63,961 nucleotides of DNA from Flavobacteriales bacterium (GTDB lineage: Bacteria > Bacteroidota > Bacteroidia > NS11-12g > UBA955). Below the pieces are notes generated by a model, which was not told the origin of the DNA, did no database searches, and was given only the letters and a program-made list of their open reading frames with translations. Of the stretch, positions 1-63,961 are shown one piece after another (the first letter of the stretch is position 1; each line of letters begins with the position of its first letter). The stretch is from NCBI GenBank assembly GCA_947496375.1, contig CANMCY010000014.1, positions 1 through 63,961 on the forward strand, given 5' to 3'. The position numbers and the translations under genes were made by a program.

Positions 1-1
1 A

Positions 2-232
2 ATTTTGGAAGACAACTGGGATCTGAGCGTGCTGCGCGCCACCGCTGTGGTTCGTTTGTTGCAAACCAAATACGGTTTGGATCCATCGCGTCTGATTGCT
101 GCAGGCCGTGCTGAACACAAGCCCGTGACTGCCAATGACACAGAAGATGGTCGTGCTCGTAACCGTCGCACCCGCATCGTGATTCTGCCTCAGTTGGATC
201 AGTTCTTCAAACTGATTGAGCCCAAGAAATAA
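2..232 (+). CDS. OmpA/MotB-like C-terminal domain, 3' fragment
   Basis: Only the last 76 codons are in the window; the reading frame is open at the left edge, so the gene starts outside. The visible part is the end of an OmpA-like peptidoglycan-binding domain: an NWDLS...RA stretch, then DPSRLIAAG, and the typical GRARNRRTRIVI near the end. In this family the RxxNRR segment lies in the meso-diaminopimelate binding fold, so the protein is likely anchored in the outer membrane or periplasm and grips peptidoglycan. The N-terminal part, which would separate an outer-membrane porin from a MotB-like protein, cannot be seen. A terminator hairpin follows 24 bp after the stop codon. Confidence 0.85.
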   Translation: MLEDNWDLSVLRATAVVRLLQTKYGLDPSRLIAAGRAEHKPVTANDTEDGRARNRRTRIVILPQLDQFFKLIEPKK

Positions 233-256
233 TTTGAATTTAATTCAATATAGAAA

Positions 257-280
257 GGCCGCTACACGCGGTCTTTTTTT
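257..280 (+). terminator. Rho-independent terminator after the OmpA-like gene
   Basis: The sequence GGCCGC, a 5-nt loop, then GCGGTC forms a six-pair stem with one G-U pair and runs straight into seven or more T. It ends the transcript of the OmpA-like gene and lies just before the large palindrome. Confidence 0.8.
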
Positions 281-324
281 ATTCTCCCATCGCATGGGGT
301 TTAAACCCCATGCGATGGGAGAAT
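281..324. repeat. Perfect 44-bp palindrome (REP-like), copy 1
   Basis: Two 22-nt arms are exact reverse complements with no spacer, meeting at the centre TTTAAA. The inner 22 bp, GCATGGGG-TTTAAA-CCCCATGC, recur exactly at 11,240-11,261 inside a second palindrome whose outer bases differ but still pair. Such large intergenic palindromes in Bacteroidota are usually REP-like elements moved by Y1 transposases; a gene of that type lies at 8,428. Confidence 0.9.
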
Positions 325-335
325 GACTTGGCATT

Positions 336-343
336 TACCTTTG
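336..343 (+). promoter_or_regulatory. -7 promoter box TACCTTTG for the beta-propeller gene
   Basis: It matches the Bacteroidota -7 consensus TAnnTTTG and sits 17 bp before the ATG at 361. It follows the palindrome directly, so the promoter begins where the repeat ends. No convincing -33 TTTG was found. Confidence 0.55.
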
Positions 344-360
344 CGACAATCAAGGTATAA

Positions 361-1467
361 ATGGGCATGCGTAAATGGATTTTTCTGTTCGTTTTTTTGG
401 GTGCCGTATCTTCTCACGCTCAGCCGCTGCATGAATACGCCTGGACCTTTTACGATACTTCTAACCGTAGCGTACAAAATAATTTTATCACTGATATTGA
501 GTTTGATTCGCAAGGCAGGGCCTGGGTATCCACGGCCAATTATGGTTTGAATTGTTACGATAATCATGGATGGCATCACATTAAGCCGGTGGTGCCCGAT
601 TCGCTGGTGTATGGCTGGTTTAACGATTTGGTGTTTATCAACGATCAAACCCTGGCTATTGGAGGCATTCCCGGCATTCTGGTGTTGTATCATCTGAAAT
701 CCAACCATTGGGAATATCTGCGCATACCACAATCATCTATTCAGGCAATGGAAATGTGCGGTTTGCCCGGCAATGCCTTGCTATTGGGCGGAAATCAGGG
801 CCTCATGCACTTTAAGAATGGTGTGTTCAGCACCATTCGGGGTGTTGATAATGGCGTTATGGGTATTTCTCTTCACGAGAAAAAATGGGTGGATATACAT
901 GCCGGTGACGGAACTTTCCGGTATAGCATACCTGATGATGGAAGCCCACGCCTGAAATTCAAATCCAAACTTACGGATTTGGCTTTTTACCGCACGGCTG
1001 TCGACGGTAAAGGGCGTCTGTGGGCAACCTCCTTTTCCGGACTTAACGTACACCTTAAAACCGACACAGGATGGATTAAATCGACTAACATTCCGCAGTC
1101 AGCATTTTATAATTTCAACGGCTCGTGGCAATTCACTGCCCATGAAATGGCCGTACTCCCTGATGGTAGAATAATGGCAGGCAGCCAGTTTATGCCCCAT
1201 TTAATCGTAAATAATGAGGTGGACTGGGAAACCTATATGGTTCCGATTAAAGAAAAATTTGATGGCATAAATAAGATTGTGGTTGCACCCGACAGCAGCA
1301 TCTGGATTGCTACCTGGTATGATGGTGTGGCTGTATTCAGCCATAAAAACAATAAAAAACACAAGAAAGTCATACTGCCGCCACCTGCCATGTCAATAGA
1401 TCCAAGGCAGCAGCAGCCCGATCCCAACCGGATTAATATTCCCATACATAAGCTCATCGATGATTGA
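361..1467 (+). CDS. Secreted two-component-propeller-like repeat protein
   Basis: The 368-residue product starts with a clear signal peptide (about 1-21, ending in SSHAQ). The rest has at least three blades of the Reg_prop type, with the pattern D-x-x-G-x-x-W-x-(A/S)-T-x-x-G: DSQGRAWVSTANYG near residue 48, DGKGRLWATSFSG near 218 and DSSIWIATWYDG near 310. In Bacteroidota such blades form beta-propellers in the sensor part of hybrid two-component systems, but this protein has no transmembrane helix, kinase or DNA-binding domain, so it is a free periplasmic or exported propeller. An alternative start is the ATG two codons downstream. Its ligand is unknown. The toxin gene follows 80 bp later, and the two may be co-transcribed. 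Confidence 0.75.
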   Translation: MGMRKWIFLFVFLGAVSSHAQPLHEYAWTFYDTSNRSVQNNFITDIEFDSQGRAWVSTANYGLNCYDNHGWHHIKPVVPDSLVYGWFNDLVFINDQTLAIGGIPGILVLYHLKSNHWEYLRIPQSSIQAMEMCGLPGNALLLGGNQGLMHFKNGVFSTIRGVDNGVMGISLHEKKWVDIHAGDGTFRYSIPDDGSPRLKFKSKLTDLAFYRTAVDGKGRLWATSFSGLNVHLKTDTGWIKSTNIPQSAFYNFNGSWQFTAHEMAVLPDGRIMAGSQFMPHLIVNNEVDWETYMVPIKEKFDGINKIVVAPDSSIWIATWYDGVAVFSHKNNKKHKKVILPPPAMSIDPRQQQPDPNRINIPIHKLIDD

Positions 1468-1547
1468 TTGGGTAGGTAAGGTGGTCTGAAAAATTAGTAC
1501 TTTATACTCAAGATTATGTGATATATACCGATTTAATTTGTCGGTTA

Positions 1548-4500
1548 ATGTCTGCAATAAAGCATATCGTAATCTGGGGGCTGTGGGTAATTAGCGCCGT
1601 TGGTCTTTTTGGCCAGAATTATCCCATTCAGACTACGGTACAGCTATTGCCACCTTATACCCCGCGCCTCACAGAGCTGCAATCAGAGCCCAACCGTCTT
1701 TCTGTAACCCTGCTTAATAAAGACCTGGCTACACCTGTAGTGGATGTGTACCTGAAACTGCAGCTTCAGGGCCCCGGCGTGGGTTTGCAGACACGTTCCG
1801 GCTACAGGCCCCTCAAATCGTTTACCCTGAATGCAGGCGTCCCTATCAGTATCAACGGTCCTGATATGGCGGAACTGCTGCAACCGCAAAACCTGGATTT
1901 TCAGGGGCTGGACCGAAATGCGTTTATCCGGGGCGGACAATTGCTACCCGAAGGGCTTTGGACAATTTCTATATCGGCCTACAGTGTAGCACGCAATCTG
2001 CAGGTGAGCAATACCGGGGTGGTGATGGCCGGGCTATTTAAGCATAAACCGCCTTTGCTCAACTTCCCGTTCCACGAAAGCCGCGCAGGTTCTGCCCTCC
2101 CGCAGTTTTTGCCATTTCAGTGGACATCCAGGCATTATGCATCTCCTTTCGCGGCGGGTAGCATACGGTATCGGTTTAAAATGATAGAGCTGATTCCGGG
2201 CAGCCGCAATCCCAATGAGGCCATGCTGGCCACGGCAGTTCCGTGGTTTGAAACATTCACCGACCAGACCTCCTACATATACGGTCCCGCAGATCCGCCA
2301 TTGGTGCCCGGTAGAAGCTATTCATGGCAGGTTCAGGCAATCGATGTGGATGGCAGTGAGGGATTTGAAAATGAGGGCTACAGCCAGGTGTTCAGCTTTG
2401 TTTTTGGTGAAACCTGTGCTGCGCCATTGGGGATTAGGGCCCGCGCCGAGGAGGGACGCACCATCAGGGTTTCGTGGACTCCCATCCCGGGCAGTGGTAA
2501 TGCAGCGTACGGTCTGTGGTACAGAACAAAGGGCATAGGAGAATGGCAAACTTTTATGGTAACCGATACGGTTGCCACGGTGGGAGGATTGCTCCCATAT
2601 ACGGAGTATGAAGTGTATGTCAATCGCATCTGTATTGGGGGTGAGAGCCCTCCCACTGCCACAATAACCATAACAACCGATGCTTCACAGGGTGCGTGGG
2701 ACGAGGTAAGTAAGCAATGCGGCAAGCCGGCCCCGGTATTTGACATGAGCAACCTTCAGCCCCTGCCTTCGTTGGAGCCCGGAGAAACCTTCACGGCAGC
2801 TGATTTTACCATCAAGGTGCTGTCTGCTACAGGTGAAAATGGCGAATTCAGTGGCAGTGGTACGGTGTGGCTGCCCTTTACCGGTAAGGTGCCTATTCCT
2901 TGCACGTGGGAGCATGTGAGTATTAATACCGACAGGCGCATGGTGGTAGGGATGGTTAAAATACTTCGGAAGCCCCTGGTACTCAGCAATCTCACCTTTG
3001 AAAAGCTGGCTGACCGTTGGCGGGATTTGTTTGGCAGCAACTGGAACCGAAGTGAATATAAACGCATAGCAGTCCCCGTGAGTGACGTGGAAGTATTGCC
3101 CGATGGACGAATCCGCATCCGCACCACAAAAGGCGATGAGTTTGCCCGGGGTGGACAAAACACTGTTATAGAAGGCCCTGATGGCAAGCGCTGGTATGTG
3201 AGTGCCGGGGGCAAGGTGACGGGACCGGAGGGTCCGCCTGAAAAACCCGTGGTGGGCAATGAAAGCAACGGATCCGGAATGCCGGGTTCTGTGCTGCCTG
3301 ACGGCACTATGGTGTTGTTTGACAACGATGACCCAAACCGCAGGGCCTGGGATGCATACAACATACGCAACCAGACAGGCGGTAGCAGCTATGACCGGCT
3401 GGACGGCCCTCCCGGCGGTTATATGGCGGGTTGGAAATTGCTGGCTACCGGCGAAAAAGAAACGGTGAGGGCCACGCTGCGAAAAGGCAAGCTGAAGCTC
3501 CACCCTGACAGCATTCGGTTTTTGCGTAGTGATGGGGTGAGAATTAAATCTGAGCGCCTAAACGACACGGTGTGGAAGCTTGAAGTGCCCGGCCGACTTC
3601 ACCTTTGGGCCGATGCAGTATGGGCGGTGGGAAGCATTCTCCCACCGGATAGTGTGAGTGGTGGCAGCCGCAGAATACTGGGCAAATTGAATCTCATTGC
3701 CACGGATGAGCGAAAAGTGCATGTAAGACTGCTGCCCGTTGGCGGCAGTGGTGGCAATATTAGCAAGGGGCAGTTGGAAACGGCCCTGAATGCGATTACC
3801 GCCAAATTTGGGGTTAAAACAGGGGTGGAGGTAATGCCGAATATGGCTGTCAGCGGATACAATCCGCAGGTGGATAAAATTTCGGTGAACCGCATGGCAT
3901 TGAAAACCTCTTATGGCAGCGATTTACAAAGGTTTATCAGGGAGTATGAGGGCAAATACCGCAGTCCGCGTAGTGACACCGCCGTAATGTTTTTGCTGGG
4001 TCCTGCCGCAGACCAGACCGAGGGTTATATGGCGCTGAACAACCGGTATGGTTTCATTTTCTGCGGCAATAGTCCGCCCGAAGCGCACACCCTAGCGCAC
4101 GAACTGGGGCACGGGCTTTTAGTATTGGAGCACCCGTTTGAGGAATCAGCAGAGCAGGTGGGCAAAACCCTCAACCTGATGGATTACCGCAAGCCCCACG
4201 CGCTCACCCATTTCCAGCAGTGGAAACGCATCCATGACAAGGAGGAGGTGGGGGATTTTCTGAGGGGGGTGAGGCAGAAGGAGGAGGAGGGGCGGTATGT
4301 GGCCATGAATGTGGAGGAGTTGAAACCTTGGCTGAACCCAGATACCACATTCACATTCATTGATCCTTCGGGCAATTATGTAAAAGTCCCGGGGAGCATT
4401 AAGAGCGCGGTTTTTTCTACGTTTGATAAAATTGGTTCAAACGCATATCAAGGATATGTTCCATCCACCTGTCACATGCCTTTTGGCAGTCTGATTACTT

Positions 4501-6908
4501 TCCAGCTAGGGGATGCAGGCTATGTGGCAAATTTTGTCCAAGATGCATTTTTTACAGGATATCTAAAAAGAAATAACGGAAAGGGTTTGTTCTACACCCA
4601 CAGTGCACATAAAATAGACAGCACGCGCTATGTAGAGAGTGGGGTTGCTGCATTTATGGCTAAGGAGGGTGGTAGCTTTATTACGGTAGCAGGGCGATTT
4701 AAAAGTTCGCTTGCAGGTGCAATAGTTGGCAAGCCGGGTAAGCCACTTAGAGTATTGTCAATACCAGTGGTTACAGGCACTTCAACTACTGATTATAATG
4801 GTAGTTCGGTTAAAGAATGGCTGGCAGGACTGGAGGTCTCCGGCAAGTTCAAGAATGTTGGTGGAGCATGGTCTGCTCCGGGGGGTGATAAAAAGTTGTG
4901 GTATTTGGATCAGGAATATTCTCTGGAAAGTTTTATTGAGAGTAAACTATATGACAAGGCCACATTTAATGATTTTATTACTGTTTTCACCTATCTGAGT
5001 CTTAGTGATGAAAAGCTTAATAACCTCCTAGATTGTATAGGAGATAAAGAAATAATTACCGATAGTATTTACAAACGCATAAATAGGAGAGAAAAGCAGG
5101 GTGGATATTTCAACTATAAAAAATATGTGCTGGATTTACAGGATTTATTAAAAAAATCGAGTATTGATGCAGGCGCCATAGATGTATTAAGAGGGTTAAT
5201 TAAAAGTAATGCGGATGGGGCTGCATTTGCGGGATTTTTTGCAGATCAAAAAAAATACAACCGTTGTGTATTGCGGCAATTAAATACCAAGGAGCGAATT
5301 GCCATTTTTGATAAAATCTGTGAGGATGAGAATTACTGGTGGGTAAGGGCGCAGAATGTAATGTTGGATTTGCTTGAAACCCGAGATACGAGTGCCAAAG
5401 AGCTGGAAGTGCTGTATTTGCAGGGTTTTCGAAAAAACGGATATAAATGGTTGCGTGAAGTTTGGGCGGATGAGGATGTGTTGTCATCCAGTCAACGGCA
5501 GCGGGTGCTATATGCTTTTATCGAGTTATTTACCCAAGTGGAGGCGGCGCGGACAGATCGGTTAACTCTCAGAAATGATAATTATCAGGATGATAACGGA
5601 TGGCATTCTTTCACCTATCCCGCAGGTATAAAAGAATATTACTTAGGATTATCTGACAAGGAATTCCATTATGAGGAAATGGAAGAGTTGGTTGGTGATG
5701 GAAATGGCCTGAATGGCAAAATGCTCAAAGATGGCCGTTTATATATGTATTTATCAGGTGCTTGGAGACTTCGGGGGGCTGCCCAACAGAGTTACATTTA
5801 TCAAACAGGCACAGTTTTGAAATACAATGAAACTGATGCAGAGGTATATGATGATACGTTGTGGCCATTAGAACTTATCAATGTAGTTCCATGTGGTGAT
5901 TATAAAAACATGGATGTTTTCCTTCCGGGTGAAGTAACTACGTTGCCTGTAATACTGGTGTATTTTTTAGAACGGCAGCGGCAGAAGGCGCTGGAAGAAG
6001 AGCGTGATGCAAGATTTACGCGCAGATTAATACAAGGTGTAGCACTTGTGGTGAGTGTGGCAGCAGTTCCTTTTACCGGGGGCGCCAGTCTGGCAGTAGC
6101 TAATTTGGCGCTCGTTTGCTCAGATATAGTAGTATCTGAAGTGGATGATAACATCAATGATGCCTGGATGGAAATGTCGGAAGAGGAACGCAACCGACAT
6201 AAGTCCGGCTACAATGCATGGAAAACATTTCGTGGTGGCTGGAATACGTTCAATACAGCACTGGCTGCGGGAAGTGTGGCGTCTTTAGCACGCAGCGGGG
6301 CAATAGCATTAAGTAAATATGCGGGGCTCTTGCGTGTTAATGCCCGATTCAATAACTTTGTAAAAAGCGGCTCTTCCTTTTTCGCCGCCATCAGCAAAAA
6401 GACCTTCGGAAAGCCATTTGCGGCTTTCAACCAACGGATGGGTAGGTTTCTTGGGTGGGGTGGGGCAGATGAGTATTTGTCACAATTTATTAAATCAACT
6501 GGGATTAAGGCAGTTGGTTCTTCTGATGAATTACTTAAAATTAAAGCATCTAGCTGGCAAGGGAAAGGAGATTATATGGGCATTGATAAATGGGAGATTA
6601 TAGAATTACCAGTAGGTACCAAAGTATATGGAGGGTTGCCTGGTCAGTCGGAGTTTTATACCTTTGAAAATGTGTTAATTGAATCAAATTATATTAAGGC
6701 CAAATTTTGGGAAAGCCTGCAAGTTAGACCACATTCTAGCCTTGGCCATAGACCTATTGTTGGCGAATACCATATCAAGAAAAGCATTAAAGTTGCAGTT
6801 TCAATAACCACTGCTAATTCAAAATATGGTAAAGGAGGTGCTTGGCAGGTATATATAGAAAACTATAAAGAAGTCTTAACTAAAAATATAGAAATTACTT
6901 TAAAATGA
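1548..6908 (+). CDS. Giant secreted polymorphic-toxin-like protein (Fn3, HELGH metallopeptidase-like, C-terminal toxin tip)
   Basis: From the ATG at 1548 (preferred over an upstream GTG because it opens directly into a signal peptide ending GLFGQ) the protein has 1,786 residues. In order: an unknown N-terminal region, a fibronectin-III-like domain at about 290-380, a metallopeptidase-like segment with HELGH at 851-855 followed by LEHPF, a long alpha-rich middle, a hydrophobic stretch near 1,490-1,530 (VALVVSVAAVPFTGG), and a C-terminal tip of about 130 residues with LPVGTKVYGGLPGQS and YGKGGAWQVYI. Hydrophobic pre-toxin plus variable tip plus overlapping small gene is the standard layout of polymorphic toxins; Fn3 with HELGH occurs in large Bacteroidota toxins. 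The 3' end is more AT-rich than the first 2.8 kb, which fits tip replacement by transfer. No Rhs repeats, PAAR or T9SS sorting domain is visible, so the export route is open. The tip's activity is not identified; an NAD-using fold is only a guess from its Gly-rich motifs. Confidence 0.75.
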   Translation: MSAIKHIVIWGLWVISAVGLFGQNYPIQTTVQLLPPYTPRLTELQSEPNRLSVTLLNKDLATPVVDVYLKLQLQGPGVGLQTRSGYRPLKSFTLNAGVPISINGPDMAELLQPQNLDFQGLDRNAFIRGGQLLPEGLWTISISAYSVARNLQVSNTGVVMAGLFKHKPPLLNFPFHESRAGSALPQFLPFQWTSRHYASPFAAGSIRYRFKMIELIPGSRNPNEAMLATAVPWFETFTDQTSYIYGPADPPLVPGRSYSWQVQAIDVDGSEGFENEGYSQVFSFVFGETCAAPLGIRARAEEGRTIRVSWTPIPGSGNAAYGLWYRTKGIGEWQTFMVTDTVATVGGLLPYTEYEVYVNRICIGGESPPTATITITTDASQGAWDEVSKQCGKPAPVFDMSNLQPLPSLEPGETFTAADFTIKVLSATGENGEFSGSGTVWLPFTGKVPIPCTWEHVSINTDRRMVVGMVKILRKPLVLSNLTFEKLADRWRDLFGSNWNRSEYKRIAVPVSDVEVLPDGRIRIRTTKGDEFARGGQNTVIEGPDGKRWYVSAGGKVTGPEGPPEKPVVGNESNGSGMPGSVLPDGTMVLFDNDDPNRRAWDAYNIRNQTGGSSYDRLDGPPGGYMAGWKLLATGEKETVRATLRKGKLKLHPDSIRFLRSDGVRIKSERLNDTVWKLEVPGRLHLWADAVWAVGSILPPDSVSGGSRRILGKLNLIATDERKVHVRLLPVGGSGGNISKGQLETALNAITAKFGVKTGVEVMPNMAVSGYNPQVDKISVNRMALKTSYGSDLQRFIREYEGKYRSPRSDTAVMFLLGPAADQTEGYMALNNRYGFIFCGNSPPEAHTLAHELGHGLLVLEHPFEESAEQVGKTLNLMDYRKPHALTHFQQWKRIHDKEEVGDFLRGVRQKEEEGRYVAMNVEELKPWLNPDTTFTFIDPSGNYVKVPGSIKSAVFSTFDKIGSNAYQGYVPSTCHMPFGSLITFQLGDAGYVANFVQDAFFTGYLKRNNGKGLFYTHSAHKIDSTRYVESGVAAFMAKEGGSFITVAGRFKSSLAGAIVGKPGKPLRVLSIPVVTGTSTTDYNGSSVKEWLAGLEVSGKFKNVGGAWSAPGGDKKLWYLDQEYSLESFIESKLYDKATFNDFITVFTYLSLSDEKLNNLLDCIGDKEIITDSIYKRINRREKQGGYFNYKKYVLDLQDLLKKSSIDAGAIDVLRGLIKSNADGAAFAGFFADQKKYNRCVLRQLNTKERIAIFDKICEDENYWWVRAQNVMLDLLETRDTSAKELEVLYLQGFRKNGYKWLREVWADEDVLSSSQRQRVLYAFIELFTQVEAARTDRLTLRNDNYQDDNGWHSFTYPAGIKEYYLGLSDKEFHYEEMEELVGDGNGLNGKMLKDGRLYMYLSGAWRLRGAAQQSYIYQTGTVLKYNETDAEVYDDTLWPLELINVVPCGDYKNMDVFLPGEVTTLPVILVYFLERQRQKALEEERDARFTRRLIQGVALVVSVAAVPFTGGASLAVANLALVCSDIVVSEVDDNINDAWMEMSEEERNRHKSGYNAWKTFRGGWNTFNTALAAGSVASLARSGAIALSKYAGLLRVNARFNNFVKSGSSFFAAISKKTFGKPFAAFNQRMGRFLGWGGADEYLSQFIKSTGIKAVGSSDELLKIKASSWQGKGDYMGIDKWEIIELPVGTKVYGGLPGQSEFYTFENVLIESNYIKAKFWESLQVRPHSSLGHRPIVGEYHIKKSIKVAVSITTANSKYGKGGAWQVYIENYKEVLTKNIEITLK

Positions 6909-7150
6909 ATGAAGTAAAAATAATTGAAGGAAGTCCAGTATGTGATCCAATAGATAAATTATTAACACAGCTTGACTTAATGGGGGTTAATTATTTTAAT
7001 GCTATATTAGAGGATTATCATTTTAAACAGTTGCATTTTAAATTCAAACAAGATATAAAAATAGTTGAAAATTTTGATTTATCTGAATTTATCATCAAAG
7101 AAAATAAATTAATATGTAAGTGCCATTGGAGTGTTTTGGAATTTGAATAG
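6905..7150 (+). CDS. Putative immunity protein for the upstream toxin
   Basis: This is an 81-residue protein without signal peptide or membrane segment, so it should stay in the cytoplasm. Its ATG overlaps the toxin stop codon as ATGA, giving translational coupling, which is how immunity genes are normally linked to contact-dependent toxins. The sequence (many Ile, Phe, Asp and Lys) matches no family I recognise. The immunity role is inferred only from size, position and coupling. Its low GC matches the toxin tip, suggesting the pair moved together. Confidence 0.6.
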   Translation: MNEVKIIEGSPVCDPIDKLLTQLDLMGVNYFNAILEDYHFKQLHFKFKQDIKIVENFDLSEFIIKENKLICKCHWSVLEFE

Positions 7151-7156
7151 TGAAAT

Positions 7157-8362
7157 ATGTCAATTAAGTGGACTAGAGATAGAATTACTTTAGAGGCCAA
7201 AAAGTATAATTCACATACAGATTTTTGGAAAGGCGCTGCTCAAGCCGTAAAAGTAGCAAAGCGAGATAATTATTATAACGAAATCACCAAGCACTTTAAG
7301 GGAAAATTAGTTAAGCACACCAAGGAAAGTTGCATTGAAGCAGCCTTACTATGCAAAACAAAAGAGGAATTTAAAAAAAAATATAGGAATCAACATGCAT
7401 CCGCACTGCACAACGGGTGGTATAAAGATTGTACATCACACATGCCCAAAAATTCCCAATTCAAGTTTAAGGAAAGCAAATCTAATTGTTTAAATGCTGC
7501 TTTGAAATGCAATACAATGAGCCAGTTTATTAAAGATTTCCCAGGTGCTTATAATCAAGCAAAAAAAGGTGGTTTTTTAAATGAAATATCAGCTCATTTT
7601 GAGGTTAAGGGAAATATCTTATTAAGATTATTATACATTGCAAAATTTAGTGACAATTCAATATACATTGGTTTAACTTCTGATTTTAAGAGAAGAGTAC
7701 AACAACATTTGGATTTGACATCTAATAAAAAAAGCACTGTATTGAAACACTATGCAAGAACTAAAAACATACCACAATTTTATCAAATAAGTAATTTAAT
7801 GCCTGCTTTGCATGCTAAGATAATTGAGCAAAAATTAATCACAATATTTAGTTCATTAGAATCTGTAAAATTATTAAATATAAATTCAGGCGGAGGTTTA
7901 GGTGGCGCCAGAATTTTACGCAAAATAACATTTGACGAAATTCAATCCACAATTGCGGATGGGGGAATTAAAACGCAGCGTATGTTAAAGCGCTTGCATA
8001 GAACGCTTTACACGGTTGCAAAAAATAGAAACTGGTTAAATTTGCTTATCCCCAAGAGGATAGCAACTATTAATAGTAAAGCGCAATGCCTTGAAAAAGC
8101 ACTAGTTTGTAATTCAAAACAGGAATTTTATACTAAATATAGAGCTGCCTATAATTGGGCAAAAAAAAATATGTGTTTTGAAGAAGTAACCTCTCATATG
8201 ATTAGTGCCAATAAGAAATGGACTTTTCAAACAGTAATGAATCAAGCGTTAGCTTATTCAAGTTTTACAGAATTTGCCAAAAATAATCAACGGGCTGTTT
8301 TTGTGGCGCGCAGAGATGGATACTTGAATGATATAAAGAAGGCACTGCTTGAAAAAACGTAG
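7157..8362 (+). CDS. GIY-YIG nuclease-like protein with six flanking repeats
   Basis: The 401-residue protein starts 6 bp after the putative immunity gene. Residues about 157-245 are a GIY-YIG domain: Y160-I, then Y170-I-G, an RR pair at 179-180, H184, and a candidate catalytic Glu at 224. On each side are three copies of a roughly 45-residue unit (about 5-47, 55-96, 106-148, 256-300, 305-347, 353-397) with the pattern W or C...EA...C.(S/T)..EF....A...A...G(W/F)...I..H(M/F). Similar units occur beside GIY-YIG or HNH domains in phage homing-type proteins, where they probably bind DNA. The gene is very AT-rich and Lys/Asn-rich, unlike the core genes, which suggests transfer. It could be a homing-type endonuclease that mobilises the toxin locus, or a passenger. 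No stop codons or frameshifts interrupt it. Confidence 0.75.
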   Translation: MSIKWTRDRITLEAKKYNSHTDFWKGAAQAVKVAKRDNYYNEITKHFKGKLVKHTKESCIEAALLCKTKEEFKKKYRNQHASALHNGWYKDCTSHMPKNSQFKFKESKSNCLNAALKCNTMSQFIKDFPGAYNQAKKGGFLNEISAHFEVKGNILLRLLYIAKFSDNSIYIGLTSDFKRRVQQHLDLTSNKKSTVLKHYARTKNIPQFYQISNLMPALHAKIIEQKLITIFSSLESVKLLNINSGGGLGGARILRKITFDEIQSTIADGGIKTQRMLKRLHRTLYTVAKNRNWLNLLIPKRIATINSKAQCLEKALVCNSKQEFYTKYRAAYNWAKKNMCFEEVTSHMISANKKWTFQTVMNQALAYSSFTEFAKNNQRAVFVARRDGYLNDIKKALLEKT

Positions 8363-8374
8363 TTTTACCCCCGC

Positions 8375-8389
8375 TGCCCGAATTGGGCA
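8375..8389. repeat. Short hairpin upstream of the transposase gene
   Basis: TGCCC, a 5-nt loop GAATT, and GGGCA form a five-pair stem in the 65-bp gap between the GIY-YIG gene and the REP transposase. No T-run follows closely, so it is a poor terminator and may be a degenerate REP-type hairpin. Confidence 0.4.
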
Positions 8390-8427
8390 CCTTTTACCTA
8401 CACGCTACCTCTTTATAAATCATTAAA

Positions 8428-8994
8428 ATGCACACAGGATATATCATCAGAAACCAGGACCGCCCCCATTTTATAACATGTACCGTAGTTAACTGGATTG
8501 ATGTGTTTACAAGAAAGTCAAACAGAAATATTATTATAGATTCACTGGCTTATTGTATCAAAGAAAAAGGCATGATACTGTATGGGTATGTTATTATGAG
8601 TAACTATATTCATTTAATTGTTCAATCGTCAAAAGGCAAAATATCAGAACTTATAAGGGATTTTAAAAAGTTTACAGCAACCCAAATATTGCAGGCCATA
8701 CAAAACGAGCCGGAAAGTAGAAGAGAATGGATGATGGAGTTGTTTAGCAAAGCAACTGAAACACATATCAGAAATACAAACTATCAATTCTGGAAATACG
8801 GAAATCATCCTGAAGAAATTTATTCATCGCGTTTCTTATGGGTTAAATTAAACCATATACACCAGAACCCTGTGCATGCCGGAATTGTCGCTATGGCAGA
8901 GTACTATGTTTATTCATCGGCAAGCAATTATGCCCAAGGCAAAGGGCTGTTGGCGGTGGTGCTTGTTGATGGTTATTTGGATGCTATTGGTTAG
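8428..8994 (+). CDS. REP-associated tyrosine transposase (Y1/HUH family) with altered active site
   Basis: The 188-residue product fits the RAYT branch of the IS200/IS605 superfamily: FITCTVVNWIDVF at the start, YGYVIMSNYIHLIV in the middle, then IRDFKKFTA, NHPEEI and NHIHQNPVHAGIV. RAYTs nick and join single-stranded REP hairpins using an HUH metal site and one tyrosine. Here the first HUH histidine is Tyr (Y60-I-H62, codon TAT), and the usual catalytic Tyr of the (D/N)YIHxNPV motif is His (H143, codon CAT). Both key positions are therefore changed, each by a one-base exchange. The frame is intact and the length normal, so the gene is not obviously decayed, but ordinary chemistry seems unlikely. 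REP-like hairpins lie just downstream. Confidence 0.85.
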   Translation: MHTGYIIRNQDRPHFITCTVVNWIDVFTRKSNRNIIIDSLAYCIKEKGMILYGYVIMSNYIHLIVQSSKGKISELIRDFKKFTATQILQAIQNEPESRREWMMELFSKATETHIRNTNYQFWKYGNHPEEIYSSRFLWVKLNHIHQNPVHAGIVAMAEYYVYSSASNYAQGKGLLAVVLVDGYLDAIG

Positions 8995-9015
8995 GGATAT
9001 AAATAGTGCTTAAAA

Positions 9016-9041
9016 GGGGCCCGAAGTCGGGAGACTTCGGG
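9016..9041. repeat. REP-like hairpin CCCGAAGTC/GACTTCGGG, copy 1
   Basis: CCCGAAGTC at 9020-9028, a 4-nt loop GGGA, and GACTTCGGG at 9033-9041 form a nine-pair perfect stem 25 bp after the transposase stop codon. The 13-mer GGGGCCCGAAGTC at 9016-9028 returns as its reverse complement at 10,349-10,361, and the whole hairpin returns inverted at 11,157-11,178. Position and structure fit a REP hairpin served by a RAYT. Confidence 0.8.
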
Positions 9042-9056
9042 AAGCTAATTGCCAGC

Positions 9057-10241
9057 TTAATGTTTAAAATTAAAATTGCTTAGATTTATAATGTTATTGT
9101 ATACGTCATTTATATCATATCCCTTTTCAACATATAATAATTGACATCCATGCTTTTGGGCAAGTTCTCTTTTTCTTTTATCTCGCAATATGTTTTTTTG
9201 GAATGCATCATTGCCTCCAAAATATTCAACAGACTCAAAGTGTTGTTCCCCTTGATATTCTATAGCAATATTTAACAAAGGGAAATAAATATCGAAATGT
9301 TGTCGGCCTAACCAGCTGGTTTTCCCATGTTGAAGAACAACATGGTTTGAAAATATATCTTTTAATTGATAGTATAATTTAGTTTCGCTTATCCAGCCTT
9401 CACCAATTCTCGGTAGGCCAAGACTTGTTCTCAATTTATTTAAAGGTTCATTTATTTCTTCAATATAAATGTCCATCAAATCTTTATTTATTAGATATTG
9501 AGTTGGTGTTAAATTCAACTCATTAATTAGGCTATTTATGAGTATAGGCTCATTTGTAGGGCTGTCCTTGAATGCAAACTTTAATAATTGAATTTTATTC
9601 TCTTCTCCATTGTCTCCAGTTAGAATAGAATACAAATCTGCGTTCCTTAAAAGCCCAAAAAGTCCATTTTCAGTAAAATTTAATAATTTTGATTTTATTT
9701 CATTTGGGTGTTTAGGTCCAAATCTATTAAATTGAGCCAGATATTTATTAAATCCATTCTTATATACTAAATCAAGTGCTATCCAAAGTTTTTTAACATG
9801 TCCTCTTATGTGAAAGCGTTTTATGTGCGACTCTACAGAATTTATGTAAAAACTTTCGAGTAGATTAAAATTATCTACTACAAGTTCTCGTAAGTTGATG
9901 GGTATAGATCTTGGGGTGAAATAGTACCAAACATAATGAGAATCTATATAGTCTAATTTTTTACCTAATTCAGCCCAATATTTATTATGAAGATAATTAA
10001 GTCTATAATCAATAAAGTCATTATCTCTATATACAGAATAGTTTGAGTTAATACCATTTTTTAGTGAATCTGAAATATATTCGAAAAGATTACTATTTTT
10101 GAAATTAGAACTTTGATATTTCAAGGGGAATAATTTTGAATAAATCTTTGTATATTTTAAGTCAAGCATTTCAAAATTATTTAAAAAGAAGCTTTTACAA
10201 TGCTCATTCATTTTTTTAGTATAAAAATCGAACTCCCCCAT
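9057..10241 (-). CDS. Uncharacterised protein with PD-(D/E)XK nuclease-like C-terminus
   Basis: The 394-residue protein has no signal peptide. Its first 280 residues match nothing I recognise and are rich in Asn, Lys, Tyr and Leu. The last 110 look like a Vsr/restriction-type nuclease fold: SETKLYYQLKDIF, then LGRQHFDIYFP with the likely catalytic Asp near residue 317, IEYQGEQHF with a Glu eleven residues later, FGG, a DKRK basic patch and a short final strand (CQLLYVEKG). The IEYQGEQHF block is conserved in several bacterial endonuclease-like families. It lies alone on the minus strand, is AT-rich, and is bracketed by inverted copies of a 13-bp REP-type sequence, so it may be mobile cargo. 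No methylase is nearby, so an ordinary restriction system is unlikely. Confidence 0.6.
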   Translation of the reverse strand: MGEFDFYTKKMNEHCKSFFLNNFEMLDLKYTKIYSKLFPLKYQSSNFKNSNLFEYISDSLKNGINSNYSVYRDNDFIDYRLNYLHNKYWAELGKKLDYIDSHYVWYYFTPRSIPINLRELVVDNFNLLESFYINSVESHIKRFHIRGHVKKLWIALDLVYKNGFNKYLAQFNRFGPKHPNEIKSKLLNFTENGLFGLLRNADLYSILTGDNGEENKIQLLKFAFKDSPTNEPILINSLINELNLTPTQYLINKDLMDIYIEEINEPLNKLRTSLGLPRIGEGWISETKLYYQLKDIFSNHVVLQHGKTSWLGRQHFDIYFPLLNIAIEYQGEQHFESVEYFGGNDAFQKNILRDKRKRELAQKHGCQLLYVEKGYDINDVYNNIINLSNFNFKH

Positions 10242-10348
10242 TTTAAGTTTTTAGTATTTAAATTCAAAAATATGTAATAATCTACAGAATCACCACCACC
10301 AAGCTCCGCTCACTAAAGTCATCCGAATCCGGTTTTCAATAGCCATTG

Positions 10349-10361
10349 GACTTCGGGCCCC
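10349..10361. repeat. Inverted 13-bp copy of the REP arm
   Basis: GACTTCGGGCCCC is the exact reverse complement of GGGGCCCGAAGTC at 9016-9028. The two copies flank the nuclease-like gene. Only one arm of the hairpin is present; a partial match, AACTTCGGT, follows at 10,370. Confidence 0.7.
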
Positions 10362-10445
10362 ATATAACCCAACTTCGGTACTCATAACTTCCCAGTTTTC
10401 CCTCCAACCACTTGCTTTTTATAAAAAATGCTGTTTTTTTGAAGC

Positions 10446-11135
10446 ATGTTAAAAGCCCATGCCGGAATTATGTTGTTCGTGTTTTTGAGCGGTGCGCTCA
10501 GAACCTGCGTGAAAGAAGGGGCTGCCGTGCGTTCAGAAGCTAAAGCGGCCGCTGCAGAATCTAAGGCATTCAGCGAATCGGCTGCCGGAATGAAGGGAGC
10601 CGCTGATGACTTGCATTACCTCAGTGCCGCCGAAAAACAAGTGATCACCGAGCATAATTCTACCCTGAAATCCATTGAGGAATCTGCCATATTAAAGGAA
10701 GAAAAAATCAATTGGGAAGAATTTGTGGCGGAAAAAATAGAGGATGAAATGTGGGATAGACTGAAGGAATGGGGCTATGAACAAGCAGATGAATGGATGG
10801 TTACACGGCAGGCCGCCAAGGCAGTAGCATTCAGTAAAAACGGTGATGTGCTCTGCAAGATGATCCAACATAAATACAATAAAGTTCGCATAAGCCGCGA
10901 TAATTTGTATGATTTATTAACGGGCAATAAGGTAGATGACTTGGAAATAGCCAAGCTCAAAAGAATACGTGTGCTGTATATGTTTTCCGATGATTATGCG
11001 GCCTGGATTCTGGCACGGTTGGTCAAACGCAGTGAATGTGACCCTGACAAAATGGATGCATTACGCAATATTGCCGGCGAACGAAAAATCCAAAACGATG
11101 GACGCCTAATCAGGGCGCTCAATTCCTGTGAATAA
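10446..11135 (+). CDS. Hypothetical exported or membrane-anchored helical protein
   Basis: The 229-residue product begins with a hydrophobic stretch (AGIMLFVFLSGAL) that could be a signal peptide or anchor; the Cys at residue 21 follows Thr rather than a small lipobox residue, so a lipoprotein call is weak. After it comes an Ala/Glu/Lys-rich helical segment (about 28-60), then a mostly helical, charged region without recognisable motifs. Its base composition is close to the chromosomal average, unlike the AT-rich genes to its left. It is flanked by REP-type repeats on both sides. No family recognised. Confidence 0.55.
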   Translation: MLKAHAGIMLFVFLSGALRTCVKEGAAVRSEAKAAAAESKAFSESAAGMKGAADDLHYLSAAEKQVITEHNSTLKSIEESAILKEEKINWEEFVAEKIEDEMWDRLKEWGYEQADEWMVTRQAAKAVAFSKNGDVLCKMIQHKYNKVRISRDNLYDLLTGNKVDDLEIAKLKRIRVLYMFSDDYAAWILARLVKRSECDPDKMDALRNIAGERKIQNDGRLIRALNSCE

Positions 11136-11156
11136 GCACCGCTCATAGTACAGCTC

Positions 11157-11178
11157 CCCGAAGTCTCCCGACTTCGGG
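11157..11178. repeat. REP-like hairpin CCCGAAGTC/GACTTCGGG, copy 2 (inverted)
   Basis: CCCGAAGTC, loop TCCC, GACTTCGGG is the same nine-pair hairpin as at 9020-9041, but with the loop reverse complemented (TCCC against GGGA), so the element is inverted. It lies 21 bp after the stop of the hypothetical gene. Confidence 0.8.
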
Positions 11179-11230
11179 CTTTATAAACAATCCGTCTTTC
11201 AACCTTAATGTATTTTAATTGCTCCCTTCG

Positions 11231-11270
11231 CTCCCCATAGCATGGGGTTTAAACCCCATGCTATGGGGAG
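11231..11270. repeat. Perfect 40-bp palindrome (REP-like), copy 2
   Basis: Two 20-nt arms meet at TTTAAA. The central 22 bp equal those of the 281-324 palindrome. Outside the core one base pair differs (A-T here, C-G there), with both partners changed, so pairing is kept. Confidence 0.9.
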
Positions 11271-11403
11271 CTTTGCCGAAGTCTACAACCACTTGCCTCA
11301 TTCTGCGAATGAGGTTTTTTATTGAGCGCATCCTCCCTTGACCAAGCTCAGATGTGGGGATTAGCTCCTTCGTTGCTGAACCCTACTTTGCCGAAGTCTA
11401 CAA
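11271..11403. repeat. 18-bp direct repeat pair around a terminator
   Basis: CTTTGCCGAAGTCTACAA occurs exactly at 11,271-11,288 and again at 11,386-11,403, 115 bp apart. The first copy abuts the 40-bp palindrome. CCGAAGTC within it resembles the REP arm. The whole gap from 11,135 to 11,530 has no credible gene; it holds repeats and hairpins only. Confidence 0.7.
11296..11320 (+). terminator. Rho-independent terminator
   Basis: CCTCATTC, loop TGC, GAATGAGG and six T form a strong intrinsic terminator. It would end transcripts entering from the hypothetical gene at 10,446 and lies between the two 18-bp direct repeats. Confidence 0.7.
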
Positions 11404-11433
11404 TCCCCGAAACCGGCGCACTTCGTGACGCCT

Positions 11434-11511
11434 GTTTTTTGTTTGCTAATTTTCGCATGAGCAAGCTCAGCGCTTATTGCAAACAAAAAACCCGCCGTTA
11501 AAAACGGCGGG
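11434..11511 (-). terminator. Terminator of tRNA-Arg and an overlapping 13-bp inverted repeat
   Basis: On the minus strand, CCCGCCGTT and AACGGCGGG pair around a 3-nt loop and run into TTTTTTG, a strong terminator 19 bp after the tRNA. The T-run is also one arm of an inverted repeat: GTTTTTTGTTTGC (11,434-11,446) pairs with GCAAACAAAAAAC (11,479-11,491), leaving a 32-nt loop. Confidence 0.75.
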
Positions 11512-11529
11512 TTTCGTGGATTGCTTTAG

Positions 11530-11603
11530 TGCACGCGTAGGGATTCGAACCCCAAACCTTCTGATCCGTAGTCAGATGCTCTATCCAATTGAGCTACGCA
11601 TGC
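11530..11603 (-). tRNA. tRNA-Arg(ACG)
   Basis: On the minus strand the acceptor arms GCATGCG and CGCGTGC pair over seven positions (one G-U). The D arm holds GCTC/GAGC, the anticodon loop is CTACGGA between TCTGA and TCAGA (anticodon ACG), and the T loop is TTCGAAT. The discriminator base is A. The CCA end is not encoded. This tRNA reads CGU and, after deamination to inosine, CGC and CGA. Confidence 0.95.
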
Positions 11604-11690
11604 GTTTTTGATAAATCGAAATCCATCAAAAGGGCTGCAAAGATAATGAATATTGAGGATATTTTCAAGTAAAACCGACTTTATTCACGC

Positions 11691-11698
11691 TATCTTTG
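11691..11698 (+). promoter_or_regulatory. -7 promoter box TATCTTTG of cutC
   Basis: It matches TAnnTTTG and lies 11 bp before the ATG at 11,710. It falls inside a longer open frame starting at 11,653, which argues for the downstream start. Confidence 0.6.
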
Positions 11699-11709
11699 TT
11701 GGATACACC

Positions 11710-12360
11710 ATGCCCGCCCTGCTGGAAATATGTGCCTTTACTGCCGATGCCGCCATGGTAGCCCTGCAGGCCGGTGCACATCGCGTAGAACTTTGCGACA
11801 GCCCCAACCTGGACGGTATCTCCCCGCCCGAAAGCTGGTTTCACAACATACCCGCGTCTATGCATCCACAACTGGCCGTCATGGTGAGACCCCGCGGGGG
11901 CAGCTTCTGCATGACAGATGAAGAAATTAACCTAATGGAAGTAGAGATTCAACAGGTTGCTGCCAATAACCGGGCCGGTGCCGTGGTCTTTGGTTTGCTC
12001 ACCCCCACCGGAGAAATTGATGTGCCCGCATGCCGCAGACTGCTTGAAGCCGCTTCCGGGCTCCAAACCGTGTTTCACCGCGCATTTGATATCGTTACCG
12101 ATAAATCCCGGGCACTTGAAACCCTGATAGAATGCGGATTCAACAGGTTACTCTGCGGATTGCCCCTTAATGAGCTGATTGCTCTGAAAGAACAAGCTTC
12201 TGGCCGCATCTGCATCATGCCCGGCGGAGGGATACGTTCTCATAATATCCATGCGTACCTGCAAGCCGGATTCACCGAAATCCATTCATCGGCCCGTATA
12301 CATGACCTGCTGCCGGATACAAACGAACTCCAAAAACTGAAAGAAGCATGCGCTGTATAA
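11710..12360 (+). CDS. cutC: CutC family protein
   Basis: The 216-residue protein begins MPALLEICAFTADAA, the typical CutC opening, followed by GAHRVELC, MVRPRGGSF, FGLLTP, FHRAFD, a C-G-L-P segment and the late MPGGGIRSHN. CutC adopts a TIM barrel. It was first linked to copper tolerance in E. coli, but its true reaction is not settled; the conserved Glu, His and Arg lie at the barrel mouth. I chose the ATG at 11,710 because the -7 box lies within the longer frame and family members start here. The next gene begins inside its last codons. Confidence 0.9.
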   Translation: MPALLEICAFTADAAMVALQAGAHRVELCDSPNLDGISPPESWFHNIPASMHPQLAVMVRPRGGSFCMTDEEINLMEVEIQQVAANNRAGAVVFGLLTPTGEIDVPACRRLLEAASGLQTVFHRAFDIVTDKSRALETLIECGFNRLLCGLPLNELIALKEQASGRICIMPGGGIRSHNIHAYLQAGFTEIHSSARIHDLLPDTNELQKLKEACAV

Positions 12361-14627
12361 CCTTGTTAGTCGCACTATTGGTGGCTTCAGTCACTCATCT
12401 TAAGGCCCAGTACCCGGTGAGCATTAAGCCCCAAAAATGGCTGTTACAAACCTTTCAGCCGGGTCCGGGAAATACCCTCGCCTATAGCGGAGAGTGGCTG
12501 GATGTTCCCTATACCGCCTCTATTAATGAATTGATCGATGCAGGATACCGCTTTGTGGATTCTTCCGGCAGGCCCATCGCCTCAAATCAGGTGGAAAACT
12601 ACTATTGGCGCTACCGGGCTGAGATGCCTGAAATGGCAGAAGCTCTGGGCTATAAAAATGTGGCATTCCGAATGGCCAGGCCCGAACCGGCTGCTGCTTA
12701 TCTCATCAACGGACAACAAATTGGGGTGGGGCAATCCACACAGATTCCCATTTTGAATATCATACCATCGGGCTCTCTTGCCGGCGAGTCGGCGCTTTTT
12801 GTGGCACAGTTGCCATCGCTGCGTGATGCTGCTAAATTGTATTTTCCGCTGTCAGGAAGTGATAAGTGGCCCGCCGATAATGATACAGCCAACCCCAAGG
12901 GTTCTGTGGTGCTGCGTAAGCCCCCGGTGCAGTTTGGTTGGGATGTGGCACCGCGCCGCGTATTAAATGGGCTGGGTTCCGAGCCCGAATTCATCCCTTT
13001 CGACAATATGCTGGTGCTGGATGTTTATACCACCGTAAAGCTCATCACCGGCAATAGTGCCATGGTAAATGTACACTGGGTTATTCGCGGCGATTCAACG
13101 GTCACTGTTAACCTAAAAGCCGGTTTGGGTAAACTTGCGATGGTAGATACGTTCCTAACGTTATCCCCCGGACAAAATGAATATATCACTTCCTTCACCA
13201 TTCAGAATCCACAGCTTTGGCAGCCCAATGGAACAGGTCAGTCCTTTCAATACACATTGAATATTCAGGCCCGGCATGGCAAAGATGCATACGCACAAAA
13301 TTTGCGCTTCGGTATTCGGAATGTGCAATTGCAGCGTAATTCGGATGCCAAAGGTGAGTCTTTTCGTTTTGTGGTAAATGGTAAACCGGTGTTTATGAAA
13401 GGGGCCAATGTGCTGCCACAAACAGGATGGGGCACAGAAGATGAGCGCAAAAGGTTGTGGGAAGGCCCAAACAGTCTTGTCAGACAAATGGCAGATGCGG
13501 GCTATAACATGCTCAGGGTATGGGGTGGTGGTGGCCTGATGCCAAAATCCTTTTATGAGCAGTGCGATCAATACGGCATACTGGTTTGGCAAGACCTGAT
13601 GTACAGCGGCACAGTGTATCCCTATAACAGCTTCTGGAAAAACAGAGCCCTGACCGAAGCGGTTTCTGTTTGGAAACAAACACGTCAGCATCCCTGCATG
13701 GCCTTGTATTGCGGCAATAATGAAATTGATGTGGCTTTAAAACACTGGGGTTGGGATAAAACCTATGGCTGGGATTCGGCGGATGTTTCATTCATGCAAA
13801 ATCAATATAACACCATGTTTAATGATGATTTAGCAAGGATTTTTGAGGAAGTGAACTCCAATTACCTCCCATCCAGTCCGGTTAGCAACTGGGCCCCTGC
13901 AACTGAAATGAATAATGGCGATAACCATCTGTGGTTTGTGTGGCATGGTGAGCGGCCTTTGCAGGATTTTGATACCCAGGTACCGCGGTTTGCCAGCGAA
14001 TACGGCTTGCCCTCCTGGCCTTCGCTGGAGTGTGTGCGAAAGCATTTTGGTAAGGATGCTGCTGCAAAAAGAATGTTGTCATTCAAAGGATTGAAATTAC
14101 TGAATGGCTATATGGTTACGGAATTTGGCATGCTTCCCACTGATACGCTATCTATGATTTTGCTGTCGCAATACCTGCAGGCACGTGCGCTGGTTCGGGC
14201 ATACAGGGCGCACAGCAACAACAGCAACTGTGGCGGAAGTCTTTATTGGCAAGCCAATGACATCTGGCCGGGCATCACCTGGAGCACCATTGATTATATG
14301 GGAAATAAAAAAGCAGCGTGGTTTCCGTTAAGTCGGGCCTTCAGGGGCAAATATTCCATGTTTTACCCTGAAATGGACGCAAAAAACCTGACTAAGCCCA
14401 CAATGTCCTTGAAAAGGAAAGGAAACTACCTGACCATCAAAACAGGCAAAACCGGTGTAATGGGGTTAATGCTATTGAAAGATGGCAAGCTGATAGAAAT
14501 AGATGGCAATGTGGTGGATTTACCGCCCCGCAATACCTACACCGTTCTTTTGCCGGAGAATATCGGAAAAATCGAGGTTGCGACGGCGTGGCACCTAATC
14601 AATCGTCAGGGTTTTTTGGTGAAATGA
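12348..14627 (+). CDS. Glycoside hydrolase family 2, beta-mannosidase-like
   Basis: The 759-residue exported enzyme has a signal peptide (about 1-20, ending HLKAQ), a jelly-roll and Ig-like half up to about residue 330, and a TIM barrel. The barrel starts with FVVNGKPVFMKGANVLPQ; the acid/base Glu is E459 in GNNE and the nucleophile is probably E551 in FASEYG. VWGGGG and the closing SLYWQANDIWPG are typical of the beta-mannosidase/exo-glucosaminidase branch of GH2 rather than of beta-galactosidases. It likely trims beta-mannosyl or related ends of glycans in the periplasm. Its first 13 bp overlap cutC, so the two are probably co-transcribed; its last 22 bp overlap the convergent GH20 gene. 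Confidence 0.85.
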   Translation: MRCITLLVALLVASVTHLKAQYPVSIKPQKWLLQTFQPGPGNTLAYSGEWLDVPYTASINELIDAGYRFVDSSGRPIASNQVENYYWRYRAEMPEMAEALGYKNVAFRMARPEPAAAYLINGQQIGVGQSTQIPILNIIPSGSLAGESALFVAQLPSLRDAAKLYFPLSGSDKWPADNDTANPKGSVVLRKPPVQFGWDVAPRRVLNGLGSEPEFIPFDNMLVLDVYTTVKLITGNSAMVNVHWVIRGDSTVTVNLKAGLGKLAMVDTFLTLSPGQNEYITSFTIQNPQLWQPNGTGQSFQYTLNIQARHGKDAYAQNLRFGIRNVQLQRNSDAKGESFRFVVNGKPVFMKGANVLPQTGWGTEDERKRLWEGPNSLVRQMADAGYNMLRVWGGGGLMPKSFYEQCDQYGILVWQDLMYSGTVYPYNSFWKNRALTEAVSVWKQTRQHPCMALYCGNNEIDVALKHWGWDKTYGWDSADVSFMQNQYNTMFNDDLARIFEEVNSNYLPSSPVSNWAPATEMNNGDNHLWFVWHGERPLQDFDTQVPRFASEYGLPSWPSLECVRKHFGKDAAAKRMLSFKGLKLLNGYMVTEFGMLPTDTLSMILLSQYLQARALVRAYRAHSNNSNCGGSLYWQANDIWPGITWSTIDYMGNKKAAWFPLSRAFRGKYSMFYPEMDAKNLTKPTMSLKRKGNYLTIKTGKTGVMGLMLLKDGKLIEIDGNVVDLPPRNTYTVLLPENIGKIEVATAWHLINRQGFLVK

Positions 14628-16180
14628 GTGGCATGCTTCACCCTAATGACTTTCAGCCGTTCCATATCTGCCGGCAAGCGTTGTAAAAAGTTGCTGTAAT
14701 TGCCACCGGGTCCTGACCACAATACTTCAGACAAAGCTGCAGCCCTGGGCCATACCATGTATTCTACATGTCGCGGGTTTTCCATATACTCAGTCCATAC
14801 ATTGCCCTGTGCACCGATGATAAAATGCGCATAGTTGCTGTCAATTCCTTCAGGAATGGGGGAGTAGGCATACACATTTTCCAGAGGGTTATAGCCGCCA
14901 ATGGCAATGGGCTCTGTACTGTCTTTGCTTTGATAATGGTCAAAATAGCAGGGTTTGCCGGGCGTCATAATGGCTTTATGACCCATGCCGGCGGCTATTT
15001 TACCGCCCTCTGCGCCCCTCCAGCTCATCACGGTGGCATTTGGGGCCAGTCCGCCTTCCAGTATTTCATCCCAGCCAATGATTTGTCGGCCCTGTTGATT
15101 CAGCCATTTTTCCATGTGCTGTATAAACCAGCTCTGCAGCTCGTGCTCGTCTTTTAGCCCATTTTCTTTGATGCGTTTCTGGCATTTTTCGCAGGATTTC
15201 CAGCGCGATTTTGGACATTCATCTCCACCAATATGGATGTATTTTGACGGGAACAGGGTCAATACTTCCGATAAAACGTCTTTTAAAAATGACAGGGTGC
15301 TGTCGTTACCCGCGCAGTACACATCATCGAATACACCCCAGCCTTTGGCCACCTTAAAAGGGCCTCCTGTACAGCTATACTGCGGATATGCCGCTAAGGC
15401 AGCCAGGGAATGTCCGGGCATCTCAATTTCAGGAATTACGGTTATGTACCTTAGTCTTGCATAACCCACCACAAACTTTATTTGCTCCTGTGTGTAATAG
15501 CCGCCATAGGAGCTGGAATCAAATCGTTGCTCGGCGTACCTGCCTATTTGGCTGCCATCCCTCCATGCCCCAACTTCAGTAAGCTTAGGGTACTTTTTAA
15601 TTTCAATCCGCCAGCCTTGGTCTTCGGTAAGGTGCCAGTGAAATACGTTGTATTTGTGCATGGCCATGGCATCAATGTATTTCAGGATGAAATCCAAGCC
15701 GAAAAAATGGCGACATTCATCCAAATGAAGGCCACGATATTCAAATTTCGGCTGATCTTCAATGTTGACGCATGGGATGGGAAACCCAACCGGTCTGTTA
15801 ATAACATAATCTGCCGGCATTAGCTGCATCAGGGTGGTGATGGCCCTGGAAACCCCGGTATCGGTGTAGGCTTTAATCTGAATTTGTTTGGGATTTACAG
15901 CAAGCCGATAATATTCCGGGTGATAATTTTTGGTTTTAGGCAATGCTGTAACAACAATATCAGCTTTGCTCGGTTTGCCGTTTTTATCATTTTTGGTAAG
16001 GCCCCAGAGCCATAGCTGACAAGGTTTTTGCACAAACTGTTCAGTACAATGGTAGCTGAGTTTGGGTTTCCAAATAAAATTACCTTCGCCCGGCGTTATT
16101 TTTTGGGGCAAGGGTATAAGATTGTATTGACCTGAAAGCCAAAGAGGCAATAGGACTAGAAGGAATAATGCTTTTTTCAT
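14606..16180 (-). CDS. Beta-N-acetylhexosaminidase, GH20
   Basis: The 524-residue protein has a signal peptide (1-17, ending WLSGQ), an alpha/beta N-terminal GH20b domain to about 140, and the catalytic barrel. Landmarks are FEYRGLHLDECRHFF, HWHLTEDQGWRIEI, and HIGGDECPKSRW with the catalytic pair D320-E321; substrate-assisted catalysis uses the Asp to hold the acetamido group and the Glu as acid/base. WDEILEGG and GAQGNVWTEY follow as expected. It releases terminal GlcNAc or GalNAc from chitin, glycoproteins or cell-wall fragments. It follows the zinc exporter gene by 3 bp and probably shares its transcript. Confidence 0.93.
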   Translation of the reverse strand: MKKALFLLVLLPLWLSGQYNLIPLPQKITPGEGNFIWKPKLSYHCTEQFVQKPCQLWLWGLTKNDKNGKPSKADIVVTALPKTKNYHPEYYRLAVNPKQIQIKAYTDTGVSRAITTLMQLMPADYVINRPVGFPIPCVNIEDQPKFEYRGLHLDECRHFFGLDFILKYIDAMAMHKYNVFHWHLTEDQGWRIEIKKYPKLTEVGAWRDGSQIGRYAEQRFDSSSYGGYYTQEQIKFVVGYARLRYITVIPEIEMPGHSLAALAAYPQYSCTGGPFKVAKGWGVFDDVYCAGNDSTLSFLKDVLSEVLTLFPSKYIHIGGDECPKSRWKSCEKCQKRIKENGLKDEHELQSWFIQHMEKWLNQQGRQIIGWDEILEGGLAPNATVMSWRGAEGGKIAAGMGHKAIMTPGKPCYFDHYQSKDSTEPIAIGGYNPLENVYAYSPIPEGIDSNYAHFIIGAQGNVWTEYMENPRHVEYMVWPRAAALSEVLWSGPGGNYSNFLQRLPADMERLKVIRVKHATHFTKKP

Positions 16181-16183
16181 GGA

Positions 16184-17122
16184 TTAGTCAAATGAGCCGG
16201 CTGTATGGCAATCTTCGCAGTCATCGTGATGTTCTGTTTCGGTTTCTACCGTTGCATGCTGTATGTTAAGGTGCAGCCAGGCGTGTTTCAGTTCTTTTTT
16301 TAAATGATGCACTTCATCATAGCTTAATCCTTCTTTGATGAGTAGATGCGCGGTAAGGGCATTTCTTGTTGTGCTCATGGCCCAGATGTGCAGGTGGTGT
16401 ATGTCTTTTACCCCGTTAATTTTTAGTGCGGCTTCACGAATTTTCTCCGGATTGATATTCTGAGGCACGCCATCCAGAGAGAGACGCATACTGCTTTTGA
16501 GCAGGCCCCATGAGCCCACCACAATTACAACGCATATCATAAGGGAAATGATAGGGTCTATCTGACTGATTCCTGTCCAGCTGATGAGAAATCCACCCAT
16601 TACCACAGCGGCCGACACACCGGCATCGGCGGCCATGTGAAGAAAGGCCGCACGGTTATTGAGTTCTGTCCGCCTCATGAAAAGCAATGCAGTAGCCGTA
16701 TTGATAACAATTCCGATACCTGCAACCATGCTGATACTCTGCCAGTGCGGGTTTTCAGGACTGAAAAGGCGTGTGCACGCTTCGTAGCCGATAGATCCTA
16801 CAGCCACCAATAGCAGAATGGCGTTGGCCAGCGATGCCAGGATGGTGCCTTTGCTATATCCAAAGGTGTATTGTGAATTGGGTGATTTAGCAGCCATTTT
16901 GAAGGCGAGCAATGAAATTGCCAGACCTGCTACATCGCCGAGGTTGTGGCCTGCATCGGCCATCAGTGCGAGTGAATGAGACCAATAGCCATAAAGAAAC
17001 TCAATGACCACGAATGCCATGTTTAGCACAATGGCCAGGATAAATGCTTTGGTATTCATGCTGCCTTGGTAGGCGGCATGTGAGTGATTGTGCTCGTGGT
17101 GGTGATGCCCGTGGCTGTGCAT
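16184..17122 (-). CDS. Cation diffusion facilitator, CzcD/ZitB-type zinc exporter
   Basis: The 312-residue protein starts with a His-rich tail (HSHGHHHHEHNHSH) and has six membrane helices. The zinc site is visible as H59-x3-D63 in helix 2 (ADAGHNLGD) and H162-x3-D166 in helix 5 (LHMAADAG), the HD-HD pattern of Zn exporters. A cytoplasmic ferredoxin-like domain follows (VKDIHHLHIWAMS), and the end is rich in His, Asp and Cys (HHDDCEDCH). It exports Zn2+, perhaps Co2+ or Cd2+, in exchange for protons. It lies 10 bp after sucB and 3 bp before the GH20 gene, in one direction. Confidence 0.93.
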   Translation of the reverse strand: MHSHGHHHHEHNHSHAAYQGSMNTKAFILAIVLNMAFVVIEFLYGYWSHSLALMADAGHNLGDVAGLAISLLAFKMAAKSPNSQYTFGYSKGTILASLANAILLLVAVGSIGYEACTRLFSPENPHWQSISMVAGIGIVINTATALLFMRRTELNNRAAFLHMAADAGVSAAVVMGGFLISWTGISQIDPIISLMICVVIVVGSWGLLKSSMRLSLDGVPQNINPEKIREAALKINGVKDIHHLHIWAMSTTRNALTAHLLIKEGLSYDEVHHLKKELKHAWLHLNIQHATVETETEHHDDCEDCHTAGSFD

Positions 17123-17132
17123 CCTTCTTGTG

Positions 17133-18389
17133 TTACAGGCCCAGCACGTTTTCTTCGGGGCGTTTACCGTCCAGCAGCATTTCAGGGTTTTCCAGCAGGG
17201 TTTTTACGCGAACAAGGAAACTCACGCTTTCGCGGCCATCGATGATGCGGTGGTCGTAGCTAAGTGCCACATACATCATGGGTCTGATAACGATTTGACC
17301 ATTCTCAACTATAGGTCGTTCTACAATATTGTGCATGCCCAGAATTCCGCTTTGGGGCGGGTTAATAATGGGGGTGCTCAACATACTGCCAAAAACCCCA
17401 CCGTTGGTGATGGTGAAGGTTCCACCGGTCATTTCATCGATACTGAGCTTATTGTCGCGGGCTTTGGTGGCAAGGCGTTTTACTTCGGTTTCTATTTCTG
17501 CAAGACTCAGATTCTGTGCACTGCGAATGACCGGAACGACCAGTCCCTTGGGGGCGCTGACGGCAATGCTGATGTCGCAGTAATCATGATAAATAATTTC
17601 TTCACCTTCAATGCTGGCGTTCACTGCGGGCCAATCCTGGAGGGCAATGGTTACGGCACGGGTAAAGAAACTCATGAATCCCAATCCGATTCCGAATTTT
17701 TCTTCGAAAGTCTTTTTATACTTTGCCCTCAAATCCATGATGGGCTTCATGTTCACCTCGTTGAAAGTGGTGAGCATGGCAGTTTCATTTTTAGCAGCTA
17801 CCAATCGTTTGCTGACGGTTTTGCGCAGATTGCTCATCTTTTCGCGTCGCTCGCTGCGTCCCGTGGCGGGGCGGTTGCCTGTTTTGTTCACCCCTAGTTT
17901 TACGATGGCTTCCAGGGCATCCAGTTTGGTGATTTTGCCATTGCTGCCGCTTCCTGCTACGTTTTCGGGGGCAATGCCATATTCTGCCAGCAACTGGGCA
18001 GCAATCGGCGATATAAGGACATTTGAAGCTGCAGGAGTGTGGGTGACAGCGGGTTTGGCTTCTGCCTTGGGCTTTTCTTCAGCGATAGGGGCTTTGGGCT
18101 GCTCTGCGGCCGGCTTGGGTGCTGCGGCCTTGGCTTCGGCGGGTCTGGCAGCTTCGGTATTGATAACAGCGATAACGCTGCCTACGGGGATGGTATCACC
18201 TACATTGCCGATCAGTTTTTCGATCACGCCGGCTTTTTCGGCGTTTACCTCGAAGGTTGCTTTGTCGCTCTCAAATTCTGCAAGGGGTTGATCCATTTCC
18301 ACCCATTCACCTTCTTTTTTCAGCCAGTTGGCAATGGTTACTTCGCTAACCGATTCGCCGGGGGCCGGTACTTTGATTTCTAAAGCCAT
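17133..18389 (-). CDS. sucB: Dihydrolipoyllysine succinyltransferase, E2 of 2-oxoglutarate dehydrogenase
   Basis: The 418-residue protein has a lipoyl domain with the lipoylated K43 in ESDKATFEV, a long Ala/Pro/Lys linker (about 85-130), an E1/E3-binding domain ([23 protein letters not shown]), and a catalytic core ending in [11 protein letters not shown] with H380 and D384. The core features TTFNEVNM and GIKLGFMSFF-like sequence point to the succinyl rather than acetyl enzyme. I start it at 18,389 because a -7 box lies just upstream. E1 (sucA) and lpd are not in the window. It transfers succinyl groups to CoA in the TCA cycle. Confidence 0.9.
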
Positions 18390-18397
18390 TGGTAGGG

Positions 18398-18405
18398 CAA
18401 AGTTA
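18398..18405 (-). promoter_or_regulatory. -7 promoter box TAACTTTG of sucB
   Basis: On the minus strand TAACTTTG lies 8 bp before the ATG at 18,389, giving a very short leader. It sits inside the longer open frame and so fixes the start. Confidence 0.6.
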
Positions 18406-18536
18406 CACATTTTTTGTTTGGGCGTAAATAAAGAATGGAACACAGTGCAAAGTGTGTAAAAAACAGGGCGTATGTTCTACCCTAGCCGCGGGTGGCCATT
18501 AGTGCCTGTGTTCATTGGCACTTTATTGTGGGATCT

Positions 18537-19001
18537 TTACCGGATTTTGTTTGTAAATACAATCGTATAGCCGGCAGGTAATTTGGGCATGATAACCCAG
18601 TTGGGACTGGTAAGTTCAGTGTTGCAGCCCCTGCATAGCTGTTGCTCTATAGCGTAGGTGTAGGTTTTTGTGCTGTCGTCAATCGTGAGTTTGCGGTGAA
18701 ACGCCACGTTACATCCATAGGTCTTGAGTTTGTAACCCACGAGCATGTGCTGTGTAAAATCAATGTTTTCCAGTTTCAGGGTGTCGCAGAACTTGAGGTA
18801 TTTTTGCTTAAAAGCGGTCCATTTACCGGCATCATCAATAACCACCTGGCTGTCTAAACTGGTATAAAGAAAGCAATCCCCAAAATCATAGGCCTTTACG
18901 ATGCTTCCGGATTCAGTGCTGGCCAGATTTCTGCATTCGCGGTTGCATTGTGTGAAAAAAGCCGGAATAAGCAACACTAATACCGTTATCCAAATACGCA
19001 T
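18537..19001 (-). CDS. Hypothetical lipoprotein
   Basis: From the ATG at 19,001 the product has 154 residues: a hydrophobic signal (MRIWITVLVLLIPAFFTQC) with a weak lipobox ending in Cys 19, then a soluble domain with several Cys (NRECRN, FGDCF, KFCDT, YGCNV, LCRGCN). The C-terminus is beta-rich (NWVIMPKLPAGYTIVF). The Cys pairs suggest disulfides in an oxidising compartment. No family recognised. A -7 box 6 bp upstream supports the ATG over the earlier TTG. Confidence 0.7.
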   Translation of the reverse strand: MRIWITVLVLLIPAFFTQCNRECRNLASTESGSIVKAYDFGDCFLYTSLDSQVVIDDAGKWTAFKQKYLKFCDTLKLENIDFTQHMLVGYKLKTYGCNVAFHRKLTIDDSTKTYTYAIEQQLCRGCNTELTSPNWVIMPKLPAGYTIVFTNKIR

Positions 19002-19007
19002 GATATG

Positions 19008-19015
19008 CAAATGTA
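19008..19015 (-). promoter_or_regulatory. -7 promoter box TACATTTG
   Basis: On the minus strand this lies 6 bp before the lipoprotein ATG at 19,001, matching TAnnTTTG. Confidence 0.55.
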
Positions 19016-19080
19016 GTCAAACAAGCATCAATAGGCACATTTTTTGCTCAGTGAATATTGATTATTTATAGGAAAACGGA

Positions 19081-20514
19081 ATGAAAAAACGTATTTACAT
19101 AACGATTGCTTTCTCGGTAGTAATGCCCTTATTGTGCGGCTTTGTGGGTGCCTGGCTTTACGTAAGTAAGACCGCCCCACAGGAATATTCTCAAATTCAA
19201 TCCCAGACCAGGGCCTACCGTAATGTCAATTTGGCAGAAATGCCCAATGGTTTTGTGAAAGCTTCTTCCATTAGTACACCCTCTGTGGTGTTTATCAAGA
19301 CGCAAAGCACGGTGCAAATGCAAAGCCCCTTTGGCTGGTTTTGGGATTTTGATCCGTTTGGCAGCCGCGGGGAAGCTACTTCCACCGGCAGTGGAGTCAT
19401 TGTGGGCAAGGATGGTTATATTGTAACCAACAACCATGTGATTGCTAATGCGAACAAGATTACCGTTGTGTTGAATAAACAAAAGCAGGAATATACTGCC
19501 AGGGTAGTGGGCACAGAGCCCGGCGCCGATCTTGCTTTGTTGAAAATAGAGGCAGACAATCTTCCGGCCATAGTAATGTCGAACAGCGACGATGTGCAGG
19601 TGGGAGACTGGGTGCTGGCAGTGGGTAATCCTTTTAATCTTACCAGCACCGTTACTGCAGGTATCGTAAGCGCGAAAGGTCGCAATATTAACATCGTACA
19701 AAACCAGTTTCCCATTGAGAGTTTCATTCAGACCGATGCCGCAATCAATCCCGGCAATTCCGGTGGAGCGCTTGTAAATACTGCCGGTCAGCTGGTGGGA
19801 ATCAATACAGCCATACAAAGTAATACGGGCAGTTATACGGGCTATGGTTTTGCCATTCCTGTGAATATTGTGAAGAAAATTGTGAAGGATTTGGTGGAAT
19901 TTGGCGTGGTGAAGCGTGCATTGCCCGGAATGGATATTGTTGATCTGACTGCAGCAAAAACTGCCGCGGCCAAACTTACTCAGGAGGCCGTAGAAGTGCG
20001 CGAAATACTGGAGGATGGTCCCGCGTGGAATGCCGGTATACGGAAAGGGGATATCATCCTGTCGGTGAACGGGTATGCCACTACTTCCAAGGCATTGTAC
20101 GACGAATACCTCTCGTACCTTAGACCCGGCGATGAAGCTCGTTTGGTGTTATGGAAAAATGGGGAGGAAAAAACCGTTTCCTTTAAACTCATAAGCAAAG
20201 AGGATAACAGGGCGCTTGCCCTTAAAGGAGCGGTAAACAGTAAGGTGCTGGGAGCAGATTTTCAGCCGTTGAGCGCCGGTGATCTGGCCAGGTACAAGGT
20301 TTCTTCGGGTGTTCGGCTGGTAAACATCGTGCAGGGCGGATACGTTTCTCGCATGGGCCTGAGGGATGGTTTTATCATATTGCAATTCAACGGACGTAGC
20401 TATTCAGAGGCAGAAGAGCTCATCAGTGTTATGGAAACCACCTCGGGACGCATCCGTATTGAAGGAATGGATCGCAACGGTAACCGCAGCAGTTACAGCT
20501 TTTATAGCAACTGA
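19081..20514 (+). CDS. DegP/HtrA-family periplasmic serine protease
   Basis: The 477-residue protein has one N-terminal membrane helix (about 5-27) that anchors or directs it to the periplasm. The trypsin-like domain carries the triad H119 (TNNHV), D150 (ADLALL) and S227 (GNSGG). Two PDZ domains follow: about 295-375 (GPAWNAGIRKGDIILSVNG) and about 385-475 (GGYVSRMGLRDGFIILQFNG). This domain order is that of DegP/DegQ. It degrades or refolds misfolded envelope proteins. It stands alone, 33 bp upstream of kdsA, which has its own promoter box. I leave the symbol blank because Bacteroidota paralogues are named inconsistently. Confidence 0.93.
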   Translation: MKKRIYITIAFSVVMPLLCGFVGAWLYVSKTAPQEYSQIQSQTRAYRNVNLAEMPNGFVKASSISTPSVVFIKTQSTVQMQSPFGWFWDFDPFGSRGEATSTGSGVIVGKDGYIVTNNHVIANANKITVVLNKQKQEYTARVVGTEPGADLALLKIEADNLPAIVMSNSDDVQVGDWVLAVGNPFNLTSTVTAGIVSAKGRNINIVQNQFPIESFIQTDAAINPGNSGGALVNTAGQLVGINTAIQSNTGSYTGYGFAIPVNIVKKIVKDLVEFGVVKRALPGMDIVDLTAAKTAAAKLTQEAVEVREILEDGPAWNAGIRKGDIILSVNGYATTSKALYDEYLSYLRPGDEARLVLWKNGEEKTVSFKLISKEDNRALALKGAVNSKVLGADFQPLSAGDLARYKVSSGVRLVNIVQGGYVSRMGLRDGFIILQFNGRSYSEAEELISVMETTSGRIRIEGMDRNGNRSSYSFYSN

Positions 20515-20535
20515 TGGGGTTTGGGACTAAGGGCG

Positions 20536-20543
20536 TAACTTTG
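20536..20543 (+). promoter_or_regulatory. -7 promoter box TAACTTTG of kdsA
   Basis: The box lies 4 bp before the ATG at 20,548, so the mRNA would be nearly leaderless. Confidence 0.55.
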
Positions 20544-20547
20544 TACC

Positions 20548-21363
20548 ATGCCAATACCCAGTATACCCGGTTTAAAACACACTGATTCAGGTAACTTTTT
20601 TCTAATGGCGGGTCCTTGCGCCATAGAGGGCCGTGAGATGGCTTTTCAGATTGCCGAAAAGCTGGTTTCTTTGTCTGATACCTACCAGATTCCGCTTGTT
20701 TTTAAGGGGTCATACCGCAAAGCCAATCGCTCCCGATTAGATTCATTCACGGGTATTGGTGATATTCCTGCCCTGGAAATACTGGCTGAGGTAGGTCGTA
20801 CTTATGGCATCCCTACCGTTACAGACATTCACGAGTCGCATGAGGCTGAAATTGCCGCCGCTTATGTGGATGTACTTCAAATACCTGCATTTCTGTTTCG
20901 GCAAACAGAATTACTGGTGGCGGCAGCTAAAACCGGAAAATACATCAACATTAAGAAAGGGCAATTTGCGGCTGCAGGTGCCATGAAACACGCACTAAAC
21001 AAGTGTGTAGACAGTGGCAACAGCCAAGTGATTTTTACAGACCGAGGCAATACCTTTGGCTACACTGATCTGGTAGTAGACTTTCGCAATATTCCTGAAA
21101 TGGCAGCCATGGGCGTTCCTGTGGTGATGGATGTTACACACAGTTTGCAGCAACCCAATCAGGAGAGCGGGGTTACCGGCGGTAAACCCCAGTTAATTGA
21201 AACCATTGCCAAGGCGGCTATTGCAGTTGGTGCAGATGGATTATTTATAGAAACGCATCCCAACCCGGCGGTAGCCAAAAGTGATGGTGCCAACATGCTT
21301 GCGCTGGACAACCTGGAACCTTTGCTGGAAAAACTGCTTAAGATTCGCAGGGCTATTTTGTAA
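20548..21363 (+). CDS. kdsA: 3-deoxy-D-manno-octulosonate 8-phosphate synthase
   Basis: The 271-residue TIM-barrel enzyme condenses phosphoenolpyruvate with arabinose 5-phosphate to make KDO8P, a lipopolysaccharide core precursor. Visible motifs are MAGPCAIEG, VFKGSYRKANRSR, TDIHE, IPAFLFRQTELL, NIKKGQF, TDRGNTFGY and DVTHSLQQPN. The Cys at 24 in AGPCAIE marks the metal-dependent class; the metal-independent E. coli type has Asn at that place. Length is as usual for the family. A strong bidirectional terminator follows. Confidence 0.95.
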   Translation: MPIPSIPGLKHTDSGNFFLMAGPCAIEGREMAFQIAEKLVSLSDTYQIPLVFKGSYRKANRSRLDSFTGIGDIPALEILAEVGRTYGIPTVTDIHESHEAEIAAAYVDVLQIPAFLFRQTELLVAAAKTGKYINIKKGQFAAAGAMKHALNKCVDSGNSQVIFTDRGNTFGYTDLVVDFRNIPEMAAMGVPVVMDVTHSLQQPNQESGVTGGKPQLIETIAKAAIAVGADGLFIETHPNPAVAKSDGANMLALDNLEPLLEKLLKIRRAIL

Positions 21364-21377
21364 AAGTATATTTCATT

Positions 21378-21406
21378 AAAAAAGGCCGCTTTAAGCGGCC
21401 TTTTTT
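21378..21406. terminator. Bidirectional terminator between kdsA and the PorE-like gene
   Basis: GGCCGCTT, one T, AAGCGGCC form an eight-pair stem with A-runs before and T-runs after, so it can end both convergent transcripts. Confidence 0.85.
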
Positions 21407-21408
21407 AA

Positions 21409-24102
21409 TTATTTGGTTGGCGTTTCCTTGGGTTTTTTGGGCGCCTTCTTAGGCAACAGTACCAGTTCAGTATCTGTTTTGTAAGATTCTGCCTTGAACG
21501 GCTTGAAGAAGCTCTTACCCAGGGTGGGCTGTTCTACTTTATCAGTAATGGTAAACTGGACTTTCTCTACGGTATAGGTTCCTATGGTGATTTTGGGAAC
21601 CTCAAACTTGTTGCTGGGAAGTTTTACATCCCCTGCTTTGATTTTTTCACCTTCCAGGAACATTCCCTTATTAATGATTTTGGATTTCATCCACTGTGCA
21701 GCAACCTCTGCAGGTACTGCCGTGAATTTACCCACCATATCAAATGCAAACTGTACACTTTCCATATCCTGCACCATGGCTGATACCATATTGCTGTTGC
21801 CTTGTTTGAATATGCGTACTTTCACCGCATTACTTTCGTCTATGGCAGGTTTGGCAGGAGTTGCCGGTTTGGCTTTTTCAGTTCCTGGACCATTGGTGTT
21901 GTTGCCATCGATTTTGGTATCCACTTTCACACGTGAAGACAGACCTTCGCGCGAGAAAAGTACAGTAGTACGACGGTTTTGCTGGTGCTGGAATTCGTCG
22001 CAGGGAACGTAATATTTACCCGCCTGAACTTTTATTTCCTGAGGGATGTAGTCCTGGTATTCCATTTTAATCACATTTCCTCTGTCGTCTTTGGTAATAA
22101 CCGCTTTACGTGTCTTTTTGCGTACTCCGGTTGAATCCACAAAGTCGTAGTAAGGCGTCATGCCGCTTACCTCTGATCCTTCGCATTTACAATCGTTGGT
22201 GAGTTTGGTTTCACCATACCCTTTTGCTGTGATGCGTTTTGGGTCAACCTTGTGCATGCGAACCAGGTAGGAAACAGCGCTGTCTGCACGACGTCCGGCC
22301 AGTCTTTCGTTATATTCTTTACTGGCACGACAGTCGGTGTGAGAACCGAGCTCTACATTAAGTTTTGGGTATTTGGCCAGTACGTTTCTTGCAAAAGTAT
22401 CCAATACACGCATGGCATCCGGACGAATACGGGCAGAATCCAGGTCGTAGAAAATAGGAAGCGTAATGATTTCGTCCAGGGGATTTTTCAAACAGAAATC
22501 CTGAATGAGTTCTGTTGAAAATTTAATGCCTTTGGTGGTACGCCCAACAGGGGCACCATCGAAGTAATATTCTTCCGGGTATTTGGCTTGCAGCGTGTAA
22601 TTATAATTGGCCTTCAGTGTTTGGAAATAACCACCCATGGCATCTGCTTTCAGCACAAACTTAGAGGAATCTTTGTCGTTGGTGATGTATACGGTAGCAT
22701 TGGGAAGCACTTTTTTGGTATTACAATCTGTCACAACCCCACGAATGGTGATCACCAGTGGCTTGATGTTGAAGTGGTAGATGTCGTCGTTGTTTTTGCG
22801 GTCACCGCGGTTACTGGTAAAATAACCCTCTTCAGAATTGTTATTGAGGAAAGTAATACCAAAATCATCACCACCGCTATTGAGAGGTTCGCGCAGGTTT
22901 TCTACTTCTTTCCAAACAGAAACCTCATCGGTTGGGATGGCAGTAAAGAGGTCAAGACCTCCCAGGCCGGGCAAACCGTCTGAAGACCAGTACAGCTGAT
23001 TGTTATGGTCATTGAGGTAAGGGAAATATTCATTACCGGAAGTGTTGATCATGGGGCCAAGATTAACAGGTTCACCCCAAGACTTGGAGCGCTTGCTGTA
23101 GCTAACCACCCAGATATCAAAACCACCAAAGCCACCGTTACGGTCGCTGGAGAAATACATTTTGGTTCCATCAGGTGAGAGGGCGGGGTGTCCATAACTG
23201 TGCGCGGTATCTGCTTTGCAGAAATCGAGCGGGTCGCCAATTTCCCAGTCCTGACCTACTTTTTTCATCTGATAAATGGCGCATTTTTCAGCTTTACCGT
23301 CAAATCCGCCGCACTGGGTCATATACATTGCGCTGTAGCGCGAATCGAAAGTGATACCACCTTCGTTGTATTTGGTGCTGGCCTTTTCAACAAACACCGG
23401 AGTACCCCATTTTTCTTTATTCTTTTTTCCTGTTTTTTCTACATACCATACATCACTCCAGAAATTCATGGTACCTGCATAAATACGTTTGCTTTTGCCT
23501 CCTTCACGATCGGAAGAGAAGAAAAGCAGGTTGTCTTTTTTGCTGGCAATCATAGGAGCCCAGTCATTTTCCTTGGTGTTTGCAGGTTTGAAATTTTCAA
23601 CCACAAAACGAGAGCTGTCCGGAGTCCAACGCAGTGCCAGTTCGGCACCGGCTTTTTTGTTTTCTGCGATGCTGTCACCTGGAACTTCCTGCAGGTATGC
23701 GGTGTAGGCCTGTGAAGCTTCGCGGTATTTTTCCATCTTCTTCAACATGTTGGCACGCATTAGCAGTGCCCGTGTGTTTTTGGGATCGGTTTTTAAAACC
23801 TTTTCATACAGTCGGTTTGCCTTTTCGTAGTTGTTGTTCAGGCGATACGCTTCTGCAGCAAAGAAAACGGCATCTTTTTTCTGAGTTTTATCTTTGGCCT
23901 TTTTGGAAACAGCTTCAAACATTTCGGCTGCCTGGCCATAATAGCCTTGCCCGTATAGCTTCATGGCTTCCTTATAGCTCGCGCCTCCGCATGCCGAAAG
24001 CGTAAGACTGATTGCTATGCCCATAGACAGAATCCAACTAAAAGTGGGGTGATTTGTCAGATTTGAAGGAGTTTGTACCTTGGTCTTTTCGAACCTCATC
24101 AT
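21409..24102 (-). CDS. PorE-like envelope lipoprotein (TPR, WD40-like propeller, CarboxypepD-like, OmpA) with extra C-terminal domain
   Basis: From the ATG at 24,102 the protein has 897 residues. In order: lipoprotein signal (ISLTLSAC), TPR repeats (about 45-145: YGQGYYGQAAEMFE, YEKANRLYEKVLKTDP), a PD40/WD40-like propeller (about 170-440; PALSPDGTKMYFSSDR is the clearest blade), a regulatory-like beta domain (about 450-540, IRGVVTDCNTKKVLPNATV), and an OmpA domain (about 560-700; HTDCRASKEYNERLAGRRA, QQNRRTTV) that binds peptidoglycan. This order is that of PorE, which anchors T9SS components to the cell wall in Porphyromonas. About 150 further residues follow the OmpA domain, including a beta-rich region resembling a retropepsin fold. 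Whether it is the PorE orthologue or a paralogue cannot be told. Confidence 0.8.
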   Translation of the reverse strand: MMRFEKTKVQTPSNLTNHPTFSWILSMGIAISLTLSACGGASYKEAMKLYGQGYYGQAAEMFEAVSKKAKDKTQKKDAVFFAAEAYRLNNNYEKANRLYEKVLKTDPKNTRALLMRANMLKKMEKYREASQAYTAYLQEVPGDSIAENKKAGAELALRWTPDSSRFVVENFKPANTKENDWAPMIASKKDNLLFFSSDREGGKSKRIYAGTMNFWSDVWYVEKTGKKNKEKWGTPVFVEKASTKYNEGGITFDSRYSAMYMTQCGGFDGKAEKCAIYQMKKVGQDWEIGDPLDFCKADTAHSYGHPALSPDGTKMYFSSDRNGGFGGFDIWVVSYSKRSKSWGEPVNLGPMINTSGNEYFPYLNDHNNQLYWSSDGLPGLGGLDLFTAIPTDEVSVWKEVENLREPLNSGGDDFGITFLNNNSEEGYFTSNRGDRKNNDDIYHFNIKPLVITIRGVVTDCNTKKVLPNATVYITNDKDSSKFVLKADAMGGYFQTLKANYNYTLQAKYPEEYYFDGAPVGRTTKGIKFSTELIQDFCLKNPLDEIITLPIFYDLDSARIRPDAMRVLDTFARNVLAKYPKLNVELGSHTDCRASKEYNERLAGRRADSAVSYLVRMHKVDPKRITAKGYGETKLTNDCKCEGSEVSGMTPYYDFVDSTGVRKKTRKAVITKDDRGNVIKMEYQDYIPQEIKVQAGKYYVPCDEFQHQQNRRTTVLFSREGLSSRVKVDTKIDGNNTNGPGTEKAKPATPAKPAIDESNAVKVRIFKQGNSNMVSAMVQDMESVQFAFDMVGKFTAVPAEVAAQWMKSKIINKGMFLEGEKIKAGDVKLPSNKFEVPKITIGTYTVEKVQFTITDKVEQPTLGKSFFKPFKAESYKTDTELVLLPKKAPKKPKETPTK

Positions 24103-24144
24103 GCTTTTTGTACTAAATAAAACGCTAAATAATGCAATATCTCT

Positions 24145-24152
24145 CAAACTTA
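24145..24152 (-). promoter_or_regulatory. -7 promoter box TAAGTTTG of the PorE-like gene
   Basis: On the minus strand it overlaps the first TTG of the longer frame, so transcription starts after that codon and the ATG at 24,102 is the likelier start (about 35-nt leader). Confidence 0.5.
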
Positions 24153-24207
24153 AAAAGAATTGAGCATAATTTAATGAAAAAATGTTGTTGAATCTTACCT
24201 GTGAAGA

Positions 24208-24528
24208 TTACATATGTTGAATTTTCAACCGCTTTACGATGGACTGTTCGCCGGTGCTGAATTTAACCAGATACATGCCATCGGGAATGGAAGCTGTATT
24301 GAAGATAAAGTTGTTCCCTTCACGTCGCCATTGTGCTCCTCCTACTTTTTCACCCAATAATGTGAAAATTTCAGGATGCTGCATGCCCGTTGCCTGTGTC
24401 CCCTCAATGCTAATGATGGCTTGCTGATTAGCCGGATTGGGTGTGATTCCCATTCGGATATCGCCCGCACTCGCAGCAAAAACTGCACTAAAGAGCAACG
24501 AGAATAAAATGGGTTTCAGGAACTTCAT
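24208..24528 (-). CDS. Miniature T9SS sorting-domain protein
   Basis: The 106-residue product is almost only a signal peptide (1-21, ending FAASAG) and a T9SS type A sorting domain (about 27-106). The domain shows the family's ITPNPANQQAIISI opening, a LGEKV turn, and the DGMYLVKFSTGEQSIVKRLKI ending in two parts: GMYLVKF and KRLKI. Such domains normally sit at the end of large cargo and are cleaved or linked to the surface by the T9SS. Here there is hardly any cargo. It lies just upstream of the PorE-like gene on the same strand, 105 bp before its ATG. Confidence 0.8.
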   Translation of the reverse strand: MKFLKPILFSLLFSAVFAASAGDIRMGITPNPANQQAIISIEGTQATGMQHPEIFTLLGEKVGGAQWRREGNNFIFNTASIPDGMYLVKFSTGEQSIVKRLKIQHM

Positions 24529-24558
24529 ATCTGTAAAGATACAAAGCTCATGCCATTT

Positions 24559-26988
24559 TTACAAACCAACAGTCTGCTTTATGCTTCTTTTTTGTTCTGC
24601 AGAATAACCGCCTGTTTCCAGTGTGCTCTTCAATATTTTCTGACAGGCCGTTTGCTGTTTGAAATATTGGAGCACGTCTTTGGCAGGCCCTGCCAGTCTT
24701 GAATTAAAGTTCAGGATGCAGGTATACAGGTTTTTAACCACAGCTTCATTGCAAACATTGAGTCTCTGCAAGGCCTGCATGGCCAGAATACGTGTTCTGA
24801 ATTCGTATTTGTCGCTGCAGTAATCGGTGAGCATCATGATGGCGTTGCCTTTCATATCGGGGAATACCTCAGTGCTAAGTTCCAGATAACGGATTTTTAG
24901 GTTATGGGTGTAGCCGTCAACCCCGGTAATGGCCTGCAGATAGCGGGTTCTTTTGCTTTCATCCGGCATGGCCTCCCACAATTTCATCAGTGCTGATTCT
25001 ATGATAAAGTAGCTGCTGTCTTTCAGGGCCGTTTCAAAAATGGCCAATGTATTGTCATTAACAGTCAACCCTTCAATGACTGCTCTGCGTACTTCAGTCT
25101 GCCTTGCTTTAATGGCTTGGTTGGCAAAGTTTAGGTCTTCATTGTTTTGCAACCACTGTTTTGTGATTTCTGCGCGAATGGATTTATGGGTTTCTTTGGC
25201 AAATGCAGCTGCCAGGGCGTCCTTTTTCTTTTCGAAAGGAATTTTGGAAAGTGCTATTAAGGCATCATAGCGGTCCAGCATGTCGCGTGCACCCAAAAAT
25301 TGTTTGAGGCATTCTTCGGCGGATTTTTCAAAGGTGAGTTTTTTGAGAATATGACTGCCTTCGTCAAACAGGGTAAATGCTATGTCTTTGTTGCCTGGGT
25401 TAGGTACCGTTACTTTTTGAAAGAGCTTATCAATGTTGACAGTGAGGCGTGAAACACTTCCGTCTGTGTAGTATACGGCAAAATCCACGGGCATGCGGAA
25501 GGTGCCCACGGTGGGTTCCATTTTATGGATTTGTTCCACGGTAAATTCGGTACCTGCGGTTAAGGATTGCCTTGATACCTTGTAGTGTGGCTCGCCACCG
25601 CGGTAAATCCACTGGTCAAAGAACCAGTCCATGTTCATGCCGGTAGCGTCCAGCATGGCTTTTTCCAGGTCTACGGTCATTACACCGTCAAATGCGTGTC
25701 GGTCGAGATACAGTTTAATTCCGCGGCGGAAATTGTCGCGTCCCATCACATGCTGCAACATGTGCAGTACTGATGCGCCTTTGGGATAATGGCGTGCGCT
25801 GCCGGCCTCGCTGTTGCGCACGGGCAGACTGTTTTTTTCGCCGGCGGCAATGGCGCCGTTCATGTTGCCGCGGAAATACCAGGCAGTCTCATCGGGTCCA
25901 TAAACAGAACCCACGAACAAACCGGGGTAATAGGTAGCAAAACTTTCCTGCAGCCAGTGATCGGCGTCGTTGCGAGCGGTGATAAGGTCTCCGAACCACT
26001 GGTGAGTGGCTTCGTGGGCGTTTACTGTCACATAGTTTCTGTCGAGGAATGCACGGTTATCAACCCAAAAGAAATCACCGAAGGTAGTAGCTCCGGTATT
26101 TTCCATGGCGCCATAAAGAAAATCCTGAATCATCACCTGGCTGTAGCTGCCCCATGGATATTTAACGCCGGTTTCGTCTTCCAGAAATTCAATGATGCGT
26201 TCGCTGTACAAGCTAGAAGGTTCAAGCCGTTCCGGATGCTCGGGGTAATACCAGAACTGTATGGGGGTTCCGCGTTTGGTGGCGGTTTTTTTGATGGCGT
26301 ATTTGTCGATGGCCAGCATCAGCAGGTAACCTGCGTGACGATTGTTGATTTTATAGTGCCAGGTCCGTGTTTTTTTGTCTTTATTTTCTTTGTTGGAAAG
26401 CAACTGTCCGTTGGAAAGTACATTGTATACTTTGTCGAATGTTACCTGCACTTCGGTAACGAATTTATCGCCGCGGTCATCAATCATGGGAATCCAGTGG
26501 CGGTTGTCAATGCCTTGTCCCTGGGTCCATATCTGTCGGCGGGTTTGGTGAATAGGGTCGTCTATTTCAGGCACGTTCCAGCCGATGAAATAGATGCCTT
26601 TTTTGGGTTTGGCGGTATATTTGATTTTGAGGCTGTGCTGGACATTATAGGCCTGATTTAGGTTGGTGTTGCAAATCAGTCCGGCGGTGTTGTAACGGAA
26701 GCTGATGGATTTGCCATTTAGCCAAACGCTGTCGGCGGTAATGCCGGGTGCATCGAGGAAGATGGTATCCACATTATCCTGCAGGCAGCGAAAATGGTGG
26801 GTAACTACTCCGAAGACAGTGGCTTCGGCAGGATTGAATGAAACGGAAAGTTTCATGTGGGTTACGTCAATGTTGCGGTTTCGCTCGTGGCGGCCCGGAT
26901 CATTGTGGTAACACATCAAATCGTTGTGCTGTGCGAGAGCAACGCTCGCCAGGGAAAAGGCGAAAATACCTGCGATGATTTTTTTCAT
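24559..26988 (-). CDS. M1-family metallo-aminopeptidase
   Basis: Starting at the ATG at 26,988, just before a signal peptide (MKKIIAGIFAFSLASVALAQ), the protein has 809 residues. The N-terminal beta domain leads to YGAMENTG, the exopeptidase motif, and then HEATHQW with zinc ligands H325, H329 and E348 (LQESF) in the HExxH-x18-E spacing, E326 being catalytic. A C-terminal helical HEAT-like region (about 560-809) follows. It removes N-terminal amino acids from peptides in the periplasm or outside. A 59-codon upward extension of the frame is open but lies in front of the signal peptide and is rejected as the start. Confidence 0.93.
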   Translation of the reverse strand: MKKIIAGIFAFSLASVALAQHNDLMCYHNDPGRHERNRNIDVTHMKLSVSFNPAEATVFGVVTHHFRCLQDNVDTIFLDAPGITADSVWLNGKSISFRYNTAGLICNTNLNQAYNVQHSLKIKYTAKPKKGIYFIGWNVPEIDDPIHQTRRQIWTQGQGIDNRHWIPMIDDRGDKFVTEVQVTFDKVYNVLSNGQLLSNKENKDKKTRTWHYKINNRHAGYLLMLAIDKYAIKKTATKRGTPIQFWYYPEHPERLEPSSLYSERIIEFLEDETGVKYPWGSYSQVMIQDFLYGAMENTGATTFGDFFWVDNRAFLDRNYVTVNAHEATHQWFGDLITARNDADHWLQESFATYYPGLFVGSVYGPDETAWYFRGNMNGAIAAGEKNSLPVRNSEAGSARHYPKGASVLHMLQHVMGRDNFRRGIKLYLDRHAFDGVMTVDLEKAMLDATGMNMDWFFDQWIYRGGEPHYKVSRQSLTAGTEFTVEQIHKMEPTVGTFRMPVDFAVYYTDGSVSRLTVNIDKLFQKVTVPNPGNKDIAFTLFDEGSHILKKLTFEKSAEECLKQFLGARDMLDRYDALIALSKIPFEKKKDALAAAFAKETHKSIRAEITKQWLQNNEDLNFANQAIKARQTEVRRAVIEGLTVNDNTLAIFETALKDSSYFIIESALMKLWEAMPDESKRTRYLQAITGVDGYTHNLKIRYLELSTEVFPDMKGNAIMMLTDYCSDKYEFRTRILAMQALQRLNVCNEAVVKNLYTCILNFNSRLAGPAKDVLQYFKQQTACQKILKSTLETGGYSAEQKRSIKQTVGL

Positions 26989-27029
26989 GAATGGGGTACG
27001 AAAATAGGCAAAATATGCCAATGGTAGTG

Positions 27030-27092
27030 TCAGCTGGCTTTGCTGCGGTCTGAAAGCATAATCAGCAGAACAATGATAAAGGGTGCCAGCAT
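27030..27092 (-). CDS. Candidate 20-residue membrane peptide
   Basis: An ATG-initiated frame encodes MLAPFIIVLLIMLSDRSKAS, one hydrophobic helix followed by a positively charged tail. A perfect -7 box TATATTTG ends 7 bp before the ATG, the spacing seen at other genes here. No homologue is known to me. The box could instead serve the M1 gene starting 42 bp further on, with a longer leader. Confidence 0.35.
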   Translation of the reverse strand: MLAPFIIVLLIMLSDRSKAS

Positions 27093-27099
27093 GGGAATA

Positions 27100-27107
27100 C
27101 AAATATA
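27100..27107 (-). promoter_or_regulatory. -7 promoter box TATATTTG
   Basis: It matches TAnnTTTG on the minus strand, 7 bp upstream of the small membrane ORF and 111 bp upstream of the M1 aminopeptidase ATG. Confidence 0.5.
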
Positions 27108-27193
27108 CGAAAAATAGGGGAATTAAGGGGCAAGGCCTGTAATAGGTCCGTTGTCGCACAGACACTAGGCCGGGATCCCTTGATGCAGTAAAT

Positions 27194-27219
27194 AAAAAAA
27201 GCCCCTAATTCGGGGCTTT
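27194..27219 (-). terminator. Duplicate terminator, remnant copy
   Basis: On the minus strand AAAGCCCC and GGGGCTTT pair around six bases and run into seven T. It is a copy of the tRNA-Asp terminator and follows the broken 3' end of a second tRNA. Confidence 0.7.
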
Positions 27220-27225
27220 ACTTTT

Positions 27226-27242
27226 GCGGACCGGACGGGACT
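27226..27242 (-). pseudogene. tRNA-Asp 3'-end remnant
   Basis: The 17 bp match the 3' acceptor strand and half of the T arm of the intact tRNA-Asp exactly; identity stops within the T loop. What lies beyond (CCCGACTAAG) is unrelated to a tRNA. Confidence 0.75.
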
Positions 27243-27322
27243 CCCCGACTAAGTGTTTGTAAGCTCCGTTGTCGCACAAACACTAGGCCGGGATAAACTT
27301 CTCGTCCCTTGATGCAGTATAT

Positions 27323-27348
27323 AAAAAAAGCCCCTAATTCGGGGCTTT
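27323..27348 (-). terminator. Terminator of tRNA-Asp
   Basis: AAAGCCCC, loop, GGGGCTTT followed by T7 on the minus strand, beginning 7 bp after the tRNA. Confidence 0.8.
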
Positions 27349-27355
27349 ATTTTTG

Positions 27356-27429
27356 CGGACCGGACGGGACTCGAACCCGCGACCTCCGCCGTGACAGGGC
27401 GGCATTCTAACCAGCTGAACTACCGATCC
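27356..27429 (-). tRNA. tRNA-Asp(GTC)
   Basis: On the minus strand the acceptor strands GGATCGG and CCGGTCC pair fully (one G-U). The anticodon loop CTGTCAC sits between CCGCC and GGCGG, giving anticodon GTC. The T loop is TTCGAGT and the discriminator is G. CCA is not encoded. It is flanked on both sides by broken copies of itself. Confidence 0.95.
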
Positions 27430-27483
27430 GTTAGAATATTTTCACATTTTTGTTTTTTTACTGTCTTTAGGTTGCGTTCCCTT

Positions 27484-27531
27484 GACAGGGCGGCTCCCGA
27501 TAGCTATCGGGAAACCAGCTGAACTACCGAT
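27484..27531 (-). pseudogene. tRNA-Asp 5'-half remnant with inserted palindrome, copy 1
   Basis: On the minus strand this starts like tRNA-Asp through the D arm, then TCCCGATAG-CTATCGGGA (27,495-27,512) replaces seven bases near the D/anticodon junction, and tRNA sequence resumes with CCGCCCTGTCA up to the anticodon. Identity ends in the anticodon loop. The residual CCCTGTCAAGGG can itself form a small hairpin showing GTC in the loop. Confidence 0.8.
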
Positions 27532-27586
27532 GGGTAAGAACTTTTTCACATTTTTGTTTTTTACTGTCTTTAGGTTGTGTTCCCTT

Positions 27587-27635
27587 GACAGGGCGGCTCC
27601 CGATAGCTATCGGGAAACCAGCTGAACTACCGATT
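27587..27635 (-). pseudogene. tRNA-Asp 5'-half remnant with inserted palindrome, copy 2
   Basis: This is a second copy 103 bp from the first, with the same 18-bp palindrome (27,598-27,615) at the same site and the same end in the anticodon loop. The spacer with CACATTTTTGTTTT and ACTGTCTTTAGGTTG is repeated as well, so palindrome gain preceded the duplication. Confidence 0.8.
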
Positions 27636-27721
27636 CGTTAGAACTTTTGCTCTCCACTCTTGCGAATGGGACTGCAAAAATACTATTTGCAGGGTATTTG
27701 TCAAATGTTTCTTAAAAAAAA

Positions 27722-28912
27722 TTATTGCCTGGGTATCATCCTCAGGAAAATATATCCGGTCAAAGCCGCGATAATGCTGCAAATCAGCACTGCCAGTTTG
27801 CTCAGTTCTATGTTGGCAGCGTTGTCAAAAGCTAGATTACTCACAAACATGGCCATGGTGAAACCAATACCGCCCAGCAGGCCTGCACCCCAGATGTGGT
27901 TTAAAGAGCTACCTGACGGCATTCGGGCAATATTCATTTTTACCGACAAAGCCGAAGCCATGAAAATTCCTATGGGTTTGCCCAAAACCAAGCCAGCGGC
28001 GATGCCCCAAGGTAAAGTTCCGGTGAGAGATTCCATCAATCCTGCATGTAAAGGTATGGCGGTATTGGCCAACGCAAACAGCGGCAATATGAGCCATGCC
28101 ACCGGTTCGTGCAATTTATTCATGAGGTATGATGAAGGAGACGCTTCATTTTCTGTTTTGCCAAATGGTATGGCAAATGCCAGCAATACCCCGGATATGG
28201 TTGCATGAATTCCGCTTTGCATCATACAATACCAAAGCACAACACCCACAGGCAAATAGAGCCATAGTGTTTTAATTCCGCCTCGTTTGCAACCCATTAA
28301 CATTCCAAAGATTCCCAAAGATGCCATCAGCCAAACCCAGTGCACGCCTTGTCCATAGAAGATGGCAATGACCAGTATTGCCCCAAGATCATCAATGATG
28401 GCCAGTGCCGTGAGAAATATTTTTAGTGATGCCGGAACCCGATTGCCCAGCGCCGACATAATGGCCATGGCAAATGCTATGTCGGTAGCTGTGGGAATAC
28501 CTGCACCGTGCCAGAATTCAGGGTGATTGATGTTGACTGTCCAAAATAACAGGGCAGGCACCAGCATGCCACCCACCGCAGCCATAACAGGCAACATGGC
28601 TGTTCGCCTATCGCTGAGTTCGCCGGTGAGCAGCTCACGCTCAATTTCCAGCCCAACAAGCAGAAAGAAAATAGTCATTAGCCCATCGTTTATCCAGTGC
28701 GTAATACTGTGGGCGTGCAAGCCCGGCAGGTGCGGGTTTAACTGCGTATTCCAGAAATCCAGCCAGTTTTTTGCAATGCCGGAATTGGCGAGCAGCAGGG
28801 AAGCCATGGCGCAGATTACCAGCAGCGCACCTCCTGAGGCGAGTTTTCCATAGAATTCCAGAAACAGACGGGTGAGGGCTTGATTTTTTACCTTGTTGAT
28901 AACCCGTTTCAC
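27722..28912 (-). CDS. nhaA: Na+/H+ antiporter NhaA
   Basis: With the GTG at 28,912 as start the protein has 396 residues, the normal NhaA length; the open frame extends further but there runs antisense through ribD. It has about 12 membrane helices. Key acidic residues are in TDIAFA and in AIIDDLGAI, the paired Asp that bind Na+ or H+. FFLLVGLEIERELL and GGIGFTMAMFVSNLAF are also typical. It exports sodium in exchange for protons to control internal pH and salt. A minus-strand -7 box 5 bp upstream supports this start. Confidence 0.92.
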   Translation of the reverse strand: MKRVINKVKNQALTRLFLEFYGKLASGGALLVICAMASLLLANSGIAKNWLDFWNTQLNPHLPGLHAHSITHWINDGLMTIFFLLVGLEIERELLTGELSDRRTAMLPVMAAVGGMLVPALLFWTVNINHPEFWHGAGIPTATDIAFAMAIMSALGNRVPASLKIFLTALAIIDDLGAILVIAIFYGQGVHWVWLMASLGIFGMLMGCKRGGIKTLWLYLPVGVVLWYCMMQSGIHATISGVLLAFAIPFGKTENEASPSSYLMNKLHEPVAWLILPLFALANTAIPLHAGLMESLTGTLPWGIAAGLVLGKPIGIFMASALSVKMNIARMPSGSSLNHIWGAGLLGGIGFTMAMFVSNLAFDNAANIELSKLAVLICSIIAALTGYIFLRMIPRQ

Positions 28913-28917
28913 ACAGG

Positions 28918-28925
28918 CAAAAATA
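28918..28925 (-). promoter_or_regulatory. -7 promoter box TATTTTTG of nhaA
   Basis: It lies 5 bp before the GTG at 28,912 on the minus strand. The divergent ribD box TAACTTCG lies only 4 bp away at 28,930-28,937, so both promoters share a 32-bp gap. Confidence 0.5.
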
Positions 28926-28944
28926 CGCAATAACTTCGCACACT

Positions 28945-29976
28945 GTGAGTGACCATGAGGTATACATGCGCCGATGCATTGAGCTTGCCCAACAGGGACA
29001 GGGCAGCGTTTCGCCCAATCCCATGGTGGGAGCGGTGGTGGTGTATCATCATCAGATTGTGGCGGAAGGATGGCATCAGGTTTTCGGCGGTCCACACGCT
29101 GAGCCAAACGCCCTTGCATTATTGCCGTCAGGTGTTCCTTTGCATGATTGCACGCTGTATGTAAATCTGGAGCCATGTTCTCATGTTGGAAAGACCCCGC
29201 CCTGTTCCCGGTTGCTGATTGATAAAAATATAGGTAAAGTGGTCATTGGCAGCACGGATCCTAATCCCAAGGTTAATGGTCGTGGAATTGCTATGTTAAG
29301 GGAAGCCGGAATTTCGGTTGAAACCGGGATATTAAAAGATCAATGTGATGCTTTGAACAAGCGGTTTTTTACCTATCAAAATTTGAAACGGCCTTATATT
29401 GTGCTGAAGTGGGCCTGTAGCAATGATGGATTTATGGCGCCGGCAAACCGTGAGCGTGTGCAGATTAGCGGAGAAGAGGCGCGGGTGATGCTGCATCGGT
29501 GGCGAGCTGAAGAAGACGCCATTTTGATTGGCGCAACCACGGCTATCATGGATAAACCCCTGCTGGATACTAGACTTGCTCCCGGTAAAAATCCGCTGCG
29601 TGTTGTGCTGGATCCTAATTTGCGTGCACCGCAATTGCCCGGCGATTTTCAAACGTTGATTATGAATACCCGTTTGGGAAAAAACGAAGGAAATTTTGAA
29701 TGGATAAAAATGAGGCAGGACTTCGCTGTGGCTGATGTTTTGGAGATATTGTATAATAGACAATTACTATCGTTGATGGTAGAGGGCGGGGCTGAAACAT
29801 TACATCGGTTTTTAGCCGGCGGTTTTGTGGATGAAATACGTGTAATACGCAGCAAAAAGTTACGTATGCAAACAGGAGTAGAGGGTCCCAAAATCTCCAT
29901 GCCACTGATAAAATCTGAGGAAACCAATGACGACACCATTGAATATTACGGAAAGGAGATTGTAACATGTGGCTAA
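28945..29976 (+). CDS. ribD: Bifunctional riboflavin deaminase/reductase RibD
   Basis: The 343-residue protein joins a zinc deaminase domain (HAEPNAL with H51 and E53; EPCSHVGKTPPC with C78 and C87) to a reductase domain (about 150-343; VLKWACSNDGFMA, LIGATT, VEGGAETLHRFL). It carries out two steps from the GTP cyclohydrolase product toward riboflavin. The start is GTG; the next ATG seven codons on would cut into the conserved opening. No FMN riboswitch fits in the 32-bp upstream gap. It overlaps the transporter gene by 10 bp. Confidence 0.93.
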   Translation: MSDHEVYMRRCIELAQQGQGSVSPNPMVGAVVVYHHQIVAEGWHQVFGGPHAEPNALALLPSGVPLHDCTLYVNLEPCSHVGKTPPCSRLLIDKNIGKVVIGSTDPNPKVNGRGIAMLREAGISVETGILKDQCDALNKRFFTYQNLKRPYIVLKWACSNDGFMAPANRERVQISGEEARVMLHRWRAEEDAILIGATTAIMDKPLLDTRLAPGKNPLRVVLDPNLRAPQLPGDFQTLIMNTRLGKNEGNFEWIKMRQDFAVADVLEILYNRQLLSLMVEGGAETLHRFLAGGFVDEIRVIRSKKLRMQTGVEGPKISMPLIKSEETNDDTIEYYGKEIVTCG

Positions 29977-30830
29977 TATTCAGCATCCTGAGCAGTGCGG
30001 CTTTGATGGTGATTTTTAAGATTTTTGCCCGATTTGAAATTCGGGTTTTCCCATCCATCGTGGTTAATTATGTAACTTGTTTTGTGTTGGGCAATTTTCT
30101 GTTGGGCGAAAAAAATATTGTAGCTGAAGTTGTCTGGATGCATCACTGGTTCCCGTTTGTAGCGGGAATGGGATTACTGTTTATATCGGCATTTTACCTG
30201 ATGGGCCTGGGAACAGGGCTTGCAGGGGCAGGCGCTACTTCAGTGGCAGCCAAAATGAGTGTAGTGATTCCTGCAGCAGTGAGCATGCTTTTGCTACATG
30301 AAAAGCCCGGGTTGTTTATTCTGTTGGGCATGCTACTGTCCGTTTTCAGTGTATACCTCATGCGTCCGGAAAATAAAGATGGTAACGGTAGTCGCGGTCT
30401 TTGGGTATTGCTGCTGGTTTTCATAGGATCGGGGATGGTAGACACGGGATTGAACCTCGTAAAACATCAATTTGGCACTGTTGTAGATGATTATACGATA
30501 AGTACCGTGGTATTCGGCAGCGCCGGGGTTATTGGGGTATTCCTCATGCTGATTCAAAAAGGCCAGTTGCCGCGGTGGAAAGAAATACTGGGTGGTGTTG
30601 TGCTGGGCTGCACGAACTATGCATCGCTAATAGCCATGTTTGGCGCGATTGGAGCATACAAAGGCCAAACGGCCTGGTTTTTTGCAGTGAACAATATCGG
30701 CGTGGTGTGGGTGAGTACGCTCATTTCCATTCTGTTTTTCAAAGAAAAAATCAGCAGGTCGGGTTATGTGGGGCTGATGTTGGCGGCCCTGGCTGTTTTA
30801 CTCATGAATATCCATGCTTTTTTCGGATGA
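29967..30830 (+). CDS. EamA/DMT-family membrane transporter
   Basis: The 287-residue protein has about ten hydrophobic helices in two related halves of five, as in drug/metabolite transporters. The second half begins near LWVLLLVFIGSGMVDTG and ends GLMLAALAVLLMN. Substrate cannot be read from sequence. Its first 10 bp overlap ribD and its last 17 bp overlap the YigZ gene, so three genes are likely co-transcribed; a role in riboflavin or precursor transport is possible from context only. Confidence 0.8.
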   Translation: MWLIFSILSSAALMVIFKIFARFEIRVFPSIVVNYVTCFVLGNFLLGEKNIVAEVVWMHHWFPFVAGMGLLFISAFYLMGLGTGLAGAGATSVAAKMSVVIPAAVSMLLLHEKPGLFILLGMLLSVFSVYLMRPENKDGNGSRGLWVLLLVFIGSGMVDTGLNLVKHQFGTVVDDYTISTVVFGSAGVIGVFLMLIQKGQLPRWKEILGGVVLGCTNYASLIAMFGAIGAYKGQTAWFFAVNNIGVVWVSTLISILFFKEKISRSGYVGLMLAALAVLLMNIHAFFG

Positions 30831-31419
30831 ATATTTTGAACCTTCAGGCAGGGGAGAATCGAACCTGCGCGAGCGGGGAAGCCGATTTTTGGGTTATGTA
30901 TTTCCCGTTTACAATGAGTCGGATTACAAAAAATGTTTGAATGAAATCAAACAACAATATCCCGACGCCACACACCATTGTTATGCAGTGGTAATGCATC
31001 CCGATCAGTCGTATCAGCGCAGCACCGACGACGGAGAACCTTCCAATACCGCGGGTAAGCCCATATTGCGGGCCATTATCGCGGCCGGACTTACCAATGT
31101 GATGGTGGTGGTTGTGCGCTATTTTGGTGGAACACAACTCGGAATTCCCGGTTTGATTAATGCCTACGGTGAAACTGCCAGAACAGCCATTCAGGCAGCC
31201 GGGAAATTGCAACATTTTGTAGAAGATGAAGTTACGCTGGAAGCCGCTTTCGAAAACGAGCAGGAAATTTACCGAATGGCCGAGCGAACGCAGTCTCGTA
31301 TTGTGAATCGGGAATATTCCTCTACCGTTAAAATTACCCTTAAAATAAGACGGAGTTTGAGCGTGACATTCAAAAAAAACCTGACAGATTTTCCTGCAAT
31401 TTCCTTAATTAATGGATAA
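30814..31419 (+). CDS. yigZ: YigZ/IMPACT family protein
   Basis: The 201-residue protein has the UPF0029/Impact N-terminal fold: [17 protein letters not shown], the signature [14 protein letters not shown], and [20 protein letters not shown]. The C-terminal 70 residues match the smaller second domain of YigZ. Its biochemical role is not settled; relatives are linked to translation control or nucleic-acid binding. It overlaps the transporter gene by 17 bp. Confidence 0.88.
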
Positions 31420-31449
31420 TCTGCGCCTATTTGGAAGCCGATTTAGCCG

Positions 31450-31457
31450 TATATTTG
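31450..31457 (+). promoter_or_regulatory. -7 promoter box TATATTTG of icd
   Basis: It lies 9 bp before the ATG at 31,467, with TTTG at 31,430-31,433 at about the -33 position (16-bp gap). Confidence 0.6.
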
Positions 31458-31466
31458 CGGCAAATT

Positions 31467-32696
31467 ATGAATAAGATAAAAGTTGCAAACCCCGTAGTAG
31501 AGCTTGATGGCGATGAAATGACCCGTATTATCTGGCATTTTATCAAGGACAAACTTATCCTTCCGTATCTTGATATCGATATTAAATATTATGATCTGGG
31601 AATGGAACACCGGGATGCCACTGATGATAAAGTTACTGTGGAAGCGGCGGAAGCCATTAAACAGTATAATGTAGGTATTAAATGCGCTACTATCACGCCA
31701 GATGAGGCCCGTGTAAAGGAATTTAACCTGAAACAAATGTGGAAGAGCCCAAATGGAACGATTCGCAATATTCTGGACGGTACCGTGTTTCGCGAGCCGA
31801 TTGTTTGCAGTAATGTGCCCCGTTTGGTTCCCAACTGGACCGCTCCCATTTGCATAGGTCGTCATGCTTTTGGAGATCAGTACCGCGCTACTGATTTCGT
31901 TACCAAAGGCAAAGGCAAACTGACCGTGAAATTTGAGGGTGAAGATGGAACCGTTCAGGAGTTTGAGGTATACAATTTCAAAGGCGATGGTGTGGCATTG
32001 ACCATGTACAATACCGATGAGAGTATTGCCGGTTTTGCCCGCAGTTGCTTTAACATGGCCATCGCCAAGGGCTGGCCTTTGTATCTTAGCACAAAAAACA
32101 CTATCTTAAAAAAATACGATGGACGTTTCAAGGATATTTTTGAGAATATTTACCAGTCTGAATTCAAGACTGCCATGGAAGCCAAAGGCATTACCTACGA
32201 GCATCGCCTGATTGATGACATGGTGGCCAGTGCCCTGAAATGGAATGGTAATTTTGTGTGGGCATGTAAAAATTATGATGGTGATGTGCAGAGTGATACC
32301 GTAGCTCAGGGTTTTGGTTCACTGGGACTAATGACCAGCGTGCTGGTTACACCCGATGGAAAAACCGTAGAAGCAGAAGCGGCCCATGGAACCGTTACAC
32401 GCCATTACAGAATGCATCAGCAGGGTAAGAAAACCAGCACCAATCCCATTGCCAGCATCTTTGCCTGGACTCGTGGTTTGGAGCACCGTGGCAAGCTCGA
32501 TGGCAATCAGGCACTGATTGATTTTTGCAATACGCTGGAACAGGTTTGCATTGATACCGTTGAAAGCGGTAAAATGACCAAAGACCTGGCGGTTTGCATC
32601 TATGGTGATAAAGTAACAGAAGGCCAGTATATGCACACAGAAGATTTTCTTGAGGCGCTGAATTCAGAGCTAAAATCAAGACTTTCAGCTAAATAA
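31467..32696 (+). CDS. icd: NADP-dependent isocitrate dehydrogenase, eukaryote-like subfamily
   Basis: The 409-residue enzyme opens with [19 protein letters not shown] and has [22 protein letters not shown] for substrate binding (S and N in KSPNGT, R in TIRN), [10 protein letters not shown], and [10 protein letters not shown] with [12 protein letters not shown] for NADP. This is the subfamily II type found in mitochondria and cytosol of eukaryotes and in many bacteria, not the E. coli type. It oxidises isocitrate to 2-oxoglutarate with NADPH formation. The start was set at 31,467 since the -7 box lies in the longer frame. A strong terminator follows. Confidence 0.93.
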
Positions 32697-32719
32697 GTAC
32701 AGGTAGTTTTCCTACAAGA

Positions 32720-32748
32720 AAAGTCGCACGAAAACTGCGACTTTTTTT
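32720..32748 (+). terminator. Terminator after icd
   Basis: AAAGTCGCA, a 7-nt loop and TGCGACTTT run into four or more further T. Confidence 0.85.
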
Positions 32749-32770
32749 ATGGATGTTTGTTTAGGGGATT

Positions 32771-32778
32771 TATCTTTG
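32771..32778 (+). promoter_or_regulatory. -7 promoter box TATCTTTG of the M48-like operon
   Basis: It lies 7 bp before the ATG at 32,786 and drives a probable three-gene operon. Confidence 0.6.
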
Positions 32779-32785
32779 CAATAAC

Positions 32786-35038
32786 ATGCTATTGAAAATA
32801 TTTAGGGTATTTTTATGCCTTCTGACCATTACTCTTTCTTTGGAATTGCGTGCCCAATCTCTTCAGAAAAATTCATTTTATGATTATAAACCTGCCAGGT
32901 GTGCCGGAGAAATCCCCTCCGATTTTCTGGTAAAATCGAGTGAAAAGGCAGAAGCGGCAAAGCGTGAAATCAAAGATTCACGCGTATCCCGGCAGGACAA
33001 AAAACAAGAATTTGAGTATGCCATTACCAGCAGCTTTGCCGTAGATGAAATGCTCTCTTCAGGCCAGATACTCTTTGGTGATTCGATGTCATTGTTCATA
33101 CAAAATGTAGCAAAAAGAATTTTGGAATCGAATGGTGAAGAGGAATTGTTAAAGAAACTCAGGTTTTATGTTTTGAAGTCTCCAATCCCTAACGCCTATT
33201 GCACCAGCAACGGGGCAGTGTTGGTTTCGGTTGGCCTGCTGAGTCGTCTGGAAAATGAGGCCCAGCTTGCTTTTATATTGTCTCATGAAATTCAGCATTA
33301 CATTCTAAAGCATTCCCTGAAAGAGTATAAAAAAATTAATACGATGAAAAACGCATCTTCCGGCCAAAGACTGGAAGATAAGCTCTCAGATATATATAAT
33401 TTCTCTCAGGAAAATGAAAATGAAGCAGATCTTAATGGTTTTAAAATGATGCAAAGGGCGGGGTACAACCTGGATGAGGGGGTGTATGTATTTGACATGT
33501 TAAAATATGCCGAGTATCCATTTTTGGAGATTACCCTACCCATTGATTCATTTGAAACAGAATATTATAAATTCCCCCTGTCGTTGCATACTCAAATAAA
33601 GGAAGCCGTGAAGAAAGGGGCAGATGGAGATGAAAAACATCTGCAAGAACAGGGCGATGAAACCAATAAAACCCATCCCAGTCTGGATAGAAGGATTAAT
33701 CGTATGCGCGATATGATTGCCGCTGACGGAAACCAAAAAGGGAAACCCCTATACCTGGCCGGGAAAGAATCTTTTAATTATATTTCAAAGATGGCCAGGC
33801 ATGAACTGCTTTTGCTGTATCTGCGTTATGCGGATTATGGCAATGCATATTATCTGGCGGAAGTGATGCAAAAGCTGTACGGATCGTCTTTGTTTATAGC
33901 CAAGGTGAAAGCCATGAGTATTTATGGTCTGGCGCATCACAGCAGCTTAAAGCATTCCATGGATAAATATGGATGTAATGTTTCCAGGTCAAGGGGAGAG
34001 TGGAGGCCGTTGATTGCGCTGTTTAGCAAAATGGATTTGAAAGAACTCAGTGCATTTGGCAGCAGGCAGATATATTTTATCAAAAAGGAATATAAAGATG
34101 ATCCTTTTTTGGACAAGGTTTCCAGGGATTTTTTTAGGATTGTTCAATCCAATGCATTGATTAGAATTTCAGATCTTGCCCTGGCAAAGCCGCAATTGGA
34201 GAACAATCAGGATACCACCGAAAAATCTGATGAGACAGATAATAACTCCGGTATAAAGAACCCGAGAAACAGGGTTAAAAGAAATGCAAGTACGGGTGCC
34301 TCAATGGGAACCTATTACATGCAGATATTTACGGATATAAAGGATAGAGAATACCTGCAGAAGTTTCTGAAAGAGATGCAGTATTCGGAACTTTCTAAAA
34401 CAGAGGGCGAAAAGCAGGATCCCATTGCAAAGAAAAGTAAGCCCGAGCAGGTAGTGACTCAAATGGTTATGTTTCCGCCACAGATAGAATTATCCTATGG
34501 CAGTGAAAATAAACGGGACTTATACCAGGAGGAGGATTACAAGGAATTTTTAGTTAACAAGTGGGATGAACTGGGTGATAAGGCAAATCTGAATATTGAC
34601 GTATTGCGAACCAATATGGATCAGCGCGTTTCACTCGAAGCCATCAATGATTACATGGCATTGAGCGACTGGATTATTGAGCGTTTGAACAATGATACAC
34701 AGGATATGGTGCTCTTTAACGGAGAGTTTGTGAAAGAACCCATGCAGCGTAAGAATGCTACTCATGTGGGCTGGGTAAGCTACGATTACAAACAAGGTAA
34801 ACGTAAATTTTCTCCGGAGTATATGCTATATAGTATGGTTTTCTACCCGACCTTCCCATTGTATTTAATTTGGCAGTTTTCCAGAGACTATCAGTTTAAT
34901 GAATACTGTGTTGTGTTCAATACACAAACCGGCAAGGCCATCCATGTAAAACGGAAAAAGTTTTCAAGCCGTTTACAGGGAGATTTGTTGAATGCCCAGA
35001 TTTATGAGACTTTGTACAACGTTAAATATGGCAAATAA
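32786..35038 (+). CDS. Exported M48-like metallopeptidase with large C-terminal region
   Basis: The 750-residue protein starts with a signal peptide (about 1-23, ending LELRAQ). The peptidase unit has H167-E168-x-x-H171 in LSHEIQHYILKH and a third ligand E213 in ENEADLNGF, the gluzincin pattern of family M48, plus AYCTSNGAVLVSVGLL ahead of it. Unlike HtpX it has no membrane helices around the site. The 450 C-terminal residues, with a charged Glu/Lys/Asn linker near 470-500, are not recognised. It resembles BepA-type periplasmic proteases that act in outer-membrane assembly, but lacks visible TPRs. Two envelope-protein genes follow. Confidence 0.8.
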   Translation: MLLKIFRVFLCLLTITLSLELRAQSLQKNSFYDYKPARCAGEIPSDFLVKSSEKAEAAKREIKDSRVSRQDKKQEFEYAITSSFAVDEMLSSGQILFGDSMSLFIQNVAKRILESNGEEELLKKLRFYVLKSPIPNAYCTSNGAVLVSVGLLSRLENEAQLAFILSHEIQHYILKHSLKEYKKINTMKNASSGQRLEDKLSDIYNFSQENENEADLNGFKMMQRAGYNLDEGVYVFDMLKYAEYPFLEITLPIDSFETEYYKFPLSLHTQIKEAVKKGADGDEKHLQEQGDETNKTHPSLDRRINRMRDMIAADGNQKGKPLYLAGKESFNYISKMARHELLLLYLRYADYGNAYYLAEVMQKLYGSSLFIAKVKAMSIYGLAHHSSLKHSMDKYGCNVSRSRGEWRPLIALFSKMDLKELSAFGSRQIYFIKKEYKDDPFLDKVSRDFFRIVQSNALIRISDLALAKPQLENNQDTTEKSDETDNNSGIKNPRNRVKRNASTGASMGTYYMQIFTDIKDREYLQKFLKEMQYSELSKTEGEKQDPIAKKSKPEQVVTQMVMFPPQIELSYGSENKRDLYQEEDYKEFLVNKWDELGDKANLNIDVLRTNMDQRVSLEAINDYMALSDWIIERLNNDTQDMVLFNGEFVKEPMQRKNATHVGWVSYDYKQGKRKFSPEYMLYSMVFYPTFPLYLIWQFSRDYQFNEYCVVFNTQTGKAIHVKRKKFSSRLQGDLLNAQIYETLYNVKYGK

Positions 35039-35041
35039 TTT

Positions 35042-35848
35042 ATGAAACTGATAGCATTCATTAAAAAGACTAAAAAGACAACGTTACTGAGCTTCAGTTT
35101 GGCAGTTTCTGTTGTTGCCCTTGCGCAAAATAATCCAGGCTACCTCGGTTATAAAAAATCTGTTGATTTGACTGTGACGCCCATGTTTTTCAACTTCATT
35201 GCCGGTGGTCCAAGTATGAAGCCGGCTGTGGGGGTGGCCTATGAAATGGCTACCAAATCCAAATTGTCCATTCGTTTTGGATTGAGCCATGTAAACAATT
35301 CGGTAACCCAGCAAAACTTGGATTATTATGGATTGACTTTGTCAATTCCCAATAATAGCGGATCCTTCAGTAGTAACGATTATGGAAACGCGTATGGAAA
35401 TTTTAATTATTCCTACACAGCATTTTCAATTGCTCCCAGATTCTTTAAAACACACAAAGGCGCAGTTGCTCCTTATGGTGGGTATTGGGGTTTTGACCTC
35501 AGCTTGGGTAATGCGAAGGTGGCCAATGATGATAATGTGGTTTATAAAATGAATGATAATGGCACCACATCAGAACGGAATTTTACCAATGATGCCTGGA
35601 AAAAAGTTAAGGTAGTATCACTTCAATTCAATGTGGGGAAACGCCGGTATTTTGGCAGCAGTGGTATTTCGGCTTTTTACCAAATGGGCGTGGGTTATCC
35701 TTTATGGCAGAATAGTTCTATGTATCTTACCAATACAGCAACATATTTTGCCAACCATCAGGATCTGCTTGAAAATGCAATGGTGAGGCATATTGCCAAT
35801 GGAAGTATTATGGAAATTAAATTTGGAGTAGGATATGGTATCAAATAA
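35042..35848 (+). CDS. Hypothetical outer-membrane beta-barrel protein
   Basis: The 268-residue product has a signal peptide (about 1-29, ending VVALAQ) and alternating hydrophobic/polar strands rich in Tyr, Phe, Asn and Gly (for example YGNFNYSYTAFSIAPRFF and MEIKFGVGYGIK at the end), typical of small outer-membrane barrels. No named family recognised. It starts 3 bp after the M48-like gene and overlaps the next gene by 14 bp. Confidence 0.65.
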   Translation: MKLIAFIKKTKKTTLLSFSLAVSVVALAQNNPGYLGYKKSVDLTVTPMFFNFIAGGPSMKPAVGVAYEMATKSKLSIRFGLSHVNNSVTQQNLDYYGLTLSIPNNSGSFSSNDYGNAYGNFNYSYTAFSIAPRFFKTHKGAVAPYGGYWGFDLSLGNAKVANDDNVVYKMNDNGTTSERNFTNDAWKKVKVVSLQFNVGKRRYFGSSGISAFYQMGVGYPLWQNSSMYLTNTATYFANHQDLLENAMVRHIANGSIMEIKFGVGYGIK

Positions 35849-36476
35849 AAATATTTCGGCCTATACAATCGCGTTGATTGTGGGCTTGGCATTGGTGGTT
35901 TTTGCCTGCAAAAAAACACCACGTGAACCCTCTAAGGTTTATGTACCTCCGGTATACCCCTCAGTTTTTACGAGCATGCCCTGCTATTCTGAATTCTCCA
36001 GATCGGGTTCTTATGTATACAACAAGCGAATGGTACTGAAGGCAAATTCAGGTACTATTTCATCCTGGCCCATGCTAACATACTATGACTCTAATAGCGT
36101 AAACATGTACACAACCCCAACAGGGCTTACCGCGATATCCTTTAATAATAAAAACTTGAATGACAGCTTTACTTTTTACTTTAAATACCTTGATTTTACC
36201 AGAAAGCTGCGATATGATATCAAAAATATTGACCCCCAGAATCCCGGAAACATGGGCTTCAATGAGGTCTATGCTGAGGGTTGGGGCTATTTCACAAGGT
36301 TTTCTGCCAGTGCTTTGACATCGTTTGCCTATTTAACCTCAGGATATATTTATGTGGGAACCGATGCCGCCACGGGAAAAAAGGAAATTGTGCTTTGTAA
36401 TTGCTCAGGGAAAATGTCTTATTTCAGCAATGAGGAAAATGCCGTATTCGAAGGTCGTTTCACCATCGATAAATAA
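35835..36476 (+). CDS. Hypothetical lipoprotein
   Basis: The 213-residue product has a long N-terminal hydrophobic segment ending in the lipobox VVFAC (Cys 25) followed by KKTPREP, so it is probably lipid-anchored. The rest is beta-rich with many Asn, Tyr and Ser; no family recognised. It overlaps the barrel gene by 14 bp, and its 3' end faces dnaJ with a 6-bp gap and no terminator. Confidence 0.65.
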   Translation: MVSNKNISAYTIALIVGLALVVFACKKTPREPSKVYVPPVYPSVFTSMPCYSEFSRSGSYVYNKRMVLKANSGTISSWPMLTYYDSNSVNMYTTPTGLTAISFNNKNLNDSFTFYFKYLDFTRKLRYDIKNIDPQNPGNMGFNEVYAEGWGYFTRFSASALTSFAYLTSGYIYVGTDAATGKKEIVLCNCSGKMSYFSNEENAVFEGRFTIDK

Positions 36477-36482
36477 TCGACT

Positions 36483-37592
36483 TTAAAACATATCCTTCAT
36501 CCGGTCGAAAAAGGATTTATCCTTTTCTTCGGGTTTGAAGTTCTTGCTGTCTTGCAGTTTCAGCAACTGATCCTTTTCCTCCGAACTGAGTTTGGTTGGG
36601 ACAAAGACCTGTATATGTATTAGCTGGTCACCGGTACCGTAACCATTAAGGTCGGGGAAACCCTTGCCTTTCAGCCGCAAAACTTTACCGGGCTGTGTGC
36701 CACTCTCAATTTTTATTTTAGCAGCTCCATCCAGTGTCGGTACCTCAACCGATGCGCCCAGTGCTGCTTCCGGGAAGGAAAGCCACAGGGTGTAAATAAT
36801 GTTGTTGCCATCACGCTGCAGTTCTTCGTGTTCAATTTGTTCAATTAGCACGATTAAATCTCCTGCAGGACCGCCACCCGGACCGGCATTGCCTTGTCCG
36901 TTTACACTCAGCTGCATGCCTTCGGCTACACCGCCGGGAATTTTGATGGTGGTTTCAAATTCCTGCCCTACCAGTCCTTGCTCATTGGCTTCGCGGGGTT
37001 TGGATGTGATGGTTCTGCCCATGCCCTGACATACCTGACAGGGTGCGGTGGTGGCCATTTGTCCCAGAAAGGTATTGGTGATTTTTCTAACGCTGCCGGA
37101 TCCGCCACAATTTTTACAGTCGCTGTATTGTACACCTTCCGCCTCAATCATGCGGCGGAACTTTACTTTTTTCTCAACCCCATGGCGCATTTCTGCCAGG
37201 GTGAGTTTAATACGGATTCGAATATTGCTGCCGGGTTGCCTTCTGGGGCCCCCACGTCTGCCGCCTTGTCCGCCAAAAAATGAACCAAAAAAGTCATTGT
37301 CACCAAAAATGTCACCAAACTGGCTGAAGATATCATCCATATTGAAACCGCCGCCACCGCCGGCCCCGCCCATACCGGCGTGTCCAAACTGATCGTAGCG
37401 CTGTTTTTTCTCAGGATTGCTCAGGGCATCGTATGCTTCTGCTGCTTCTTTAAATTTATCCTCAGCGTCTTTATCATCCGGATTTTTGTCGGGATGGTAT
37501 TTGATGGCAAGTTTGCGGTATGCTTTTTTAATTTCATCCGCACTTGCATTGCGTGAAACGCCTAAAATGTCATAGTAATCGCGTTTTGCCAT
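36483..37592 (-). CDS. dnaJ: Chaperone DnaJ with two instead of four Cys repeats
   Basis: The 369-residue co-chaperone has a J domain with H33-P34-D35, a Gly/Phe-rich linker (about 75-115), a Cys-rich region and C-terminal substrate-binding domains ([14 protein letters not shown]-like). Only two CxxCxGxG motifs are present, CKNCGGSG and CQVCQGMG; by position these are motifs 2 and 3, which form zinc centre II. Motifs 1 and 4 (zinc centre I) are replaced by VQYSD and KPREANEQG. It stimulates DnaK ATPase and delivers clients. It lies 5 bp after grpE in one operon. Confidence 0.93.
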
Positions 37593-37597
37593 GTTTG

Positions 37598-38149
37598 TTA
37601 TTCTCCTACAACCACTTTGGCAAATCTAAGCACATGCCCATTCAATAAATAACCTTTTTCCACTTCGTCAATCACCATGCCTTTATCTGCCTCTGTGGGT
37701 GCCGGGAAACGGGTGATGGCTTCATGGAATTCCACATCGAATGCTTTCCCTTTGCAATCCATGGGCTTAACCCCGCGGCTTTCAAGTTGTGAAGTGAGTT
37801 TTTTATAAATAAGTTCAAAACCTTCCAGTTTGGTTTTTACATCACCTTCTGCTTTTTCAAGAATTTTCAGTGCGCGCTCAAAATCATCTACTACCTCAAG
37901 CAGAGAAAGAATGACGTCTTTTCCAGCAGTCTGCAGTAGTTCAAAACGCTCTTTTGTAGTGCGACGACGATAATTGTCAAACTCGCTGTACAGACGCAGA
38001 TACTTGTCCTTTTCCACTGCCAGCAACTGTTCGGGTGTCAGGGACTCAGCAGTTTCGGTTCCTTCAGCTTCTTTTTCGGCAGGTTTTTCGCTTGTCTGTG
38101 GCTCTTCTGCGGGATTTTCAGGTTCGGAATTCAGCGTTTCGTCAATCAT
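37598..38149 (-). CDS. grpE: Nucleotide exchange factor GrpE
   Basis: From the ATG at 38,149 the protein has 183 residues: an acidic, Glu/Pro-rich start (about 1-45), a long coiled coil ([18 protein letters not shown]...), and the C-terminal beta domain with [18 protein letters not shown]. It releases ADP from DnaK. An upstream extension of ten codons is open, but AACGTTTG at 38,165-38,172 (minus strand) resembles a -7 box, so the later start is preferred. The dnaK gene itself is not in the window. Confidence 0.93.
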
Positions 38150-38236
38150 TTGTCCACGTATGCTCAAACGTTTTGCCAAACACCTGAATGTGCCAATGTG
38201 TCAGTAGTTAATAATATTTTAGCGAACTTTGCAGTC

Positions 38237-38830
38237 ATGTTTACAGGTATTATTGAGGGTTTGGGAAAAGTATTACGTACAGAGAAAGAGGGCAGCAATG
38301 TCCATTTCGACATGGAGAGCCCTTTTACGGCTGAATTGCGCGTGGATCAGAGTGTGAGCCATGATGGGGTTTGTTTGACTGTTACCCGGGTAGATTACCC
38401 TGAATACCGTGTTACTGCGGTGGAGGAGACCCTGAGCCGTACCACTTTGTCTGCATGGCAGCCCGGAACTTTGGTTAATCTGGAAAGATGCATGCCTGCC
38501 AATGGCAGATTCGACGGACATATTGTTCAGGGGCATGTAGATGACCAAGCTGTTTTGGTAGGCCTGGAAGATCACAATGGTTCATGGAAGCTGACATTTA
38601 GACACAACCCGACAGCGGGAATCACGGTTCAGAAGGGCAGCATTTGCCTCAACGGGGTAAGTTTGACGGTGGTGGATAGTGAAGCAGACACTTTTAGCGT
38701 GGTGATTATTCCCTTTACGTGGGAGCATACCAACCTGCACGGATTAAAACCCGGGGATGCCGTAAATATTGAATTTGATATACTCGGTAAATACATGCTG
38801 AAGTATTTATCGGTCACCGGTTCGCATTGA
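38237..38830 (+). CDS. ribE: Riboflavin synthase, alpha chain
   Basis: The 197-residue protein consists of two similar lumazine-binding halves: MFTGIIEGLGKV ... VSHDGVCLTV in the first, and FDGHIVQGHVD ... KGSICLNGVSLTV in the second. It dismutates two dimethylribityllumazine molecules into riboflavin and its precursor. The ATG at 38,237 begins exactly at the conserved MFTGII. The gap upstream holds GAACTTTG, a near match to a -7 box, 10 bp before the ATG. Confidence 0.95.
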   Translation: MFTGIIEGLGKVLRTEKEGSNVHFDMESPFTAELRVDQSVSHDGVCLTVTRVDYPEYRVTAVEETLSRTTLSAWQPGTLVNLERCMPANGRFDGHIVQGHVDDQAVLVGLEDHNGSWKLTFRHNPTAGITVQKGSICLNGVSLTVVDSEADTFSVVIIPFTWEHTNLHGLKPGDAVNIEFDILGKYMLKYLSVTGSH

Positions 38831-38923
38831 CGAAAGTCTGCTTTGTGTAAACCTTATCAAAAAAAACTATCCTTATTTTGGAGTTTGTGGGTAAATGGGC
38901 TTAGATGCTTCGTTGACAGTTGT

Positions 38924-38931
38924 TAAATTTG
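38924..38931 (+). promoter_or_regulatory. -7 promoter box TAAATTTG of sdhCAB
   Basis: It lies 28 bp before the sdhC ATG and matches TAnnTTTG; the three sdh genes follow with gaps of 10 and 12 bp. Confidence 0.55.
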
Positions 38932-38959
38932 CAACCGTAAACAACGAGCTTACACAAGC

Positions 38960-39631
38960 ATGAAATTATTCTCTTTTCTATTCACATCCACTATTGGCCG
39001 TAAATGGCTGATGGGTTTGACAGGGTTGTTTCTCATTTCGTTTTTGCTGGTACATTGCGGTGTAAATGCCTGCATATTCTTCAATGACGGAGGAGAGACT
39101 TTTAACATGGCAGCTGAATTTATGGGCACCAACTGGATTATCAGATCCATGGAGTTTGTACTTTTTGCAGGCCTTTTGTTGCACATTTTCCAGGGACTTT
39201 ATCTATGGAAGTTCAACACGGAAGCACGCAAGAAGCGCTACAGCGTAAGCGCCGGCAGCGCCAACAGTACCTGGTATTCCCGCAGTATGGGTATTCTGGG
39301 AACCCTGCTGCTACTGTTTCTTGTGGTGCACCTCAAAGATTTCTGGGTAACAAGCCGTTTTACCGATGTTATAACCTCCGGTGAGAAAACACTGTTTCAG
39401 GAAATGAAGGAAGTGTTTGCCAATCCGTTGCCGGTTGTGGTGTATGTTTTGGGCTGCGTTTCGCTTTTGTATCACCTGCTACATGGGTTTCAGAGCGCAT
39501 TTCAAACCCTGGGTATCAATCATAAATCGTATACTCCCATTATACAGTCTACCGGAAAGATTTTTTCCGTTGTTGTATCGCTGCTGTTTGCGGCCATGCC
39601 GGTAGCCATGCATTTGGGTTGGATTCAATAA
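38960..39631 (+). CDS. sdhC: Succinate dehydrogenase cytochrome b subunit
   Basis: The 223-residue membrane protein has five hydrophobic helices and several conserved His on them ([41 protein letters not shown]) that would hold two haems b and face the quinone. This single five-helix subunit is the type B arrangement usual in Bacteroidota and epsilonproteobacteria, replacing separate SdhC and SdhD. It anchors SdhA/B on the inner membrane and may work with menaquinone. Confidence 0.92.
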
Positions 39632-39641
39632 TTTGAGAGAC

Positions 39642-41633
39642 ATGAGCAAGAATATCAAACTCGACTCCAAAATTCCCGCAGGTGAATTATCGCAGAAGTG
39701 GACGCAGTACCGCAGTTCTGTGCCGCTGGTAAATCCTGCCAACAAAAGAAACCTGGAAATTATTGTGGTAGGAACGGGTCTTGCCGGTTCCAGTGCTGCC
39801 GCCACCCTTGCCGAAATGGGTTACAAGGTGAAGGCGTTCTGTTTTCAGGATTCTCCGCGTAGGGCGCACTCGATTGCAGCGCAAGGCGGAATCAACGCAG
39901 CCAAAAATTATCAGAATGACGGTGACAGTGTTTACCGTTTGTTTTATGATACCATCAAGGGTGGCGACTATCGCGCCCGTGAGGCCAATGTGCATCGTTT
40001 GGCAGAGGTATCAACTTCCATCATCGATCAGTGCGTGGCACAAGGCGTTCCCTTTGCCCGTGAATATGGCGGAACCCTGAGCAATCGTTCATTTGGTGGA
40101 ACCCAGGTTCAGCGCACGTTCTACGCCGCCGGACAAACCGGTCAGCAGCTGCTGCTGGGGGCTTATCAGGCCCTGGAAAGACAGGTGGGTCTGGGCAATG
40201 TGAAAATGTACAGCCGCCACGAAATGCTTGATGTGGTTGTGGTTGACGGGAAAGCAAGAGGTATTATTGCCCGCAATCTGATTACCGGAGAGCTCGAAAG
40301 GCATTTCGGCCATGCTGTGTTGCTGTGCACGGGCGGTTATGGAAACGTGTTTTACCTGAGCACCAATGCCATGGGCAGCAACGTGACTGCCGGATGGAAG
40401 GCCCACAAGGCCGGGGCGTTGTTTGGCAATCCCTGCTTTACGCAAATACATCCCACCTGTATACCTGTAAGCGGTCATTATCAGAGCAAGCTTACTTTGA
40501 TGAGTGAATCGCTGCGAAATGATGGCCGTATCTGGGTGCCCAAGAGCAAGGACGACAACCGCCATCCAAACGATATTCCTGAGGAAGATCGCGACTATTA
40601 TCTGGAGCGCCGATACCCGGCTTTCGGTAATCTTGTTCCCCGCGACGTGGCCAGCCGCGCTGCAAAAGAGCGTTGTGATGCGGGCTATGGCGTAGGTAGC
40701 AGCAAAATGGCTGTTTACCTCGATTTTCGCTACAACATGATCAATAAATACGGCAGGGCAGAGGCCAGCCGTTTGAACATAGAAAACCCTGATGAAGCAA
40801 CACTGTTGCAGCTGGGTAAAGAAGTAGCCAAAGAACAATATGGCAATTTGTTTGATATGTACAAACAGATTACCGATGAGGATCCATACGAAGTCCCCAT
40901 GCGCATTTACCCTGCGGTACATTACACCATGGGTGGTTTATGGGTTGATTATGAACTGATGACCAATATCCCGGGCTTGTACGCTTTAGGTGAGGCCAAC
41001 TTCTCTGATCATGGTGCCAACCGCCTGGGGGCATCAGCGCTGATGCAGGGTCTGGCTGATGGTTATTTTGTGATTCCCTACACCATTGGTTCTTATTTGA
41101 GCAATGAAATCCGCACCAAGAGCATTCCTACAGATAGTGATGAGTTTGCGGCGGCCGAGAATAAGGTAAGGGAGCGCTTGCAGCAATTATTATCCATCAA
41201 TGGTACCCAAACGGTTGAGAGTTTCCATCGCCGACTGGGCCTGATTATGTGGGATAAATGTGGCATGTCGCGCAGCGAAGAAGGGCTGAAGCAGGCCATT
41301 GCCGAAATCAGGGCGCTTAGGGATGAGTTTTGGAAAGATGCACGTGTACCCGGAACTATGGATTCATTTAATCCGGAATTGGAAAAAGCCGGAAGGGTTG
41401 CTGATTTTCTTGAGCTGGGAGAATTGATGTGTATTGATGCATTGGAGCGTAATGAAAGTTGCGGCGGGCATTTTCGCGAAGAATACCAGACCGAGGAAGG
41501 GGAAGCTAAGCGGGATGACGACAATTACATGGTTGTTTCTGCGTGGGAATACAAAGAAGGTAACGCCTGGGAATTGCACAAAGAGCCCCTGGTTTATGAA
41601 AATATTAAAATTGCACAGCGTAGCTATAAATAA
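39642..41633 (+). CDS. sdhA: Succinate dehydrogenase flavoprotein subunit
   Basis: From the ATG at 39,642 the product has 663 residues. The FAD fold starts at [33 protein letters not shown] contains the His usually linked to [31 protein letters not shown] and [12 protein letters not shown] are active-site segments, and [19 protein letters not shown] closes the FAD site. It is the longer type that pairs with a five-helix cytochrome. It oxidises succinate to fumarate. Confidence 0.95.
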
Positions 41634-41645
41634 AGGAAAACGAGT

Positions 41646-42404
41646 ATGTCAAACAGCAATATGAATTTAAAACTCAAGGTCTGGAGGCAACAGAATGCCA
41701 AAGATGAAGGACATTTTGAGGATTACACAGTTCAGGCCAGCCCGGATATGTCATTTCTGGAAATGTTCGATGTGCTGAACGAGCAACTGATAACCGAGGG
41801 TAAGAATCCGGTGGCATTCGATCATGATTGTCGCGAGGGCATCTGCGGTATGTGCAGCATGGTTATTAACGGAAGGCCGCATGGTCCCAAACAGGGAGTA
41901 ACCACATGTCAGTTGCACATGCGCAGTTTTAGCGATGGAGATACCATCGTAGTGGAACCCTGGCGGTCCAATGCATTTCCGGTAATTCGCGATTTAAGTG
42001 TCAATCGTTCAGCATTTGACCGAATCATTGCTTCCGGCGGCTATGTGTCCGTAAATACGGGCAATGCTGTGGATGCCAATGCCACACTCATTCCCAAAGA
42101 AACTGCAGATGAAGCGTTTGAGGCAGCCACTTGTATTGGATGCGGTGCCTGTGTGAGTGCATGTAAAAATGCCAGTGCCATGCTGTTTGTGGGAGCTAAA
42201 GTTACCCAGCTTTCTTTGTTGCCACAGGGGCAGGCAGAAGCATCCAAACGTGTTGTAGCCATGGTGAATCAGATGGATGCAGAGGGTTTTGGTGCCTGTA
42301 CCAATACCGGTGCCTGTTCGGCGGAGTGTCCTAAGCAGATTCCGTTGAGCGTAATTGCCACCCTGAACAGAGAATACATCAAAGCCAAATTAAAGGGTTA
42401 TTAA
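41646..42404 (+). CDS. sdhB: Succinate dehydrogenase iron-sulfur subunit
   Basis: The 252-residue protein has a ferredoxin-like N-terminus with CREGICGMC for the [2Fe-2S] cluster, then [13 protein letters not shown] and [16 protein letters not shown] for the [4Fe-4S] and [3Fe-4S] clusters. It carries electrons from SdhA to the quinone site in SdhC. It follows sdhA by 12 bp and ends 45 bp before a terminator. Confidence 0.95.
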
Positions 42405-42410
42405 CTTTTC

Positions 42411-42441
42411 CTAAATCGTAAATCGACGAATTACGATTTAG
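42411..42441. repeat. 11-bp inverted repeat after sdhB
   Basis: CTAAATCGTAA and TTACGATTTAG are exact reverse complements separated by 9 bp. No T-run follows, so it is not a terminator itself; the true terminator begins 8 bp further on. Confidence 0.6.
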
Positions 42442-42448
42442 TAATCAT

Positions 42449-42475
42449 AAAGGGGCTTTCAGCCCCTTTTTATTT
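42449..42475. terminator. Bidirectional terminator between sdhB and ruvC
   Basis: AAAGGGGCT, loop TTC, AGCCCCTTT followed by a T-rich tract; the A-run on the left lets it work for the minus-strand ruvC as well. Confidence 0.8.
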
Positions 42476-43025
42476 TGTCAGGATTGTTGGCAATAAATTG
42501 TTTCCAGCCACCCCCGGAATTATTTTTTACTCCAAATTGTTTGGGATTTAACTGGAAGAAATGACAAACTGCGGCTGCCACAGCATCGGAAGCATCACTG
42601 GTTTCGGGTTGTTCGGTGAAGGTGAGAAGGTTTTGCAGCATGGCGCTTACCTGTTCCTTGCTGGCATTGCCATTCCCTGTGATACTTTGTTTGATTTTAC
42701 GGGGTTCGTATTCATACACCTTTAAACCCTTGCTGATAGCTGCAGCTATGCATACACCCTGGGCTCGGCCCAGCTTAAGCATGCTTTGCACGTTTTTACC
42801 AAAAAAGGGTGCTTCAATCGCCACTTCTGTGGCCTGATAACCGTCAATGAGTCCGGAAATGCGTTCAAAAATGTGGTGTAGTTTCTCACCGTGGTCTGCC
42901 AGTTTTGCAAGCCGTACGACGCCAACAGAGAGTAATTCCATTTTTTTACCCTCCGTGCGGATGATGCCGTAACCCATCAGGTTGGTACCGGGATCGATGC
43001 CAAGAATAATGCGTGGGTCTGACAT
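42459..43025 (-). CDS. ruvC: Holliday-junction resolvase RuvC
   Basis: The 188-residue nuclease shows the RNase-H-like fold: GIDPGT with D11, AIEAPFFGKN with E71, and ETSDASDAVAAAVCHF with D144 and D147. These four acidic residues bind two Mg2+. It cuts four-way junctions made during recombination repair. The stop codon lies within the terminator hairpin shared with sdhB. A -7 box lies 4 bp upstream of the ATG. Confidence 0.95.
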   Translation of the reverse strand: MSDPRIILGIDPGTNLMGYGIIRTEGKKMELLSVGVVRLAKLADHGEKLHHIFERISGLIDGYQATEVAIEAPFFGKNVQSMLKLGRAQGVCIAAAISKGLKVYEYEPRKIKQSITGNGNASKEQVSAMLQNLLTFTEQPETSDASDAVAAAVCHFFQLNPKQFGVKNNSGGGWKQFIANNPDKIKRG

Positions 43026-43029
43026 GGGG

Positions 43030-43037
43030 CAAATGTA
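43030..43037 (-). promoter_or_regulatory. -7 promoter box TACATTTG of ruvC
   Basis: On the minus strand it lies 4 bp before the ruvC ATG, next to the terminator of the upstream giant gene. Confidence 0.6.
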
Positions 43038-43043
43038 TCCAAT

Positions 43044-43069
43044 AAAAAACGCCCCTCGGGGCGTTTTTT
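43044..43069 (-). terminator. Terminator of the giant PKD gene
   Basis: CGCCCC/GGGGCG with a very short TC loop, flanked by A6 and T6, so the stem can extend to 12 pairs. It lies 20 bp after the stop of the giant gene. Confidence 0.85.
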
Positions 43070-43088
43070 ATGCGTTTTGTGTGGATTA

Positions 43089-46000
43089 TTACTGTTTCAC
43101 CAGCTTGGTCACTTTCTTTTCACCGCTTTCGATGTCTGTTACCCCCACCAGATAAACACCATCGGATAGATTGCGTAAATCCAGTTTGTAAGCTCCGGCA
43201 CCTTGCTGCAGCTCTGCAGACATTAGTAGGTTTCCGGTAAGATCATGTAGCGTGATTCGGGTTTTATTGCCTGAAAGCGAGAATTGAACACTGGCCATAT
43301 TTTCAGTAGGATTGGGCATGACATTCACAAAGTTTTGATCAGGCAGAATATACCTGTTTTCATTGGCCGGGTTAATGAACCATCCGCCAAACCGATAATC
43401 ATGATTACCTGATTCAGCATGCAATAGATCGTAGGCAACATTGGCGAATGGACTACCGCTCTGTGCAATTTGTGCAAGCTTTAATTTGTCGCCTGCCATC
43501 AGTATACCATCCTTATTTTGAATGGACAGCAAGGTTAGCCAATGCTCTTCCTGATCCATATCTGTGGCCGGGTTGGCAGCATTCAATACCTGAAGGGCAT
43601 TTCCGGAATTCCCCTTTCGGATTTCGAGTTGTGATTTCAGGTAATCCAATTGCCATTGAGAAAGGGCATTTTGGGCGCTGACTTTTTGCATAAACAATTC
43701 AAATTCCGGGTATTGCTTATTGTGTATGAGCGTGAGGCCGGCAGCAACCAATTCCCTTGGCGCAATTTTTCCCGGGTTGAGATCTCCGATTTTTACAACG
43801 CCCACACCTGTGCTGTTGATGCCATCAAACAGGGCGTTTTTGCCAGTGTAATTTTCGCAGATATCCCATTTGTCCTGCCTGTTATGCCTTGGATTATTGA
43901 TTTGCTGACCACATGCCGCCGTTGAACTTTGCATGGTGTTGGTTGGACAAACGGTGGTGTTTACCCCGGATCCGTTGCCCAGCACACCGAAATTGCAGCT
44001 TTCACTGATGCTTCCGAATGGTGATGCAGTAATTTCACGGGCACCCCCGGCGTAGTTATTGCTCACAAATGTATTGCGGCCGGGTTGCGTAATATTTCCG
44101 ATGCTACCTGTGTGTCCGATAATATTGATACCGGCGGTGAGGTAATTATAGATGTAGTTATTCACCACCATTGGAACAGGAATTCCGTTGGAGTTGCTTC
44201 TTAGGAAAATTCCGCGACGGGTATCAAAAATGCAATTGGTAAAGATGTTATTGGTGTTGTTTCCCGCCTGCATGTAAATACCAACACTATTGCATGATGT
44301 CAAGATTCCGGTTTTACAATCTTTCAGACGAATGACATTGCAATTAATGTCCAGTTTTCGGCTCAATGAATCCAGAATGCCGATGTCACCACCTTGGTCA
44401 ATGTCGTTTTCATTTACAATACATCCTTCCAGGCGTTTTGACCAGATGCCAATATCAAATCCTTTTATATTGTTGTCGCGGATATTCATACCAAACATGT
44501 TTTCGGCAAAAATGCCTACTGTTCCTGTATGGCGGCTGTCTGAATTCCGAAGCTCATTGCCAAAAATCAGCATAGGTTCTTTGTGGTCACTTACACGGAT
44601 TTGCACATCACTTGCATAGCGCCCCTGCGATGTTTTTTCAATTTCATTGTTTTCGATATTGACAAAGCCCGAACCTGCTGCAGCATCAATACTTCGGTAC
44701 ATATTGGTAAATCGGTTTTCGCTGGCATTAAAGCCGGACCGAAGTGCATAGATGCCATAGTAGCGATTGGGTTGATTAAAGCGATCTGAATTACGGAAAT
44801 CGTTCTGGCTGATAATTTCTTCCATTCGTACACCATTGAGCATCAAACCAAAATAATCAAAATTGGGATACAGGCCGGGTGCAGTGAAATTGTAATTATC
44901 AATCACAAATGAGTTTTTGGTAATGCCTTCATTCCAGGTTCTACCGCCCCTGAATATGCGAATACCTATATGGCAGTTGCTGAAGGTGTTGTCGGTAATC
45001 TTAACCCCCTGAGTTCCTTGTGTATTAACATCTACCGCATGTTTTGCGTTTTTGAAAAGACTGGTATGTATCAATCCGGAACTGGAGTCTTTGAAGGTGA
45101 ATCCTACCCATACATCATGTAAATCACAGGGGCGGAATACGCTGTTATTGGCTCGAACCTGGCTGCTGTCTTCGAAAATAATTTCTCCGTCGCGGTCAAA
45201 CACCACATCGATGGTTGTCATGTCCAGCACTGCCTTATTTCTTACAAACAACCTGCCTGCCACGAAGTATTTTCCATCCCACACCTGATTGGTTGTATAG
45301 ACGGTACTATCCTGAATTACCGTATAATTTACCGTTGAATCCCAGCAACAGTCGCCTTCTTTTACGATGAGTGTATCATAGGCCGTGCAGCATTCACTTT
45401 TGAATGCCTGCAGTATATATACACCCGGATGGCATATTACCAGCGATGTACCGGTATCGGGAAGAGGGGTGCTGCCTTCGTACCAGGTATACAATATGTC
45501 AGATGCCGGTTGATTTGCCGTAACGGTAATACAGGCCTGTTGGCCGACACAGAGAACCGGATTGGGTGACGGGCTGTTTATTTGAGCTACAGGCCCGGGT
45601 ACCAGGGTAACGCTGAATGGTGCTGATACAGACTTACAATTGGTGTTTACATGAGTCACTTCGAGATGATAGTTGCCGCCTCCGGTAATGGATAAATTGG
45701 GGTTCGTGCTGAAGGGGTTATTGTTCAGGAACCACTGGTAGCTTAGTGGTTGTCCAGTAATGGCATAAGGACCACAAATTTTTACCGGCGCGGCTGTTGA
45801 ACAAATTGCATAGCATCCTTTGGGGACATTTCGGATATCCGGTCTCTCATAAATATTGGATACGTATGCCTGTACGTCCACGCTGCAGCCCAGCGGATTG
45901 GTGATGGTTACATCGTAGGTGCCATTTTGATAAACCCAGATGCTGGTAACGCCTGTTTGACCCGTACTCCAAACGATGCTATTGTACGCACCTGTGATAT

Positions 46001-49000
46001 TAATGTTTAATTGAACGGAATCGCCTTTGCACAAAGGTGCGTATGTGCTGTTGCTAATGGAAACGGTGGGTGCTGCCACGCCAATGACTAAGGCCGTATC
46101 TCGCGCTGTACAACCGGTAGTGTTGGTGATTTGCAGGTAAACGTTCACTGGGCCTGTGAGTCCGGTCCACCATGCAGTGGAGCCAGTGCCGGATACCCCT
46201 GCCGGAGAGCTGCTCCATGCATAGGAGTAACCCGCTCCCTGAAGCGCTGTGATGGATGTCCAAAGATTGGAGCATATAGAGTCAGGAGCCAGTATGGTGG
46301 CGTTGGGCCTGGGGTTTACAATCACCTGGAATGGGCCAAGTGTATCGGTACAGCCATTTCCGTTTCCAACAATTACCCAGTATAGACCCGATTGTTTTAT
46401 GGTGTCTTTATTGCCGGTTTTGCCATCATTCCAGCTGTAGGTCCAGTTGCTGTTGAATGGTGCAGTACTTACAAATACATCGCCTTCGCAAATTTGGTAT
46501 ATACCCGGACTTGTGGGTGTAGCGGGTAGTCCATTGTTGGTAAACGTCAGACTCCCTGCGTTGAATACCGTAATGGTGATGGGGTAAGTCTGTGAATCTT
46601 TACAGCCCTGTTGATTGGTGATGACCAGTTTAGGGAAATAGGTAATTGCATTGTTATAAATATGAAAAGGGCTTTGAAGGTTTGAAGTAGTCGCATCACC
46701 AAAGTTCCATCTCCATTGTACAATGGGGACAGGCGAACTACTTTGATCTACAAGCTGCACGGGTTGGCCCACACATCCATTGCAGAAGCTGAAATCAGCA
46801 TCAAAATATTTCATGTGCAGCGTATCTTTGATAACCACGGTGCACAAGGGATTGGGAGCGGATACTGTATAGGTGACGATGAAGTCTGTGTTTCCTGTAT
46901 AGCTGTACGTATGGTTCTGGGGTAGTGTTCCGCCTATGTATAATGGTGAGCCATCACCCCAGTCTACGTTCCATGTTATCCCTGATCCTATTACTACGGA
47001 TGTGGGTGCATAATTCAGCTGCACGGTTTTGTAATTGCAGTTGATGGGGAATGTTAATTTCAGCTTGGGTCTGAGTATGTAGGGGACATTCACAGGAACT
47101 TTCACGTTTACCCATGTACAGTTGCAATAGTAACTGAGTGTGGCCATAAACGATCCGGTTGTGTAATACCAATGCTCTGGGTTTTGCAGATTGCTGTAGA
47201 AGCCATCGCCAAAGTCCCAAAAATAAATGCTGGGATTGCCGCTGATTAAGTTTGCTGTGAATTGACCTGTGCAGGGATCGTAGGTGGGATTCACTACCGC
47301 GTTGCAGGGTGTACTGCAGCCGCCGCCTGTAGCTGTGCAGGATCCGCTAACTGTTACAGAAGCGGTATCCTTACAGCCATGTTCATTGGTAACAATCACA
47401 GTATGGGTGCTTCCGGATACGGTAGAATAATGCTGATATAGTGTATCTGATGCCCCGGGAATGGCCGTTTGAGGACTCCACGAATACTGCCAGTTTGGAT
47501 TGTATGTGGCGGTCATTTGATATGGAATAGGGGTGTTGGGGGAAATCATACAGTTAAATACCACATTCACATTGGGTTTTGGCAGCTTAGGAATGGGTGA
47601 TAGGTTTTGGGTGATGCTTGCACTGCAGCCAAACTGAGAAATGATGAGGGTATACAATCCGGGGGTGTTGGCCAGGAATTGCTGATTACTTCCTGTTCCG
47701 GCCGGGCCACTCCAGCTGTAGGAATAGCCGGGAGGGCCAAATAAACGAATGGTATCTCCCTTGCAGGAAGCTTTACCCAATGTTATGGCGCCGGTGGGTA
47801 TGGCATTGATGGTTACCCTGCGGATACAAAGTTTTGGACATATTGTATTTTGTACAATAACCTGCCCCTGATTAATGTTGTTCCATGTTACCGATAAACT
47901 GGTGGATGTTTGTGAAACAATGGAACCGCCGATGACACTCCACTGCCAGATGTTGCCGGGATTGGAAGCAATGGTATAGGTGCTGGTTTGTCCGATGCAG
48001 GCAGAAGTGGGGCCGGCGAGAGACGGACAGGCAGTATCCACCACGGTTACGGTTAGTTGCGAGGTAGATGTGCAGAAATAGGGAGCCTGACCTGTGTAAT
48101 TCACGGTAATAACGTAGGTGCCAGGCAGGGTAAACAATACATTCTTGGTTTTGCGTGAGGTGGTGGTGTAGGTTACGCCGCCGGCGGGTGAAATGTTCCA
48201 GTTGCACGAACTAATCAGGTCAGAAGAGTCGAATGAATACACTGAGGGGGTTCCCTTACACAAAATGGCTGGCCCATTAATGGCAGGATTGGGTGGTCTT
48301 GGAACCAGCGTTACGGGCAAGGTAATATCATTATCGCAGACCAAATTTGGTGAGATGGCAGTAGCTCTTATGTAGCCTAAATCTGCTGCACCCCATTGAA
48401 TGGTGCATGAGGTAGTCGTGCTTGAAATGAGTGTTCCATTTCCTATCGGGCCCCAGATTACGGGTACATTGGAGCTATAGTTGATGGTGCTGAATTCGCA
48501 ATGCTGTCTGGAACCATTAATTTTGATTTTATCCTGGACAACGATGGTTTTCTGGATTTTTCCTTTGCAGCAAACCAGTTGATTTTCTACATCCAGTTCC
48601 AAGGTATAAATGCCGGGAGACGGGAAGTTTCCATTAATAAGATTGCCGGGGTTGTTGGAAGGATTAATGCTAAAGTTATTGCCTCCGGGGGTAGTGGCAG
48701 TCCATGAATAGCAGCTGCCGGGGATGATATCGGTGCTGAAGTTTACATTATCACCCACACAGACAGTATCGGGTCCATAGAGGTTTAGGGTTGCCGGAAA
48801 TATTGAGACATTCACTGAGTTTCGGCCACATTGGTAAGGCCCTCCTGTTACATTCAAGGTGATATTGCCTAACGGACCATTTCCCCACTGAACGCAGATA
48901 CTGTCTCCGTTGGCATTTGGGGTGCCTAATCCACCTGTTACAGACCAGGAATAGGTGGCATCAGCAAAGTACGGTGTGCCATAACAATGCTTTGTGTTAT

Positions 49001-50177
49001 GACAAACGGTTCCTACACAACCAATAGGAGGTGCATTCCCAGGTTTAACAAGAACTTGCACGGTAGTGTCATCCGAGCAGCCGTTTGCATAGGTTACAGT
49101 AAGGGTTACCGGGTAAATACCGGGGGAGGGAAATGTCCATTCAAAATTGCCTGTGTTGCCGTTTTGAATGTTTCCGTTGCCCAAATTCCAGGTGAATGAC
49201 GTAATCTGGCCGTACAACGAAGATGCGAGTGCGTTGAAATGGGTTGGTGAGGTCAGGCAGGCGGTGTCTGCGACGAATGAGGCGGTGGGTGAGGGGCAGA
49301 TGTCATACACACAGGTGCCACTGTCTGTGCAGCCGAAGGGATTCGATACCACCAGTATGACGGTCATGGTTGGGCCTGCTCCGGCCTGTATTTGAGGGGA
49401 ATTGGTCCCTTGACCGCTGATGATGGTACCACCGGTTACGGTCCATTGGAAAGAATAGATATCATTGCTCATGAGCTGAAAGCTCAAATCGCGTGCTTCA
49501 AAATCCCTAATCGAATACTGGCAAATGCAAGGAATGGAAGAATCTTTTGGGTTTCCGGCAGAGCCTTCTTTTCTGCCATTGCAGAAATTACCCAGGCGGG
49601 GTTGGTTGGCCACCAGAACTTTGATGGTTTTGGTTTTGGAACATCCAAAAGCGGTGGTTTCGGTTACGGATAGTGTGTGTACACCTGGTGATGGCCAGTT
49701 TACATTGGCACTGCTGCTGTTAGTGGCTCCGTTGATGATGCCACCTGTGGTTGTCCAGAAATAGGTGGAACCGGCGGTTCCTGAAACTGTGTAGTTCTCG
49801 GTGGCGCCATCGCACACAGTGTCTTTACCTGCGATATTCGGGTTTGGGCGAGGATGGACGGTAACGGTATGCGTTACGGTATATGGATTTCCATTTACGG
49901 TAAAAGTAAGCTGAACTGTGTATGTGCCGGGATTGTTAAAAGTATGCACAGGGCTGCATGCACTGCTGGTATTGTAAATTCCACTTAGCGGATCCCCGAA
50001 ATTCCAGGCGTAAGAACCCGTCCCGCCTGAAGAAGCATTGTAAAATGTGGCGGTAAATGGGGCGCAGCCAGACCACTGAGCTGCACTAAAACTGGCAGAG
50101 GGTGGTGTAGGGCTTGCGAATGTCAGGTTGGCTGTAAAAGCTGAAATGCAAAACAGCAGGGTAATTATTTTTTTCAT
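43089..50177 (-). CDS. Giant PKD/Ig-repeat, beta-helix surface protein with T9SS sorting domain
   Basis: The 2,362-residue protein has a signal peptide (about 1-21, ending TFASP), then a long series of PKD-like and Ig-like domains up to about residue 1,610; WNFGD or WDFGD-type turns and HTFNNPGTYTVQL recur. From about 1,610 to 2,090 it has a parallel beta-helix signature with repeated N-x-I/F patterns (ITDNTFSNCHIGIRIF, IENNEIEKTS). The last 80 residues are a T9SS type A sorting domain (VMPNPTENMASVQFSL ... GVYLVGV). It is probably displayed on or released from the surface and may bind sugars or act as an adhesin; no catalytic residues are evident. It is a single transcription unit ended by its own terminator. 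Confidence 0.85.
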   Translation of the reverse strand: MKKIITLLFCISAFTANLTFASPTPPSASFSAAQWSGCAPFTATFYNASSGGTGSYAWNFGDPLSGIYNTSSACSPVHTFNNPGTYTVQLTFTVNGNPYTVTHTVTVHPRPNPNIAGKDTVCDGATENYTVSGTAGSTYFWTTTGGIINGATNSSSANVNWPSPGVHTLSVTETTAFGCSKTKTIKVLVANQPRLGNFCNGRKEGSAGNPKDSSIPCICQYSIRDFEARDLSFQLMSNDIYSFQWTVTGGTIISGQGTNSPQIQAGAGPTMTVILVVSNPFGCTDSGTCVYDICPSPTASFVADTACLTSPTHFNALASSLYGQITSFTWNLGNGNIQNGNTGNFEWTFPSPGIYPVTLTVTYANGCSDDTTVQVLVKPGNAPPIGCVGTVCHNTKHCYGTPYFADATYSWSVTGGLGTPNANGDSICVQWGNGPLGNITLNVTGGPYQCGRNSVNVSIFPATLNLYGPDTVCVGDNVNFSTDIIPGSCYSWTATTPGGNNFSINPSNNPGNLINGNFPSPGIYTLELDVENQLVCCKGKIQKTIVVQDKIKINGSRQHCEFSTINYSSNVPVIWGPIGNGTLISSTTTSCTIQWGAADLGYIRATAISPNLVCDNDITLPVTLVPRPPNPAINGPAILCKGTPSVYSFDSSDLISSCNWNISPAGGVTYTTTSRKTKNVLFTLPGTYVITVNYTGQAPYFCTSTSQLTVTVVDTACPSLAGPTSACIGQTSTYTIASNPGNIWQWSVIGGSIVSQTSTSLSVTWNNINQGQVIVQNTICPKLCIRRVTINAIPTGAITLGKASCKGDTIRLFGPPGYSYSWSGPAGTGSNQQFLANTPGLYTLIISQFGCSASITQNLSPIPKLPKPNVNVVFNCMISPNTPIPYQMTATYNPNWQYSWSPQTAIPGASDTLYQHYSTVSGSTHTVIVTNEHGCKDTASVTVSGSCTATGGGCSTPCNAVVNPTYDPCTGQFTANLISGNPSIYFWDFGDGFYSNLQNPEHWYYTTGSFMATLSYYCNCTWVNVKVPVNVPYILRPKLKLTFPINCNYKTVQLNYAPTSVVIGSGITWNVDWGDGSPLYIGGTLPQNHTYSYTGNTDFIVTYTVSAPNPLCTVVIKDTLHMKYFDADFSFCNGCVGQPVQLVDQSSSPVPIVQWRWNFGDATTSNLQSPFHIYNNAITYFPKLVITNQQGCKDSQTYPITITVFNAGSLTFTNNGLPATPTSPGIYQICEGDVFVSTAPFNSNWTYSWNDGKTGNKDTIKQSGLYWVIVGNGNGCTDTLGPFQVIVNPRPNATILAPDSICSNLWTSITALQGAGYSYAWSSSPAGVSGTGSTAWWTGLTGPVNVYLQITNTTGCTARDTALVIGVAAPTVSISNSTYAPLCKGDSVQLNINITGAYNSIVWSTGQTGVTSIWVYQNGTYDVTITNPLGCSVDVQAYVSNIYERPDIRNVPKGCYAICSTAAPVKICGPYAITGQPLSYQWFLNNNPFSTNPNLSITGGGNYHLEVTHVNTNCKSVSAPFSVTLVPGPVAQINSPSPNPVLCVGQQACITVTANQPASDILYTWYEGSTPLPDTGTSLVICHPGVYILQAFKSECCTAYDTLIVKEGDCCWDSTVNYTVIQDSTVYTTNQVWDGKYFVAGRLFVRNKAVLDMTTIDVVFDRDGEIIFEDSSQVRANNSVFRPCDLHDVWVGFTFKDSSSGLIHTSLFKNAKHAVDVNTQGTQGVKITDNTFSNCHIGIRIFRGGRTWNEGITKNSFVIDNYNFTAPGLYPNFDYFGLMLNGVRMEEIISQNDFRNSDRFNQPNRYYGIYALRSGFNASENRFTNMYRSIDAAAGSGFVNIENNEIEKTSQGRYASDVQIRVSDHKEPMLIFGNELRNSDSRHTGTVGIFAENMFGMNIRDNNIKGFDIGIWSKRLEGCIVNENDIDQGGDIGILDSLSRKLDINCNVIRLKDCKTGILTSCNSVGIYMQAGNNTNNIFTNCIFDTRRGIFLRSNSNGIPVPMVVNNYIYNYLTAGINIIGHTGSIGNITQPGRNTFVSNNYAGGAREITASPFGSISESCNFGVLGNGSGVNTTVCPTNTMQSSTAACGQQINNPRHNRQDKWDICENYTGKNALFDGINSTGVGVVKIGDLNPGKIAPRELVAAGLTLIHNKQYPEFELFMQKVSAQNALSQWQLDYLKSQLEIRKGNSGNALQVLNAANPATDMDQEEHWLTLLSIQNKDGILMAGDKLKLAQIAQSGSPFANVAYDLLHAESGNHDYRFGGWFINPANENRYILPDQNFVNVMPNPTENMASVQFSLSGNKTRITLHDLTGNLLMSAELQQGAGAYKLDLRNLSDGVYLVGVTDIESGEKKVTKLVKQ

Positions 50178-50207
50178 AGGAGGATGGGTTTGTGTTTAAT
50201 AAAACCC

Positions 50208-50241
50208 TTATACAATATTACACAATCTTACACAATCTTAC
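50208..50241. repeat. 10-bp tandem repeats between the giant gene and acn
   Basis: TTATACAATA, TTACACAATC, TTACACAATC and TTAC follow each other with an exact 10-bp period, which places each copy on the same face of the helix. They lie 31 bp upstream of the giant gene's ATG and 138 bp upstream of acn. Confidence 0.65.
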
Positions 50242-50378
50242 CCTAACTGGAAACATGCTTTCTTGCACAATGGTGACACACATCCATAATAGCATACACT
50301 TTGTGAAGTTCGCATTCCTATTGAATATGTTGGGAATTCACACAAAAAAAGCCGAAATTCGCCCCTAAATTCAAAACC

Positions 50379-52643
50379 ATGTTATTCGATCTTGATCTCA
50401 TCGCCAAAGTGTATGAAAGAATGCCCGCAAGGGTAAATGCAGCCCGCAAAATGCTGGGTAAGCCCCTCACCCTGACTGAGAAAATTTTATACAGTCATTT
50501 ATGGTCGGGAGACGTGAATGAAACATTTGAGCGTGGCATGAGTTACGTGGATTTTGCGCCAGACAGGGTGGCTATGCAGGATGCAACCGCCCAGATGGCA
50601 TTGCTGCAGTTTATGCAGGCAGGCAGGCCTAAGGTGGCTGTACCCTCTACGGTTCACTGTGATCACCTGATTAATGCAAAAGTGAATGCAGAAACCGACC
50701 TGGATTTTGCTAACCATGAGAGCAAAGAGGTATTTGATTTTCTGAGTTCCGTTTCGAATAAATATGGAATTGGTTTCTGGAAACCCGGTGCAGGTATCAT
50801 TCACCAGGTTGTGCTTGAGAATTACGCTTTTCCCGGAGGGATGATGATTGGTACAGATAGCCATACCGTAAATGCCGGAGGACTTGGAATGGTTGCCATT
50901 GGCGTGGGCGGTGCGGATGCCTGTGATGTAATGGCAGGTTTGCCCTGGGAGTTGAAATTTCCTAAGTTAATTGGTGTGAAATTAACCGGTAAACTCAGTG
51001 GCTGGACCGCACCCAAAGACGTGATTTTAAAAGTAGCCGGAATTCTCACCGTAAAAGGCGGAACCGGTTGTATCGTTGAGTATTTTGGAGAAGGTGCCGA
51101 GGCCATGAGTTGTACAGGAAAAGGAACCATTTGCAATATGGGTGCTGAAATCGGCGCTACTACTTCTACTTTTGGCTATGACGAAAGCATGGAGCGTTAT
51201 CTGAGGTCTACCGGACGTGCTGCTGTTGCGGATCTGGCCAATGGAATAAAAGAGCATCTCACCGCTGACGCTGAGTGCTATGCAAACCCTGAAGCGTATT
51301 TCGATCAGGTAATTGAGATTAACCTGTCTGAGCTGGAACCCCATATCAACGGTCCTTTTACGCCTGATCTGGCAACACCCATCAGCAAAATGAAAGAGGT
51401 GGCCGCTGCCCAAGGATGGCCCATCAATGTAGAAGTGGGTTTGATTGGAAGCTGCACTAACAGCAGTTATGAAGACATATCGCGAGCTGCCAGTTTAGCG
51501 AAGCAAGTGGCCGAAAAGAAGCTGAAAACCAAAGCAGAATTTACGATTACGCCTGGAAGTGAGCAGGTGCGCTACACCATAGAAAGAGACGGATTTATCG
51601 ATACTTTTAATGAAATAGGGGCGACCGTATTTGCCAATGCCTGTGGGCCTTGCATTGGAATGTGGACCCGTATGGGCGCCGAAAAGAAAGAGAAAAACTC
51701 CATCATTCATTCTTTCAACAGAAACTTTGCCGCCAGGCAGGATGGCAACCCCAATACACATGCTTTTGTGGCAAGTCCTGAGATTACCACTGCGATTGCC
51801 ATTGCGGGCCGCCTGGATTTTAATCCGCTAACCGATACCCTCACCAATGAAAACGGCGAGCAGGTGAAGCTGGATGAACCAACCGGCATGGAATTGCCCC
51901 CCAGCGGATTTGCGGTGGAAGATGCAGGTTTTCAGGCCCCTGCTGCTGATGGCAGCGGTGTGGTAGTAAATGTTTCTCCTACATCCAGCCGATTGCAGTT
52001 GCTGGAGCCCTTTGCGGCATGGGAAGGCCATGATTTAAACGGACTTAAATTATTGATTAAGGCCAAAGGTAAGTGTACTACCGATCATATCTCTATGGCA
52101 GGACCCTGGCTGAAGTTTAGGGGACACCTTGACAATATCTCCAACAACATGCTGATAGGTGCCATTAACTTTTTCAATGAAAAGGCCAATAGTGTGCTGA
52201 ACCTGATGACCGGTGAATATGATGAAGTTCCCAAAGTGCAGCGCATGTACAAAGCCGCCGGCGAATACAGCATCGTTGTGGGCGAAGAAAACTACGGTGA
52301 AGGGTCTTCCCGCGAGCATGCTGCCATGGAGCCAAGGCACCTGGGTGTGAGGGCTGTTTTGGTAAAATCTTTTGCCCGAATCCATGAGACCAATCTGAAA
52401 AAGCAGGGTATGCTTGCCTTGACCTTTGCTAATAAGGAAGATTACGATAAAATTCAGGAAAAAGACAGCATCGATATTGTAGGATTATCTGCCTTTGCTC
52501 CCGGTAAGCCGTTGGAGCTGGTGCTTAATCATACAGATGGCAGTTCGGACCGAATTCAGGTAAATCATACCTACAACGAGCAGCAAATAGAATGGTTTAA
52601 GGCCGGTGGTGCATTGAATATTATTCGCAGAAGTATTAAGTAA
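50379..52643 (+). CDS. Aconitate hydratase, mitochondrial type
   Basis: The 754-residue enzyme has the whole aconitase fold: [26 protein letters not shown], the cluster ligands in [10 protein letters not shown] and [11 protein letters not shown] (three Cys), and the swivel domain with [19 protein letters not shown]. Length and sequence resemble mitochondrial aconitase more than E. coli AcnA (about 890) or AcnB (about 865). It interconverts citrate and isocitrate through a [4Fe-4S] cluster. I leave out the symbol because acnA/acnB naming does not map cleanly to this type. Confidence 0.95.
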
Positions 52644-52686
52644 AAATTGAAATAATTGAGAGTGGGTTTTTAAATGCACTGAAAAA

Positions 52687-52717
52687 TGACTAAATTTGTC
52701 ATTGACTAAAAATGTCA
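52687..52717 (+). promoter_or_regulatory. Tandem operator TGAC-N7-GTCA over the promoter and start of the HTH-Fic gene
   Basis: Two dyads TGAC-N7-GTCA lie at 52,687-52,701 and 52,703-52,717, exactly 16 bp apart, and share the sequence TGACTAAA. The first contains the -7 box TAAATTTG (52,691-52,698), the second spans the start ATG (52,712). A dimeric HTH protein bound here would block its own transcription, so autorepression by the gene product is the simplest reading. Confidence 0.6.
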
Positions 52718-53767
52718 ATTATGAAAACGTTTTCTTCATTAATGAAAGAAGCCCGTATGGCAAAGGGTATTTCACAGAAAGAGCTTGCATCTCTTTTAAT
52801 GATAGATTCCTCGCTGATAACGCGAATGGAAAAGGGGGAGCGTTTGCCCGTACGAAGCCAGGTAGTGCAGTTGGCGGCCTTGCTGGGTGTACCTGAGAAG
52901 AAGCTGCTGGTCCGCTGGATGAGTGAGAAGATTGTGCGTGAACTGGAACATGAGCCGTTTGCTAAAGAAATGCTTATAGCGGCCGAAGAGCAGGTTAGAT
53001 ATCGGGTTGAGCCGCCAAAAGCCCTGTCAGGAAGTCTTCGGAAAATACTGAAGGAGATTGATGCGTACAAGCTTCGACTGGAAAAGGTCAGGCATTTGGG
53101 CAGTGCTAAGTTTTCTGATGCCTACGATGTGGAATATACCTATCATAGCAACCGCATTGAAGGGAATACCCTTACTTTACAGGAAACAGAGCTGGTTGTT
53201 AATCACGGGATAACCGTTTCCGGAAAAACCATGCGAGAGCATCTGGAGGCAGTTAATCATTACGAAGCAATCGCCGTTATTCAGGAGTTTGTTGCCGATA
53301 AAAAACCACTGACCGAGCGGTTTTTACTGGCTATGCATGCTTTGGTGCTCAGGGGGATTGACAAGGAAAATGCCGGCAAGTACCGAACCGTACAGGTTAG
53401 GATTGGCGGTAGTAGCCACATACCCCCCAATGCACTGATAGTTCCTCAAAAAATGGAAGAGTTATTTGACTGGTACTATAAAAATCAGCACATGCACCCG
53501 GTATTGCTATCGGCTGAAATGCATGAGCGGTTGGTTACCATACACCCTTTCATAGACGGAAATGGTCGCACTTCGCGCCTCCTTATGAATCTGATTTTAT
53601 TGCAGCACGGATACGTAATAGCCAATTTGAAAGGCGATAAGGAGCATCGTTTTCGCTACTATGATTGCCTGGAAAATGCCCGCAACGATCATAAAGAGGC
53701 GTTTCTTAGGTTAATTGCAGAAACCGAGTTGCGCTGTATCAGTGAATATGTAAGTTTGCTGGAGTAA
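52712..53767 (+). CDS. XRE-type HTH fused to Fic-domain AMP transferase
   Basis: The 351-residue protein has a Cro/XRE-type HTH (about 5-60; KGISQKELASLLMIDSSLITRMEKG) and a Fic domain with HPFIDGNGRTSR (H278 to R286 the catalytic core). In front lies the inhibitory helix S146-x3-E150-G151-N, as in class II Fic proteins, whose Glu blocks ATP until released. Fic enzymes usually add AMP to a hydroxyl side chain of a target protein. The HTH fusion suggests that it represses its own gene; a tandem operator overlaps the start. No separate toxin or antitoxin gene adjoins it. Confidence 0.9.
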   Translation: MSIMKTFSSLMKEARMAKGISQKELASLLMIDSSLITRMEKGERLPVRSQVVQLAALLGVPEKKLLVRWMSEKIVRELEHEPFAKEMLIAAEEQVRYRVEPPKALSGSLRKILKEIDAYKLRLEKVRHLGSAKFSDAYDVEYTYHSNRIEGNTLTLQETELVVNHGITVSGKTMREHLEAVNHYEAIAVIQEFVADKKPLTERFLLAMHALVLRGIDKENAGKYRTVQVRIGGSSHIPPNALIVPQKMEELFDWYYKNQHMHPVLLSAEMHERLVTIHPFIDGNGRTSRLLMNLILLQHGYVIANLKGDKEHRFRYYDCLENARNDHKEAFLRLIAETELRCISEYVSLLE

Positions 53768-53788
53768 GTCTATTTGTTTGTTTCCATT

Positions 53789-55288
53789 ATGTCAGAGCAT
53801 TTCGCTGCCGCAACCACAAAGTCTTTGTACCGCTTTACCTTGGCGGTGTTTGTTGCCTACAAAGTCTTTTGTGTTTGTGTGCAGGGTTTTCAATATACTG
53901 ACAGCGATCAGACTGTGATGTGGCAAGCCGCCATGGATATGGCAGGGGGTGATTTTCATAATTTATTTTGGTACGGACAAACCTACAGCAGTAACCTGGA
54001 ATCTTTGCTGGCAGTACCCTTACTATGGTTGAAGGTGCCGGTATACTATGCCCTTCCCATAGTGAGTGGGCTGCTGTCGCTGCTGCCTGTGGTGCTGTTT
54101 GCAGAAATTGCCGCCCGAAACGGACGCATGATGAGTGCGGTTTTTGTGCTTCTGTTTTCATTGTCATTTCCGGCAGAGCATTGGCAAACAGCCATGCTGA
54201 GTCGTGGATTTATTCAGGGAATTGCCTGTGTTTCTTTGGGTATTTACATCATTTACAGAACCCGCATGAGTGTAATGTTTTCCTTGGCCGGACTGCTGAT
54301 TGCGGGTGGAATCTGGCAAAATCCCAATGCTGTATTTCTGCTTTGTGCAATTCCTTTGATGCTGCACCGGTTCAGGCCCTTGAGCAGAATTACCATAGCG
54401 CTGAGCGGTGCTGTAGCGGCCACACTCATGTGGTTTGCCTTAAGGGCTTTGGCTATCAGGCACATGGAGTATGTGGTACATCCGGAACCGGCTTTTGAAT
54501 GGTCGTTTCAGCAAGTTGGCAATCAATTTAATAATTTGTATAGATTTATTTCACATACGCTGCCATTAGGTCTTAGTGCTATTTTTATCTTGTTTTTATA
54601 CCTATATATTATTCCGAAGAATTTGAAAATATATGCAACACTATTATTTATAGTGTGCATATTTATTTTTATTTCCGGATTTAAAAAAACAGCAGATTAT
54701 TCAGACAATATTTTCTTCGGACCCGGTCGTTTTATTTTGTCTTTGCCTTATGTGTTATTATTGATTATAGCTTTCTCAGAAAAAGACACATTGAATATAA
54801 ATAGCAAAATAATGAAGGCATTAATTTTGTTGTTATTTGTTTTTTTCTCTTTAGATTTTGCGAATAAAAGTAATATTCAATTCATGTGTAGAGAGTACGG
54901 GCCGGTTTTTGCGGAAAAGATTTCTGAACTAAATAAAAACTGTGATGAAATTAAACGAATTTCCGATGAAAATCAGGTTGAATTTATATTAATGGGAGAC
55001 CACTATATGTTAGAAACCATAACCTGCGGATGCAGGGGTTTTATTAGGGACTTTCCTGTTGCTCTAAGGCCAAAATACGAACGACGCGGTTGGTTGTGGG
55101 CTCAGTTTGGTAAACAGATTCCCGGGAAAGTCTTGCTTCTTGAGAGTCACCTGACTGAGGATACACTCAAGCAAAATTGGATGGTAAAGCGAGTGGAAGT
55201 AAGGGGCAACGGCTATATTCTGACTACAGGAAACAAAACCAATAAAGAAATAATGCAGACATTATTTCCGTCCGAACATTTTCACTGA
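53789..55288 (+). CDS. Polytopic membrane protein, GT-C glycosyltransferase-like
   Basis: The ATG at 53,789 gives 499 residues with about ten membrane helices in the first 370 and a soluble C-terminal region. The first extracytoplasmic loop carries YTDSDQTVMW and an acidic cluster, resembling the Asp-containing loop 1 of GT-C lipid-phosphosugar transferases. No close family is recognised, so the substrate is unknown. From about 54,520 to 54,960 the DNA turns strongly AT-rich compared with the 5' half. Its last 27 bp overlap the convergent serine hydrolase gene. Confidence 0.65.
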   Translation: MSEHFAAATTKSLYRFTLAVFVAYKVFCVCVQGFQYTDSDQTVMWQAAMDMAGGDFHNLFWYGQTYSSNLESLLAVPLLWLKVPVYYALPIVSGLLSLLPVVLFAEIAARNGRMMSAVFVLLFSLSFPAEHWQTAMLSRGFIQGIACVSLGIYIIYRTRMSVMFSLAGLLIAGGIWQNPNAVFLLCAIPLMLHRFRPLSRITIALSGAVAATLMWFALRALAIRHMEYVVHPEPAFEWSFQQVGNQFNNLYRFISHTLPLGLSAIFILFLYLYIIPKNLKIYATLLFIVCIFIFISGFKKTADYSDNIFFGPGRFILSLPYVLLLIIAFSEKDTLNINSKIMKALILLLFVFFSLDFANKSNIQFMCREYGPVFAEKISELNKNCDEIKRISDENQVEFILMGDHYMLETITCGCRGFIRDFPVALRPKYERRGWLWAQFGKQIPGKVLLLESHLTEDTLKQNWMVKRVEVRGNGYILTTGNKTNKEIMQTLFPSEHFH

Positions 55289-56404
55289 TTCTTTAACGTA
55301 CAGCTGAATGCATTCCGGAGTGGGCAATTCGCCTCTCTGTTGTCCCGCGCCAGTGCGCACAATAATGAGGTTTTGAGACGGGACAACCGCGATATATTGA
55401 CCTTGAAAACCATGCATAAAGAAAAATGGATCTTGTGTTTGGTTGGCAATCCAGAATGAATGACCGTAATGGTCTGCTTTGTAGGGCTTTCTTGCTTCCT
55501 GTAGGAAGTTGCTGTCTACAATACCCATTCCTTGGTGTTCCAGAAGTATTCCCAGTCTGGCGTAGTCGCGGCTGATGGCATTGAAGCAGCAATAGCAAAG
55601 CTCGGTTCCGTTTGTTTTGTCGAGATGCCAGTATGCGGGGGCTTCCATGCCCATTTTCTTCCATAGTTTTTCTGAGGCGTACTCAGAGGGTGATTTGCCT
55701 GTGGCTTTTCGTAAGGCCATTGAAAGCAATTGGGTACTGCCACTCTGGTATTGGAATTTCTCGCCCGGTTTATCTACAACAGGAGTAGATTGCATAAGTG
55801 CGTCTACATCGTCGCTATAGTAAGCTTTAGCCATAATACTGAATGGGTCTTTATATTTTTCGGTCCATGCTATTCCGGCTGTCATTGTGCTGAGGTGTCG
55901 CAGGGTTAATTCTTTGGCATACGGCCCGGTAAGCCAGGGTAGGTAGTTAATGGCCTTGTCATCCCAGCTTTTTATCTTTCCTTCTTGTATGGCAATTTGC
56001 ACCATCATGGTAATAATGCTTTTGGCCATACTAAAAGAATTAGATGCTGTGGTGTCGCTGTGTCCGTTAAAATAATGTTCGGCAATGATGCTATCATTTC
56101 TAAGTACGAGGTAAGATCCGGTATTGGTTTTGGTCAGCATGTCCATTATAGCACCCGTCAGTGCTGCTTTATTGTAATATGCCGATTTGGGAAGTGGTAA
56201 GATTTCAGAACCTTTTTCCACTTTTCTCAAATCAAAATCTTCTTTATCATAAAAATTGGCTGAGCTTTTCCCTTTCAGGTACGTTAAGCTGATGCCTTTC
56301 AATAAATAGCGATACGGAGAAATATAGAGTATGGCTATGATTGCTGTAGTGACAATGGCTGTGTAGGTAAGGCCTTTTCTGAGTTTTTTCATAAGTATTT
56401 TCAA
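55262..56404 (-). CDS. Serine hydrolase, class C beta-lactamase/penicillin-binding fold
   Basis: The 380-residue protein has an N-terminal membrane helix (about 13-32). The SxxK motif is SMAK within NSFSMAKSII; the second motif is Y-Q-S in KFQYQSGS, in place of Y-x-N; the third is HGFQGQ in place of H/K-T-G. FQ instead of TG in the third motif is also seen in some esterase-like members. It is probably an esterase or peptidase rather than a beta-lactamase. The start could also be four codons later. Confidence 0.85.
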   Translation of the reverse strand: MKILMKKLRKGLTYTAIVTTAIIAILYISPYRYLLKGISLTYLKGKSSANFYDKEDFDLRKVEKGSEILPLPKSAYYNKAALTGAIMDMLTKTNTGSYLVLRNDSIIAEHYFNGHSDTTASNSFSMAKSIITMMVQIAIQEGKIKSWDDKAINYLPWLTGPYAKELTLRHLSTMTAGIAWTEKYKDPFSIMAKAYYSDDVDALMQSTPVVDKPGEKFQYQSGSTQLLSMALRKATGKSPSEYASEKLWKKMGMEAPAYWHLDKTNGTELCYCCFNAISRDYARLGILLEHQGMGIVDSNFLQEARKPYKADHYGHSFWIANQTQDPFFFMHGFQGQYIAVVPSQNLIIVRTGAGQQRGELPTPECIQLYVKESVKMFGRK

Positions 56405-56496
56405 TCTTACCCATAATTAACAAATAAAAAAAATAATGTTTCTTCAATTATACAATTTAGATTTTTCGCAGCGCAACAATCGCTGTTTTTATGTGG

Positions 56497-56504
56497 TAAC
56501 TTTG
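56497..56504 (+). promoter_or_regulatory. -7 promoter box TAACTTTG
   Basis: It lies 13 bp before the ATG at 56,518 and serves the small conserved gene and the GT2 gene behind it. Confidence 0.55.
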
Positions 56505-56517
56505 TCGGTTCATAATT

Positions 56518-56895
56518 ATGGCAGATCCGCTTGAAAAAGAACTCAAAGCCCTCGAGGCCGAATTGACTGAATATAGCGGTCAACTGCTGGAGATAACGCG
56601 TGAGTTAATGAAGGAGAGGGTATCTGAGTTCCCAATATTTATTGCTCATCAGGCAGATGTGTATATTGGTGAAATTATCATTGATAAAAATGAGTATGAG
56701 GTAGATTTTTCTTTGAGTGTCAGCACGGTTGAGGAGTTTGTGGAAACGGGCCTTATTCAAAAGGAAAAACTGTCCGCTTTTCGGGAAGCATTTGGCAATC
56801 CTCTTAAAAATATGTGTGTTTTCTGGGTTCACGGAGATAATGCCCGATATATTTTATTTCCGTTTGCAGGCCGCAATACAGATACTGACTCATGA
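56518..56895 (+). CDS. Small conserved hypothetical protein
   Basis: The 125-residue cytoplasmic protein begins with a coiled coil (about 4-36, LEKELKALEAELTEYSGQ) and continues with an alpha/beta domain (VFWVHGDNARYILFPF near the end). No signal peptide. It matches no function I know. The GT2 gene starts inside its stop codon (ATGA), so the two are translationally coupled. Confidence 0.65.
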   Translation: MADPLEKELKALEAELTEYSGQLLEITRELMKERVSEFPIFIAHQADVYIGEIIIDKNEYEVDFSLSVSTVEEFVETGLIQKEKLSAFREAFGNPLKNMCVFWVHGDNARYILFPFAGRNTDTDS

Positions 56896-57905
56896 GCATC
56901 ACTGTTGATATCGTAATTCTGAATTATAATACACGCTCATTGCTGGAAGAATTATTGCCTAAGGTTATTGAAAACAGTCAAGGTGAAAATATAAAAATAG
57001 TAGTAGCCGATAACCACAGCAGTGATGGAAGTGCAGCGTTTATGCGCAGCAATTTTCCGGAAATAGAATTGATTAGTATTCCTGAAAATTTTGGATATGC
57101 CGGTGGTTATAATTATTGTTTAAAAAACAGAAAGTCCGATTATTTTATGTTGCTGAATAGCGACGCAGAGCCCGCGCCCGGCTGGATAGATGCACTGACT
57201 GACATGGCCGAGAAAAATCCTAGTCTTGGTGCAGCACAGCCACATATTCTGGATTATAAAAACCGCCATAAATTTGAGTATGCGGGTGCTGCGGGCGGAT
57301 TTATGGATCAATATGGGTATCCGTTTTGCCGTGGACGTATATTCGGTAATGTAGAGCAGAATCTGGGACAGTATAATGATGAAAAGCCCTTATTCTGGGC
57401 AACAGGGGCAGCATTGTTCATCAAAAGGGAGGCATGGGAAAAAGCGGGCGGACTGGATGAATTGTTTTTTGCTCACATGGAAGAAATTGATTTGTGCTGG
57501 CGATTGAAAAACATGGGTTATGAAATATGGTCATGTCCTAACAGTAATGTTTATCATATTGGTGGGGCTACATTGAGTAATCAAAGTCCCAGAAAAACCT
57601 ATTTAAATTTCCGCAATAATTTATTGATGCTCTATAAAAATTTACATGAGCAGGAGCGAGACACCATCATTTTTAAAAGGAAATTACTGGATGGTCTTGC
57701 GGCATGTTTTTTTATTTTACAGGGAAAGATTAGCCATATTCCACAAATTATAAAAGCCCATCGGGATTTTGAGAAAATAAAATTACAATTGAAGCGCGGT
57801 GAGGGTAATAAAAAACTTACAGAGCTTAGTGGCGTATTGCATGCCGGGCTTGTATCTGCATATTTTCTAAGAGGAAAAAAAACATGGAATAAACTAGGAT
57901 TTTAG
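56892..57905 (+). CDS. Glycosyltransferase family 2
   Basis: The 337-residue enzyme has the GT-A fold: VDIVILNYNTRSLLEELLP at the start, VVADNHSSDGSAAF, the sugar-nucleotide and metal site LLNSDAEP, and HMEEIDLCWRLKNMG with a likely catalytic Asp. It resembles rhamnosyltransferase-like GT2 members that act on cell-surface glycans. The C-terminus has no clear membrane helices. It overlaps the small gene before it by 4 bp. Confidence 0.9.
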   Translation: MSITVDIVILNYNTRSLLEELLPKVIENSQGENIKIVVADNHSSDGSAAFMRSNFPEIELISIPENFGYAGGYNYCLKNRKSDYFMLLNSDAEPAPGWIDALTDMAEKNPSLGAAQPHILDYKNRHKFEYAGAAGGFMDQYGYPFCRGRIFGNVEQNLGQYNDEKPLFWATGAALFIKREAWEKAGGLDELFFAHMEEIDLCWRLKNMGYEIWSCPNSNVYHIGGATLSNQSPRKTYLNFRNNLLMLYKNLHEQERDTIIFKRKLLDGLAACFFILQGKISHIPQIIKAHRDFEKIKLQLKRGEGNKKLTELSGVLHAGLVSAYFLRGKKTWNKLGF

Positions 57906-57926
57906 TTTAGTAGAACCCTGATTTAT

Positions 57927-58835
57927 TTAATGACTTCGCGGGTGAAATTTATGTATGGTGTCAGCGAGGAAGCTACGATCCAGGTGGGTGTAAATTTCAG
58001 TTGTGGTAATACTTTCATGGCCCAGCATCTCCTGCACTGCGCGCAAGTCGGCGCCCGCTTCCACAAGGTGCGTTGCAAAAGAATGACGAAAAGTGTGCGG
58101 ACTAATATTTTTGGAAATACCTGTTTTATTGGCCAGCGATTTGATAAGCAAAAACACCGATTGCCTGCTGAGTTTGCCTCCTCGGCGGTTCAGAAAAACA
58201 ATATCTCTGCTGCCGGGCTGAATGTTCATGTGGCGGCGCACGGCATCGCGGTATAAGTTTATATGCTTGAGGGCTCTTCCACCAATGGGAACCAGTCTTT
58301 CTTTGTTTCCTTTACCAATCACACGCAGGTAAGAATCTTCTGCGAAAATATCGGTGGTTTTGAGGCCTACCAGTTCACTCACCCGCAAGCCGCAGCTGTA
58401 TAGGGTTTCCAGCATGGCAACATCACGTTCACCTTCGGGTTTGCTGCGGTCTACAGCGGCAATCATGCCGTCAATTTCCTCAGGGCTAAGCACCACAGGG
58501 AGTTTACGGCCAGTTTTGGGTGGTTCCAGAAAATCGGCCGGGCTTTCCGGAATTTCATTTTGCAAAACCAAGAAACGGTAGAACCCTCGAATTCCGCTGA
58601 GTATGCGGGCCTGAGATGTAGCACTGAAACCGATTTCGGCCAGCCATGCAGAAAAGGCCATCAGGTCCTGCAGATTAAAATCTTCAGGGTTTCGGTTCAT
58701 GCCACGGAGTTCAGCCCATTTCCGCAGGGCCTCTGCATCGTGAAGATAAGCTTCTATGCTGGGAGCTGCCAGCGATTTCTCCAGCAGCAGGTATTGTCTG
58801 AAATGTTTAAAATGGTTGTTCCAGGTACCGCTCAT
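57927..58835 (-). CDS. xerD: Tyrosine recombinase XerD/XerC type
   Basis: The 302-residue protein has a SAM-like N-terminal DNA-binding domain (about 1-100) and the catalytic domain with R151, K175, H247, R250, H273 and the nucleophile Y282 (EIYTHLDRSF). Length and sequence fit the chromosomal dimer resolvases rather than a phage integrase. It works with its partner at dif and with FtsK, whose gene lies 3 kb away. The ATG at 58,835 overlaps the stop of the Omp28-like gene as ATGA; a longer frame upstream is rejected. Confidence 0.9.
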   Translation of the reverse strand: MSGTWNNHFKHFRQYLLLEKSLAAPSIEAYLHDAEALRKWAELRGMNRNPEDFNLQDLMAFSAWLAEIGFSATSQARILSGIRGFYRFLVLQNEIPESPADFLEPPKTGRKLPVVLSPEEIDGMIAAVDRSKPEGERDVAMLETLYSCGLRVSELVGLKTTDIFAEDSYLRVIGKGNKERLVPIGGRALKHINLYRDAVRRHMNIQPGSRDIVFLNRRGGKLSRQSVFLLIKSLANKTGISKNISPHTFRHSFATHLVEAGADLRAVQEMLGHESITTTEIYTHLDRSFLADTIHKFHPRSH

Positions 58836-59704
58836 GGTTTGAGTTTCACCTCGGCAGATTGCAGAATTTCTTTGGTGGCGGCATCCACAATCCACACCAT
58901 GGCGCTGAGGTTGTCGGGTTTCCAGTTATAGCGGGGACTGATGTAGTAATGTTTTTCGAAAACACGGCCTGCAGACAAGTCTGCTTTCAGTGTGTCTCCG
59001 GTAACAGGGGTCATTAATTTTCTCAAAACATGCATGAATTTATATTTGTAGGAATAGCCGCTCGCCGAATCGTTATTGGCCTGTTTTCCAACTATATTAT
59101 CTTCCGTTACTCCAATGTGGATAAGGTGTTTAGCCGTTGGTGGAAGGTTTGTGTGATAAACGGCTTTGATCTCCAGACGGGCTTTGTTGTTAGAAGTCAG
59201 CCATTTTGAATTTAAATCCAGATTCAATGGAGAATTTTGTAATAATCTGTCGCTAACGGTACCCGCCCATGAGGTGGTTGGCACAAAAAAGCTGCCCCCC
59301 AGTTTAATTTGGTCTATAATGCCAGTCGGCAATCCGGTTACACTACCCAGATTGGAAACAATGCCATCAGCATCTGAAGAGACCAGCGTATCATAGCCGG
59401 GCCATGGGTTTGTTAGTGCATTTCCGGGTGAAATGGCGGGGTACAAGGCCAGAACATTGATTCGGCCTGGGTTTGCACTTTGCAAGTTTTTGGCCAATGT
59501 AGCGGCTTTGGGACAATTTGGACAGTTTACACCTGTTATATCCATTAGCAATAACATCTTAGGATCCGGTGCCGGTGCTGTGCCGGAATATATTGTATCC
59601 AACAGGGGTTTTTCAGGGTCTGTAAAGCGCACGGGAGGCGGTTCTTCATCGCAGGATACCCAGATAATGGAAACCAGAAAAGGAATGATGAGCAGTTTTT
59701 TCAT
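58832..59704 (-). CDS. Omp28-like lipoprotein with thioredoxin-type CPNC motif
   Basis: The 290-residue protein has a lipoprotein signal (IIWVSC, Cys 18), then a thioredoxin-like domain with C61-P-N-C64 in GVNCPNCPKAATL, YPAISPG and TGLPTGIIDQ. This resembles the Omp28 family of Bacteroidota outer-membrane proteins. The C-terminus is beta-rich (YNWKPDNLSAMVWIVD). It may handle disulfides or metals at the cell envelope. It is coupled to xerD by a 4-bp overlap, though their roles seem unrelated. TAACTTCG at 59,714-59,721 (minus) is a possible -7 box. Confidence 0.8.
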   Translation of the reverse strand: MKKLLIIPFLVSIIWVSCDEEPPPVRFTDPEKPLLDTIYSGTAPAPDPKMLLLMDITGVNCPNCPKAATLAKNLQSANPGRINVLALYPAISPGNALTNPWPGYDTLVSSDADGIVSNLGSVTGLPTGIIDQIKLGGSFFVPTTSWAGTVSDRLLQNSPLNLDLNSKWLTSNNKARLEIKAVYHTNLPPTAKHLIHIGVTEDNIVGKQANNDSASGYSYKYKFMHVLRKLMTPVTGDTLKADLSAGRVFEKHYYISPRYNWKPDNLSAMVWIVDAATKEILQSAEVKLKP

Positions 59705-59753
59705 GCGTAGCCACGAAGTTAAGCAAACTGTTATTGCCTAAACAATAAGGGCA

Positions 59754-59761
59754 TATTTTTG
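59754..59761 (+). promoter_or_regulatory. -7 promoter box TATTTTTG of the glutathione peroxidase gene
   Basis: It lies 10 bp before the ATG at 59,772, with TTG at 59,734-59,736 (17-bp gap) as a possible -33 element. Confidence 0.55.
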
Positions 59762-59771
59762 TTACCTGATT

Positions 59772-60362
59772 ATGATAAAAAAAGCATTTCGATTTTTCTT
59801 ATTCGGTGGTTTAATACTGGCCGTGCAGGGTTGTTTCTTCGCCAAAACCAAAACGGTGGATGCAAACATGATTAAACCGGCTCCCATATCCTTTTATACG
59901 CTAAAGCTAAAATCGCTGGATGGCAAAGAGGAGTGGTCTTTTGAATCACTGAAAGGGAAGAAGGTGCTGATTGTAAATACCGCCAGTGAATGCGGATACA
60001 CACCACAATATGAGGGTTTGCAGAAGTTGCATGAGAAATATGGCAATAAACTCGTGATCATAGGTTGTCCTTGCAATCAGTTTGGAGGTCAGGAACCCGG
60101 TGATGCAGCCAAAATCGGATCTTTTTGTCAGAAAAATTATGGAGTGAGTTTCCGCATCAGCGAAAAACTGGAAGTGCGCGGAGAAAATCAGCACCCGGTT
60201 TACCAATGGCTATGCAATAAATCGCAGAATGGTGCGCTTGATGCATCCGTGACCTGGAATTTTAATAAGTTTTTAATCGATGAAACCGGCAATTTGGTGG
60301 GCTATTACCCCAGCCGTGTAAATCCGGAAGATGCTGAATTGGTATCAGCGATTGAAAAATAA
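59772..60362 (+). CDS. Glutathione peroxidase-like lipoprotein
   Basis: The 196-residue protein has a signal with lipobox-like AVQGC (Cys 21), unusual for the family, so it is probably envelope-anchored. The peroxidatic Cys 74 is in NTASECGYTPQY; CNQFGGQEPG supplies the Gln and VTWNFNKFLID the Trp and Asn of the active site. Cys replaces selenocysteine, and such enzymes usually run on thioredoxin rather than glutathione. It reduces peroxides of lipids or H2O2. Confidence 0.92.
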   Translation: MIKKAFRFFLFGGLILAVQGCFFAKTKTVDANMIKPAPISFYTLKLKSLDGKEEWSFESLKGKKVLIVNTASECGYTPQYEGLQKLHEKYGNKLVIIGCPCNQFGGQEPGDAAKIGSFCQKNYGVSFRISEKLEVRGENQHPVYQWLCNKSQNGALDASVTWNFNKFLIDETGNLVGYYPSRVNPEDAELVSAIEK

Positions 60363-60410
60363 CAAGGCAATTCAGCTGCTACATCGTATTTTCGCGGAAC
60401 TTTTCGCAGC

Positions 60411-61277
60411 ATGAGTATACTGGTTAACAAACATTCCCGCGTCATAGTGCAGGGATTTACCGGAAACGAAGGAACGTTTCACGCAACACAAATGATAGAA
60501 TACGGCACCCAGCTTGTGGGTGGTGTAACGCCGGGTAAAGGGGGTAGTACACACCTTGACAGACCCGTTTTCAATACGGTTGAGCAGGCCGTTAAAGACG
60601 CCGGAGCCGACGTTAGCATTATTTTTGTTCCACCGGCTTTTGCCGCCGACGCCATCATGGAATCTGCCGATGCCGGCATCAAAGTGATCGTGGCCATCAC
60701 GGAGGGAATTCCCACCCGCGATATGGTGAAGGTGAAGCGATATCTTGAAGGTAAAAAATCTACCCTGATTGGCCCCAACTGCCCCGGTATCATCACGCCG
60801 GAAGAAGCCAAAATTGGTATCATGCCCGGTTTTATTTTCAAAAAAGGCAATATCGGTGTTGTGTCTAAAAGCGGTACTTTGACGTATGAGGCGGTAGACC
60901 AGCTCACCAAACTTGGACTAGGTCAAAGCACTGCCATCGGTATTGGTGGTGACCCTATCATAGGAACTACCACCAAAGAAGCCGTAGAGTTGTTTATGAA
61001 CGACCCTGAAACTGCGGGTATTGTGATGATTGGTGAAATTGGCGGTGGTATGGAAGCGGAAGCTGCACGCTGGATTCAGGCAAACGGAACTAAGCCGGTG
61101 GTAGGGTTTATCGCCGGACAGACGGCGCCTCCCGGTCGCAGAATGGGTCACGCCGGTGCGATTGTTGGCGGAAAAGACGATACAGCGGCTGCTAAAATGG
61201 CGATTATGGCCGAATGTGGAATACATGTAGTGGCCAGCCCTGCTGAAATTGGTCAGCGCATGAAAGAGGTACTTTAA
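60411..61277 (+). CDS. sucD: Succinyl-CoA ligase, alpha subunit
   Basis: The 288-residue protein begins with a CoA-binding fold ([27 protein letters not shown]) and ends with the ligase domain; the His phosphorylated during catalysis is in [23 protein letters not shown] and [11 protein letters not shown] are typical. It makes ATP or GTP from succinyl-CoA. The beta subunit gene (sucC) is not adjacent, unlike in most bacteria. TATTTTCG at 60,387-60,394 is a possible -7 box. Confidence 0.95.
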
Positions 61278-61295
61278 TAAAAATCTCATAAAAAG

Positions 61296-61327
61296 AAAGG
61301 CTGCAATGATTGTTGCAGCCTTTTTTT
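61296..61327. terminator. Bidirectional terminator between sucD and lolA
   Basis: AAAGGCTGCAA, a 6-nt loop and TTGCAGCCTTT run into T-runs on the plus strand; A-richness before the stem suits the opposite gene. Confidence 0.85.
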
Positions 61328-61345
61328 ATGGTGTGTTTGATGGGT

Positions 61346-62005
61346 TTATTTTTTGGTTAGATCTACCTCAGATACCCCGGGGTGGGATGCGGCATTCCAT
61401 TCAAAGAAATTGTCAGCAAGTGATGTGTTGGCCGTAAACTGACCGATGCCATATATGATTTCGGTTCCATTTTTATAGTGCTGAACCATGCGTTGAATTT
61501 TGTTGGTAGATTTATCAATCTCCAGTTTGATGTAGCTATAGTTTACTTTCTTTTTGGAAACCATTTTGATGACTTCATAGGTTTTGCCATCTTTAACGGT
61601 CGGACCCTCGTAAGCATTTTTAAAATCACGGTTATAAATCGTGAAAATTTCGTTGGGGGTGATGGCGTTGTCTTTCACCTTATAGTTTTCCTTGGTCACT
61701 TCATTGTCTTCTTTATTATAAGTCCAGATGTATTTTCCATTACAAAAAATTTCCTGACCTGCATAATCCAGTTTGTAACGAGTGCCTTTAATCCAAACGG
61801 TTCCGTTGCTGCTGGTACTTTTACCCTGTGCGGAGGTGGTGGTGATGCTAAAGGTACTTTTGATACCTGAATAGCTTTTATACAACTTGCTGACCTTATT
61901 CAGGATGCTGGTGGCTTTGGGGTCGCTTGTTTTGGGATCAGGTTGCGCGTGGAGGGTTAACAGAAATAACAGGGATAAGCCAATAAGGAGGGTGTTTTTG
62001 TTCAT
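61346..62005 (-). CDS. lolA: LolA-like lipoprotein carrier protein
   Basis: The 219-residue protein has a signal peptide (1-20, ending LTLHAQ) and the LolA-type half-barrel pattern: ILNKVSKLYKSYSGIKSTFSI, GTVWIKGTRYKLDY, FCNGKYIWTYNKE, and VEIN-like alternating strands to the end. It probably escorts lipoproteins across the periplasm. Bacteroidota members are divergent from E. coli LolA, so the exact function is by fold. It lies 15 bp after ftsK on the same strand. Confidence 0.8.
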   Translation of the reverse strand: MNKNTLLIGLSLLFLLTLHAQPDPKTSDPKATSILNKVSKLYKSYSGIKSTFSITTTSAQGKSTSSNGTVWIKGTRYKLDYAGQEIFCNGKYIWTYNKEDNEVTKENYKVKDNAITPNEIFTIYNRDFKNAYEGPTVKDGKTYEVIKMVSKKKVNYSYIKLEIDKSTNKIQRMVQHYKNGTEIIYGIGQFTANTSLADNFFEWNAASHPGVSEVDLTKK

Positions 62006-62012
62006 AAAGATG

Positions 62013-62020
62013 CAAATCTA
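62013..62020 (-). promoter_or_regulatory. -7 promoter box TAGATTTG of lolA
   Basis: On the minus strand it lies between the ftsK stop codon and the lolA ATG, 7 bp before the start. Confidence 0.55.
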
Positions 62021-63961
62021 CTACAGGTTATTCAAAAACTGTTCCAAGCTGGCTTCATCCGGAATACGTACTTCTCTCGCTTTGCTTCCCAGGTTGGGTC
62101 CAACCACACCTGCATCCTCCAGCTGATCCATCAGTCGGCCTGCGCGGCTATAACCGATTTTCAGGCGACGTTGTATAAGACTGGTACTGCCTATCTGGTT
62201 TTGAACTACCACCCGTGCGGCATCTTCAAACAGGTCATCCCGCTCGTTTGGATCGAAGTTTTCCCCACCACGTCCCTCGCCCGATTCATCTTTCACTTCA
62301 GGAAGGATAAATGCAGTAGAGTAGGCCCTTTGTTCTCCAATATATTCAACAATGCGTTCCACTTCCGGAGTATCAACAAAAGGACATTGCAGGCGAATCA
62401 TTTCATTGCCGCCACTGTAAAGCATATCGCCCTTACCTATGAGCTGGTCGGCGCCATTGCCGTCCAGAATGGTTCGGCTGTCTATTTTACTGGTTACGCG
62501 GAATGCAATACGGGCCGGAAAGTTGGCTTTAATCATACCGGTAATGACATTTACACTGGGGCGCTGGGTTGCCAAAATCAGGTGAATACCAATGGCCCTT
62601 GCCAGCTGTGCAATACGGGCAATGGGTGTTTCAATTTCCTTGCCGGCGGTCATCATCAAATCAGCAACCTCATCTATCACCACTACAATGTAAGGCAGGA
62701 ATTTATGCCCATTCTGCGGGTTCAGTTTTCTTTCCAAAAACCGTGCATTGTATTCTACAATGTTACGCACCATGGCATCCTGCAGCAGTTTATAGCGGTT
62801 ATCCATTTCTACACACAGACTGTTCAGGGTATTGATTACTTTGGTATTGTCGGTAATGATGGCTTCACCATCACCGGGGAGTTTGGCCAGAAAGTGCCGT
62901 TCAATTTTGTTGTAGAGGGTTAGTTCCACTTTTTTGGGATCTACCAGTACGAACTTGATATAGGCAGGGTGTTTCTTGTATAGTAATGAAACCAGGATGG
63001 CATTCAGCCCGACTGATTTACCTTGTCCGGTAGCACCGGCCATCAGCAGGTGGGGCATTTTGGCAAGGTCGGTAACAAAGATTTCATTGCTGATGGTTTT
63101 TCCGAGGGCAACCGGCAGCTGCATGTCGGCTTCCTGAAACTTTTTGCTGGCCAGTACCCCTTTCATGGGAACCATCTCAGGGTTTTTATTGGGGACTTCT
63201 ATCCCAATGGTGCCTTTGCCCGGTATGGGAGCGATGATACGTATGCCCAATGCTGCAAGACTCAGTGCGATATCATCCTCCAGGTTTTTAATTTTAGAAA
63301 TTTTAACTCCGGGTGCAGGAACGATCTCATACAGTGTAACGGTAGGGCCCACGCTGGCCATGATTTTGGATATGCCGATGTTGTAATTTTTCAGCGTATC
63401 GATAATCATGGTTTTACTGCTTTCAATTTCACCCATGTCAATTTCCTGTTTTTTGCTTCCGTAGTCATTTAGCAAATCCAGGGTGGGGTGACGATAGTCT
63501 CTCAATTCCAGGGTAGGGTCGTAAGCCGTGTCTACCCCAAAGTGGGTAGCGGCAGTTTCTCCCAGATTTTCATCCACAAATTCATCCGGGTTGTCAGTTT
63601 TTACTTCTATCTGGAAATTATCATCGTCGTTAAGATTGATAATCTGAGGTTCCGGTTCTGCCACAGGTGGCGGAGGTGGCACAACAACCGGCGTTTCTTC
63701 TTTGATTTTTAATTCGATGGGAGGCAGGGCAGCAACGTCTACGGGCCGATAATCATCGTCTTCATCTTCGTCCACAAAAACAATATCCGGGTCGGTTTCA
63801 GGCGTCGGGTTCTCATCGGCATCATCTTCTATGATACGGGCTCCGGAAATGGCCTCTTCCACTTCTTCCGTTACTTCTTCCATTTCAGGCGATTTTGAAG
63901 GTAATTTGATGCGGTCGAACGGATTGAGGTTCAGGAAGAGCATCACATAGACTACGGCATA
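62021..63961 (-). CDS. ftsK: DNA translocase FtsK, C-terminal part (start beyond the window)
   Basis: The frame stays open to the right edge, where YAVVYVMLFLNLNPFD is the end of the membrane domain; a start inside the window would therefore be wrong. About 646 residues are seen: an acidic/Pro linker (to about 165), the alpha and beta motor domains with Walker A GATGQGKSVGLN and Walker B IVVVIDEVADLMM, LATQRPSVNVITG, and the gamma DNA-reading domain at the end (RRLKIGYSRAGRLMDQLEDAG). It pumps DNA at division and activates XerCD. Confidence 0.95.
   Translation of the reverse strand, partial: YAVVYVMLFLNLNPFDRIKLPSKSPEMEEVTEEVEEAISGARIIEDDADENPTPETDPDIVFVDEDEDDDYRPVDVAALPPIELKIKEETPVVVPPPPPVAEPEPQIINLNDDDNFQIEVKTDNPDEFVDENLGETAATHFGVDTAYDPTLELRDYRHPTLDLLNDYGSKKQEIDMGEIESSKTMIIDTLKNYNIGISKIMASVGPTVTLYEIVPAPGVKISKIKNLEDDIALSLAALGIRIIAPIPGKGTIGIEVPNKNPEMVPMKGVLASKKFQEADMQLPVALGKTISNEIFVTDLAKMPHLLMAGATGQGKSVGLNAILVSLLYKKHPAYIKFVLVDPKKVELTLYNKIERHFLAKLPGDGEAIITDNTKVINTLNSLCVEMDNRYKLLQDAMVRNIVEYNARFLERKLNPQNGHKFLPYIVVVIDEVADLMMTAGKEIETPIARIAQLARAIGIHLILATQRPSVNVITGMIKANFPARIAFRVTSKIDSRTILDGNGADQLIGKGDMLYSGGNEMIRLQCPFVDTPEVERIVEYIGEQRAYSTAFILPEVKDESGEGRGGENFDPNERDDLFEDAARVVVQNQIGSTSLIQRRLKIGYSRAGRLMDQLEDAGVVGPNLGSKAREVRIPDEASLEQFLNNL

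Follow-up and report, generated by a model that had tools for sequence, protein, structure and literature searches.

A gene of the RAYT (TnpA-REP) family at positions 8428-8994 of the window, by which we refer to the whole 63,961-nucleotide stretch of the Flavobacteriales contig CANMCY010000014.1 that was analysed, encodes a tyrosine in place of a catalytic-site histidine and a histidine in place of the catalytic tyrosine. We think it probable that this gene and its hairpins represent a once-active RAYT/REP unit that was recently inactivated, in which the reciprocal nature of the two changes is most likely a coincidence. The enzyme is very probably dead, and the loss of its activity, the order of events and their recency are what we infer, whereas the homology, the alignment columns, the flanking REPs and the highest number of changes at invariant positions among the relatives were observed directly. 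The ancestor would have been a functional RAYT of the type present in Flavobacteriia, forming a RAYT/REP unit with cognate REP hairpins, the same hairpin having been dispersed through the window genome. The exchange would then constitute two of a handful of substitutions that arose when selection on transposition was recently lost, or subsequently, with the left REP apparently also losing the apex of its hairpin. A catalytically dead RAYT lying beside its own REP family, and caught ahead of frame breakage, would be informative in that such cases show the fate of a REP population once its transposase dies, and it cautions that an active RAYT should not be read from an open frame plus a family match.

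The RAYT frame and its active site

The open reading frame at 8428-8994 (+) encodes 188 amino acids, without a stop codon or frameshift. Its product matched the Y1_Tnp domain (PF01797) with 28.6 bits relative to a cut-off of 23, and the NCBIfam RAYT model NF047646 with 77.5 bits, slightly under the cut-off of 80. An AlphaFold model built from an alignment of relatives had a mean pLDDT of 92, and the PDB entry most like it was 4er8, the E. coli TnpA-REP. Like that protein, the window RAYT has the Y1_Tnp domain and fold, H62, N147-P148 and the YSSAS motif, together with a flanking REP hairpin carrying a 5' GCT tag and further dispersed REPs; unlike it, the first HUH histidine and the tyrosine are substituted, the NF047646 score is below cut-off and the left REP is apparently truncated. 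The TnpA proteins of IS200/IS605 share the HUH Y1 superfamily fold, but their match to the window RAYT was weak (NF033573, 19.5 bits with a cut-off of 55). The protein is a RAYT by descent, and, judged from its sequence on the defining features tested (HUH motif and catalytic tyrosine), it would not class as a functional RAYT.

The first-pass annotation had reported an open frame with Y60 (TAT) and H143 (CAT), each one base away from the residue expected, and the frame, the coordinates and both codons were borne out. Residues 59-62 read NYIH and residues 142-149 read NHIHQNPV, such that YIH occupies the place of the HUH motif and HIHQNP the place of a tyrosine preceding xxxNP, whilst the metal-site asparagine and proline (N147-P148) are present. 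When 38 relatives sharing 58% identity or more, drawn from 63 loci of a genome-contig scan, were aligned with it, the motif columns that had been assigned were likewise upheld. At codon 60 (8605-8607, +), the first HUH histidine, all 38 relatives encode His (CAT or CAC), and at codon 143 (8854-8856, +) all 38 encode Tyr; each change is a single transition from codons seen in the relatives (CAT to TAT and TAT to CAT, respectively). The second HUH histidine, codon 62 (8611-8613, +), is kept in the window and in 37 of the relatives, with Gln in the remaining one, and codon 147 (8866-8868, +), equivalent in a profile alignment to the metal-site residue N119 of E. coli TnpA-REP, is Asn throughout. 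Codon 150 (8875-8877, +) encodes His in the window and Arg in every relative. In the family profile, columns 60 and 143 aligned with the HUH region and with the Tyr115/Asn119 segment of E. coli TnpA-REP in 4er8, for which residue numbers were counted by hand on the printed alignment.

A shift of the catalytic tyrosine to the nearby YY or YVY at 159-162 was considered and rejected, as these residues belong to the separate YSSAS motif, the Y162 of which is invariant in alignment A1, and as a tyrosine aligns at 143 in all 38 relatives. Assignment to a RAYT subclass was also attempted. The motif tabulated for subclass 2.6 in PMC6006769 is YIH[QN]NP, and most of the relatives read YIHLNP, which is not that of 2.6, whilst their length does not fit subclass 2.1 of the same table; no subclass was therefore assigned. 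Features absent from the first-pass annotation were D9N, L72I and R150H, all at positions invariant in the family, and the REP hairpins on either side of the gene.

In TnpA-REP, according to PMC8266576, the tyrosine can attack DNA, and so yield a 5'-phosphotyrosine, only with the metal that the HUH histidines coordinate, and the mutants Y115F, Y130F and Y125F were inactive in cleavage or in cleavage and strand-transfer assays; N119 is given as a metal-site residue in PMC6006769. With Tyr143 gone, the window protein would lack the nucleophile that forms the 5'-phosphotyrosine intermediate; with His60 gone, its metal site would be incomplete. As both residues are changed, the canonical cleavage reaction should not occur.

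REP hairpins beside the gene and across the genome

To the right of the gene, a perfect REP hairpin with a 9-bp stem and a 4-nt loop was identified at 9020-9041 (-), with the structure CCCGAAGTC-loop-GACTTCGGG (z -4.77; 0 of 200 shuffles). Read along the minus strand, GCTT (9045-9042) comes directly before it. The tag of GCT plus one base differs from the GTAG described for E. coli. To the left, an apparent REP remnant composed of GCTG, CCCGAA and TTGGG at 8373-8387 (+) equals the REP minus an 11-nt apex; no match of this kind arose in 400 shuffles of the 65-nt gap or in 392 random pieces of the window, using a template set that was picked after the site had been seen.

Hairpins with an AAGTC or GACTT core were present within 200 nt of 35 of the 38 relatives. 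They occurred on both sides of the gene in 18 cases (14 of these being a GCT-tagged inverted pair), downstream only in 12, including the closest relative, and upstream only in five, and where an upstream hairpin was present its distance was comparable to that of the left remnant in the window. These relatives, RAYTs of Chryseobacterium, Flavobacterium and other Flavobacteriia with identities of approximately 60-72% (the highest being that of Cloacibacterium normanense, locus L002, with 72%), differ from the window in retaining H60 and Y143 without exception, and in the arms of their REPs, for instance GCGCAAAGTC in place of the arm in the window. The apparent damage to the left REP is suggestive of the death of the unit but no proof of it, and with 12 of 38 relatives having a downstream hairpin only, a broken left REP weighs less as a sign of death.

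The RAYT gene is single in the window genome, and its cognate REPs are dispersed, with 16 places (including the right REP) matching at three or fewer mismatches, in comparison to one for a reversed control pattern; 14 of the 16 were preceded by GCT plus one base. A further copy lies in the window at 11157-11178 (+), downstream of the open reading frame at 10446-11135, and is missing from the loci of the matching gene in the four other genus members that were compared. A second long palindrome at 11230-11271 of the window, which resembles copies at G000:C4:132876-132911 and at G000:C14:286-319, possibly belongs to another REP or terminator family.

Rarity of the exchange, conservation and selection

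The relatives sharing the same exchange that had been sought on the basis of the first-pass annotation did not emerge from the surveys or the aligned stretches. When a sequence pattern was searched with the tyrosine codon left free, 49 places were recovered in 38 of the 395 genomes of the class, with His in the window and Tyr at the other 48 (codons read by eye from the printed matches); when the first HUH codon was left free, 49 places were recovered in 41 of the 395, with Tyr in the window and His at the other 48. The places in these surveys are pattern matches and hence putative RAYTs. Because the patterns are exact, divergent or decayed copies escape them, which biases the surveys towards intact motifs. 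In 395 genomes of the phylum, a pattern that demanded His in place of the tyrosine recovered the window and one other place (L101), and the latter was discarded as a second case, there being no RAYT-like frame, by eye, among its open reading frames of at least 110 amino acids. Amongst 87 aligned stretches longer than 120 residues, 83 had HHYN at positions 60, 62, 143 and 147, the window had YHHN, and there was one each of RHYN (with a stop), HQYN and HHYK. Shorter pieces were omitted from this count, including those of L063, which is frame-broken and has Tyr at column 60 with Tyr still at 143, and of L064, which has Tyr at column 60, also lacks the second histidine and matches over residues 1-66 only. 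Across the aligned stretches, the class surveys and the phylum pattern search, only the window RAYT harboured both changes. No instance of the exchange was detected in viral contigs, a plasmid search returned five records that were each less than 60% identical to the window RAYT, and the exchange was not found among the titles and abstract openings of the literature retrieved.

That the two residues compensate for each other, as had been suggested, was not supported by these searches, in which no other sequence had both changes, nor by the nearby R150, which is invariant in the relatives and is changed as well. A working swapped HUH site, with His143 acting as nucleophile or base and Tyr60 forming part of the metal site, would, if truly functional, add a novel type of active site to the HUH enzymes, yet the evidence does not lead in that direction and we regard it as highly improbable. 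The changes are exactly reciprocal, H62 and N147 of the metal site are kept, and Tdp1, a protein of different fold, forms a covalent DNA complex by way of two catalytic histidines according to the abstract of PMC9876888. However, the tyrosine-to-phenylalanine mutants of TnpA-REP were inactive (PMC8266576), no second example was found in the 87 aligned stretches or the class surveys, and R150H, D9N and L72I would be left unexplained. Moreover, in the AlphaFold model a strand begins at residue 60 and residue 143 is within a helix, so that a swap need not restore the original geometry.

As the exchange was seen in one genome only, with no close copy in other genomes of the genus to serve as an independent read, a sequencing or assembly error behind one or both codons was also considered, and we regard it as highly improbable. 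Two separate single-base errors falling on two catalytic codons would be unlikely in an assembly stated to be 99.99% complete and 0.05% contaminated, and three further invariant columns differ too.

With respect to columns that are invariant in the other sequences, the window RAYT differed at five of 50 (D9N, H60Y, L72I, Y143H and R150H), the highest count of the 39 sequences; L034 differed at three of 48 (H62Q included), two sequences at two, eight at one and 27 at none. This excess of changes at family-invariant positions, in a sequence that also has the longest terminal branch in the tree, is as expected from decay. At columns conserved in 90% or more of sequences the window again differed most (10 of 81), followed by L030 (9 of 84) and L029 (6 of 84), a count that is weak by itself, as it may partly reflect branch length, the terminal branch of the window being the longest; L030 reaches its nine on a shorter branch.

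Damage to relatives, which the first-pass annotation had named as a sign of simple decay if it took the form of random substitutions and frameshifts, was encountered to some extent: in-frame stops interrupt L006 and L024, L063 is frame-broken, and L034, a RAYT of Flavobacterium xinjiangense (950-1483), carries H62Q with its frame intact across the aligned part. The last of these lost a catalytic residue independently and so makes a second such case. Like the window RAYT, it is frame-intact, lacks one active-site histidine and has additional changes at invariant columns; unlike it, the other histidine has been lost, the tyrosine is kept and its neutral phase is significant (see below). In Epilithonimonas hispanica, repeated partial copies of the C-terminal part of the RAYT were observed behind the gene (L007, 2074-2429).

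In a branch model, omega on the long terminal branch of the window was 0.021. This differs from 1 (LRT 77.7), indicating that most of the branch was under strong constraint, and it was not distinguishable from the background of 0.049 (LRT 3.00). The dN/dS comparison that had been proposed therefore returned a low value which does not set the window apart from its relatives. A test with a single omega per branch says nothing about what happened recently, and convergence failed for at least one tip (L039). In a second test, four site classes were employed and each terminal branch was allowed to end in a neutral phase; the window was among the sequences used to fit the site-class parameters, and no correction was applied across the 39 tests. 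The best fit for the window was a neutral phase of 0.043 substitutions per codon, or approximately 7.5 changes over 175 codons, which was not significant (LRT 1.94, sixth of the 39 tips) and had an upper bound of approximately 0.13 substitutions per codon, interpolated from the profile. The sites most in favour of this phase were 60, 143, 72, 150 and 9. Of the other tips, L034 had an LRT of 24.0, L028, without a catalytic change, 5.82, and L018 3.54, whilst the stop-bearing L024 and L006 had 2.46 and 0.00, respectively; given that L006 contains a stop and nonetheless scored 0.00, the test is poorly able to detect a very recent loss. These results agree with a recent loss of constraint but not with a long one, and they are also compatible with none having occurred.

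Several observations speak against decay, namely the open frame, the low omega, the non-significant neutral phase, the well-folding model and the a priori unlikely reciprocity. With so few changes, of which approximately 4% would be nonsense if they fell on codons at random, a stop would not be anticipated, so that the open frame says little for retention, and the clear neutral phase of L034 indicates that early decay can be under way in a frame-intact RAYT that has lost a catalytic residue. Once one of the two changes is in place, the other specific transition would be among 7.5 random ones with a probability of approximately 0.6%, a figure that applies to an exchange spotted after the fact.

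The first-pass annotation had alternatively proposed an enzyme that is dead but kept, of which the former part is well supported, by inference from the inactive tyrosine-to-phenylalanine mutants and the changed metal histidine, and the latter gains little from the open frame, the estimated unconstrained time being too short for stops to be anticipated and the count of invariant-column deviations being the highest of the 39 sequences. In such a case the protein would be a nuclease-dead but retained binder of REP hairpins, serving, for example, as a repressor of REP mobility, a factor acting on the nucleoid or on transcript ends, or an inhibitor of other RAYTs. We consider this doubtful, though clearly less far-fetched than a swapped site. 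It would accommodate the open frame, the low branch omega, the neutral phase that did not reach significance and the 16 cognate hairpins in the genome. Furthermore, hairpin binding may persist, in that columns 124-132 of the window RAYT have the commonest or co-commonest residue at every column; the counterpart of this segment in E. coli TnpA-REP, residues 96-104, takes in positions that make contact with the REP tag according to PMC8266576. Nevertheless, an intact frame would be expected anyway after so recent a loss, and the changes extend to D9, L72 and R150, which are invariant and non-catalytic. The gene is also single, with only one match, at 32% identity, in the six other genomes of the genus (E <= 1e-8), and its active-site state occurs in no other sequence examined. 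Recent inactivation of a once-active unit is hence the reading that we favour.

Genus comparison and neighbouring sequence

Apart from that one match, the window RAYT had no counterpart in the six other genomes of its genus at that threshold, and searches for a closer relative in its genus, family and order (7, 70 and 108 genomes, respectively, its own included) returned identities of 54% at most, with the own-order matches at E <= 1e-30 having only 40-54%. As there was no close relative within the order, the long window branch could not be broken up. In the tree, the window sequence branches beside the 38 relatives, with support of 0.93 for all 39 and of 0.78 for the 38.

The REP hairpin was found in G001 alone among the six other genomes of the genus, at nine places. 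A RAYT of the window type was sought in G001 and none was found, an absence that is uncertain in an assembly of 420 contigs; its sole profile match was a more distant protein that has a counterpart in the window genome. This distant RAYT-like gene, with the motifs NHFH and YIHRNPV and similar neighbouring open reading frames, was observed in both G000 (contig C1, L082) and G001 (L102), and is apparently common to the two genomes by descent. With regard to the REPs themselves, the one at C21:2526 of the window genome adjoins sequence common to a REP region of G001, and that at C20:33810 is within a stretch whose left and right flanks are both shared with a G001 REP region. From approximately 6461 to 10416 of the window, no nucleotide match was detected in the six other genomes of the genus (E <= 1e-5). 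The REP family thus looks to predate the species in part and to be lineage-specific in part, whilst the stretch bearing the RAYT may be private to the window genome.

Pfam searches of four neighbouring open reading frames revealed no TnpB. Directly upstream of the RAYT, and within the stretch that had no nucleotide matches in the genus, a 401-amino-acid frame at 7157-8362 (+) has a weak GIY-YIG match (24.8 bits, cut-off 22.6). On the other side, a frame of 394 amino acids at 9057-10241 (-) had no Pfam match at E 0.001, and its C-terminal part has, by eye, the look of what we presume to be a PD-(D/E)XK or Vsr-type nuclease.
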